The notes beneath the pieces were generated by a model. That model worked only from the letters and a program-made list of their open reading frames with translations. It did no database searches and was not told where the DNA came from. The position numbers and the translations under genes are program-made. A DNA stretch of 38,976 bases from an uncultured Verrucomicrobiales bacterium (GTDB taxonomy: Bacteria; Verrucomicrobiota; Verrucomicrobiia; Verrucomicrobiales; DEV007): assembly GCA_937891465.1 (NCBI GenBank), contig CALAHF010000195.1, forward strand, positions 1-38,976, in the 5' to 3' direction. Below, piece after piece: positions 1-38,976 of this stretch; within the stretch, counting starts at the first letter, position 1; every line of letters starts with the position of its first letter.

Positions 1-57
1 TCGCTCACGATATCCACAAATCCGCCCAGAAAAATCAATGATTTATTATTCCGACGG

Positions 58-72
58 CCTCTATTGGATCGT
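58..72. repeat. Possible remnant arm of the 45-bp palindromic element
   Basis: Thirteen of 15 bases match the right arm ACCCTATTGGATCGT of the palindromic element found intact at 22254-22298. No matching loop or left arm lies upstream, so this is either a decayed remnant at the 3' end of a gene outside the window or chance similarity. Apart from this and a weak ACACG...CGTGT inverted repeat at 76-96, nothing is recognisable before the first gene. Confidence 0.3.
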
Positions 73-106
73 TTTACACGTCTTAGAAATTCGTGTATGA
101 AAAACA

Positions 107-1483
107 ATGTCTGATGAGATCCAAATCGTTTCCATTCGGGAATTGAAGCACACTGCAGCTGAGGAAGCTCGTGAGTTTGTGGTTCATGCTCAGCTGGATA
201 CGGTTGCGAAAAAATCGACGCGTGGGGGAGCTCCATTCTATCAGCTGAATTTTGCGGACTCGGAGGAATCTCTTGTCCTGCGAGCGTGGGAGAATTCGTC
301 GAATTTTAAAGCGTGTGATGATCTTGCTGAGAAGCAATTTTTTGCGATCACGGGTGAGTTTTATCAGAATCTCGAACACCGCTCAATTGATACCAAATCC
401 TGGGATTTGCGCCTGCTCACAGGTGACGAAGCCGCCGGCGTATTGGCAGGCTCGACCAGTTTGCGGGCGAAGCAGGAAGCGGATTACGCGTTCATTTGCA
501 ATACGACGGCAGGAGTTAGCGATCCAAGACTCAGTGCTCTATGCGCGTTGTTTTTGAATCAATTTGGCGAGCGTTTTCGGAGAACGGGAGCTGCTCGAAA
601 AAATCATCACGCGCGACGTGGAGGATTGGTTGAGCACGTTGCCCAGATGATGCGGACCGCCGTTCAGGTGTGCATAGCTTATCCGATGTTGAATCGTGAC
701 TTGATGGTTACTGGAGTGCTGTTTCACGATGTTGGTAAATTGTGGGAGAATTGCTACGACGCGGATGGTTTTACGATGCCCTTTACTGAAGTCAGCGAAT
801 TGCTCAGCCACATACCGTTTGGCATGGAGATCGTGAACAAACTGTGGCGTGACCTCGAATCGAATGAGGAACTTTCATCGGATTGGAAGCAGCTTGATCC
901 GGCAAGCAGTCGGGTTCGGCTTCATTTATTACACCTCGTTGCCAGTCACCATGGCGAGTTGCAGTATGGAGCGCCGGTCGTTCCAAAAACTCCCGAAGCT
1001 CAGGCATTGCATTACATCGACAACCTCGATGCGAAGATGGAAATGTTTGAGCAGGGCTATGTGACCTCGCCGGAAATTGCGCGAAATGTGCAGGAACGGG
1101 TCTTCCCGCTTCCCGGAAAGCTGGTGCGGCCGTTGGAAAAATTTGATGGCCCGGAGGCTGAAGCAATTGCTCCCGAGCCGGTGGTTCAGGAGTCAGCGGT
1201 AGTCGCCGAGGAAGCAGAGCTAGAAACGCCGCCCGAAATTGAAGTGCCTGAAGTTAAGCCTTCAGGCGAACCGGTCAGTGCGCTTTCAGAAGCCGAATTG
1301 GAAGCGAAAGTTGCGGCGCTTGGTGCGGGCGCGACTCCGATCGCTGACCCGACCGAAGAAGAAATGGCTGGCGCTAAAGGATCATCCGAATTTTTGCCGA
1401 TACCTGAGCCAACCGAAGAGGAAATGGCTGAACTCGAGAAGATGATGGGTGGTGACGATGAAGATGGCGCAGCGCCGTTTTGA
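107..1483 (+). CDS. YhaM-like 3'-5' exoribonuclease (OB fold + HD domain)
   Basis: The 458-residue protein has an N-terminal OB-like nucleic-acid-binding region (about 5-105) followed by an HD phosphohydrolase domain (about 160-325). Visible metal ligands are LVEH (H177), FHD (H207, D208), SHH (H281, H282) and the downstream D305 and D308. OB fold plus HD is the layout of the YhaM/CBF1 family, which removes nucleotides from RNA or single-stranded DNA 3' ends with manganese; that activity is inferred here. Residues beyond about 345 form a long acidic, Glu/Pro/Ala-rich tail that YhaM proteins do not normally carry and that contains two copies of a P-T-E-E-E-M-A motif. The gene converges on recG with only 6 bp between the stops. 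The ATG at 107 gives a sensible N terminus. Confidence 0.8.
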   Translation: MSDEIQIVSIRELKHTAAEEAREFVVHAQLDTVAKKSTRGGAPFYQLNFADSEESLVLRAWENSSNFKACDDLAEKQFFAITGEFYQNLEHRSIDTKSWDLRLLTGDEAAGVLAGSTSLRAKQEADYAFICNTTAGVSDPRLSALCALFLNQFGERFRRTGAARKNHHARRGGLVEHVAQMMRTAVQVCIAYPMLNRDLMVTGVLFHDVGKLWENCYDADGFTMPFTEVSELLSHIPFGMEIVNKLWRDLESNEELSSDWKQLDPASSRVRLHLLHLVASHHGELQYGAPVVPKTPEAQALHYIDNLDAKMEMFEQGYVTSPEIARNVQERVFPLPGKLVRPLEKFDGPEAEAIAPEPVVQESAVVAEEAELETPPEIEVPEVKPSGEPVSALSEAELEAKVAALGAGATPIADPTEEEMAGAKGSSEFLPIPEPTEEEMAELEKMMGGDDEDGAAPF

Positions 1484-1489
1484 CCCGAA

Positions 1490-3532
1490 TTAACGAGCGT
1501 CGAGCATTTGCTCAGCAATCTGCCGTGACTGTTCGACGAGTCGTGAATCGCCGAGGTATTCGACAAATTTCAAATCCGGCAGGCCGCTCTGCTGGGTTCC
1601 GAGAACTTCACCGGGTCCGCGCTGTCTTAGGTCTTCTTCGGCGATCAAAAATCCGTCGCGGGTTTCTTCGAGAATTTTCATCCGCAAGCGCGCGTCTGAT
1701 TTTTCGGGATCGCACATCAGGATGCAAAAGCTCTTGTGTTCACCTCGACCGATTCGTCCCCGAAGCTGATGAATCTGCGCCAACCCGAATCGTTCCGCAT
1801 TAAAAATGATCATCATGTTGGCGTTGGGAACATCGACGCCGACTTCGATCACGGTGGTGGAAACGAGCACATCAGTTTTCCCGTCGCGGAAATCAGCCAT
1901 GACCATTTCCTTTTCATCGGCCGACATTTTTCCGTGCAGCAGTCCGCATTCAAAGCTATCGAATCGCTTGACCCAGGAATCAAATTCCTTGGTGGCCGCA
2001 GCAGACTTCACCTTCTCAGATTCCTCAATCAGCGGATAGACGATGTAGGCCTGTCGTCCGTTTTCGAGATGTTCGCGGACAAATTTCGTCGCTTCTTTAA
2101 TCTTCGAATTGTCGCGAATTCCGGTGATGATCGCCTGCCTTCCTTTTGGCAATTCATCCAAAATCGAGACATCGAGATCGCCGTAAAAAGCCAGGGTCAG
2201 CGTTCGCGGAATCGGCGTGGCGGTCATCACGAGGACATCCGGCTTATTGCCCAGAGCAATCAGTTTGGCGCGCTGATCGACTCCAAATTTGTGCTGCTCA
2301 TCAATCACGACGAGTCCCAGTCCGTTCGGAAATTGTTCCACAGTTCCGTGAATCAATGCATGGGTTCCCACAGTCAGGGTGCCTTCTTTTCCTCCGCTTC
2401 CCGCCGCGCTAAACAAGGGCAAGTCATCAGCGCTAGCAGCAGTTTTCTTCGCGCCCGTTTTTAGATTCACCGTGATGTCGAGCGGGTCGAACCATTCCTT
2501 GAACGTCCGGTAATGTTGTTCGGCAAGGATTTGGGTAGGAGCCATCAGGGCAGCATCAAAGCCTGCTTCAACGGCCAATAAAATGGCTCCGGCCGCAACA
2601 AGCGTTTTTCCGGCACCGACATCTCCTTGCAGCATGCGGATCATGGGCCGGTTCGAATTCAGGTCCGCGCGGATTTCGCCAATGGTTCGTGTCTGCGCAT
2701 CGGTCGGTTGAAACGGCAGGGCTTTAAGGAAATCTTCGAGCAGATAGCCCGGCCCGCAATGAACGACACCGCCGGAAGATTCGGAGGCGCGGCGGCGTTT
2801 CAGCAACTCGAACTGAAGCAGCGTAAATTCTTCCAACGCCAAATAAAGTCGCGCGGCTTCGAGGGTTTCGAATGATTTTGGGAAATGCGTTTCGCGAACC
2901 GCAGCGGCTCGAGTCAGGTCATTGGCCGTGGTGCCCGGCGGGAGGATTTGGGGGAAATCTTCGTCGGTGAGTGATTCCAGCGCGCGATACATCAGACCTC
3001 GCAGGGTCTTTTGATTGATCCCGCTGGCGAGTCCGTAGACCGGTACGATACGATCCATGTGCGCTTCGGAAAGCGGGCTTCCCCGATCGAGAATCTCGTA
3101 ATCGGGATGGTCCATTACCAGCCGCGGCCCGCTCATTTTGGGGCGCCCGTAGACGACAAGGTCATGCCCGACCAAAATCGCCTTCGACATAAATGGCATG
3201 TTAAACCAGCGCAGCACAATTCGATTTCCCAAAATATCGCCGCCTGGAGGTTCGATCGTGGCTTCAAAGAACCGTCGTCGTCCGGCGAATTTGGTGTTGG
3301 CATCGGTCACTTCCCCTCGCAGACATACCGGCTCATCCATCGGCTGATCAGGAAACTGCACGAAGCGTGTCCGGTCTTCATAGCGCCGCGGAAAATGGTT
3401 TACCAAGTCACGCACCGTTAAAAGTCCGAGACCATCTTCGAGGGCCGGGAGATTTTTTTTGGTGATTCCCGCCTTGGAGATTTCCGCAAGCGGAGTCTCG
3501 ATGGTGAGATCGGGAATGACGAGTTCAGACAT
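1490..3532 (-). CDS. recG: ATP-dependent DNA helicase RecG
   Basis: RecG is the branched-DNA helicase that regresses stalled forks and processes Holliday junctions. The 680-residue product is normal in length (E. coli 693). It has an N-terminal wedge/OB region (about 60-150), Walker A GDVGAGKT at 303-310, the DEQH box of motif II, the motif III TATPIPRT, and motif VI QLRGRIGRG followed by the RecG-typical region containing LRQRGPGEVLGTQQSGLPD. All helicase motifs look intact. The gene ends 6 bp from the convergent exonuclease gene, and no terminator fits in that gap. Confidence 0.97.
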   Translation of the reverse strand: MSELVIPDLTIETPLAEISKAGITKKNLPALEDGLGLLTVRDLVNHFPRRYEDRTRFVQFPDQPMDEPVCLRGEVTDANTKFAGRRRFFEATIEPPGGDILGNRIVLRWFNMPFMSKAILVGHDLVVYGRPKMSGPRLVMDHPDYEILDRGSPLSEAHMDRIVPVYGLASGINQKTLRGLMYRALESLTDEDFPQILPPGTTANDLTRAAAVRETHFPKSFETLEAARLYLALEEFTLLQFELLKRRRASESSGGVVHCGPGYLLEDFLKALPFQPTDAQTRTIGEIRADLNSNRPMIRMLQGDVGAGKTLVAAGAILLAVEAGFDAALMAPTQILAEQHYRTFKEWFDPLDITVNLKTGAKKTAASADDLPLFSAAGSGGKEGTLTVGTHALIHGTVEQFPNGLGLVVIDEQHKFGVDQRAKLIALGNKPDVLVMTATPIPRTLTLAFYGDLDVSILDELPKGRQAIITGIRDNSKIKEATKFVREHLENGRQAYIVYPLIEESEKVKSAAATKEFDSWVKRFDSFECGLLHGKMSADEKEMVMADFRDGKTDVLVSTTVIEVGVDVPNANMMIIFNAERFGLAQIHQLRGRIGRGEHKSFCILMCDPEKSDARLRMKILEETRDGFLIAEEDLRQRGPGEVLGTQQSGLPDLKFVEYLGDSRLVEQSRQIAEQMLDAR

Positions 3533-3594
3533 GAAAAGGGAAGGGGAGTGTTAAGTTCGAACCGGCAACTTTCAAGCGCGGTGAACTGGTTTCA

Positions 3595-5004
3595 TTACTC
3601 CGCTGCGGGCCATTTGGCGTCTATGGGACCGGTTTTAAAATCAGGATCGATATCGTCGCCGGGGCCGACGAGGAATTCTCCCCCTGAGACCACGGCCAGT
3701 TGCTGAAGTTGAAAAGGGGCGACGCCCAGTTCGAAGGGAATTCGAACATGCAATCGCGTTTCTCTTTCTTTCATAAAAGTGGCCAGCGGTTGGTAACTCA
3801 TTGGGAATTTTCCATAGTCCTTTCCGGCTGTGAAGCCATTCGTCATCAAGTAAATGGCATCCAAATCGTATTTGTGAATCATACTCGCAGCGCGGCGGGC
3901 GATCGCTTCGTTCTGTTTTTTCAAGGCGTCCCGACTTGAATTTTGGTCGGCTTCAAAAACGAACGACTCGTAAACCCGATCGAGATTTCCACTGTGTTCT
4001 TGTTGGTGCGCTTGGAATTCTTTCGCGAGTTGTTGGATAGCCAGGAGAGCTGCGGTTCCCCGATTTCTTTCCGGATCCACCGTGTTTTTCAACAGGCTGA
4101 GATCTCGCCGTTGATAGCCAGCCACGAATAAAACGCCCAATCGCCTGGCTTCGATTTTGGAGAGATCTTCTTCAAGCGTTGGTCGCTTGCACATTGCCTC
4201 AAAGACGGATGCATCTCGTGACTCTCTGGTGTTTTCATTTAGAAATGGAATCAGGGTTCGTCTGGTGATCGTATTTTTTCCGACGTCGGTTAGATATTCT
4301 GGATACTCCCGCTTTTTCAGGAAGTGGAGTCCATATGTTTTAGCAAGGTCATCTTTCCAAACATCCACTTTCATCGGGGCACTCACAGCTCCATAAATTG
4401 GGGGGATCTCCCGCCATGATCGAAGGACCCGGCCTTTGCTTTTTAGAACCGGTTCGAGCCATTCTTTGGGAAAACTCTTTGGGTGGAGCGGATCAAGGTT
4501 TGGATCTCCCCGGCCTTGTGTCCAATCTCGTCCTGCCCGAAGTTCAGCTGGCCACGTGTGCTTGATGATCAATTTGCGAGATTTTGTTTCGTCTGAAACC
4601 AGTTTTTCGAGGTGGTCAAAACCATCACCACTTTGAAATCCGCGCATGTGAGTCACCCAGTAAACAGCCGAGACATTTTCGTCTTCAAACAGTTTTGTAA
4701 GTTGCACCACGGCGTTCTTTTTTGCGGGAATAGCCAGACTGTTGGGTGCTTCGAGCCCTGCGCCGTCAATTTCAATCACAGTTACCGGCGGCCGATTGGC
4801 CTTCCTGAGTTCTTCGTTGAGATGTTTGATCTCTTTTCGAGCCTGAGGAACGAGGTGCCCCATCTCGGCTGAGATATCGAGAAGAATGCCGATTTTTTCG
4901 AATGAAGTCTCGTTTTCTGCAGCCATCAGTCCTGAAGCTGCTGCCAACATAGAAAGGCCCGTCAGGTGGAAATAGGTTCTGAGAGATCGAAGAAGGGGCT
5001 TCAC
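3595..5004 (-). CDS. Secreted von Willebrand A-like protein of unknown function
   Basis: The 469-residue protein starts with a Sec signal peptide (two Arg/Lys residues, a hydrophobic stretch at about 14-27, cleavage near LMAAEN). Right after it, IGILLDISAEMG resembles the first strand and metal-site loop of a von Willebrand factor A domain, with D-I-S-A-E where D-x-S-x-S is usual. A long helix and a strand VTVIEID follow, as in that fold. Later parts are mixed alpha/beta with no motif I know. No lipobox or membrane anchor is seen, so export to the periplasm is likely. The gene is divergent from the sulfatase gene, 101 bp away, with no visible shared site. The vWA assignment is tentative. Confidence 0.6.
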   Translation of the reverse strand: MKPLLRSLRTYFHLTGLSMLAAASGLMAAENETSFEKIGILLDISAEMGHLVPQARKEIKHLNEELRKANRPPVTVIEIDGAGLEAPNSLAIPAKKNAVVQLTKLFEDENVSAVYWVTHMRGFQSGDGFDHLEKLVSDETKSRKLIIKHTWPAELRAGRDWTQGRGDPNLDPLHPKSFPKEWLEPVLKSKGRVLRSWREIPPIYGAVSAPMKVDVWKDDLAKTYGLHFLKKREYPEYLTDVGKNTITRRTLIPFLNENTRESRDASVFEAMCKRPTLEEDLSKIEARRLGVLFVAGYQRRDLSLLKNTVDPERNRGTAALLAIQQLAKEFQAHQQEHSGNLDRVYESFVFEADQNSSRDALKKQNEAIARRAASMIHKYDLDAIYLMTNGFTAGKDYGKFPMSYQPLATFMKERETRLHVRIPFELGVAPFQLQQLAVVSGGEFLVGPGDDIDPDFKTGPIDAKWPAAE

Positions 5005-5105
5005 AGCATGAAACTAGCGTCCTGAAAAACAGGGTCAATAGCTACTGCTACGATCGTGTCAAAAACTGACTTCTCTCGATCGCCATTCGCCGCCATATTC
5101 TCGAT

Positions 5106-7763
5106 ATGATTTTCTCGCTCTCGAAAAAACTCCGATGGTTCCCGATTCTAGCGCTTGGGGTTGTTTCTGGCTTGCTGAATGCGCAGGACGAAAAATTGGA
5201 CGGCAAATGGACTCCACTTTTCGACGGTAAATCGACGGCAGGGTGGACCCCTCGAGCTGAAGTTGAAACGTTCGAAGCAAAAGAAGGAGAATTGCATCTA
5301 TTCACCACGAAAAACTGTTGGGTGACGTCAGAAGTGAAGATGAAGGACTTCGAGGTCGAGCTGGAAGTGATGCTTCCTGATGACGCGCGCGAGGTGAATT
5401 TTAATTCCGGTCTGGCATTTCGATGCACGGGCGAAAATGGAAAACCAAAGGGTTACCAATGCGAAATCGATGGGGCGGATCCCGGTAAATCGGGCGGAGT
5501 CTATGGCATTGGATTGGGCGGCTGGTTGTATCCGAAAAAAGGAGAGCAACAGAAAGAATACGCTGCACGATTTGCGGAAGCGGGAGGGGTGGATCCAAAA
5601 AAATGGAACAAATTTCGCGTCGTCGCCGAAGGCCCGCGCATCCGGACGTTCATGAATGGAACGCTGATTGCGGACATCACTGATTCACAATCGCTGGGCG
5701 GATTTTTTGGGATTCAGCATCACGGAAAAGGCGGGACCGTAAAGTTTCGCAACATTCGCGCGCGCAAATTGCTTGTTGCTCACAAAGATCCTCCGGCTCC
5801 GAAGCCAACTCCAAAACCGGGTGAAAAACCGAACATTCTATGGATCGTTGCGGAAGACATGAGTCCGGTGCTCGGTTGTTATGGTGATGAGTATGCAACG
5901 ACTCCGCATATCGACAAACTTGCTGGCGAGTCCGTGCTTTACACCAACGCGTTCGCTTCGGCTCCGGTTTGTTCTCCATCGCGCTCATGTTTGATCACGG
6001 GGATGTATCAGCAGTCCATGGGAACTCACCAGATGCGTTCTGCGATGCCGATCCCGACGGGAGTCGTCGGTTTTCCTAAATACTTTCGTGAAGCCGGATA
6101 CTTCACCACGAACAATGTGAAGACCGATTACAACACCAGCGATCACGATCGGATCGTTGCGGAGTCGTGGAACAAAAACGGGCCCGATGCCCACTGGCGC
6201 GACCGTGATAACAAAGACGCTCCGTTTTTTGCGATCTTCAACGACATGACCTCTCATCAATCCCGGACGATGGTGTGGCCTTACGAATCCTTTCAGAAAC
6301 ACATTCAGTCGAAACTTTCTTCGACCGAAATTCACGATCCGAAAACAGCGCCGGTTCCGCCGTATTATCCAGACACAGAAATCATCCGTCGCACCGTGGC
6401 TCGCGCATATGATTGCGTGACGTTGATGGATCAAAACACCGGTCGTTATCTCGCGCAGCTTGAAGAAGACGGGCTGGCTGATAATACGATCGTCTTTTTC
6501 TACAGCGACCACGGATCTGGAATGCCGCGTCACAAGCGGTTGCTGCACGACTCGGGAATGCGTGTTGCCTTGATGGTTCGATTTCCTGAAAAATGGAAAC
6601 ACCTTGCGCCAGCAAAAGCCGGAACGGAAACCGACCAACCCGTCTCGTTCGTCGATTTTGCACCCACGGTTTTGTCTTTGGCTGGGTTGAAAATTCCGGA
6701 CTACATGCAGGGGCTTCCATTTCTCGGAACGGATGCCAAAGAAGCTCGCAAGATCGTATACGGGGCGCGGGATCGAGTTGACGAAGTTCACGAAATGGCG
6801 CGCTCAGTTCGAAATGGCCGCTACCTCTACATCCGAAATTACATGCCGCACCTGAGCTTGAATCAGCCGAGCGTGTTTTCCGATCTGGGTGAAATTCGTG
6901 ACGAGATCAACGAAATCGCCGCGACGAAATTTGATACCCTGACCGACGCGCAAAAGCACTACGCCGGCCCGACAAAAGCAGCGGAAGAATTCTACGATTG
7001 CAAAACGGACCCGCAGAACATTACCAATTTGCTCGGCGGTGACATGAATGCCGAAGCGACGGCAAATCTCGGGGAGCTGAAAACAGCTTTCAAAAAAATG
7101 CGTGCCGAGATTCTCGATTCCGCGCCGATCCCCGAAAGCGTCGAGCAAGATTACATTCGCAACGAAGGCGCTCCATTTCGCGACATTTTGTTGGGCAAAA
7201 CCAATCACAAACCCGATTTGGAAGCCGCCTGGGAAGTCGCTGATTTGGTTGGTCTCGAAAAATCGGCGGACACTTTTTTGAAGTATCTGGAATCAAGCGA
7301 TCCATCACAGCGTTATTGGGCGGTGATCGGATTGCGGAATCTCGATGGAAAAAATGCTGACCTTCAGAATCAGATGGTTCCGTATTTGGATGATATCGAG
7401 CCATCAGTCCGCATCGAAACCGCGTTTTGGTTGGCTGAATATTCGGATGCAAATCGCAAGGCCGCCCTTGCTGTTCTCGAAAGAGATCTCACCCACGACG
7501 ATTGGTGGAGCGCGCTTCGGGCCTGTCGTTCGATCGAACTTCTCGGCGAAAAAGCAGCATCATTAAAACCAGCCATGCGCAAAATTTACTCGGAAACTAG
7601 AAACGCGAGCGGCGATCCCGCATTCTATCTAGCATTTTCATCCGGGGCGTTCCTAGACCAATTCGAAGGCGAAAAAACGGAGCCGTGGGCTTTTACTCCA
7701 GACAGCAAAGCCACCAGCAAGCTGAGTGGCGGAGCTAAAGATAAAAAAGTGGAGAAAGAGTAA
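5106..7763 (+). CDS. Secreted DUF1080-sulfatase fusion with C-terminal HEAT-like repeats
   Basis: The 885-residue protein has a signal peptide (cleavage near LNAQDE, about 27). A DUF1080 domain follows (about 33-222; concanavalin-like, now called 3-keto-disaccharide hydrolase), beginning with the typical WTPLFDGKSTAGWTP. A Pro/Lys linker (229-241) leads to a sulfatase domain from KPNILWIVAEDMSP. Its signature is APVCSPSRSCLITG, where C289 of C-x-P-S-R would be converted to formylglycine; D251, the TTPHIDKLA block and a YSDHG motif supply further active-site elements. From about 690 to 850, helical HEAT-like repeats are seen. The likely role is periplasmic desulfation of sulfated polysaccharide, with N-sulfoglucosamine or choline-type sulfatases the nearest relatives. 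The substrate is unknown and no sulfatase-maturating enzyme lies in the window. Confidence 0.9.
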   Translation: MIFSLSKKLRWFPILALGVVSGLLNAQDEKLDGKWTPLFDGKSTAGWTPRAEVETFEAKEGELHLFTTKNCWVTSEVKMKDFEVELEVMLPDDAREVNFNSGLAFRCTGENGKPKGYQCEIDGADPGKSGGVYGIGLGGWLYPKKGEQQKEYAARFAEAGGVDPKKWNKFRVVAEGPRIRTFMNGTLIADITDSQSLGGFFGIQHHGKGGTVKFRNIRARKLLVAHKDPPAPKPTPKPGEKPNILWIVAEDMSPVLGCYGDEYATTPHIDKLAGESVLYTNAFASAPVCSPSRSCLITGMYQQSMGTHQMRSAMPIPTGVVGFPKYFREAGYFTTNNVKTDYNTSDHDRIVAESWNKNGPDAHWRDRDNKDAPFFAIFNDMTSHQSRTMVWPYESFQKHIQSKLSSTEIHDPKTAPVPPYYPDTEIIRRTVARAYDCVTLMDQNTGRYLAQLEEDGLADNTIVFFYSDHGSGMPRHKRLLHDSGMRVALMVRFPEKWKHLAPAKAGTETDQPVSFVDFAPTVLSLAGLKIPDYMQGLPFLGTDAKEARKIVYGARDRVDEVHEMARSVRNGRYLYIRNYMPHLSLNQPSVFSDLGEIRDEINEIAATKFDTLTDAQKHYAGPTKAAEEFYDCKTDPQNITNLLGGDMNAEATANLGELKTAFKKMRAEILDSAPIPESVEQDYIRNEGAPFRDILLGKTNHKPDLEAAWEVADLVGLEKSADTFLKYLESSDPSQRYWAVIGLRNLDGKNADLQNQMVPYLDDIEPSVRIETAFWLAEYSDANRKAALAVLERDLTHDDWWSALRACRSIELLGEKAASLKPAMRKIYSETRNASGDPAFYLAFSSGAFLDQFEGEKTEPWAFTPDSKATSKLSGGAKDKKVEKE

Positions 7764-7904
7764 TTCCCCGATCACAGATTGAACGGTGAAGTTGGATCCA
7801 TCATGATCGAAAGTGACATGACCGATTCAGTTCGGTTGTTATCAAAGCGATGGGCGAGAAATCCAACTATGGCTTCAGAGTTAACGATGCGGATGTCCTA
7901 TCGT
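7764..7904. other. Intergenic stretch without a convincing gene
   Basis: The 141 bp after the sulfatase stop hold no hairpin with a T run. A 41-codon open frame on the reverse strand ends with residues MMDPTSPFNL, which read like a protein C terminus, but it has no good start and I do not recognise it. It could be a gene remnant. Confidence 0.3.
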
Positions 7905-8240
7905 TTACTCACCACCAAGTATCTCGTTTGGTGAAAGTTTAGTGAGTTCGATCAGTTTTTCCACAATGTCTGACGGATCTTTGCAATTTGGATTAATTGC
8001 AAAAGCGGTATGAGGATTAGATGGTGCGGCGTCGTATTCATAAACACATATTAAATAATCATCAAATTTGATGAATCCAATATTCCTCCATCCTAATTCG
8101 TCTTCATGACGAGAAATATCGATATTATGGTCTCTGAAAAAAGTAGATGACGGAATGCATGCTACTAAAATTACGTAAGTGAAATCCCCAGTAACGCTTT
8201 CTGGATCCACTGTGAATTTTGACAAATCAACCAACGGCAT
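7905..8240 (-). CDS. Small hypothetical protein
   Basis: This 111-residue acidic protein has no signal peptide or membrane segment. It has a plausible alpha/beta composition (YVILVACIPSS, GFIKFDDYLICVYEYD) and ends in a helix. I do not recognise the family. The gene is clearly more AT-rich than its neighbours, which suggests a younger or transferred gene. A small 7-bp perfect hairpin lies 42-58 bp upstream (8282-8298). Its size and composition would fit an orphan immunity-type or regulatory protein, but nothing in the sequence shows this. Confidence 0.5.
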   Translation of the reverse strand: MPLVDLSKFTVDPESVTGDFTYVILVACIPSSTFFRDHNIDISRHEDELGWRNIGFIKFDDYLICVYEYDAAPSNPHTAFAINPNCKDPSDIVEKLIELTKLSPNEILGGE

Positions 8241-8281
8241 TGCTAAATGCGTATGTGAGATCGAGCAGACAAGGGTTAGTC

Positions 8282-8298
8282 AACATTTCTCAAATGTT
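8282..8298. promoter_or_regulatory. Perfect 7-bp inverted repeat upstream of a small gene
   Basis: AACATTT and AAATGTT are separated by CTC. The repeat lies 42 bp upstream of the start of the small reverse-strand gene ending at 7905, where an operator could sit. It has no T run and is unlikely to be a terminator for either strand. Chance is possible in AT-rich DNA. Confidence 0.25.
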
Positions 8299-8337
8299 CT
8301 GTTTGCCGAGCTTACCAGTTTTTCAACTGATCGTTTA

Positions 8338-8436
8338 ACGAACAGACAGGGTATGTTCAACGAACTTAACCTCTCTCTTCGTAAAGCCGTTTCGATCGAA
8401 TAGGATCTGTTCGATGAACTGACCCTATTGGTTCGT
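8338..8436 (+). repeat. Double palindromic element, two 45-bp units
   Basis: Unit A (8338-8382) and unit B (8392-8436) are each 15-nt arm, 15-nt loop, 15-nt arm, separated by a 9-nt spacer, so the period is 54 bp. Unit B has arms TCGATCGAATAGGAT and ACCCTATTGGTTCGT with loop CTGTTCGATGAACTG. Unit A is decayed but still self-complementary (ACGAACAGACAGGGT against AACCTCTCTCTTCGT). It ends 11 bp from the stop of the reverse-strand gene at 8448 and could act as its terminator or 3' end stabiliser. The same family recurs at 17743, 22254 and 28320. Confidence 0.85.
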
Positions 8437-8447
8437 GAAGCTCGAAA

Positions 8448-8816
8448 TTACACTTCGTCGACGAAGTATTCTTCACCGCCAACGATGTCCATTTCTGGAT
8501 CCATACCGGCGTAGCGAATGCCTTCGAGGCGGCGATTGCTGCCGCGAACGCGACTTGGACTGTTCATCGACTTTGCGACGTAATCGATCGCGAGGGGAAG
8601 GGTCGCCAGCGCACCGATTGCAAAAAGCGAACCCGCAACCGATTGGCGGGTCTTGCTTTTCATTTTCTCAGCCAAAAGCAATCCGACGGCGCAACCGACT
8701 GCTGCCGGTGCCACAGAAAGGGCGGTGCCAAGCAGTGTTGTGTTGGGTGGAATCGGGCCGTCTTCAGAATGCATGGTCATGGGGATAAATTTACTATAAT
8801 TTCCGTAAAAAGACAT
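8448..8816 (-). CDS. Small two-helix membrane protein
   Basis: The 122-residue product has two predicted membrane segments (about 30-49, TLLGTALSVAPAAVGCAVGLLL, and about 60-80, SVAGSLFAIGALATLPLAIDYVA) joined by a short basic loop (KMKSKTR). A basic stretch (SRVRGSNRRLEG) and an acidic end follow. The loop charge suggests a hairpin with both tails outside and the loop in the cytoplasm, or two helices inserted from one side. I do not know the family. Starts at internal Met codons (residues 13 and 15) are equally possible because no ribosome binding site favours the first ATG. A palindromic element follows its stop. Confidence 0.55.
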   Translation of the reverse strand: MSFYGNYSKFIPMTMHSEDGPIPPNTTLLGTALSVAPAAVGCAVGLLLAEKMKSKTRQSVAGSLFAIGALATLPLAIDYVAKSMNSPSRVRGSNRRLEGIRYAGMDPEMDIVGGEEYFVDEV

Positions 8817-8917
8817 TAATTTAACTTAATTATCAATGTTTTACGGTCGTTGAGGCACTATTCTAGCGTCAGAGAACGAAATTACCTCATTATTTTTAGA
8901 ATAATCCCCACGATTTT

Positions 8918-10000
8918 ATGTCTGATGCCTCTTCGAAAAATTACGGTCTGATCCTCGCTGGGGGAAGCGGGACTCGCTTTTGGCCGCTTAGCAGAAATGC
9001 CAAACCCAAGCAGCTCTTAAATCTGTTTGATGACGCGACGTTGATCGAAAAAGCGGTGGGTCGTTTGGAAGGTGTCATTCCTAAAGAGAACATTCTGATC
9101 CTTACGAATATCCTGCAAGCCGATGCCGTTCGGGAATTGTTTCCGGATTTGCCGCCGGAAAATATCGTGGCGGAACCTGAAAAACGCGACACGGCTCCCG
9201 CGATTGCTTTGGCGGCGGGATGGATCGCGAAACGGGATCCGGAAGCAACGATGTTTGTGTTTCCATCGGATCAATTGATCAAAGATGAAGCGGGTTTTAG
9301 GGCGATTTTATTGGCGGCGGGTGACGCAGCGGAAAAAGCGGGGGCGATCGCGACACTTGGGATCAAGCCGGATTGGGCGTGCCCGAGTTTTGGCTACATC
9401 GAGCGCGGACCGGAAGCTGAAATCGAAGGCTACGATCGCGATGTCGCAGTCCACGATGTCGTTCGATTTCGGGAAAAGCCGGCTCCTGATTTGGCGGCTC
9501 AATTTGTTGAAGCGGGGAATTTTTCGTGGAATGCAGGGATCTTTATTTGGACGATTCCGACGCTGCTGCGTGAGCTCGGAGCGCATTGCGTGGAGTTGAG
9601 TGATTTTATCGGGAAGCTCGGTGCGGCTGATGATTTTGACGCGACGATGGCGGCGGAGTTTCCAACGCTGAGCAAAACGTCGATCGATTATGCGTTGATG
9701 GAAAATGCGTCGCGGATTTTAAACATCGAAGCGGACATTGGCTGGGACGACGTTGGGAACTGGTTGTCGGTCAGCAAATATCTTGATGTAGATGACGCGG
9801 GGAATATGACGCGCGGTGCTGTCACTCAGATTGATTCTTCGGAAAATATTGTGTTTTCATCTACGAATAGCCGGGTCGCGTTGATCGGTGTGAGCGATTT
9901 GATTGTCGTGCAAACAGGCGACTTGATCCTCGTGGCGAAGAAAAGTGAGGCGGATAAAATCGAGCAACTCGTCGATGAATTGCCGCCGGAACTGCTTTAG
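8918..10000 (+). CDS. manC: Mannose-1-phosphate guanylyltransferase
   Basis: The enzyme makes GDP-mannose from mannose-1-phosphate and GTP, feeding capsule, exopolysaccharide and fucose synthesis. The 360-residue chain is the short, single-activity form. Signature LAGGSGTRFWPLSRNAKPKQ (13-32) binds the nucleotide, PSDQLI gives a metal/nucleotide Asp, and FREKP and GNFSWNAGIF are family blocks. It ends before the phosphomannose-isomerase domain found in the bifunctional enzymes. The gene is followed 9 bp later by ruvX and probably starts this forward operon. A divergent promoter region of about 100 bp lies before it. No mannan or other sugar-nucleotide gene is adjacent. Confidence 0.93.
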   Translation: MSDASSKNYGLILAGGSGTRFWPLSRNAKPKQLLNLFDDATLIEKAVGRLEGVIPKENILILTNILQADAVRELFPDLPPENIVAEPEKRDTAPAIALAAGWIAKRDPEATMFVFPSDQLIKDEAGFRAILLAAGDAAEKAGAIATLGIKPDWACPSFGYIERGPEAEIEGYDRDVAVHDVVRFREKPAPDLAAQFVEAGNFSWNAGIFIWTIPTLLRELGAHCVELSDFIGKLGAADDFDATMAAEFPTLSKTSIDYALMENASRILNIEADIGWDDVGNWLSVSKYLDVDDAGNMTRGAVTQIDSSENIVFSSTNSRVALIGVSDLIVVQTGDLILVAKKSEADKIEQLVDELPPELL

Positions 10001-10009
10001 GGTTCGGGA

Positions 10010-10471
10010 ATGACTCGGGCGCTTGGGATAGATTTTGGAAAAGCACGAATCGGTCTTGCCATCACTGACGAGATCGGACTGATGGCGCATCCATTGGAAA
10101 CGGTCCCAGCGCAGGATCTGGGCGAAGCGGCGAATCGAATCGTCGCGGTCGTTGTCGAAAAGAAGGTCGATACGATCGTGGTTGGCCTTCCGCTTCACAT
10201 GAATGGTGAAGAGGGAAAAGCCGTCGAATCGGTTCGGAATTTCACCAATCGATTCCGCAAAAAATTGCCGGATGGAATTGAAATCGTGGAAGTCGATGAA
10301 AGGCTTAGTACTGTGAGCGCGATGGCGAAGTTGCACGCGGCCGGACGAAACGCGAAGAATGCGAAATCGATCATCGACATGGCATCGGCTGTCGAGATTT
10401 TGCAGGACTGGCTTGATTTGCAGGACGGTGGAAATTTGCTGCCGAATCCGTTTCCGGAGGATGAAATGTGA
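10010..10471 (+). CDS. ruvX: RuvX/YqgF putative Holliday junction resolvase
   Basis: The 153-residue protein has an RNase H-like fold. Strand 1 is ALGIDFGKARIGLAITD with the catalytic Asp in GIDFG, followed by the central VVGLPLHMNGEEG block and the second acidic site in EVDERLSTVSA. YqgF proteins act in 16S rRNA 5' end maturation and have been proposed as backup Holliday resolvases; this sequence does not decide between them. It starts 9 bp after manC, so it is probably co-transcribed. A 70-bp gap separates it from the thioesterase. Confidence 0.93.
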   Translation: MTRALGIDFGKARIGLAITDEIGLMAHPLETVPAQDLGEAANRIVAVVVEKKVDTIVVGLPLHMNGEEGKAVESVRNFTNRFRKKLPDGIEIVEVDERLSTVSAMAKLHAAGRNAKNAKSIIDMASAVEILQDWLDLQDGGNLLPNPFPEDEM

Positions 10472-10541
10472 TACCTCGAAGATGATCCCCGAGCCACAGG
10501 TTTGATCGTGACAGGGTGGGATCTGAGGTTAGTTTCAACGC

Positions 10542-11033
10542 ATGGCTGAACATCGATTTCTATTTCGCCGACGTGTTGAATTTTCAGACACGGATGTGGC
10601 GGGAATCATGCATTTTTCAAATTTCTTTCGCTTCATGGAAGTGGCGGAGCATGCATTTTATCGGTCGTTGGGATTTTCGGTTCACCCGTTTCAAAACGAG
10701 GTTGAGGCTGCAGATGGGCCGAATGTGGGCTGGCCGCGAGTTCATGCATCGGCGGATTATCGTTTGCCGTTGAAGTTCGAAGAAGAAGTTGAAATCGAGC
10801 TGCTGATTGAAGAAATTCGCGGCAAAGCGGTGATGTATTTTTTCCGGTTTTGGAAAAACCCGGATGATAGCGAGGCGCGTAAGGTGGCCGCGACGGGGCG
10901 TTTTACCGTGGTATGCGTGCGATTCGATAACGAGCAACGGCGCATGAAAGCGGTTGCGATCCCTGATGAAGTGCGCGAGAAAATCGAGGTGGCTCCGGCT
11001 GGCTCGATCGATCCAGCGGACTCCAATTCTTAA
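10542..11033 (+). CDS. YbgC-like acyl-CoA thioesterase (hotdog fold)
   Basis: The family hydrolyses acyl-CoA or aromatic acyl-CoA thioesters. The N-terminal VEFSDTDVAGIMHFSNFFRFMEVAEHAFYRSLG is the classical 4-hydroxybenzoyl-CoA thioesterase/YbgC block, with D18 as the expected catalytic residue and H24 where Tyr or His is usual. The 163 residues form one hotdog domain with a short polar tail. In some bacteria such genes serve menaquinone synthesis (DHNA-CoA hydrolysis), but no men or tol-pal gene is nearby, so the substrate is open. The membrane protein gene follows after 17 bp. Confidence 0.85.
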   Translation: MAEHRFLFRRRVEFSDTDVAGIMHFSNFFRFMEVAEHAFYRSLGFSVHPFQNEVEAADGPNVGWPRVHASADYRLPLKFEEEVEIELLIEEIRGKAVMYFFRFWKNPDDSEARKVAATGRFTVVCVRFDNEQRRMKAVAIPDEVREKIEVAPAGSIDPADSNS

Positions 11034-11050
11034 TTTTACTATTGAACGAT

Positions 11051-11605
11051 ATGGGTAACTACAGCTGGCTTTACTTTGCACTCGGAACCGTCATCACCTG
11101 GGGGCTTTACGGGATTCTGCTTCACTCGGGCCAGATCAAAATGGCGGACTCGGTCAATGGGCGCTACAAGGCATTTTTGTTCGTCGGTATCGCCTATTTC
11201 CTCACGGCGGTTTTGGCTCCGTTGGCAATTTTACTCTATAAAAAAGCGAGCTGGGATTACCCTTACGAGGGAATGAAGCTGTCGCTGATCGCTGGAATTC
11301 TCGGTGCGATTGGTGCGTTTTTTGTGCTGCTTTCGCTCGGCGCGTTGTTTGGCCAGGGAAATAAAAGCGCTCCGGCAATCGTCATGTCGATCATCTTCGC
11401 AGGTGCTCCGGTGGTGAATGCAATTGTCTCGATCGCGCTTCATCCACCAGCAGGAGGCCTTGCATCGATCAAATGGCAGTTCGTTGTTGGAATTTTGATG
11501 GCCGCTGCCGGTGGCTGTTTGGTGACCGTCTTCAAGCCTGGCGGTGCACCTCCGGCGAAAAAGGCCGTTGTTGCTGCTCAGATTGACGACTCAGCCAAGT
11601 CCTGA
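11051..11605 (+). CDS. DMT-type (EamA-like) multispanning membrane protein
   Basis: The 184-residue protein has about five membrane helices, beginning with YSWLYFALGTVITWGLYGILL and ending near KWQFVVGILMAAAGGCLVTVF, then a basic and polar tail in the cytoplasm. The Gly/Ala-rich helices and last-helix pattern resemble one half of a drug/metabolite transporter, so it may dimerise. The substrate is unknown. The ATG at 11051 is preferred to an in-frame TTG at 11042. The last 28 bases overlap the 3' end of the convergent hybrid kinase gene. Confidence 0.6.
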   Translation: MGNYSWLYFALGTVITWGLYGILLHSGQIKMADSVNGRYKAFLFVGIAYFLTAVLAPLAILLYKKASWDYPYEGMKLSLIAGILGAIGAFFVLLSLGALFGQGNKSAPAIVMSIIFAGAPVVNAIVSIALHPPAGGLASIKWQFVVGILMAAAGGCLVTVFKPGGAPPAKKAVVAAQIDDSAKS

Positions 11606-14082
11606 TTTCCGGAAGCTGGTCGAGTTTTTCCCAGTGCGCGATTGACGATTTCGACCAATTCGCGAGGGGCATACGGTTTCGGTAACACATCACAGAATCC
11701 GAATTGCTCGGGTTCTGCCATGGCGGCTGCATCCGAGTAGCCACTCGAAACGATAGCGACTACATCGGGATCAATCCGACGAAGCGCGCGAATCGTTTCG
11801 ACGCCGCCCACTCCACCTTCGATGGTGAGATCGGAGACAAGCAGATCAAAACGTCGGCCAAAAGCCATCGCTTCGCGATATTTCAAAATCGTGTCGCGGC
11901 CATCGGCGGTTTCGACAACTTCGTGACCCGCACGAGTGAGCGTGACTCGCATCAGGCGGCTGATCGACTGCTCATCTTCCAAAATCAGGATTTTCCCCGG
12001 GCCAACTTTTTCGGGAATGGCTTTCGATTTACCTTCGGATTTCAGATTCAATCCGGGGCGTTCGCTGACTTTGAATGGAGCGGTCAGCGGCATGCAAAAT
12101 GTTGCGATGGTCCCGCGGTCTTCTTTCGACTGCAAAGCAACAAATCCGTCGTGCGCTTTGGCGATTGATTCGCAGACAGTTAGCCCAATGCCCGTTGCGT
12201 TGTCGCTGCGGCGGGTGGTGAAATAAGGATCGAATGCTCGTTCGAGAGTAATGGGATCCATTCCGTGACCAGTATCGATCACTTCGATCAGCAGGTGTTT
12301 TTGTTCGGCGTTCCCAAGTTCCCCCCGCAGCTGACAGACCTCATCGCTGTCGATAATTCCGCAGCGGGTGATCAAAACACCCCCTTCCGGCATCGCTTCC
12401 TCGGCATTGGCGATTAGATTTTCAACCAACCGATGAACCTGTGAGGCATCGAGGTAAGCGGTCATTTTTGGATCGCCGCACTGAAACTGATAGCGAATCA
12501 TCGGATGCGCTTCGCGTCGCTCCGCAAGGACATCTCGAATGATCTGGGGTGGCGTCACAAAATCGCGAACCGGTTTTCCGCCGCGTGCGAACGTCATCAA
12601 TTGCTGTACGAGGCTCTGGGCGCGTGAGGCAGCTGATTGAGCTTCGGCGAGGCTGTTTTGAAGTTCAGAATCGTCCTCGTGCCGTTCTTTTGCGAAGCTC
12701 AAATTTCCTGTGAGAGTCGTCAGGTGATTGTTGAAATCGTGAGCAAAACCGCGAGCCAAGAGTGAGAGTCCTTCGAGCCGCTGTTGGCGAATCTGTTCGG
12801 ACTGCTGTTGTTTTCGATCCGAAATATCGCGGAACAAGGCCATTGTGCCGTTTCCGCTGCGGTAGGTGCGGACTTCGTGCCAGATATCGCGTTCGGTATC
12901 GTGAAATTCGAAAACGTGGCGGCGTCCGGAGTCTGCCGATTTTTGGAAATCGAGCCGGTATCGAAGGCGGTCTTCCGGTCCAAAGGCTTCCCAAAAATCA
13001 CGTCCGATCAACGGTGTTGCACCGCCAAACCATGCAAGAGCTTCGGCGTTGCCGTAGGCGATTTTTCCGTCCTCATCGATAGTGATGATGGGATCTCCAA
13101 TATCATCGACTTTGGGAGCTTCACTGGATGGCGTTGCTTCGTCCTTAAGCTCCGAATTTTCAGCGGCTGGCTGCGTTCCACCAGAGGCTTTAAAGCCAAG
13201 CAGTTCCCGAAAAGAAGCGCTCTTCGACATGCGCGCTGCGGTTTCAAGGGCTCGACCACGAGCGGGCGGTTCGCCTTTTTCTGAAACGAGATTGGCTGGA
13301 GTCGCCTCAATATCGGCGGCCGGTTCAGTTTCGTCGCCCGTGTAGATGACTGTCAGTAAGCCGAGAGCGTCTCCTCCGGAATTACGAATGGGAACCGTGC
13401 GTTCGCGGATTTCGGTTTCCTCGCCACTTCGGTTGAGAAGCGTCGCTTCATGAAATCCATTGTTGTGCCGGGTGGTCGAATTTTCTCCGTTTTCGCGAAG
13501 CGAAACCACTTCTCGAAGGCGATGACCGATGGCGTCTGCTTCAGTCCAACCAGTTAAACTTTCAGCTCGCTGATTCATCAGCGTCACCCGGCCATCAATA
13601 TCTGAAGCAACCACGGCATTCTCAATCGAAGCCGCAACCGTTCGAATATTGATTTCGCAATCGACCAATTCGCGCTGCGATTTGCCTCGTTCCGCCGCGG
13701 CAAAAAGACAGGCAGCGACTTCACCATCGCCGAAAGGCTTTCTCAGATAGCCGACGGGACGGGCTTCGCGGGCCTCGGCAAAAATCGCGTCTTCTGAGTA
13801 ACCGGTTAAAAAAACTACGGGGATAGCGAATTTTTCTCGAAGCTGAATCGCCAACTCGATACCGTTCATTTCGCCGGTCAATTTAATATCGAGCACCGCC
13901 AGATCAGGCTTCATCCGTTCCGCTAATTCTAAGGCAACGATTCCCGACTCGGCCATTCCAACCACATCAATACCCTGCCGCTTCACGGTCGCCTCTAGAT
14001 TGAGCGCGGTGATGTGGTCGTCTTCCACGATGAGAATCGAAATCGATTCATCATCAGTGGGCATGTTTTGAGACTCCGACAT
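11578..14082 (-). CDS. Hybrid histidine kinase: REC-PAS-PAS-HisKA-HATPase-REC
   Basis: The 834-residue cytoplasmic protein opens with a receiver domain (about 15-130; phosphoacceptor D65 in AVLDIKL, Lys in YLRKPF). Two PAS domains follow (about 150-265 and 325-430), then a dimerisation helix with the phospho-His in ARGFAHDFNNHLTTL. The HATPase domain is intact (N box ENLIANAEEA, G1 DTGHGM, G2 TGIGL). A C-terminal receiver has D751 in LLVSDL and Lys in LPKPYAP. There is no membrane segment. FAHDFNN is typical of NtrB-like and phytochrome-related hybrid kinases. The upstream four-PAS gene is 20 bp away on the same strand, so the two are probably co-transcribed and may exchange phosphate. No DNA-binding output domain is in the pair. 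Confidence 0.92.
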   Translation of the reverse strand: MSESQNMPTDDESISILIVEDDHITALNLEATVKRQGIDVVGMAESGIVALELAERMKPDLAVLDIKLTGEMNGIELAIQLREKFAIPVVFLTGYSEDAIFAEAREARPVGYLRKPFGDGEVAACLFAAAERGKSQRELVDCEINIRTVAASIENAVVASDIDGRVTLMNQRAESLTGWTEADAIGHRLREVVSLRENGENSTTRHNNGFHEATLLNRSGEETEIRERTVPIRNSGGDALGLLTVIYTGDETEPAADIEATPANLVSEKGEPPARGRALETAARMSKSASFRELLGFKASGGTQPAAENSELKDEATPSSEAPKVDDIGDPIITIDEDGKIAYGNAEALAWFGGATPLIGRDFWEAFGPEDRLRYRLDFQKSADSGRRHVFEFHDTERDIWHEVRTYRSGNGTMALFRDISDRKQQQSEQIRQQRLEGLSLLARGFAHDFNNHLTTLTGNLSFAKERHEDDSELQNSLAEAQSAASRAQSLVQQLMTFARGGKPVRDFVTPPQIIRDVLAERREAHPMIRYQFQCGDPKMTAYLDASQVHRLVENLIANAEEAMPEGGVLITRCGIIDSDEVCQLRGELGNAEQKHLLIEVIDTGHGMDPITLERAFDPYFTTRRSDNATGIGLTVCESIAKAHDGFVALQSKEDRGTIATFCMPLTAPFKVSERPGLNLKSEGKSKAIPEKVGPGKILILEDEQSISRLMRVTLTRAGHEVVETADGRDTILKYREAMAFGRRFDLLVSDLTIEGGVGGVETIRALRRIDPDVVAIVSSGYSDAAAMAEPEQFGFCDVLPKPYAPRELVEIVNRALGKTRPASGNQDLAESSI

Positions 14083-14103
14083 GGGCAGGTTGAAGTGGGG
14101 CTA

Positions 14104-16923
14104 CTATGACTCGTCTCCGAGCTTCACTCCACTGGAAATTATCACGCTGAGAGCTTGGGTGCCTCCATTTTGCGTCATTTGCATTCGTCCACGCAATTGC
14201 TGAACGAGATTTTTCAGAGAACCGAGTGAGGTATCCTTCGCTTTCGGAAAGAGAACGCCCCCTGCTCCTGAAGTGGCTACGAGAGAAAGTTCGCTGCCAC
14301 TTTTCTTCTTCAGCTGAAGAAATAACTCTGGACCATCGCCGCGAACTTCACGTTTCATCGAAAGCCGGATGATTTCACCAACCATCAAACTGAAAGCGGT
14401 CGCCATTTCGGCATCGACTCGAAACGAATCGCTTCCGTGAACCACGACTTCGCGTCGACCGGGGCCACGACCTGTCACCGCTGAAACCTCGTCAGAAATC
14501 GATCGAATTAACGGAACAATCCACACCGTGTCGTCCTGTGGGTACTGATGTGCATGAGCCTGAGCTATCGCCCGAAGCCGAACCTGCCAGCGGTTTCCGG
14601 CGTCCAGCTTGTCGTCCATTTCGTCATGGTCATTTTCCAGCGCAAACAGGCTCGTCACCATTTGCAGCTGATTGCGAAAGCGGTGCTGCATCTTTTCGTG
14701 TTCCAGGTCACTGCTACCCTTTTTAGCGGCTGAAGGTGGCAAATTAGGAATTGAGTGGTGCTCTTTCTTAACGACTTCGCGATGCACTGCGAGGAGTTCC
14801 TTCGGTCCGGAATCCCCTTTAACCGACGAGAAATTCAATTCAGCAACCCCGCGAGATCCATCCTTGCGGTAGAATTTATTTCTTCCCTGCCAGCTGCCAT
14901 TCTTATTGAGCGCTGCAGAGAGTTTGTGATTGAATTCTTTCGCCGTGGATTCGTCGCGGGAATAAAGCTTCGCAATTCCTCTCCCCAACAAATCCACTCG
15001 TTTGTAGCCAAAGACAGATTCTGCGGCAGGATTGGCGTCGCGGATCGTTCCTCGTAAATCGGTGACCAACACAGGTTCTTCGATTTTTTCGATGGCAGTC
15101 GCGTGCCAGTTGCTGCCCGCCTTTTTCAAAGCCTCGAACTCACTCGTGTCTTTAACCGTGACGAGATAACGTTCATTTTCGCACGGAGCGATTGCGAAAC
15201 GAAACGTGGAGCCGCCTTCGTTAAATTCCAAATCAGTAACAACAGTTGTTTCCGAATTTGCTTTGTGCGCTTGTGCCGCGAGCTCTTTTCCAAATTCAGG
15301 CCAGACCGTCCCTACTTCTTCTCCACGCCATGTTTTCTGAGGCATTTTGCCCGACCAATTAACAGTTGGCGGGGCCACATCGATGATTTTCAGTTGTCCA
15401 TCAACGAGCAAAATTAAATCGGGCATGAGATTCATCAACGCCATGTTTTGCTGATGACTTTGGCGAAGCTCGGCTTCAAGTTTTGGATCGGAAGCTGGTT
15501 GAACCGGGGGTGTAGGTGCATGGCTGGATGAGACATCCCCTTTCGGCATTTCGAGAAAATACATTCCCATTCTCGTTTTGCCTTCATCATCCCGAATCGG
15601 ACAAAGCGTTAGTCGATTAGTCGGCAGCGTTACGGAGGATTCGCCATCGCGTTGAAATCGGACTTCGATTGAATCATTTCCACGCTGGTTTGCCTTCGAT
15701 CCCGCCGCGATTTTTTCTTCCGTCGCCCTCAGCCGAAGGGCATCTTGCGGCACAAGGCAATCGGACAAAGTCATCCGGCGGAGTTCGTTCACTGATTTTC
15801 CAACAAACGCTTCGAAAACCGGATTCGCATCGAGGATGCCACCGCTTCGATCCACCAAAAGTAGGCCGCCGGGATTATTCTGAAAAACTGCCCGAAATTT
15901 CTTTTCGCCCATTTTGAGCTGGCTTTCATTACGCCGACGTTCGGTCACGTCGGTCTGGGTTAGGAGTAGGCCTCCGTCATCCATCAGTTGGGCGGAAAAT
16001 TCGATTTCCCGTAATTTTTGATCCGCAGATCTCAGTGAAAAAGTCCGCGTGAGTTGCTTGCGCCAGATATGCTCACGCCACGAATTCAACACCCGCGCGG
16101 CGTATTCCGCATTGGGGCACGTATTTTCCAGCCACTCTTCGATTCCTCCAAAGTTTTCGACACTGACGCCCAGCAAATTTTGATGAGCACTATTTACGTA
16201 GATGACGTCTTGCTGAGAATTGAAAACAACCAAGCCCATTGGAAGAGCGTCCGGAATTCGTTGCCATGGAAAATCAGTTTCTGAATTGTCGCGTTGGTCC
16301 AAGCGACTCATTCTAAATGGCTCCGTTATCGAGCCAGCTCGCGAAACGGTTACTCGCGACGTTGTTTCGGATTCAATCACGGGCGACGGAATCGCCACAC
16401 TCGTTTGAGTCGGTGGAGTCGGCTGCGAAACGGGAGCCGCGATGGGTTCTGGTTTCGAGAGTGGGATTGGAGTGGGTTCCACCGGTTTTGTGGCCACCGG
16501 AGTAGATTGAAGCTGCGGTTTAGCCTCGGGCTCTGGCTGAGCCGGTTTTGCTGCCTCAAACACAGACGTCGGTGCGATCGGGGGCTGTTGAAGTGGTTTA
16601 GCCTGGGGCTCTGGCTGAGTCGGTTTTGCAGCCTGAAACACAGATACTGGTGCAATTGGGGCCTCTTGAGGTGGTTTAGCCTCTAGCTCTGGCTGAGCTG
16701 GTTTTGCAGCCTGAAATACAGATGCTGGTGCGATTGGGGCCTGTTGTTGCGGTGGAGCCGGTGGTATGTAAGCAGTCTCTGGCTGCAACTGCGGCTGGAT
16801 TACGGGAGCCACTGGTTGCTGAGATGCAACGTGGGGCTGCAAAGGCACTGCATCCCCTCGCGAAGAGGATGATTCATCGTTTCTGCCCGAAGCAGAATGA
16901 TGCGGCTGTTGTGGCGTGGACAA
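14104..16923 (-). CDS. Four-PAS HisKA_2-type sensor with degenerate ATPase domain
   Basis: The 939-residue protein has a disordered Pro/Gln/Ala-rich head (1-200) with three 26-residue tandem repeats (62-139). Four PAS-like domains follow (about 220-330, 340-460, 495-600, 605-720), and then a HisKA_2-type motif HRFRNQLQMVTSLF with H747. The ATPase-like end keeps TSLGSLKNLVQQLRGRM, but the N box reads GEIIRLSMKR (849-858) instead of N-E-L-x-x-N, and the G1 region reads TSGAG (884-888) instead of D-x-G-x-G. ATP binding is therefore doubtful. It has no membrane segment. Translation seems to begin at TTG (16923), as no in-frame ATG lies upstream and the next Met is past residue 200. It precedes the hybrid kinase gene in a likely operon. 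Confidence 0.85.
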   Translation of the reverse strand: MSTPQQPHHSASGRNDESSSSRGDAVPLQPHVASQQPVAPVIQPQLQPETAYIPPAPPQQQAPIAPASVFQAAKPAQPELEAKPPQEAPIAPVSVFQAAKPTQPEPQAKPLQQPPIAPTSVFEAAKPAQPEPEAKPQLQSTPVATKPVEPTPIPLSKPEPIAAPVSQPTPPTQTSVAIPSPVIESETTSRVTVSRAGSITEPFRMSRLDQRDNSETDFPWQRIPDALPMGLVVFNSQQDVIYVNSAHQNLLGVSVENFGGIEEWLENTCPNAEYAARVLNSWREHIWRKQLTRTFSLRSADQKLREIEFSAQLMDDGGLLLTQTDVTERRRNESQLKMGEKKFRAVFQNNPGGLLLVDRSGGILDANPVFEAFVGKSVNELRRMTLSDCLVPQDALRLRATEEKIAAGSKANQRGNDSIEVRFQRDGESSVTLPTNRLTLCPIRDDEGKTRMGMYFLEMPKGDVSSSHAPTPPVQPASDPKLEAELRQSHQQNMALMNLMPDLILLVDGQLKIIDVAPPTVNWSGKMPQKTWRGEEVGTVWPEFGKELAAQAHKANSETTVVTDLEFNEGGSTFRFAIAPCENERYLVTVKDTSEFEALKKAGSNWHATAIEKIEEPVLVTDLRGTIRDANPAAESVFGYKRVDLLGRGIAKLYSRDESTAKEFNHKLSAALNKNGSWQGRNKFYRKDGSRGVAELNFSSVKGDSGPKELLAVHREVVKKEHHSIPNLPPSAAKKGSSDLEHEKMQHRFRNQLQMVTSLFALENDHDEMDDKLDAGNRWQVRLRAIAQAHAHQYPQDDTVWIVPLIRSISDEVSAVTGRGPGRREVVVHGSDSFRVDAEMATAFSLMVGEIIRLSMKREVRGDGPELFLQLKKKSGSELSLVATSGAGGVLFPKAKDTSLGSLKNLVQQLRGRMQMTQNGGTQALSVIISSGVKLGDES
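16507..16740 (-). repeat. 78-bp tandem repeat, three copies, inside the PAS sensor gene
   Basis: Three head-to-tail copies encode the 26-residue module (A/P)-P-I-A-P-x-S-V-F-(Q/E)-A-A-K-P-x-Q-P-E, followed by a linker ending in A-K-P. The copies differ by point changes, and some of these are third-codon changes, so the array has been kept in frame for some time. Copy number could vary between strains by slippage. Confidence 0.85.
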
Positions 16924-16930
16924 GCTTTTG

Positions 16931-16956
16931 CAGGTTTGAGAAATTTCTTAAACCTG
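16931..16956. promoter_or_regulatory. 26-bp near-perfect dyad upstream of the sensor operon
   Basis: Outer arms CAGGTTT and AAACCTG enclose an inner palindrome AGAAATTTCT, with a single G/T mismatch on each side of it. The dyad ends 7 bp before the TTG start of the four-PAS gene and lies in the 141-bp divergent region shared with yggS. It looks like an operator for a dimeric regulator, or a leader hairpin that could hide the start codon. A smaller repeat AGTTAA/TTAACT follows at 16960-16977. Confidence 0.5.
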
Positions 16957-17064
16957 AGTAGTTAAGAAAGTTTAACTAAAATCGCAAGCAATATCGTAAA
17001 AAATTACTCTGATTAGCGTATATTTTATGCATATCTGAGAATTTTAATTTATTACTAACGAAAA

Positions 17065-17754
17065 ATGCTCTCCGAAAACCTAATCCAAATCAATGAACGC
17101 ATCGCTTCCGCTGCGTCACGCTCAAGTCGTAAGATTGATGAAATCCTGCTCCTTGCAGTGAGTAAAGCCTTTCCCGCGGAAGTCCTTCGCGAAGCTGTCG
17201 AGGCCGGCTTGGATACCTTTGGAGAGAACAAGGTTCAGGAGGCCATTGCTAAAATTCCAGAGTTGCCGTCGCATTTGAAATGGCATCTTATCGGGCCGTT
17301 GCAAAAAAACAAAATCCGCAAAGCGTTGCCCTGTTTTGATCTGATTCACAGCGTCGATTCACTGACCACCGCGCAGCAAATCGATCGCATTGCGGCCGAA
17401 GAAGGGCTTCATCCCCGAGTACTTTTGCAAATCAATATCGCCGCCGATGCCGCGAAACATGGCTTTACAAAAACGGCCATTCACGAGCAATTTGAAACGC
17501 TTTTGGAGCTAAAGCGATTGCAAATCGAAGGCGTCATGACGATTCCTGCGTTCGATTCCGATCCTGAAAAAACGCGCCCGTCTTTTGCGAATCTGCGGGA
17601 AGTGCGAAACGAGCTGGTCGAAGAATTCGATTGCCCGCTGCCGGAAATATCTATGGGCATGAGCCACGATTTTGATGTCGCGATCGAAGAAGGGGCGACC
17701 ATCGTTCGCGTGGGTTCCGCGCTTTTTGGAAAACGCAAAAGTACTATTCGATAG
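17065..17754 (+). CDS. yggS: YggS/PLPBP family pyridoxal-phosphate homeostasis protein
   Basis: This is a single-domain alanine-racemase-fold protein that binds pyridoxal phosphate and buffers PLP, amino acid and keto acid pools, without known catalysis. The 229 residues match the family. LLLAVSKAFP carries the PLP Lys (K34), GENKVQEA and WHLIGPLQKNKIRK are hallmark blocks, and the C-terminal SMGMSHDFDVAIEEGATIVRVGSALFG holds the phosphate-binding residues. The last four codons and the TAG stop (ACT ATT CGA TAG) lie inside the first arm of a palindromic element, which therefore sets the C terminus. The gene is divergent from the PAS sensor operon. Confidence 0.95.
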   Translation: MLSENLIQINERIASAASRSSRKIDEILLLAVSKAFPAEVLREAVEAGLDTFGENKVQEAIAKIPELPSHLKWHLIGPLQKNKIRKALPCFDLIHSVDSLTTAQQIDRIAAEEGLHPRVLLQINIAADAAKHGFTKTAIHEQFETLLELKRLQIEGVMTIPAFDSDPEKTRPSFANLREVRNELVEEFDCPLPEISMGMSHDFDVAIEEGATIVRVGSALFGKRKSTIR

Positions 17755-17841
17755 GGTATGTTCAACGATCCAACCCTGTTGGATCGTGACGGCATTTCGA
17801 TCGAATAGGGTACGTTCGTCGACTCAGCCCTGTTGGTTCGT
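17743..17841 (+). repeat. Double palindromic element, two 45-bp units, between convergent genes
   Basis: Unit A (17743-17787) has arms ACTATTCGATAGGGT and ACCCTGTTGGATCGT; unit B (17797-17841) has TCGATCGAATAGGGT and GCCCTGTTGGTTCGT. Both loops are 15 nt and the spacer is 9 nt (GACGGCATT), giving a 54-bp period. In unit A an additional perfect 9-bp stem, ACGATCCAA with TTGGATCGT (17766-17787), has formed within the loop and right arm. The element contains the yggS stop codon and ends 7 bp before the stop of the convergent release-factor-like gene, so it could terminate both. Confidence 0.9.
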
Positions 17842-17848
17842 GAAAAAT

Positions 17849-18256
17849 TCAGTCGTCTTTGCTGACGCCTTTTCGGGACCCTTTTTTGTCTGAGCGGAAT
17901 TGTTTAGCGCGTCGCTTCCGCGCTTTTGAGCCTGGTGATGGTTTGCGCTTTTGAAAGCGAACTCGGGCGGTTTCCCGACCTCGCTCAAGGCGGATTTTTT
18001 TGCGATAGGCTTCGATCTGCTCGCATAGCCGCTCGCGGGCAATGATCCGATTTTGAGTCTGGGAGCGCTCGGATTGGCATTGAATCTCGATATTTGTCGG
18101 AATATGCCGAAGCGAGACGCAACTGGCAGTCTTGTTGATTTTTTGACCGCCGGGGCCGGAACCGGCGATAAATTTCTCCACAAGTTGATGGTCACGGATG
18201 CCCAGATCAGACAGCCGCTTTAGCAAGCGTTCAGGAATTTGGAGGCCGGTTGCCAT
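17849..18256 (-). CDS. GGQ release-factor-like peptidyl-tRNA hydrolase (ArfB/RF-1 domain)
   Basis: The protein has 135 residues. It contains only the catalytic RF domain: [20 protein letters not shown] carries the GGQ motif (36-38) that enters the peptidyl transferase centre. The codon-recognition domains of RF1 and RF2 are missing. The rest is a highly basic helix and tail (about 85-135, rich in Lys/Arg, ending SKDD), which in ArfB/YaeJ inserts into the empty mRNA channel of stalled ribosomes. Rescue of non-stop ribosomes is the likely role. The second half of the RF-1 domain resembles the short release-factor-like proteins of many bacteria as much as ArfB itself, so I give no symbol. Confidence 0.85.
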
Positions 18257-18304
18257 TGTTCACGTCCACAGTTTCGCACGATGCGGAAGGGAATCAATTA
18301 GCCG

Positions 18305-18332
18305 TCTAATACGAGATGAGTGTAGTATTAGA
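18305..18332. promoter_or_regulatory. Perfect 8-bp inverted repeat upstream of the ECF sigma gene
   Basis: TCTAATAC and GTATTAGA are separated by 12 bp, giving half-sites about two helical turns apart. The repeat lies 20 bp before a TTGACA-like -35 box in the region shared with the divergent release-factor-like gene. It fits a dimeric regulator site; there is no T run. Confidence 0.4.
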
Positions 18333-18352
18333 ATTTCGAATGAGGTATGATT

Positions 18353-18381
18353 TTGACAAAATAAGCGAAGTAAAATAAGGT
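18353..18381 (+). promoter_or_regulatory. Candidate sigma-70 promoter of the ECF sigma gene
   Basis: TTGACA (18353-18358) is followed after 17 bp by TAAGGT (18376-18381). The -35 box is perfect but the -10 box is weak. Transcription would begin close to the ATG at 18391, giving a leaderless or almost leaderless mRNA. Confidence 0.35.
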
Positions 18382-18390
18382 CTGCTCATA

Positions 18391-18990
18391 ATGAATGCAA
18401 ACTCCCCCATTAATGTTGTAAAACCCGTCTACGATGACGAAAGTGATGCCAAAGCCCTTAGTGGCATTGCCAATGGTGATCGTGGTTGTTTCCTGCAGTT
18501 GCACGATCGCTATGATGGTTTGCTGTTTACCACGATTCAGAAAGTACTGAATGATCGGCAGGATTCTGAAGAGGTGTTGCAGGAGGTTTTTGCGGCTTTG
18601 TGGCGCAAGGCGCATCTCTTTAATCAAGGGCGCGGACGTCCAATAACATGGATGGCATCCATGGCTCGAAACCGGGCGATCGACCGACTGCGTTCCAAGC
18701 AGCGCCGGGCCCGCTTGCGGGATGAGTTTACCGTCGAACAAGATGTGAACCCTGCGGCAAACGAAGCAATTTCAGGCCCCGAAGCGGCAGATCGTCGGGA
18801 TAGCTGCGCGAGCGTTCGAATCGCTGTGAAATCACTGACCGATGTGCAACGGGAAGCAATTGAATTGGCGTATTTTGAGGGGATGACGCAGCTGGAAATT
18901 GCTGATCGCCTTGGCGAGCCGCTCGGCACGGTGAAAGCCCGCATTCGTCGCGGGATTTCAAAGTTGCGGACCGTGGTTCATAAAAATTGA
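18391..18990 (+). CDS. ECF-type RNA polymerase sigma factor
   Basis: The 199-residue protein has sigma region 2 (about 30-100; VLQEVFAALWRKAHLFNQGRGRPITWMASMARNRAIDRLRSKQRR, with the -10 recognition helix) and sigma region 4 (about 140-198; VQREAIELAYFEGMTQLEIADRLGEPLGTVKARIRRGISKL, a helix-turn-helix for the -35 element). The linker is of normal length and no extra sensory domain is present. It resembles the SigK/RpoE-like group. No anti-sigma gene is adjacent: the next gene encodes a secreted protein with no cytoplasmic anti-sigma domain. Control is therefore unclear; a promoter and an inverted repeat lie just upstream. Confidence 0.93.
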   Translation: MNANSPINVVKPVYDDESDAKALSGIANGDRGCFLQLHDRYDGLLFTTIQKVLNDRQDSEEVLQEVFAALWRKAHLFNQGRGRPITWMASMARNRAIDRLRSKQRRARLRDEFTVEQDVNPAANEAISGPEAADRRDSCASVRIAVKSLTDVQREAIELAYFEGMTQLEIADRLGEPLGTVKARIRRGISKLRTVVHKN

Positions 18991-19047
18991 TGCCCGATAT
19001 TTTCTTTGGGGTTGCCATAAACCATGCTGTCAGTGTTATGCTGCGGC

Positions 19048-20250
19048 ATGGTTATTCCATCGAAGTTTGCATCGAGACAAATTATTATTCTGCTGGTCAG
19101 CTGTCTCTTCTCGTTTTTTCAGAATGAGAGTTTGGCTTTGGAGCCTTCGTCTAGAATCGACAGACGGGCGCAGTCGGTCGCTAAATTGCTGAAGCCGGAT
19201 TCTTTTAAAAAAGGAACTCAAAAAGATCTGGGTGGGGCTCGCGGACAGGCAATTCGATTGATAGAGGAACTAGAGAAGTCGCAGCGAACTGGTAGCGCAG
19301 CCCCTGCGTCAATGATTTCGAAGGCTTTCCAATTTCGGGATAAAGAAATTGGGAGAAATCAGGCCATGGTGACAACTCAGTCGCTCATAAGAATGTGGAA
19401 AACGGCTGTATCGATGGGGCTTTTCGATGAGAAGGGGAAGTTTAACAGCACAATCAAACGGGGGCGTGGAGCTGGTTCTGACGCAGTGTTTGAATACATC
19501 GTCCCGGCGGAAACTGCGCCTGAGTTTACCCGGTATTTGGGAAATCTGAGAATCGTGACTCCTGATGCAATGCGGAAGGGCGGTGACAAGCCGAGCACGC
19601 GGGATTTGGCTTTTCTGAATAGTTTAAACCAGGTGAAAAGTGAGGCGGAGACGCGAGGGCGAATGATGGCTCGTGAGAAATCTACCGTTGATCAAATGAA
19701 TAAAAAATCGACCGGCGACCTTGCAAAACAGAAGGCGGCGAAAGACAAAGCGCTCTACGACGAGGCGGTTGCCGCTGCAGGGGATTTAGTTGACCGACGA
19801 CCGAGCATTGCGATTGAAGGACGACTGGGAAGTCGGCCAAGTCACGTTAGTAAAAATCGTTATCGTGCGGATTTTGAAGTGATGAATCGATCCCGGCATC
19901 CCACGGAGGTTGAGGTCGATTTCTATGTGCTGGGTTTCACGGATAAACTGAACGAAATTTATGTGATGAGGCACGAGAAGGTGAAGCAACAACTCCGGTC
20001 CAGTCAGGAACGCGTTCACAAGCTGTGGACGAAAGATGTCAACGCATACAATTTGAAGGTCTGGGAATTGGATGGAAAGCCGATGCAGGGGAAGCGGAAG
20101 CTTCACAAAATTATTTACAAGGGCTACATCGCGATTGCGAAATTCAAGGGCGATCCCGTTGGATACGCGGCGAGTGATGCTCGGTTGATGAACTACGCGA
20201 CAGGTGAAAAGCCTGGTTTGGAGGGCCTTCCGAATTTTTGGTCGGAATAG
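19048..20250 (+). CDS. Secreted protein of unknown function
   Basis: About 400 residues with a signal peptide (hydrophobic IIILLVSCLFSFF, cleavage near SLALEP). I prefer the ATG at 19048 (MVIPSKF) to the one at 19024 because it gives a normal n-region. The middle (about 50-240) is helical and charged, with likely coiled coil. The C-terminal part, from about PSIAIEGRLG, is beta-rich (YRADFEVMNRSRHPTEVEVDFYVLGF) and looks like an Ig-like or fibronectin-type sandwich. I know no family. It starts 57 bp after the sigma factor gene in the same direction and may be co-transcribed. It is too different from known anti-sigma proteins to be called one. Confidence 0.65.
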   Translation: MVIPSKFASRQIIILLVSCLFSFFQNESLALEPSSRIDRRAQSVAKLLKPDSFKKGTQKDLGGARGQAIRLIEELEKSQRTGSAAPASMISKAFQFRDKEIGRNQAMVTTQSLIRMWKTAVSMGLFDEKGKFNSTIKRGRGAGSDAVFEYIVPAETAPEFTRYLGNLRIVTPDAMRKGGDKPSTRDLAFLNSLNQVKSEAETRGRMMAREKSTVDQMNKKSTGDLAKQKAAKDKALYDEAVAAAGDLVDRRPSIAIEGRLGSRPSHVSKNRYRADFEVMNRSRHPTEVEVDFYVLGFTDKLNEIYVMRHEKVKQQLRSSQERVHKLWTKDVNAYNLKVWELDGKPMQGKRKLHKIIYKGYIAIAKFKGDPVGYAASDARLMNYATGEKPGLEGLPNFWSE

Positions 20251-20254
20251 CGAA

Positions 20255-21094
20255 TTACGCTTTCAGCGTGGCCAAACCAATTTCAGGAGGACAGGCAAAT
20301 CGAACGGGAATTCCCAATGCGCCGATCCCGCGAGTGACAACGAGGTGAGATTTTTCGCGTTCAAAGAGACCTTCGACGTATTTACTGCCGTGAGTTGGCA
20401 AAAACAGAGGCGACAGACCGGGAATGCGGATTTGTCCGCCGTGAGTGTGTCCAGAGGCTTGTAACACTAGGTTGGGCTGGTTTTTGACGAGGTCGAATGC
20501 GTCGGGTTCATGCCAGCCAAGAATGACGGGAAGGTCGGTTTTGCTTAAAATCTGAGGTTGAGGGCGCAGGCGCGACACGCTTTCAAAACCAGCGATCGCA
20601 AAATCGTTGTATTCGATGAGGTCATTTCGCAAAACGCGAATGCCGTGTTTTTCGAGTTCTGTGGTGACTTTTTTGGGGCCTGAATCGAAATCGTGATTTC
20701 CCAGCGTTGCAAAAATTCCGTGGCTGGCCCGCAGGTCGGCGAGAATTTCGGCGAGTGGCTCCACTCGAGTCCAGTCATCGGTCGTGAAGTCTCCCGGCAG
20801 CAAAATAATGTCGGGGGCGAGTTCGTTCGTTTTTTCAACCGCGGTCCGGACAAGGCTTTCATCCCCGAAATCATCAAAATGAAAGTCAGAAAGAATCGCG
20901 ATTTTGAGTCCGTCGAGATGTTTGAATTGAGGCTGCAGCGGCACGGAATAGTTTTCCACCTTTACGAGGCGTCGTTCTAAAAGCGTTGCATAGCCGCCGA
21001 CTGCCAGGCCGCTGCCAAGCAGGGAGCGCTTGAGCCATTGGCGGCGTCCGGTGGGGAGTTGATCAGCAATTTTGGTGAAAAGTTCGAGAAACAT
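20255..21094 (-). CDS. Tat-exported metallophosphoesterase, YkuE/YaeI-like
   Basis: A calcineurin-like phosphoesterase of 279 residues. The metal site is seen in ILSDFHFDDFGDE (D-x-H), LLPGDFTTDDW (GD), TLGNHDFDSG (GNHD) and ASGHTHGGQIRIPG (GHTHGGQ). I place the start at 21094 (MFLELFTKI) and not at the upstream ATG at 21196. It gives a twin-arginine signal (GRRQWLKRSLLGSGLAVGGYA), as in B. subtilis YkuE, which is exported by Tat. Relatives hydrolyse UDP-2,3-diacylglucosamine or act on cell-surface phosphoesters; the substrate here is unknown. Its stop is 4 bp from that of the convergent secreted protein gene. Confidence 0.88.
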   Translation of the reverse strand: MFLELFTKIADQLPTGRRQWLKRSLLGSGLAVGGYATLLERRLVKVENYSVPLQPQFKHLDGLKIAILSDFHFDDFGDESLVRTAVEKTNELAPDIILLPGDFTTDDWTRVEPLAEILADLRASHGIFATLGNHDFDSGPKKVTTELEKHGIRVLRNDLIEYNDFAIAGFESVSRLRPQPQILSKTDLPVILGWHEPDAFDLVKNQPNLVLQASGHTHGGQIRIPGLSPLFLPTHGSKYVEGLFEREKSHLVVTRGIGALGIPVRFACPPEIGLATLKA

Positions 21095-21230
21095 GGGCAA
21101 TGAATCGACGGACTTTGTGAAACGAATACGAATCACAGGTGAATTTATTGTGAAAAACGCATTTTGCATCGCGCATTTGGTGATTTGAATTTCCACCCAT
21201 TGGGTTCACGGTAACGTTTCTTCACCAGTT

Positions 21231-22271
21231 ATGCCTCCCAACGAGCTCAATTCGTTTACAGATTTCTGCTACCTCTTCCTCAGTATCGTGCTGGAAGGGG
21301 CTCCTTTTATTTTCTTTGGAACGCTGGTTTCAGGAATTATCGACGCTTATTTGCCGCCTGGTCTGATTGACAAGTGGCTGCCGAAAAATAAGTGGCTCGC
21401 GGTCATCATGAGTGCCTTGCTCGGCGCGATTTTTCCAGTTTGTGAGTGTGCCATCGTACCGGTTATCCGTCGCCTAATCAAAAAAGGCTTGCCGATTTCT
21501 TGCGCGATCACCTACATGCTTGCGGCACCGATCATCAATCCGATCACGATCATCAGTACGATGAATGCGTTCAATGACAGTGCTGGCAAGTCGGAGTTGC
21601 TTTCGGCGATGACGAAAGATTCATCACAAGCGTTGTTTGTGACTTCGAGCCGTTTGCTGATCGCGTTCATCGTTACGGTGGGTGTTGGATTTGTGGTGAT
21701 GAAAATCCGAACGAGTTCGATTTTGCGGCCCTCTTTGATTTCAGAAAAAGAGAAAAGTGATCACGAACACGATCACAGTCATGACGATGCTGGGGAAAAG
21801 CCCGACAAATTGGTTCAGGCAATGCGGACGGCGCTTCGCGACTTTGTTGAAACGGCGATGTATTTTACCATTGGTGTCGCAATCACCGCTTTGTTTAAGG
21901 CTTACGTGACGGATTCGATGATCATTGCGTTCAACCAGAGCGAATATATCGGAGTGAACTTGATGATGATTCTCGCTTTCGTGCTCAGCTTGTGCAGCAC
22001 GTCAGATGCATTCATCGCTGCGAATTTCCCCGTGCCTCTTTCTGCAAAGTTAGCATTTCTCGTCTTCGGTCCGATGATGGATGTGAAGCTCGTCTTTATG
22101 TATTTGTCGGTCTTCAAAAAGAAGTTCGTTCTTTCTCTGGGCATTGGTTTGTTCATCGCAATCGGAGCTCTGTGTTACGTTTGGAGCGATTACAAACCTG
22201 AGGTCAAAAAGGCGGGAGCCTTTCCGGGAGCCGCTTTAATTGAAGATAGCCCTACGATCCAACAGGGTTGA
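21231..22271 (+). CDS. DUF318 (ArsP/YraQ-type) permease
   Basis: This 346-residue integral membrane protein has about eight helices in two repeats. The first repeat carries the conserved GAIFPVCECAIVPVIRRLIKKGLP and YMLAAPIINPITIIST; the second carries SLCSTSDAFIAANF and FLVFGPMMDVKL. The Cys in CEC and the paired Asn-Pro turns are family hallmarks. A cytoplasmic loop (about 175-195) holds a small His/Asp cluster. ArsP relatives export trivalent organoarsenicals, while the YcgR subgroup pairs with a TIGR03943 subunit, as here. The gene's last codons (P-T-I-Q-Q-G) and TGA stop lie within or at the edge of a palindromic element, so its natural C terminus has probably been replaced. Confidence 0.87.
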   Translation: MPPNELNSFTDFCYLFLSIVLEGAPFIFFGTLVSGIIDAYLPPGLIDKWLPKNKWLAVIMSALLGAIFPVCECAIVPVIRRLIKKGLPISCAITYMLAAPIINPITIISTMNAFNDSAGKSELLSAMTKDSSQALFVTSSRLLIAFIVTVGVGFVVMKIRTSSILRPSLISEKEKSDHEHDHSHDDAGEKPDKLVQAMRTALRDFVETAMYFTIGVAITALFKAYVTDSMIIAFNQSEYIGVNLMMILAFVLSLCSTSDAFIAANFPVPLSAKLAFLVFGPMMDVKLVFMYLSVFKKKFVLSLGIGLFIAIGALCYVWSDYKPEVKKAGAFPGAALIEDSPTIQQG

Positions 22272-22298
22272 TTCATCGAACAGACCCTATTGGATCGT
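22254..22298 (-). repeat. Single 45-bp palindromic element unit
   Basis: The best unit of the family after 28374. Left arm ACGATCCAACAGGGT and right arm ACCCTATTGGATCGT are complementary at 14 of 15 positions around the 15-nt loop TGATTCATCGAACAG. It contains the permease stop codon (22269-22271) and lies 28 bp before the start of the partner gene. As RNA it would form a strong hairpin between the two cistrons. Confidence 0.92.
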
Positions 22299-22326
22299 AA
22301 AATCGAAAACCACGACGACTGAAATT

Positions 22327-23409
22327 ATGAATTTAAAACGAGCGATGCAGTTTCTCTCTATCTTCGCGCTGATGGTGTGGGGAGGCGTTTTCGTCTATTT
22401 TTATCTCACGCCGGCGGAAGACGGCACCGGGCCTTTGATTCAAAAATACGTCAACGCGAATAAGAACTTTGATCTCTGGGTGCTGATCGCTGGGATGGGA
22501 CTCTTTGTGTTGGCGATTTTCAACGTGATCACTTTCAAGCAAAAGTCAGGCATTTGTAATCACGATCACTCTCATGGAGACGAATGCGACCATGATCACG
22601 ATCATCAGGATCATCACGATGACCACAGTGATGATGACCACGTTCACACCGAAGCCTGCGATCACGGGCATGACCATGATCACGACCACAGCGACGGTCA
22701 TGACCATGGTGAAGAACACAACCATGACCACGAGCAGACCACGGCTGGATTGGCATTTTCGATCTTAATCCTCGTCGTTCCTGTTCTGGTGGCTGCGAAT
22801 TATTCGCAGGGTAAATTCAGCCCCGATTACTTTCGCAAGTTGACGCAAATCGAAAGCAAGATGCGGGCGATGGAAATTGAGAAGAACGGCGGAATCGTCG
22901 TTCAGCAAACCACGATGGCTGAGGTTAAAGCGGCCGAGGAGAAGGCGGCTAAGACTGCGGACACGCCTCCGGATCCAAGTAATGAGGCCACCACTGATGT
23001 CGCTTCATTTACGATGGAGGATTTGAAGAAAATGGTTCCTCAAAACGATGCGGGAAGTTTCATGCTCGAAGTCCCCGAAATTTATTACACCGCAGGTGAC
23101 CAGCAGCTGATGAAGGTGCTTGAAGGTGTGCCGGTTGAGTTCACTGCCCAGGTGATGAACGAAACGGTGAACAACGAAGCTGGTAATCGCCTCCGCGCGT
23201 TTCGACTGCTGGTGGAGTGCTGCGCGGCTGATGCTCGGCCGATTTCGATGTCGCTGGAATTTAGCGAAAAACCACCAGAGTTCGAAGAGATGGGCTGGTT
23301 CAAAATGACCGGCAAGCTCCACTACGCCAAGGAAAATGACGAGTGGGTGCCGATGCTGCGGGTCATGGAATTTAATCAGACCGCTGAGCAGATAGAGATG
23401 CTTTACTGA
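22327..23409 (+). CDS. DUF1980/TIGR03943 permease subunit with His-rich loop
   Basis: The start at 22327 (MNLKRAMQFLS) gives 360 residues; a longer upstream frame would read through the palindromic element and is unlikely. Two membrane helices (about 8-27 and 50-69) precede a loop (79-136) packed with about twenty His and many Asp/Glu (repeated H-D-H), then a third helix (about 141-157). The C-terminal soluble domain (about 240-360) has ECCAADARPISMSLEF and GWFKMTGKL, typical of DUF1980. The family is the partner of DUF318 permeases (YcgQ with YcgR). The loop should bind zinc, nickel or copper, which suggests metal handling (inference). The loop is not part of the usual family core. Confidence 0.87.
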   Translation: MNLKRAMQFLSIFALMVWGGVFVYFYLTPAEDGTGPLIQKYVNANKNFDLWVLIAGMGLFVLAIFNVITFKQKSGICNHDHSHGDECDHDHDHQDHHDDHSDDDHVHTEACDHGHDHDHDHSDGHDHGEEHNHDHEQTTAGLAFSILILVVPVLVAANYSQGKFSPDYFRKLTQIESKMRAMEIEKNGGIVVQQTTMAEVKAAEEKAAKTADTPPDPSNEATTDVASFTMEDLKKMVPQNDAGSFMLEVPEIYYTAGDQQLMKVLEGVPVEFTAQVMNETVNNEAGNRLRAFRLLVECCAADARPISMSLEFSEKPPEFEEMGWFKMTGKLHYAKENDEWVPMLRVMEFNQTAEQIEMLY

Positions 23410-23415
23410 GTTTCT

Positions 23416-24198
23416 TTAGAATAAGAAAATCGGCGGCGGAACGATTTTCACACCGCCCTGGCCAAAGTCAGTGCCCTCGCTTTCAGCGATCGAGGACACC
23501 ATGTCCTGTTCGAATTCGATCGTAACGCGACCGGTTTCGACTTGGATATAAGTCGTCGTCTGAAACGGACGGCCAAATTGATCCCGCGCGATAGAGGTTT
23601 GGGGAATCCGATCGTAAGTGACGAATTCCAGCGTGTCCGTCCGGCCTTCTTTGGTCACTTTCGAACTGCGCTGATTGGGATCACCAATGGATTGGCAGAC
23701 TTCAGAAACGGTCATACCAAGGGCCACCTGATTATCTGAAATGAGCTGAGATACGATTTGTTGCCGCTCGAAGTATTTTTTCACATTTTCGTCGAAATCT
23801 TTGTTCAATCCGCCCACCGCTGCCTTGCTGATCCAGCCTGCAATTTGTCCCTGCTGAGCACGGCCGCGAACGCGATAGGCTTTGTCACTCACGGCAAGAA
23901 GCACTCCTTTCTGATTTCCTTTCATCGTTCCGATCCAGCGTTGGCCGGTCAAATTTGTGTAAGCCGGAGCTTCTTTCGTCATCGTGATTTCGATTTCTTC
24001 ATCGAGCAATTCCTGCATGTAAACCGCGCCGTCTTCCTTCACCAAATCGCTTTTGCGAGGGTCCTCGCGTTTGATTTCAGCCGGTTTGAACTGCCGATTG
24101 ACGAATTGAGCATTCGCAATTCCGGTCACGAAAAAGAGGGCAAATGTCAGGGCGAAGGCAAGGAGGGCAGGTTTCATGATTGAGGACAAGCGGTTCAA
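23416..24198 (-). CDS. Secreted protein with SH3-like and BamE/SmpA-like parts
   Basis: The 260-residue protein has a signal peptide (LLAFALTFALFFVTGIANAQ; the start could be the first Met or Met8). From about 60 to 125, the segment YTNLTGQRWIGTMKGNQKGVLLAVSDKAYRVRGRAQQGQIAGWIS resembles a bacterial SH3-like domain. From about 160, VALGMTVSEVCQSIGDPNQRS matches the start of SmpA/OmlA (BamE-like) folds, where a G-M-T-x-x-x-V motif leads to G-x-P. It would act in the envelope. Both assignments rest on short motifs. It converges on the permease partner gene with a 6-bp gap. Confidence 0.6.
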   Translation of the reverse strand: MNRLSSIMKPALLAFALTFALFFVTGIANAQFVNRQFKPAEIKREDPRKSDLVKEDGAVYMQELLDEEIEITMTKEAPAYTNLTGQRWIGTMKGNQKGVLLAVSDKAYRVRGRAQQGQIAGWISKAAVGGLNKDFDENVKKYFERQQIVSQLISDNQVALGMTVSEVCQSIGDPNQRSSKVTKEGRTDTLEFVTYDRIPQTSIARDQFGRPFQTTTYIQVETGRVTIEFEQDMVSSIAESEGTDFGQGGVKIVPPPIFLF

Positions 24199-24294
24199 GC
24201 TTTGAGCGTTTGGACGAACGAATTTTATTCTAATTCAGAAAAACTCACAATATTTAAAGAAACCGCGTTTTTGTTTCAGGAGTTGATCAGGATG

Positions 24295-24367
24295 GCCGCA
24301 AAAAAGCGCAAAAGGCGCTAAAAAAACGATGCCTCCGTTTTTGCGACCTTTTGTGCTTTTTTGCGGC
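24295..24367. repeat. 73-bp inverted repeat in the region between a secreted-protein gene and carA
   Basis: Left arm (24295-24327) begins GCCGCAAAAAAGCGCAAAAGG and the right arm (24336-24367) ends with its near complement CCTTTTGTGCTTTTTTGCGGC. The stem is about 30 bp with few mismatches around a short loop. The arms themselves hold alternating A-runs and GCGC steps. It differs from the 45-bp family. It lies between two divergent genes, so it is not an obvious terminator for either; it may be a small palindromic mobile remnant or a topological element. Confidence 0.7.
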
Positions 24368-24395
24368 TAAAATCTCTCTCCAATTATCAGGAATC

Positions 24396-24430
24396 ACATC
24401 CGTGAGAGTCTGTTGACTCGCGGATGTTTT
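24396..24430 (+). promoter_or_regulatory. Leader hairpin with T run upstream of carA
   Basis: ACATCCG and CGGATGT form the lower stem and GAGTC with GACTC the upper stem, with an internal bulge and the loop TGTT; TTTT follows. No forward-strand gene lies upstream that it could terminate. In the carA leader it would act as an attenuator or 5' structure. The GTG start is 45 bp downstream. Confidence 0.45.
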
Positions 24431-24474
24431 CTGCCATGATCATCTTTCCGAAACCAAACAGATTTTTTAATAAC

Positions 24475-25659
24475 GTGAGTAAAAAGCCAGCTATCCTCGC
24501 CCTTGAAGACGGAACCGTCTTTGAAGGGACCGCATTCGGAGCGGAAACAACATCAACCGGTGAAGCGTGTTTCAACACGTCGATGACGGGGTATCAGGAA
24601 ATCCTGACCGATCCATCTTATCGTGGCCAGATCGTGGCGCTCACCTATCCAATGATTGGAAACTACGGAGTGAACCCGACCGACGCCGAAAGTTCTCAGG
24701 TTCATGTTCGCGGATTCGTGATCGAAGAGCTCAGCGAAGTGCACAGCAGCTGGCGTTCTCAGGCATCGTTGGATGATTATTTGAAATCGGCAGGAGTCCC
24801 CGGAATCGAAGGAATTGATACCCGGGCAATCACGAAAAAGCTTCGCGAATCCGGGGCGATGCGTTCTGTGATTTGCACAGATGGATCCTTAAATACAGAA
24901 ACCGCGGTCGAAGCAGCTAAAAATTCTGCTCCGATGGAAGGTTCAGATTTTGTGAAGGAAGTGACGCCTGAAACCGGATACCGGTGGGATCCTGATTCAA
25001 CGTTGAGCCGGGAGTGGACTATCGTGAACCTGACAGATGGCCGCCCGACTGAAATCGGCGAGAACGGTCAGCATTTTCGTCCGCTTCCAGATCCCAAATA
25101 TCGGATCGTCGCGTATGATTTCGGGATCAAACGCAACATGCTGCGAAATCTCCGTCAGCATGGATTTGAAGTCGATGTTGTGAACGCTCAAACGCCGGCC
25201 TCTGAAGTGCTCGCAAAAAATCCGGACGGCGTTTTCCTTTCAAATGGCCCCGGAGATCCGTCCGCATTGGGATACGTGCACAAAGAAATTCGCAAGATCA
25301 TCGAGAAAAAGCCGACGTTCGCGATTTGCCTCGGTCATCAAATTTTAGGACACGCCGTTGGTGGAAAAACCTTCAAAATGAAGTTCGGCCATCGTGGCGG
25401 CAACCAGCCGGTGAAAGATTTGCGGAGCGGAAGAATTGCTATCACTTCGCAAAATCACGGGTTTGCTGTTGATGATAAATCGCTCCCTGACTTCGTTGAA
25501 GTGACCCACGTAAATTTGAATGATGACACCGTCGAAGGAATTCGACATCGTGATTTTCCCGTCTTTTCGGTGCAATATCACCCCGAAGCGGCTCCCGGAC
25601 CGCACGATGCGTCATATTTTTTCGAAGAATTTGCTAATCTGATTGAACAATCACGCTGA
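24475..25659 (+). CDS. carA: Carbamoyl-phosphate synthase small subunit
   Basis: CarA is the glutaminase subunit that feeds ammonia to CarB for arginine and pyrimidine synthesis. I place the start at the GTG at 24475 (VSKKPAILALEDGTVFEGTAFG), which matches the family N terminus; ATG codons at 24424 and 24436 would add a hydrophobic extension covering the leader hairpin. The 394 residues are normal in length. The N-terminal CarA-specific domain (FNTSMTGYQEILTDPSY) is followed by a class I glutamine amidotransferase domain with Cys285 in FAICLGHQILG and the His/Glu pair in QYHPEAAPGP. carB is not in the window. The FHA gene follows after 23 bp. Confidence 0.97.
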   Translation: MSKKPAILALEDGTVFEGTAFGAETTSTGEACFNTSMTGYQEILTDPSYRGQIVALTYPMIGNYGVNPTDAESSQVHVRGFVIEELSEVHSSWRSQASLDDYLKSAGVPGIEGIDTRAITKKLRESGAMRSVICTDGSLNTETAVEAAKNSAPMEGSDFVKEVTPETGYRWDPDSTLSREWTIVNLTDGRPTEIGENGQHFRPLPDPKYRIVAYDFGIKRNMLRNLRQHGFEVDVVNAQTPASEVLAKNPDGVFLSNGPGDPSALGYVHKEIRKIIEKKPTFAICLGHQILGHAVGGKTFKMKFGHRGGNQPVKDLRSGRIAITSQNHGFAVDDKSLPDFVEVTHVNLNDDTVEGIRHRDFPVFSVQYHPEAAPGPHDASYFFEEFANLIEQSR

Positions 25660-25682
25660 AACCCCTTACAATGCACTCCGCT

Positions 25683-26222
25683 ATGGCTAAAATTACCATC
25701 TACGTGCCCGACGAGGCTCCTGTGAAGTACGGCCTCGATGACGAAGCTGAAGTAACCGTGGGTCGTGCCGCCGAAAACGATATCGTGATTGAACACGATT
25801 CCATTTCCAGCCAGCACGCCAAATTCGTTAAAATCGACGACCAGTTTCATCTCATTGATCTTGGATCAACGAACGGAACATTTGCCGATGGAGTTGAGGC
25901 TGCAAATACACCGCTGCACAACGGAATGCGGGTGATTTTTGGATCCGTCGAAGTTGATTACGAGTGTGACGAATTTGGTGGCGAAGAAGCTGCGCCGGTT
26001 AACGAGGCGAACGAAGCCTTTGCTGGCGGAGATTCCGGTGCGACCGGGATTCATGCTGAGATCGGCGAATCGTCCATTCGCCCTCCCGGGTTCAAAGATT
26101 TGTCTCCAGTTGAGATTCTCGAGAAGAAAGATTCGCTCGGCCAAATTGCCATGGTCCTTGGCGTTGTCGCTCTTCTTGTTACGGTTGCTCTGGTTGTCGT
26201 ATCTTTCACGATGCAGGGCTGA
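25683..26222 (+). CDS. FHA-domain protein with C-terminal membrane anchor
   Basis: The 179-residue protein has an FHA domain (about 20-95): VTVGRAAENDIVI, SISSQHAKF and LIDLGSTNGTFADG hold the residues that bind phosphothreonine (Arg in GR, Ser/His in SxxH, Asn in STNGT). An acidic linker with FKDLSPVEILEKKD leads to one membrane helix at the C terminus (MVLGVVALLVTVALVVVSFTM), so the FHA domain faces the cytoplasm. No kinase or phosphatase gene is nearby. The start at 25683 (MAKITIYVPDE) is preferred to an ATG 12 bp upstream. The gene sits between carA and purA with no obvious functional link. Confidence 0.88.
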   Translation: MAKITIYVPDEAPVKYGLDDEAEVTVGRAAENDIVIEHDSISSQHAKFVKIDDQFHLIDLGSTNGTFADGVEAANTPLHNGMRVIFGSVEVDYECDEFGGEEAAPVNEANEAFAGGDSGATGIHAEIGESSIRPPGFKDLSPVEILEKKDSLGQIAMVLGVVALLVTVALVVVSFTMQG

Positions 26223-26323
26223 GCCAACTATCATACGCAAAGAACCGTTTTTTAACCTTTTGCACGGGCGCTGATCTATCGTAGCAGTCCCGCGCTTTAA
26301 TTTGTTTTTAACAAGGAAGTTTT

Positions 26324-27595
26324 ATGTCCAATACAGTTGTAATCGGTGCCCAGTGGGGTGATGAAGGAAAAGGCAAAATCGTCGATTGGCTCACAGAGAG
26401 TGCCGACGTCGTCGTTCGCCCGCAGGGTGGCAACAATGCCGGACACACAGTGATTTGTGAGGGCAACAAATACGTGCTCCACCTCATTCCATCAGGAATT
26501 ATTTGGGAAGGCAAAAGCTGCATCATTGGTAACGGGGTTGTCATGGATCCGGTCGCATTGCTCGGTGAGTTTGAGTATTTGAAAGGAAAAGGCATCGAAG
26601 TGACGCCTGAGAAACTCAAGATTTCCAATCGCGCTCACCTCGTGATGCCTTATCACCGCGAAATGGATGCCTATCGCGAAGCGAATCGTGGCAATAAAAT
26701 CGGCACGACGAAGCGTGGCATCGGCCCAACTTACGGAGATAAAATCGACCGCGTGGGATTTCGTCTTCACGATTTGATGGGTGACCCTACAGTATTTTTG
26801 GAGCGCTTTTATGCTCAGACTGACAGCTGCAATGTGCTTTTGGAATCTGCGGCTCTCGAGAAAATCGACAAAGAAGTCGAAGGTAAAAAATTGCTCGATG
26901 CCGCTGAAGTTCTTCGTCCGTTTGTGGCTGATACCGTCGCCATTCTTCATAGATACATGAAGGAAGGTAAGACATTGCTTTTCGAAGGAGCTCAGGGGAC
27001 CTACCTCGACATCGACCAAGGAACCTATCCGTTTGTAACGTCGTCGAACACGACCTCCGGCGGAGCTGCTACCGGTTCAGGTGTGCCGCCGCACAGCATC
27101 GATCGCGTGGTTGGCGTTTGCAAAGCCTACACCACCCGTGTTGGTGAAGGACCTTTCCCGACCGAAGACGATGATTTTGGCGCAAAATTCCACGCGATGG
27201 GTCGCGAATTCGGAGCCACCACCGGTCGGAAACGCCGTTGCGGTTGGCTCGATCTCGTTATGCTTCGTTATGCCGCGATGGTGAACGGATTCGACGAATT
27301 GTCCGTCACGATTTTGGATGGCCTCGATGACTTTGATGAAATCCCAATTTGTATTGGCTACGAGTTGAATGGCGAAAAGCTGGACCTTCCACCAGCATCA
27401 GCAGATGATTTCGCGGCCGTGAAGCCGATTTACGACACGATGCCCGGATGGAAAACCGACATCACCGCGATTCGTGATGCCAATGAGCTGCCGGCAAATG
27501 CCATAGCGTATCTCGACCGTATCGAAGCGGAAGTTGGAGTTCCTGTGAAGTCCATCGGAAACGGCCCTGATCGCGATCAGACATTGCTGAGATAA
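26324..27595 (+). CDS. purA: Adenylosuccinate synthetase
   Basis: PurA converts IMP, aspartate and GTP to adenylosuccinate, the first committed step to AMP. The 423-residue chain is typical. The N terminus VVIGAQWGDEGKGKIVDWL holds the catalytic Asp and P loop; GTTKRGIGPTYGDK, LLFEGAQGTYLDIDQGTYPFVTSSNTTSGGAATGSG and the GRKRRCGWLDLVMLRYA block follow. A good ribosome binding site, AAGGA (26313-26317), lies 6 bp before the ATG, unusually clear for this window. The 101-bp gap after the FHA gene may hold its own promoter. uppS follows after 9 bp. Confidence 0.98.
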   Translation: MSNTVVIGAQWGDEGKGKIVDWLTESADVVVRPQGGNNAGHTVICEGNKYVLHLIPSGIIWEGKSCIIGNGVVMDPVALLGEFEYLKGKGIEVTPEKLKISNRAHLVMPYHREMDAYREANRGNKIGTTKRGIGPTYGDKIDRVGFRLHDLMGDPTVFLERFYAQTDSCNVLLESAALEKIDKEVEGKKLLDAAEVLRPFVADTVAILHRYMKEGKTLLFEGAQGTYLDIDQGTYPFVTSSNTTSGGAATGSGVPPHSIDRVVGVCKAYTTRVGEGPFPTEDDDFGAKFHAMGREFGATTGRKRRCGWLDLVMLRYAAMVNGFDELSVTILDGLDDFDEIPICIGYELNGEKLDLPPASADDFAAVKPIYDTMPGWKTDITAIRDANELPANAIAYLDRIEAEVGVPVKSIGNGPDRDQTLLR

Positions 27596-27604
27596 TTTAA
27601 TCCC

Positions 27605-28318
27605 ATGTCGGACAAAGCCGAGAACGTCCCCGAGCACATCGCTATCATCATGGATGGCAATGGACGCTGGGCGAAAGAACGCGGCCTTCCCCGTGTTCAA
27701 GGACATCGGGCCGGCGCTGAATCTGTTCGTGAAGCGGTAGCGGCCTGCAGCGAGTTGGGAGTGAAATACCTGACGCTTTACGCTTTCAGTTCCGAAAACT
27801 GGAATCGGCCCAAAGCCGAAGTTGATGCCTTGATGAAATTGCTCGAGCGATTTCTCAAAGATAAAACACCTGAGATATTAAGTAAAAATGTGCGGCTTCA
27901 AGCGATTGGTCGCATCGATTTGCTTCCTGAATCTTGCCGCAAGCAGCTCAATAAATCGATCGAGTCGAGTGCCGAAAACGATGGCCTCACGTTGATCCTG
28001 GCCCTTAGCTACGGCGGACGTGAGGAGATCATTGATGGTGTCAAAAGCGTCCTCCGCGCCGTTCAGGATGGCCACATTGACGAGGCGATGATCACGCCCG
28101 AGCTATTCGATTCCCATCTTTATACGCGGTATTTTCCCGATCCGGATTTGATGATTCGCACCAGCGGCGAGATGCGGATTTCCAATTTCCTACTCTGGCA
28201 GCTCAGCTATTCTGAGTTCTACGTCACCAGGAAAAATTGGCCTGATTTTCGTCGCAACGATCTCGAAGAAGCCATCGCCGAATACAACCGGCGGCATCGC
28301 CGATACGGGAAGCTTTGA
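27605..28318 (+). CDS. uppS: Undecaprenyl diphosphate synthase (cis-prenyltransferase)
   Basis: UppS condenses isopentenyl diphosphate with farnesyl diphosphate to make the C55 carrier lipid for peptidoglycan and surface polysaccharides. In the 237 residues, IAIIMDGNGRWAKERGLPRVQGHRAG holds the catalytic Asp (D17), LTLYAFSSENWNRP the middle block, and RTSGEMRISNFLLWQLSYSEFY the diphosphate-binding RxSGxxRxS and the downstream Trp/Tyr site. The gene starts 9 bp after purA. Its TGA stop is followed 1 bp later by a double palindromic element. Confidence 0.97.
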   Translation: MSDKAENVPEHIAIIMDGNGRWAKERGLPRVQGHRAGAESVREAVAACSELGVKYLTLYAFSSENWNRPKAEVDALMKLLERFLKDKTPEILSKNVRLQAIGRIDLLPESCRKQLNKSIESSAENDGLTLILALSYGGREEIIDGVKSVLRAVQDGHIDEAMITPELFDSHLYTRYFPDPDLMIRTSGEMRISNFLLWQLSYSEFYVTRKNWPDFRRNDLEEAIAEYNRRHRRYGKL

Positions 28319-28319
28319 G

Positions 28320-28418
28320 ACGAAGCAACAGGGTTCATTCGCCGAACGTACCCTGTCTGATCGAAACGGCGCCACGATCCAATAGGGTTCATTCATCGAA
28401 CAGACCCTATTGGGTCGA
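28320..28418 (-). repeat. Double palindromic element, two 45-bp units, after uppS
   Basis: Unit 1 (28320-28364) has arms ACGAAGCAACAGGGT and ACCCTGTCTGATCGA, partly decayed; unit 2 (28374-28418) has ACGATCCAATAGGGT and ACCCTATTGGGTCGA, almost perfectly complementary. Loops are 15 nt (TCATTCGCCGAACGT and TCATTCATCGAACAG), the spacer is 9 nt (AACGGCGCC) and the period is 54 bp. The element begins 1 bp after the uppS stop and abuts the T-run end of the terminator of the reverse-strand RNA gene. It could serve as the uppS terminator. Confidence 0.93.
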
Positions 28419-28460
28419 AAAAATAAAAAACGCCTCGAATCCTAAAAGGACCGAGGCGTC
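28418..28460 (-). terminator. Intrinsic terminator of the 6S-like RNA
   Basis: Read on the reverse strand, ACGCCTCG pairs with CGAGGCGT, with an inner TCC-TTTT-AGGA hairpin, followed by GTTTTTTATTTTTT. It is the strongest intrinsic terminator in the window. On the forward strand the stem is followed only by CTTAT, so it does not serve uppS well. Confidence 0.88.
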
Positions 28461-28655
28461 TTATGGATACCCGCTTATGCCGTCTCCGACGGGTTTGAGT
28501 CACTATCCCGTTTTCTCAACAGGGCGGGAGTCGCTGCTCGACTTTAGACTTCCAGTGAAGGCCTGACTGCCGAAGCTCAGCTAAACCCCCGATAACATTT
28601 CAACGGATCGGACTCAAGGTTGCCGGTTAAGGGCGAACACAGCAGGAAATTTTTG
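28425..28655 (-). ncRNA. ssrS: Probable 6S RNA
   Basis: This RNA gene lies between the pheT stop and a strong terminator, on the pheT strand. The 5' part (CCUGCUGUGUUCGCC, then CCUUGAGUCCGAU) resembles the start of gamma-proteobacterial 6S RNA (CTGAGATGTTCGC, then CCCTGAGCCGATA). The 3' part has GACGGCAUAAGCGGG where the 6S end has GGCGGCATCTCGG. Long-range pairs are visible: CCUGCU with AGCGGG, GCC with GGC, and UUGAGUC with GACUCAA. They enclose about 110 nt with a GUUUAG/CUAAAG stem and small hairpins, giving the long irregular rod with a central bulge by which 6S RNA mimics open promoter DNA and binds the housekeeping RNA polymerase. Ends are approximate and no clear promoter was found. 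Confidence 0.6.
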
Positions 28656-28660
28656 ATTTC

Positions 28661-28673
28661 AGAACCGGGTTCT
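28661..28673. promoter_or_regulatory. 13-bp palindrome between pheT and the 6S-like RNA
   Basis: AGAACC and GGTTCT flank a single G:C pair, 8 bp after the pheT stop. As RNA it would form only a short stem with an impossible loop, so a DNA-binding site is more likely than a terminator. It lies where upstream promoter elements of the RNA gene would be expected. Confidence 0.35.
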
Positions 28674-28681
28674 ATGTAAAT

Positions 28682-31084
28682 CTATCTGAATTCTATCGGA
28701 AATTTTAATTTGAGGGAATCTAAAAGTTTGGAATGTGCCGCTTCAACTTCTGGAGCTTCGAGCGTCCGTTCCGGAGAGCGATACAGCAATGAATATGCCA
28801 GTGACCGCTTATCGGAAGCAAGTTTCTCGCCACTTGAGTCAGCAAATACATCGAACAATTCGACACTCGAAAGGAGCGGTTCGTTCACATTTTGGAAGAA
28901 TTTTTCAATCTCGATATTTTGCAAATCCACGGGAACGAGCATCGCAACATCACGGGAGCTTCCTGGAAATTTTGGAAGTTCCTCAAACTTAACTTCTTCG
29001 CTCAATACGGCCGTCAGTTTCTTCAAGTTGATCTCGGCCACAGAAACGGGTGCTTCCAGATCAAAATCGCGAGCGCGACCGGGCGAAACGAAGCCTGCGA
29101 GTCCAACTTTGGCTGCTTTTTTGCCGGAACCAATTTCGATCGAAACGGGGCAAAGCATCCGCTCATCTTCGATCGGCACGAATGAAACGACTTTTCCAGG
29201 ACAGAGCCTTTCGATCACGGCGCGGAGGTCGAATAAATCCGCCGCCGTTGGTTTGGCGTTGTGCCAGCTTTTCGGGCTGATCCCACCGGTCATGAGCAAT
29301 CCAAGGTGCTCGTTTTCGACTTCGGCTCCTTTTGGTGTTGCCGTGAAAACGCGGCCGTTTTCGAAAAGTCGGAGGTCAGAATTTCCAAAGCGAACGTTGC
29401 GTCCGGCGGAAGCGAGAAGACCGGGAATCAAGCCGGGGCGCAGATAGTCCTGCTCATCATTGAGCGGGTTTTTCAACCGAATCGGCGTCATGCCGCGGTG
29501 GTTTGTCGCCACGTCATCTTTGAGCTGTTCGCCGGAAATGAGCTTCAAATTACGAGATTCGAAAAATCCCTGCGCGACGAGCTGAGTTTGCAGCGTGCGC
29601 GTAAAATCGTAGCTGGTATCCGCTTTCGACGTCGGAGAGAACCACGAACGCATTTTCGAAGGCACGTTGTCGAGGCCGTAGACACGAGCCACTTCTTCGA
29701 TGAGGTCGACTTCACGCTCAAGGTCGAGACGATAGGTGGGGATGCGCCACATCGCGTAGGTTCCATCTTTTCCGAAGGAATCCATCCCCAGTAAATGAAG
29801 GGTAGATTCGATTTCTTTTTCCGAAATATCGCAGCCCATCAGCTTGCGGACGTTTTCGTTATCCAAGCCGACCGGCATAGTCGAATACGTCGCCTTGCCG
29901 GCAGTCACGATGGAATCTTCCGCTGTTCCGCCTGCCACTTCGAGAATCAATGCGGTCGCCATTTCAGACGCGCCGATGATTTGATGCGGGTCAACTCCAC
30001 GCTCGAAACGATAGCTGGAATCACTGCTCAAATTCAACGAGCGGGACGTCCGGCGAATCGAAGAGGATTCAAAATACGCAGCTTCCAGTAAAATGTCAGT
30101 CGTGGTTTCAGTGACCCCGGAGTTGTCGCCGCCCATCACTCCGCCAAGTGCGAGCACTTTTTCGGAATCGGCGATCACGACATTTTCGCTGTTCAACGTG
30201 TAGGTTTCGCCATCGAGCGCGACGAATTCTTCACCGTCTTTCGCATCACGAACTTCGATACCACCACTCAATTTCGCGAGGTCAAACGCATGCAACGGCT
30301 GGCCCATTTCCATGAGCACGTAGTTGGTGATGTCGACGATGTTGTTGATCGGACGCAGACCAATCGACTCGAGCTTTTGCTTCAGCCAATCAGGAGAAGG
30401 TCCAACCTTCACGTCGCGAATCCAGCGACCGGTATAAAACGGTGCGTTTTCAGAAGTGATTTTGATTTCATCATCCGTCGCTGTTTTGGGCGAAGCGGAA
30501 ACACCACCGTAGTGAGATTTTCCTTTCAGGTCCTTTTTCGTGAGAACCCGAAGCTCGCGCGCGACTCCAAGATGGCTCAGGCAATCCGGACGGTTCGGCG
30601 TGATTTCGAGAACGAAGACAGCGGGATAAGCCTGCGCCATTGGCGTTCCCGGAACGAGATCCGTCGGCAAAATCATGAGGCCGTCCGCATCATCGGTCAG
30701 TCCGATTTCTGACGCGGCGCACATCATTCCGTGAGACTCAACGCCGCGAAGGACGCCTTCTTTAATTTCAAACGTTTTGCCATCGCCCGCATCCAAGACG
30801 CAGCTGGGGAGAGCCACAGCAACTTTGTCGCCGACCTTAAAATTTTTCGCGCCGCAGACAATTTGCCGGGGCGTTCCCGTGCCATCATTCACGCGACAAA
30901 CCGAAAGTTTATCGGCGTCAGGATGTTTATCGGATTTCAGGATTTCGCCAACGACCAAGTGATCAGGGAGCGAGTGAATTTCTTCGACTTCGATTCCCGA
31001 AAACGTCAGCAGGTCGCTGATTTCTTCGATGGAATGCTGTGAGAGATCGATGTGATCATTGAGCCAATTGAGTGAAACTTTCAT
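28682..31084 (-). CDS. pheT: Phenylalanyl-tRNA synthetase beta subunit
   Basis: PheT pairs with PheS in an alpha2-beta2 enzyme that charges tRNA-Phe; the beta chain binds tRNA and edits Tyr-tRNA. In 800 residues I see the N-terminal tRNA-binding (EMAP-like) domain (VGEILKSDKHPDADKLSVCRVNDG, about 45-150), the B3/B4 editing domain (about 210-385; RPINNIVDITNYVLMEMGQPLHAFD), the B5 domain (about 410-475), the catalytic-like core, and the anticodon-binding FDX-ACB domain at the end (FPGSSRDVAMLVP, then ELFDVF). No domain is missing. The gene follows pheS by 21 bp, the normal order. Confidence 0.98.
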   Translation of the reverse strand: MKVSLNWLNDHIDLSQHSIEEISDLLTFSGIEVEEIHSLPDHLVVGEILKSDKHPDADKLSVCRVNDGTGTPRQIVCGAKNFKVGDKVAVALPSCVLDAGDGKTFEIKEGVLRGVESHGMMCAASEIGLTDDADGLMILPTDLVPGTPMAQAYPAVFVLEITPNRPDCLSHLGVARELRVLTKKDLKGKSHYGGVSASPKTATDDEIKITSENAPFYTGRWIRDVKVGPSPDWLKQKLESIGLRPINNIVDITNYVLMEMGQPLHAFDLAKLSGGIEVRDAKDGEEFVALDGETYTLNSENVVIADSEKVLALGGVMGGDNSGVTETTTDILLEAAYFESSSIRRTSRSLNLSSDSSYRFERGVDPHQIIGASEMATALILEVAGGTAEDSIVTAGKATYSTMPVGLDNENVRKLMGCDISEKEIESTLHLLGMDSFGKDGTYAMWRIPTYRLDLEREVDLIEEVARVYGLDNVPSKMRSWFSPTSKADTSYDFTRTLQTQLVAQGFFESRNLKLISGEQLKDDVATNHRGMTPIRLKNPLNDEQDYLRPGLIPGLLASAGRNVRFGNSDLRLFENGRVFTATPKGAEVENEHLGLLMTGGISPKSWHNAKPTAADLFDLRAVIERLCPGKVVSFVPIEDERMLCPVSIEIGSGKKAAKVGLAGFVSPGRARDFDLEAPVSVAEINLKKLTAVLSEEVKFEELPKFPGSSRDVAMLVPVDLQNIEIEKFFQNVNEPLLSSVELFDVFADSSGEKLASDKRSLAYSLLYRSPERTLEAPEVEAAHSKLLDSLKLKFPIEFR

Positions 31085-31105
31085 TCTTAAAAGTGGGCTA
31101 AAAAA

Positions 31106-32119
31106 TTATGCAAATTGACCGAGGAACCGAACGTCGTTTTCAATGAGTAATCGCAAGTCGGGAATTCCGTAGGTGATCATGGCGAGGCGATCGATGCCCA
31201 TGCCGAATGCGAAGCCGCTGATCTTCTTGGGTGAATACTCCTTGTCATCGCGAGTTTTTCCGACGGAGTCGAACACGGCAGGATCGACCATGCCGCAACC
31301 GGCGATCTCGATCCATTTGGCGGCTTGGCCTTTGATTTCGAGTTTCACATCGACCTCAAAACTAGGTTCGGTGAATGGGAAAAAGTGAGGGCGGAAACGA
31401 ACTTCCACATCGCCGAACATTTCCTGGAAGAAAAATTCGAGCGTTCCTTTCAAATCGGCCAGCGTGACGTCTTCATCGACGTAAAGACCTTCGAGCTGGT
31501 TGAAAACAGGGAGGTGAGTCGCGTCGACTTCATCCCGGCGAAACGCGCTTCCCGGAGCAATGATCCGAATCGGTGGTGGCGTCGTTTCCATCGTCCGAAC
31601 TTGCACGGATGAAGTGTGGGTCCGCAGCAGTTTTCCGTTTTCGAAATAGAACGTGTCACTCTCGTTTCGAGCGGGGTGATCAGTCGGTGTGTTCAGCGCA
31701 TCAAAGCAGTGCCATTCCGTTTCGATTTCGGGCCCTTCCGCGAGCGAGAATCCCATACGGCGAAGTACCGAAATCGCGTTGTGCTGAACCTGCGTCAGTG
31801 GATGAAGCGCTCCCTGTGGAATCGGGCGGCTCGGCAGACTGGCGTCGATGCCATCAAAAGCCGCTGCATCTTTCGCATTGGTCAAAGCCGTGTTTTTCTC
31901 GTCCAACGCCTCGGTGATCGCGGTGCGGACTTCATTCAGCTTTGCGCCGACCGCTGGCTTGTCTTCCTTTGCGACATCACGCATCCCACCGCTGGCTGCA
32001 GCGAGTTGGCCTTTTTTGCCGAGAAATTTTACGCGAGCGCCTTCCAGTTCCGCTTCCGTAGAATGGCTGGAAATTTCCGCGAGGGCATCGTTTTTGAGTT
32101 GTTCGAGAGCGTCGAGCAT
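31106..32119 (-). CDS. pheS: Phenylalanyl-tRNA synthetase alpha subunit
   Basis: The catalytic subunit has 337 residues, of normal length. The N-terminal coiled coil (about 1-85) is followed by the class II core: motif 2 GSAFRRDEVDATHLPVFNQLEGLYVD, the block KWIEIAGCGMVDP, and motif 3 GFAFGMGIDRLAMITYGIPDLR. GSAFRRD rather than GxVFRRD is a small variant. I see no T-box or leader peptide upstream; instead the half palindromic unit at 32136 forms a hairpin 17 bp before the start. pheT follows. Confidence 0.98.
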   Translation of the reverse strand: MLDALEQLKNDALAEISSHSTEAELEGARVKFLGKKGQLAAASGGMRDVAKEDKPAVGAKLNEVRTAITEALDEKNTALTNAKDAAAFDGIDASLPSRPIPQGALHPLTQVQHNAISVLRRMGFSLAEGPEIETEWHCFDALNTPTDHPARNESDTFYFENGKLLRTHTSSVQVRTMETTPPPIRIIAPGSAFRRDEVDATHLPVFNQLEGLYVDEDVTLADLKGTLEFFFQEMFGDVEVRFRPHFFPFTEPSFEVDVKLEIKGQAAKWIEIAGCGMVDPAVFDSVGKTRDDKEYSPKKISGFAFGMGIDRLAMITYGIPDLRLLIENDVRFLGQFA

Positions 32120-32130
32120 GGTCCGCCTAA

Positions 32131-32165
32131 AAAACGACTCAATAGGGTTGAGTCAACGACTCAAT
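32131..32165 (-). terminator. Terminator hairpin made from a half palindromic unit, between the amidase gene and pheS
   Basis: The left arm ACGACTCAATAGGGT (32136-32150) differs from the family arm at two positions, and the next 15 nt (TGAGTCAACGACTCA) resemble the family loop; the second arm is absent. On the reverse strand the arm and loop form GACTCAA-CCCTA-TTGAGTC followed by GTTTTTT, a good intrinsic terminator for the amidase gene. Confidence 0.7.
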
Positions 32166-32186
32166 GGCCGCAAAAACAGAAATTAA

Positions 32187-32200
32187 TCCGGCCGGATTCT
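32187..32200. terminator. Palindrome with trailing T run, possible first terminator of the amidase gene
   Basis: AATCCGGCCGGATT is a perfect 14-bp palindrome directly after the amidase stop. On the reverse strand it is followed by AATTTCTGTTTTT, so a short hairpin (5-bp stem, GGCC loop) might add to the terminator at 32131-32165. The stem is short for a stand-alone terminator. Confidence 0.35.
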
Positions 32201-32203
32201 GGA

Positions 32204-33043
32204 TCAATCCCGCGACTGCGGACGCGCTGGCTGGAGCGGCGCAATCGGCTCAAAATTACGGACCTGCATCTCAGACGGAGCCATTGGAATCGGGCTCGTC
32301 GGCACCTGCTTTTGTTGCATCATCTGCTGATAGGCAACGAGTCGGTTGTAGTGACCTTCCACACGATCTTGAAACCATTTCCACGTTGCCTTCGGCTGGC
32401 CTTTATCCATCAGGAAGTGCGGGCAGTTTTTGTTCGGCGTACTGTATCCCCGCCGCGGCCAATGGTAATGCGGAACTATATTTTGAATCGGAATATTGTG
32501 CTCCATCATCAAAGATGCAGCGAGTTTCGCCGTGCGATCAATCGTTCGCGCCTGGTTGTTGCCCTTGTGCTCACACATTTCGATCCCGATCGATTCGCGA
32601 TTTCCCTGACCATCAAAATCCGCGTGTTCGCCGCGCTCGTTGGTTGGAATGTGCTGGATCGCCGTGTTGTCCTGGACCGTGTAATGCCAGCAAAGATAGC
32701 CGCAAACACCGCCCTTCAGAGCGCCTCTTTTCAGCGCCTTTGCATGAGCAAACGCATCGCCTGTATAATTCTGCGTGCTGTGAATCGTGATGAAACGCGG
32801 CGTCATCGGACGATCGAGACGTCTACCAAAACGGCCTTTTTGAATCATGTCCTTTTTGATCCGGACTTCCTTTCTCATCTTGCCGGGATCAGTTGGCCCC
32901 TGCGGAATAGCTCCAAGCTGCTGCTCCCACGATTTTCCACGACCGCTACTGGCACACCCCGGAAGAATCATCGTCATGAAAATTCCCACGGCTGCTAAAA
33001 TTGCAACAGGGATCATAGTTTTAAGATTTTTCGACTTAAGCAT
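32204..33043 (-). CDS. Lipoprotein N-acetylmuramoyl-L-alanine amidase (Amidase_2)
   Basis: The enzyme cleaves the bond between MurNAc and the peptide stem of peptidoglycan. The start at 33043 (MLKSKNLKTMIPVAILAAVGIFMTMILPGC) gives a lipoprotein signal with lipobox LPGC (Cys30), so the protein should be tethered to a membrane; an ATG at 33193 would place 50 residues before the signal and is unlikely. In 279 residues the zinc amidase motifs are FITIHST (His), WHYTVQD, GIEMCEHKG and HYHWPRRGYSTPNKNCPHFLM, where N-K-N-C-P replaces the more common K-x-D-P. Residues 38-75 are basic. It may recycle or remodel the wall; it may be co-transcribed with pheS despite terminators. Confidence 0.88.
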   Translation of the reverse strand: MLKSKNLKTMIPVAILAAVGIFMTMILPGCASSGRGKSWEQQLGAIPQGPTDPGKMRKEVRIKKDMIQKGRFGRRLDRPMTPRFITIHSTQNYTGDAFAHAKALKRGALKGGVCGYLCWHYTVQDNTAIQHIPTNERGEHADFDGQGNRESIGIEMCEHKGNNQARTIDRTAKLAASLMMEHNIPIQNIVPHYHWPRRGYSTPNKNCPHFLMDKGQPKATWKWFQDRVEGHYNRLVAYQQMMQQKQVPTSPIPMAPSEMQVRNFEPIAPLQPARPQSRD

Positions 33044-33284
33044 CAGTTTGCGTGCGTTTTTCTTAAAAATCGCTGCGAAATGTAAGCGATGTAAAGGAAA
33101 TTGGGAAATAATTTTCAGGTCGCGTGATCGAGGGGTAGTCGAGGCCGTCATAAAAATATATTCATCGACAGGTGAATTTTCAGGGATGTTCATGAATTGA
33201 TCAATTTATCGATGCCCCTTTTTCTTCCGAAGACCCGCATTCGCGGGCGTGACACGGTTCGCGATTTTTTCTAGGATCGTCTGC

Positions 33285-35522
33285 ATGAGAAAAATCGCCC
33301 TGTTCCTGATTGCGACTGCCTTTTTTGTCGGCCCGGTTGTTGCGCAAAGCCTGCCGGCAACGCCTGATGGCGAGCGTCCGAAGGATGTGCGGCTTGAGGC
33401 TCCGGTGACGCTGCATGGGTATCATCCGTTTCGTATGGTTGCTTCAAAAGCGGAGTGGGAAATTCGGCAAGAGCAGATTGTGCGGCGAATGGCGGTGGGA
33501 TGCGGGTTGTGGCCTCAGCCAACGAAAACGCCGCTAAATGTGGTGGCTCACAAAAAAATCGACAAGGGCGATTACACGGTGGAGGCGGTGTTTTTTGAAT
33601 CGATGCCGGGTCATTTTGTGACGGGCAGTTTGTTTCGACCAGCGGGGGATTCGCTGAAAATAGGTGAGAAAAACGGGAAGCGACCGGGAGTTCTCTGCGC
33701 GCACGGGCATTGGAAAGATGCACGTCATGCTCACAAAACGGAGGCGGCGGCGAAAAATGAAATCCGAATCGGGGGCGAGCGTTTTTTGAATGCGGGAATT
33801 TCGCTGCATCAAGCGCGGTGCGTTCAGCTGGCGCGGATGGGGTGCGTGGTTTTTTTCTATGACATGCTGGGCGATTCGGATTCGGATCAGTTTCTGGAAC
33901 ACCGGCGGGGGCCGCGTCCGGAGGCCAGTGGCGATGCGATGGGCGATTGGGGCTTTGTTTCTAAAAATGCGACGGCTCGCCTGCAAACGAATTTTGGTCT
34001 GCAAACGTGGAATAGCATTCGCGCGCTGGATTTTCTATCGGGGCTGGACGGGATCGATTCGGAGCGGATTTTGGTGACGGGTGCGAGTGGTGGCGCGACG
34101 CAAACGATGATGGTCAGTGCGCTGGATCAACGGGTCACGGCGTCGTTTCCGTGCGTGATGGTTTCGACGGCGATGCAGGGCGGTTGCACGTGTGAGAACA
34201 CGCATTATCTGCGCATCGGGCAGGGAAATATCGACATCGCAGCGGCGGTGGTGCCTCGTCCGCTCGGGCTGACGGCGGCGGATGACTGGACGATTGAGCT
34301 TGAGGAAAAGGGGCATCCCGATTTGGTGAATCTCTACAAACTGGTCGGGGCGCCGAAGAAATACGAAGGGCATTTCGACATCCATTTTAAGCACAATTAC
34401 AATCACGTTTCGCGGACTCACATGTATCAATTTGTGAATCAGCACTTCGGTTTGGGATTGGAGTCTCCGGTTTTGGAGCGCGATTTTGAATTGCTCGATG
34501 AAGCAGATCTGACGGTTTTTGATGAGAAACATCCCAAGCCATCGGGCGATCAAGTCGGGCTGCCTCACGAAAAATCGTTGAACCAATGGTGGGCGGAGGA
34601 CTCAGATGCGCAGCTGAAAGCGCTTTTGAATCCGGCAAGCGCGGATGATTTTGCGAAAACGAAATCGGTCATTGGCGGTGCGGTTGATGTGATGATCGGT
34701 CGTGATTTGCCAACGAGCGATGAAGTGAATTTTGGACTGGTCGGAAAAGAGCAGCGAAATGGATTTCTCGAATTGAGCGGGTTGATCGGCAATGACACGC
34801 ACGGCGAAGAAGTTCCCGCAGCGTTTTTGTATCCCGAAAACGGGTGGGAAGGTCACGTGGTGATTTGGCTGTCGCCTGACGGAAAGGCGGGGCTTTTTGA
34901 TAAGCTAGGAAGTCCGAGCGAACCGATTCGCAAGCTGCTGGATCGTGGAATTGCGGTGATGGGGCTGGATCTTTTTGCGCAGGGTGAATTTCTAAATCCG
35001 GGGGAGACGCCGGAAACAGCTGGGCAAAACCCCGAGATTATTTTTTCAAAAAAACAGGACACGGAGCTGCCGAAAGACAGCTGGCAGCGTTCGCCAGTTT
35101 ATTATTACGGCTACAATCACAGCACGTTTTCCCGTCGCGTTCACGATATTCTAACGGCGGTCGCGTTTGCAAAAAACAACGAAACCTGGGCGGTGAAAAA
35201 GATCTCGCTGGCAGCACCGAAAGGAACGGGTCATTGGGCAGCAGCGGCTCGGGCGGTAGCGGGTGGCGACGTGATCCAAAAAGCGTGGATCGACACGAGC
35301 GACTTTCGTTTTGCAAAGCTGAAGACTCACTGGGATGCCGATTTTCTTCCCGGAGCGGTGAAATACGGAGACGTTGCCGGATTTCTCGTGCTGAACGCGC
35401 CGTATGAAACTGCGCTGATCGACAGCGACAAGGCGTTGGTCGATGAAATGAAAAGTGCGGCAGCTAAAGCGGGCGGAAGCATCGTCGCTCCCAAGGATCC
35501 CGTTGCGTATTTTGCGGAGTGA
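33285..35522 (+). CDS. Secreted tandem alpha/beta hydrolase, acetylxylan-esterase-like
   Basis: The 745-residue protein begins with a signal peptide (MRKIALFLIATAFFVGPVVAQS); an ATG 36 bp upstream is less likely. The first alpha/beta hydrolase domain (about 60-400) has RPGVLCAHGHWK (oxyanion loop) and TGASGGATQTMM with the probable nucleophile Ser268; HYNHVSR-like His residues near DIHFKHNYNHVSRTHMY may complete the triad. A second, related domain (about 495-735) has SLAAPKGTGHWAAAARAVAGG, where the nucleophile elbow has lost its Ser, so it is probably not catalytic. Related secreted proteins are found in Planctomycetes and Verrucomicrobiota as acetylxylan esterase-like. The likely role is deacetylation of plant or algal polysaccharide; the substrate is inferred. 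Confidence 0.8.
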   Translation: MRKIALFLIATAFFVGPVVAQSLPATPDGERPKDVRLEAPVTLHGYHPFRMVASKAEWEIRQEQIVRRMAVGCGLWPQPTKTPLNVVAHKKIDKGDYTVEAVFFESMPGHFVTGSLFRPAGDSLKIGEKNGKRPGVLCAHGHWKDARHAHKTEAAAKNEIRIGGERFLNAGISLHQARCVQLARMGCVVFFYDMLGDSDSDQFLEHRRGPRPEASGDAMGDWGFVSKNATARLQTNFGLQTWNSIRALDFLSGLDGIDSERILVTGASGGATQTMMVSALDQRVTASFPCVMVSTAMQGGCTCENTHYLRIGQGNIDIAAAVVPRPLGLTAADDWTIELEEKGHPDLVNLYKLVGAPKKYEGHFDIHFKHNYNHVSRTHMYQFVNQHFGLGLESPVLERDFELLDEADLTVFDEKHPKPSGDQVGLPHEKSLNQWWAEDSDAQLKALLNPASADDFAKTKSVIGGAVDVMIGRDLPTSDEVNFGLVGKEQRNGFLELSGLIGNDTHGEEVPAAFLYPENGWEGHVVIWLSPDGKAGLFDKLGSPSEPIRKLLDRGIAVMGLDLFAQGEFLNPGETPETAGQNPEIIFSKKQDTELPKDSWQRSPVYYYGYNHSTFSRRVHDILTAVAFAKNNETWAVKKISLAAPKGTGHWAAAARAVAGGDVIQKAWIDTSDFRFAKLKTHWDADFLPGAVKYGDVAGFLVLNAPYETALIDSDKALVDEMKSAAAKAGGSIVAPKDPVAYFAE

Positions 35523-35777
35523 TCACACAAAAACTGAAGCCACAAGGAGTCCGACCGTCGTCAACGTGACGGCGATCCATCCTGCGGTGAACCAGATTCG
35601 GCGTTTTGCGTTTCCTGATTCGATGTTCAGTGCTGTGCGATACAATTCCCAGGGAACGAACAAGAATCCTGCGATTGCTCCGTGGGGTTCATTTCGGGTT
35701 TCGTTTTTCAAAGGACAAAAATGCGGGGCAATCCGCGTTTTGACAGTTACAATCCCGAAACCAGTTTGTAGCACCAT
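35523..35777 (-). CDS. Small membrane protein of unknown function
   Basis: The frame of 84 residues has a hydrophobic segment AIAGFLFVPWELYRTAL (about 34-50) and a clear C-terminal helix WFTAGWIAVTLTTVGLLVASVF (62-83), separated by a basic linker (GNAKRRI). Its stop touches the stop of the convergent hydrolase gene, and its first ATG is only 6 bp from the divergent GTG of the peptidase gene, which leaves almost no room for a promoter. A shorter start with an alternative codon is possible. I keep it because the helix pattern is good and no better frame fills these 261 bp. Confidence 0.4.
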   Translation of the reverse strand: MVLQTGFGIVTVKTRIAPHFCPLKNETRNEPHGAIAGFLFVPWELYRTALNIESGNAKRRIWFTAGWIAVTLTTVGLLVASVFV

Positions 35778-35783
35778 TTTGTT

Positions 35784-36626
35784 GTGACCATTGCGTTTTC
35801 AGTTTTAGGAATTTTGCTTGCCACCGTGATTTTTTTGATTGCGCGGAAAGTTCGGATGAAGTCGGAGCGGCGAAATCTCATCGCGACGCCGTTGCCAGCA
35901 AAATGGCAGGCGATTCTTGCAAAACGCTTTCGGATTTTTAACCAGTTGCCGGCCCCCCTTCGCTCGCGGCTTTCGGGAATCATGCAGGTTTTTCTCGATG
36001 AAAAGAGTTTCGAAGCCTGCGGTGGGTTGAAAGAAATCACGGATGAAATTCGTGTCGTGGTCGCCGCTCAGGCCTGCCTGCTGTTGGTTGGCTTGAAGAA
36101 ACACGGCTATTTTCCCCGGCTGCGATCCATTTTGATTTATCCCGGTGCGTATCGGGATCGCCGGCGGCGCACGTTCGATCTCAGCGACGATGATGACGAT
36201 CACGTTCGGTTGGGGGAGTCGTGGAATTCAGGTTCAGTCGTGCTTTCCTGGGAAAATGTTCTCGCCGGAGCCGCGCGCGATGATGACGGAATGAACGTCG
36301 TTTATCACGAATTTGCTCACCAGCTGGATCAGGTCGATTCGTCGGCTGATGGAGCTCCGCCGCTTCCTCAGCGTGGTGATTATTCAGAATGGGCGCGGGT
36401 TTTCAGCCGTGAATACGAAGAACTCGTTAAAGCCACCAATGATCCCCAGTCCCACCCCAAGCCGCTTCTCGATACCTACGGCGCGACCAATCCGGCAGAA
36501 TTTTTTGCCGTTTCAACGGAGACGTTTTTTGAAATGCCGCATGATTTGAAAGAAGAGCACCCTGAATTATTCGAGCAGCTGGCGAAGTATTTTGGAGTGA
36601 ACCCAACGGATTGGATGGAATCATGA
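35784..36626 (+). CDS. MtfA-family zinc peptidase (M90)
   Basis: The 280-residue protein has the zinc motif HEFAH (H175, E176, H179) within VVYHEFAHQLDQVD and a third ligand Glu in the NPAEFFAVSTETFFE block, as in MtfA, the E. coli peptidase linked to Mlc and glucose control. Blocks SVVLSWENVLAG and LDTYGATNPAEFF are typical. Unlike E. coli MtfA, the chain starts with a membrane helix (about 3-20, FSVLGILLATVIFLIA), so it should be membrane-tethered. The GTG at 35784 is the likely start; TTG-type starts nearby are possible. Its TGA overlaps the ATG of the next gene (ATGA), so the two are translationally coupled. Confidence 0.9.
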   Translation: MTIAFSVLGILLATVIFLIARKVRMKSERRNLIATPLPAKWQAILAKRFRIFNQLPAPLRSRLSGIMQVFLDEKSFEACGGLKEITDEIRVVVAAQACLLLVGLKKHGYFPRLRSILIYPGAYRDRRRRTFDLSDDDDDHVRLGESWNSGSVVLSWENVLAGAARDDDGMNVVYHEFAHQLDQVDSSADGAPPLPQRGDYSEWARVFSREYEELVKATNDPQSHPKPLLDTYGATNPAEFFAVSTETFFEMPHDLKEEHPELFEQLAKYFGVNPTDWMES

Positions 36627-37336
36627 GTTCGGTAAATGAATACGGGCAACCGATTAGCAATGATCTTTCAGAATGGGAGGCGCCGCCGTTTCCTGAAAAG
36701 GAAATCATTGAAGGTCAATTTTGCCGACTGGAACCTTTGGATGCGGTTGCCCATGCAGCGGGGCTTTTTGGAGCGAATTCGATCGATGTAAATGATGCGA
36801 GCTGGACCTATTTACCGTATGGGCCGTTTGGTGACTTTATGGAGTTTGAGAAGTGGATCGAAATGGTTGCTGTAGAAGTGGATCCCCAGTTTTATGCCAT
36901 CATTCAGAAATCGACGGGGCTGACTGTTGGAATTCTCAGTTATCTCCGAATCGAGCCACACGTTGGTAACATCGAGGTTGGGCACATTCATTTTTCGAAG
37001 TTTGTGAGAAAGACTCCTGCCGCGACGGAGGCCATTTTTCTACTGATGAATCGCGCTTTTGAGCTCGGTTATCGTCGATTTGAATGGAAATGCGACGCCC
37101 TGAATACTCCTTCGTGTCGTGCCGCTGAGCGTTTTGGTTTTTAGTTCGAAGGCATTTTTCGACAAGCGACCATCTACAAAAATCGCAATCGAGATACGGC
37201 GTGGTATTCGGTAATCGACTCGGATTGGCCCGTGTTGAAAGCAGCGTTCTTGCAGTGGTTACATCCCGACAATTTCGACAAGGATGGAAACCAGCGCGTT
37301 TCCCTACGAGAACTGACGGGCGCGGGCGGCAAGTGA
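36623..37336 (+). pseudogene. RimJ/RimL-type GNAT acetyltransferase interrupted by an in-frame TAG
   Basis: The frame starts at ATG 36623, overlapping the peptidase stop. It encodes a GNAT N-acetyltransferase: DASWTYLPYGPF, GLTVGILSYLRIEPHVGNIEVGHIHFSK (acetyl-CoA site region) and WKCDALNTPSCRAAERFGF. Here a TAG (37142-37144) stops translation, but the same frame stays open for 63 more codons: FEGIFRQATIYKNRNRDTAWYS, then a Trp-rich end and a TGA at 37334. This second part is exactly the family's C terminus. The full chain would be 237 residues, of normal size. A single CAG-to-TAG change, a sequencing error or readthrough could explain it. Truncated at 173 residues, the fold would lack its last strand. 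Confidence 0.88.
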
Positions 37337-37432
37337 CTCGGTTTCCGGAAAGAATCCAAAAAACCAGCGCTGGAATTCAGCCGTTCTTCGCGGTATGACG
37401 TAACTGCACACGCGAACACACGTCTCACAAAA

Positions 37433-38976
37433 ATGCCTCCTGCTGCCAAGAAAAAGAAATCCCCGGTCACGAAGAAAAAGGCTGCTCCACGGAAGAAGAC
37501 GGCCAAGCTGAAAGTGGCTACCGGCGATGTGATTGAGGTGCGTGGTGCGCGGCAGAATAATTTGAAGGGAATCGATCTGGATGTGCCGCTGGGGAAATTC
37601 GTTGTGGTCACGGGTCCAAGTGGTTCAGGAAAATCCAGCTTCGCTTTTCAGACACTGTATGCGGAAGGGCAACGCCGCTACGTGGAAACCTTTTCGCCCT
37701 ACACGCGGCAATTTTTCGACCGGATGGACAAACCGCAGGTCGATGCGATCAACGGTATTCCGCCGGCGATTGCAATTCAGCAGCAGAATGCGGTCAAGAC
37801 GACGAGGTCAACCGTGGGAACGATCACGGAGATCAACGACTACCTGAAACTGCTCTTTCCTCGCCTTTGTAGGGGTTATGATCCGGAGACGGGCGAAGAA
37901 GTCGAGCCGGATTCACCTGCGACGATTTTGCGGAAGTCAGCCGAGCAATTTGGAAAAGAAAAACCGCTTCTCGTTCTGTTCGGAATCACTGTTCCAGCAG
38001 AAACCAAAGTCGCGGAGTTTTTCGAATTTCTGCAAGCTCAGGGTTACCTTCGCGTCTGGATTTTTGGCGAAGCCTACCGGGTGGATGCTCCGAAAAAATA
38101 CAAACGCAAAGCGCTGCCAGCAGTTGTCGATGTAATTCAGGATCGCGTTGCTTCGGGAAAGAAAACGCGATTTCAGGAAGCTGTCGAACGCGCCCTCGAT
38201 TTGGGTAAAGGCCGCATCACCATTGTTGAGCCAGAGAAGGGCGACCGTCGTGAGTTTTCACGCGGCTGGCATTCTCCGGGAAGTGATGTCGAGCTGCGTC
38301 CGCCGACTCCGGGTCTGTTCAATTTCAATCACCCCCTCGGCGCTTGTCCTGAGTGTCGTGGTTTTGGAAAAGTCGTCGGGATCGATATCGATAAAGCGAT
38401 CCCTGACAAGTCGCTTTCGATTGCTGAGGGATTGGTAAAAGCGTTTCAAGGTGATCGTCACGCCGAATGTGAGGAAGACCTAGAGCGTTGTGCGCGTCAG
38501 CGTGGGGTCAGTTTTGTGCAGCCGTTCGATGAAATGTCGAAGGAGGATCAGGACTGGATCGTCGATGGTGATGGCGGTGATCCTGAGATCGCCTGGGAAA
38601 TGAAAAGCTGGTATGGCGTGCGAGGATTTTTCGATTGGCTCGAAGCACGCGCCTACAAAATGCACGTGCGGATTTTTCTGTCGCGCTACCGCAGCTATAC
38701 CACGTGTCGTGTTTGCAAAGGCGGACGCCTTCAACCGGAAGCCCTGAATTTTAAAGTCGAAGGGCGAACGCTACCTGAATTTTGGAAGCTCTCGATTGAT
38801 GATCTACTCGCCTTTTTAGAAAGGCTCAATGCCCGCGAAGGCGATCGAACCGGCGAAATGTTGCTCGACGAAGTTCGCAACCGGCTGCGCTTTTTGCAGG
38901 AAGTCGGGCTCGGCTATTTGAATTTGGATCGGCCGACTCGGACGCTCAGTGGCGGAGAAACCCAGCGGGTCAATCT
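37433..38976 (+). CDS. uvrA: UvrA-family excinuclease ATPase, 5' part only
   Basis: The gene runs off the window; 514 codons are visible. Residues 2-26 form a Lys-rich tail (KKKKSPVTKKKAAPRKKTAK). The first ABC half follows: Walker A TGPSGSGKSS, EGQRRYVETFSPYTRQFFDRMDKPQVDAINGIPPAIAIQQQ, RSTVGTITEINDYLKLLF and, near the end, signature TLSGGETQRVN. TFSPYTRQFFDRMDKP belongs to the UvrA paralogue type and not to the standard SLSAYARQFLGQMDKP form. Of the first zinc finger only CPEC (in NHPLGACPECRGFG) is kept; the other pair reads WHSPG. A second pair CRVC is present. It may act in repair, DNA tracking or transport-like roles; the standard uvrA may be elsewhere in the genome. Confidence 0.88.
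   Translation, partial: MPPAAKKKKSPVTKKKAAPRKKTAKLKVATGDVIEVRGARQNNLKGIDLDVPLGKFVVVTGPSGSGKSSFAFQTLYAEGQRRYVETFSPYTRQFFDRMDKPQVDAINGIPPAIAIQQQNAVKTTRSTVGTITEINDYLKLLFPRLCRGYDPETGEEVEPDSPATILRKSAEQFGKEKPLLVLFGITVPAETKVAEFFEFLQAQGYLRVWIFGEAYRVDAPKKYKRKALPAVVDVIQDRVASGKKTRFQEAVERALDLGKGRITIVEPEKGDRREFSRGWHSPGSDVELRPPTPGLFNFNHPLGACPECRGFGKVVGIDIDKAIPDKSLSIAEGLVKAFQGDRHAECEEDLERCARQRGVSFVQPFDEMSKEDQDWIVDGDGGDPEIAWEMKSWYGVRGFFDWLEARAYKMHVRIFLSRYRSYTTCRVCKGGRLQPEALNFKVEGRTLPEFWKLSIDDLLAFLERLNAREGDRTGEMLLDEVRNRLRFLQEVGLGYLNLDRPTRTLSGGETQRVN

Follow-up and report, generated by a model that had tools for sequence, protein, structure and literature searches.

A four-PAS histidine kinase homologue without ATP-site motifs keeps its phospho-acceptor histidine beside a conserved hybrid kinase in Verrucomicrobiales

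Few pseudokinases of bacterial two-component systems have been studied (PMC5361649). The same source describes DivL of Caulobacter as a PAS-bearing pseudokinase that works with the hybrid kinase CckA and has a tyrosine in place of the phospho-acceptor histidine, a precedent for a pseudokinase that steers a hybrid kinase (PMC5361649). ChpT, also from Caulobacter, acts after CckA; it has a dimeric DHp domain with an atypical Bergerat domain and a remodelled ATP lid, and autophosphorylation is impossible for it (PMC3433190). PhyT (formerly PhyP), from the general stress response of Sphingomonas melonis, was initially taken for a phosphatase; it had no phosphatase activity when tested, relays phosphoryl through its histidine in vitro, has a membrane anchor and a putative sensor in the periplasm, is encoded at the phyR locus and is suspected by its authors to derive from a histidine kinase (PMC5898713). 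The same paper names Spo0B of Bacillus, a kinase-like phosphotransferase, as a precedent (PMC5898713). Among the papers listed by our literature searches on Verrucomicrobia, HisKA_2 or Prosthecobacter, we found no description of the gene pair analyzed here.

The pair lies in a window of 38,976 nucleotides, which is the whole stretch of DNA analyzed, from an uncultured Verrucomicrobiales bacterium. Protein A (939 aa; 14104..16923), a four-PAS HisKA_2 pseudokinase by the ORF list, Pfam and an AlphaFold model, and protein B, a hybrid kinase of 834 aa (11578..14082), are encoded in tandem on the minus strand, as are all of their features given below, with B directly downstream and 21 bases between them. 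The A gene starts with TTG and has no clear ribosome-binding site upstream; the start is the only uncertain point of this reading frame and does not affect the domains. The N-terminal tail is rich in proline and glutamine and contains 2.9 copies of a 78-bp (26-aa) tandem repeat (16517..16746). The encoded units, about three 26-residue copies, contain SVFxAA; in several relatives the tail of A carries one comparable motif, NVFxxP, which is possibly a docking motif.

The AlphaFold model, which spans residues 205-939 with a mean pLDDT of 83.6, contains four separate PAS folds, in agreement with the earlier note, which had proposed four PAS domains. With boundaries taken from the secondary structure of the model, they cover residues of about 221-325 (15949..16263; Pfam PAS_7 at 227-333), 349-458 (15550..15879), 480-592 (15148..15486) and 606-716 (14776..15108; model and Pfam), and Pfam also reports PAS_4 in four stretches of A. 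In a hydropathy scan of A, the Kyte-Doolittle mean over 19 residues peaks at 1.3, and no membrane helix was detected. Pfam reported no DNA-binding domain in A or B, in line with the previous suggestion that neither protein has a DNA-binding output.

The PAS domains are followed by a DHp hairpin of the HisKA_2 family (about residues 737-791; 14551..14715; Pfam and models). H747, at the phospho-acceptor position (codon 14683..14685), sits within HRFRNQLQ, with N751 at H+4 (codon 14671-14673), and the Pfam match to PF07568 (residues 745-803; 29.6 bits against a cut-off of 22.3) bears out the claim of an intact HisKA_2 motif. The C-terminal CA domain (about 799-935; 14119..14529), recognized from the model and fold matches, is predicted to retain a Bergerat-like fold (C-terminal part pLDDT 83.7, pTM 0.79) without ATP-site motifs. 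As the earlier note had read from the letters, the former N box, GEIIRLSMKR (residues 849-858; 14350..14379), has neither asparagine, and T884 replaces the aspartate of the former G1 box, ATSGAGG (residues 883-889; 14257..14277). With the N-box asparagines and the G1 aspartate gone, A does not qualify as an active HisKA_2 kinase. Pfam detected no HATPase family in A at E<=1, in the same search that returned HATPase_c in B at 1.6e-17. In a sister species, whose A protein is 51% identical in the aligned region, both boxes are degraded in like manner (GEILRLALQR, ATPGAGG), so the degraded site is not an assembly error.

B has the domain order REC-PAS-PAS-HisKA-HATPase-REC by Pfam and is, as had been proposed, an intact hybrid kinase with receivers at both ends. 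REC1 occupies residues 16-122 (Asp65; 13717..14037), the HisKA domain residues 441-501 (His448; 12580..12762) and the HATPase_c domain, with intact N, G1 and G2 boxes, residues 545-667 (12082..12450); REC2, with Asp751, lies at 11644..11991. Across 114 complete copies (at least 700 aa long), His448, both N-box asparagines, the G1 aspartate, the G2 glycine, and Asp751 and the lysine of REC2 are invariant (114/114). The REC1 aspartate, by comparison, is D in 90 copies, N in 10, S in 7, L in 3, and G and E in one each, with a gap in two.

The earlier note had asked if the two genes stay together in relatives, and they do. Relatives were recovered by a contig search with an alignment of B; a contig search with A alone recovered none. 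Those found were assemblies titled "Verrucomicrobiales bacterium" and, at a greater distance, Prosthecobacter. B is present in 67 of the 74 genomes of the window's family, in 39 of the 41 better ones and in 110 of the 240 genomes of the order, and each family genome that bears it yields no second match at the threshold chosen. Of the 60 family loci that could be tested, 58 have A next to B (in one of the 58, A is partial), after seven further loci with too little sequence were set aside; outside the family the two are adjacent in 24 of 49 loci, with two set aside. An A homologue, counted by homology, was found elsewhere in the genome in all 20 searched neighbouring-family genomes that had no adjacent A at the fetched locus; the search for unlinked A covered 26 genomes of that family, with one miss (G050). 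The subgroup of this neighbouring family in which the two genes are unlinked comprises many of its f4 loci (L126-L155). The presence of B in nearly all of the better family genomes suggests that A and B form a central signalling pair in Verrucomicrobiales.

Across the 81 loci that were compared, no other neighbour of the pair recurs in more than 15. An ECF sigma factor gene lies near A in the window (18391-18990); a link to the pair was rejected because it is not a conserved neighbour in these loci. At 21231-23409, an ArsP-type permease precedes a protein that combines long His/Asp-rich stretches with a C-terminal DUF1980 domain, perhaps a metal-handling pair.

We read the motifs of A in 93 proteins, 92 of which were paired with their own B; L070 was left out because its paired B is absent, and in L103 REC1 was unreadable. 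The histidine is present with both ATP-site residues in 21 of the 92, with neither in 33 and with one in 5, and it is absent from the remaining 33, among which 15 have both ATP-site residues, 11 have one and 7 have neither. Apparent residues in L059 and L066 (H) and L051 (Q) arose from misalignment where no kinase domain exists and were set to absent; in the highly diverged C-termini of g15, L043, L070 and L073 the alignment is uncertain, and a few lost-His calls could shift if the sequences were aligned differently. From this spread of states, the ancestral A was probably a complete kinase that decayed along several routes. Minimum changes on a tree of 89 pairs are seven for the histidine, five for the ATP site and eight for the REC1 aspartate. 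Reverse decay was seen in L035, L053, L061, L047, L079 and relatives, where the histidine has become Gln, Gly or Arg and the ATP-site motifs are kept. The genus g18 (L051, L059, L066) has lost the whole kinase domain of A, and the REC1 aspartate of B too; its A still adjoins B. According to the earlier note, its reading would be refuted if orthologues had the usual N box and G1 motif. Such orthologues, with a full ATP site, do occur elsewhere in Verrucomicrobiales, yet they reveal a derived loss, and the finding of a degraded site stands.

In the window's clade the ATP site has gone and the histidine has stayed. None of the 34 members, the window's species included, keeps the second N-box asparagine or the G1 aspartate. 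These 34 form one clade in the tree of the B kinase core (most recent common ancestor with 36 tips, support 0.91; the two extra tips are hybrids whose A was not recovered), and all 33 of 33 members group as one clade in a tree from the PAS part of A alone. The ATP-site motifs were lost once, at the base of the clade. Of the 33 aligned members, 31 have H at position 747, and 31 of 34 have N at position 751; two species have serine at both positions and one has lost this stretch of the DHp helix. Parsimony gives a single change at H747, against 11 in the median column, and only 8 of 205 columns have one change or fewer. Per column, the mean number of changes is 5.96 in the first DHp helix and 10.93 in the CA domain, and none of 20,000 random column sets was as low. 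This is the pattern to be expected if a phospho-accepting, receiver-docking surface were in use and the nucleotide site were not.

Retention of H747 after loss of the ATP site therefore argues against a relic and against a pure scaffold. The idea that the kinase domain of A is decaying without function draws on the repeated and varied decay across the order and on L110, where A survives only as a short frame of 287 aa; against it stand the strongly constrained H-box helix, the frames, which are long and open in almost every clade member sampled, and a new motif, GExxRL, that recurs at the former N-box position. We disfavour this reading and consider it highly improbable. Equally remote, in our estimate, is that A still phosphorylates itself by means of an unusual ATP site. 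Its Bergerat-like fold is predicted intact and E850, within the former N box, does not vary among clade members, but both asparagines and the G1 aspartate are absent throughout, the G2 glycines have been replaced, and HATPase_c matches just 10 of 35 aligned A rows, the very number of rows with intact motifs.

The earlier note had offered phosphorylation in trans or a scaffold role for A. Phosphorylation in trans fits the window's clade better, since H747 is under strong constraint there after ATP-site loss; a scaffold fits other lineages, those where the histidine or the whole kinase domain is gone. Because the DHp families differ (HisKA_2 in A, HisKA in B), A is more plausibly phosphorylated by transfer from a receiver of B than directly by the kinase domain of B. 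REC2, rather than REC1, is the likely partner of H747, because it is invariant in its key residues and more conserved within the window's clade (3.34 versus 7.35 changes per column). Six loci that keep the histidine without a REC1 aspartate (the g2 species L089, L093, L095 and L096, and also L110 and L111) argue against REC1. Both residues are lost in L052/L101, L071, L079 and relatives, and part of g15, a pattern that by eye looked like coevolution. A Pagel-type test for coevolution of the A histidine and the REC1 aspartate over 89 pairs was negative (LR 2.85, p 0.58). The suggestion that two receivers would let signals flow in either direction was thus not upheld: REC2 is invariant, and the REC1 aspartate is often lost and does not track the A histidine on the tree.

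These comparisons of sequences lead us to propose, with about an even chance of being right, that A is a PAS-gated histidine phosphotransferase derived from a dead histidine kinase and fed by REC2 of B, in the manner of PhyT, ChpT or Spo0B. The first DHp helix docks receivers in known systems. B would autophosphorylate on His448 and move the phosphoryl group to Asp751 in REC2, from which (the choice of donor receiver being a guess) H747 of A would accept it; the four PAS domains would set how well H747 docks. A would then hand the phosphoryl group to some response regulator, also a guess, or return it as a drain. A probably passes on or gates the signal of B rather than making its own.

A related alternative is that the H/N pair of A acts as a phosphatase or drain that strips phosphoryl from a B receiver. 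N751 belongs to an HRxxN-type motif, is kept with the histidine in 31 of 34 members and lost with it in two, and PhyT too was at first regarded as a phosphatase; its lack of phosphatase activity when tested (PMC5898713) counts against this reading, which we think improbable.

Receivers are numerous in the window's genome (41 matches), and no Hpt domain was found there at E<=0.1 (genome 95.6% complete, 229 contigs). The argument that a missing Hpt makes A the Hpt was weakened by Hpt matches in 35 of 74 family genomes, the sister species alone having five matches, so the missing Hpt is weak evidence. Genera g15 and g17 have no H in the members read and no Hpt match.

The histidine of A is not the obligatory outlet of B everywhere, because 33 of the 92 pairs lack it and REC2 is still invariant. 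A relay, if real, is therefore limited to some lineages. The persistence of histidine-less A beside an unchanged B points to a further role common to all lineages, most simply PAS-mediated regulation of B. Such a second, DivL-like role is likely, given that A lost its histidine or whole kinase domain elsewhere yet stayed by B. In its strong form, which we judge unlikely though less so than a phosphatase, no phosphoryl would ever pass through A; the PAS domains of A, together with its dead kinase fold, would instead attach to B or to a phosphorylated receiver and thereby switch the activity of B by allostery. A adjoins B in most lineages without the histidine and, in g18, even without a kinase domain. 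DivL has this logic with CckA (PMC5361649), and the core of B best matches CckA models, though far below the NCBIfam equivalog cut-off (204 bits against 1000). The strong form leaves the conservation of H747 and N751 after ATP-site loss unexplained, and DivL itself carries tyrosine rather than histidine.

More tentatively, with less than an even chance, one two-gene locus may have turned a kinase into different non-kinases several times (a phosphotransferase, a His-less form with ATP motifs and the g18 PAS regulator) with B unchanged. Ancestral, His-only, ATP-site-only and domain-less states of A all survive beside one invariant partner, so exchanging orthologues could show how a kinase turns into a phosphotransferase or an allosteric regulator.

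Among known systems, the nearest solved relatives of A by sequence are HisKA_2 blue-light kinases (4r39, 8.5e-18), and its best fold matches are the HisKA_2 kinases EL346 and LOV-HK (4r3a, Z 16.6; 5epv, Z 15.4). EL346 and LOV-HK are light-activated kinases with an ATP site; they share the HisKA_2 family with A, whereas in A the residues of that site are missing. The Foldseek matches also include ChpT and DivL (ChpT, 4fmt_B, E 2.8e-6, TM about 0.4), and Pfam SPOB_a matches one of 35 A rows (E 0.0028). ChpT may resemble A in its DHp and Bergerat-like fold, but A is closer to the HisKA_2 kinases; Spo0B resembles A in the proposed role of a kinase-like phosphotransferase. Neither ChpT nor Spo0B is known to have sensor domains. 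With its four PAS folds and conserved adjacency to B, A may share with DivL the partnership of a PAS-bearing pseudokinase and a hybrid kinase, a likeness of type; A has H747 where DivL has tyrosine, and is not a DivL member. PhyT is by analogy nearest to A in its proposed way of working, with a HisKA_2/HRxxN-type DHp, a retained histidine and a degenerate ATPase domain. Unlike PhyT, A has no membrane helix in the hydropathy scan, four PAS domains and a hybrid kinase as its partner. The scanned neighbouring ORFs include no PhyR-like protein and, having neither the membrane anchor nor the phyR locus, A is not a PhyT member. If the proposed relay is true, its new element is the sensing of a signal by the phosphotransferase rather than by the kinase.
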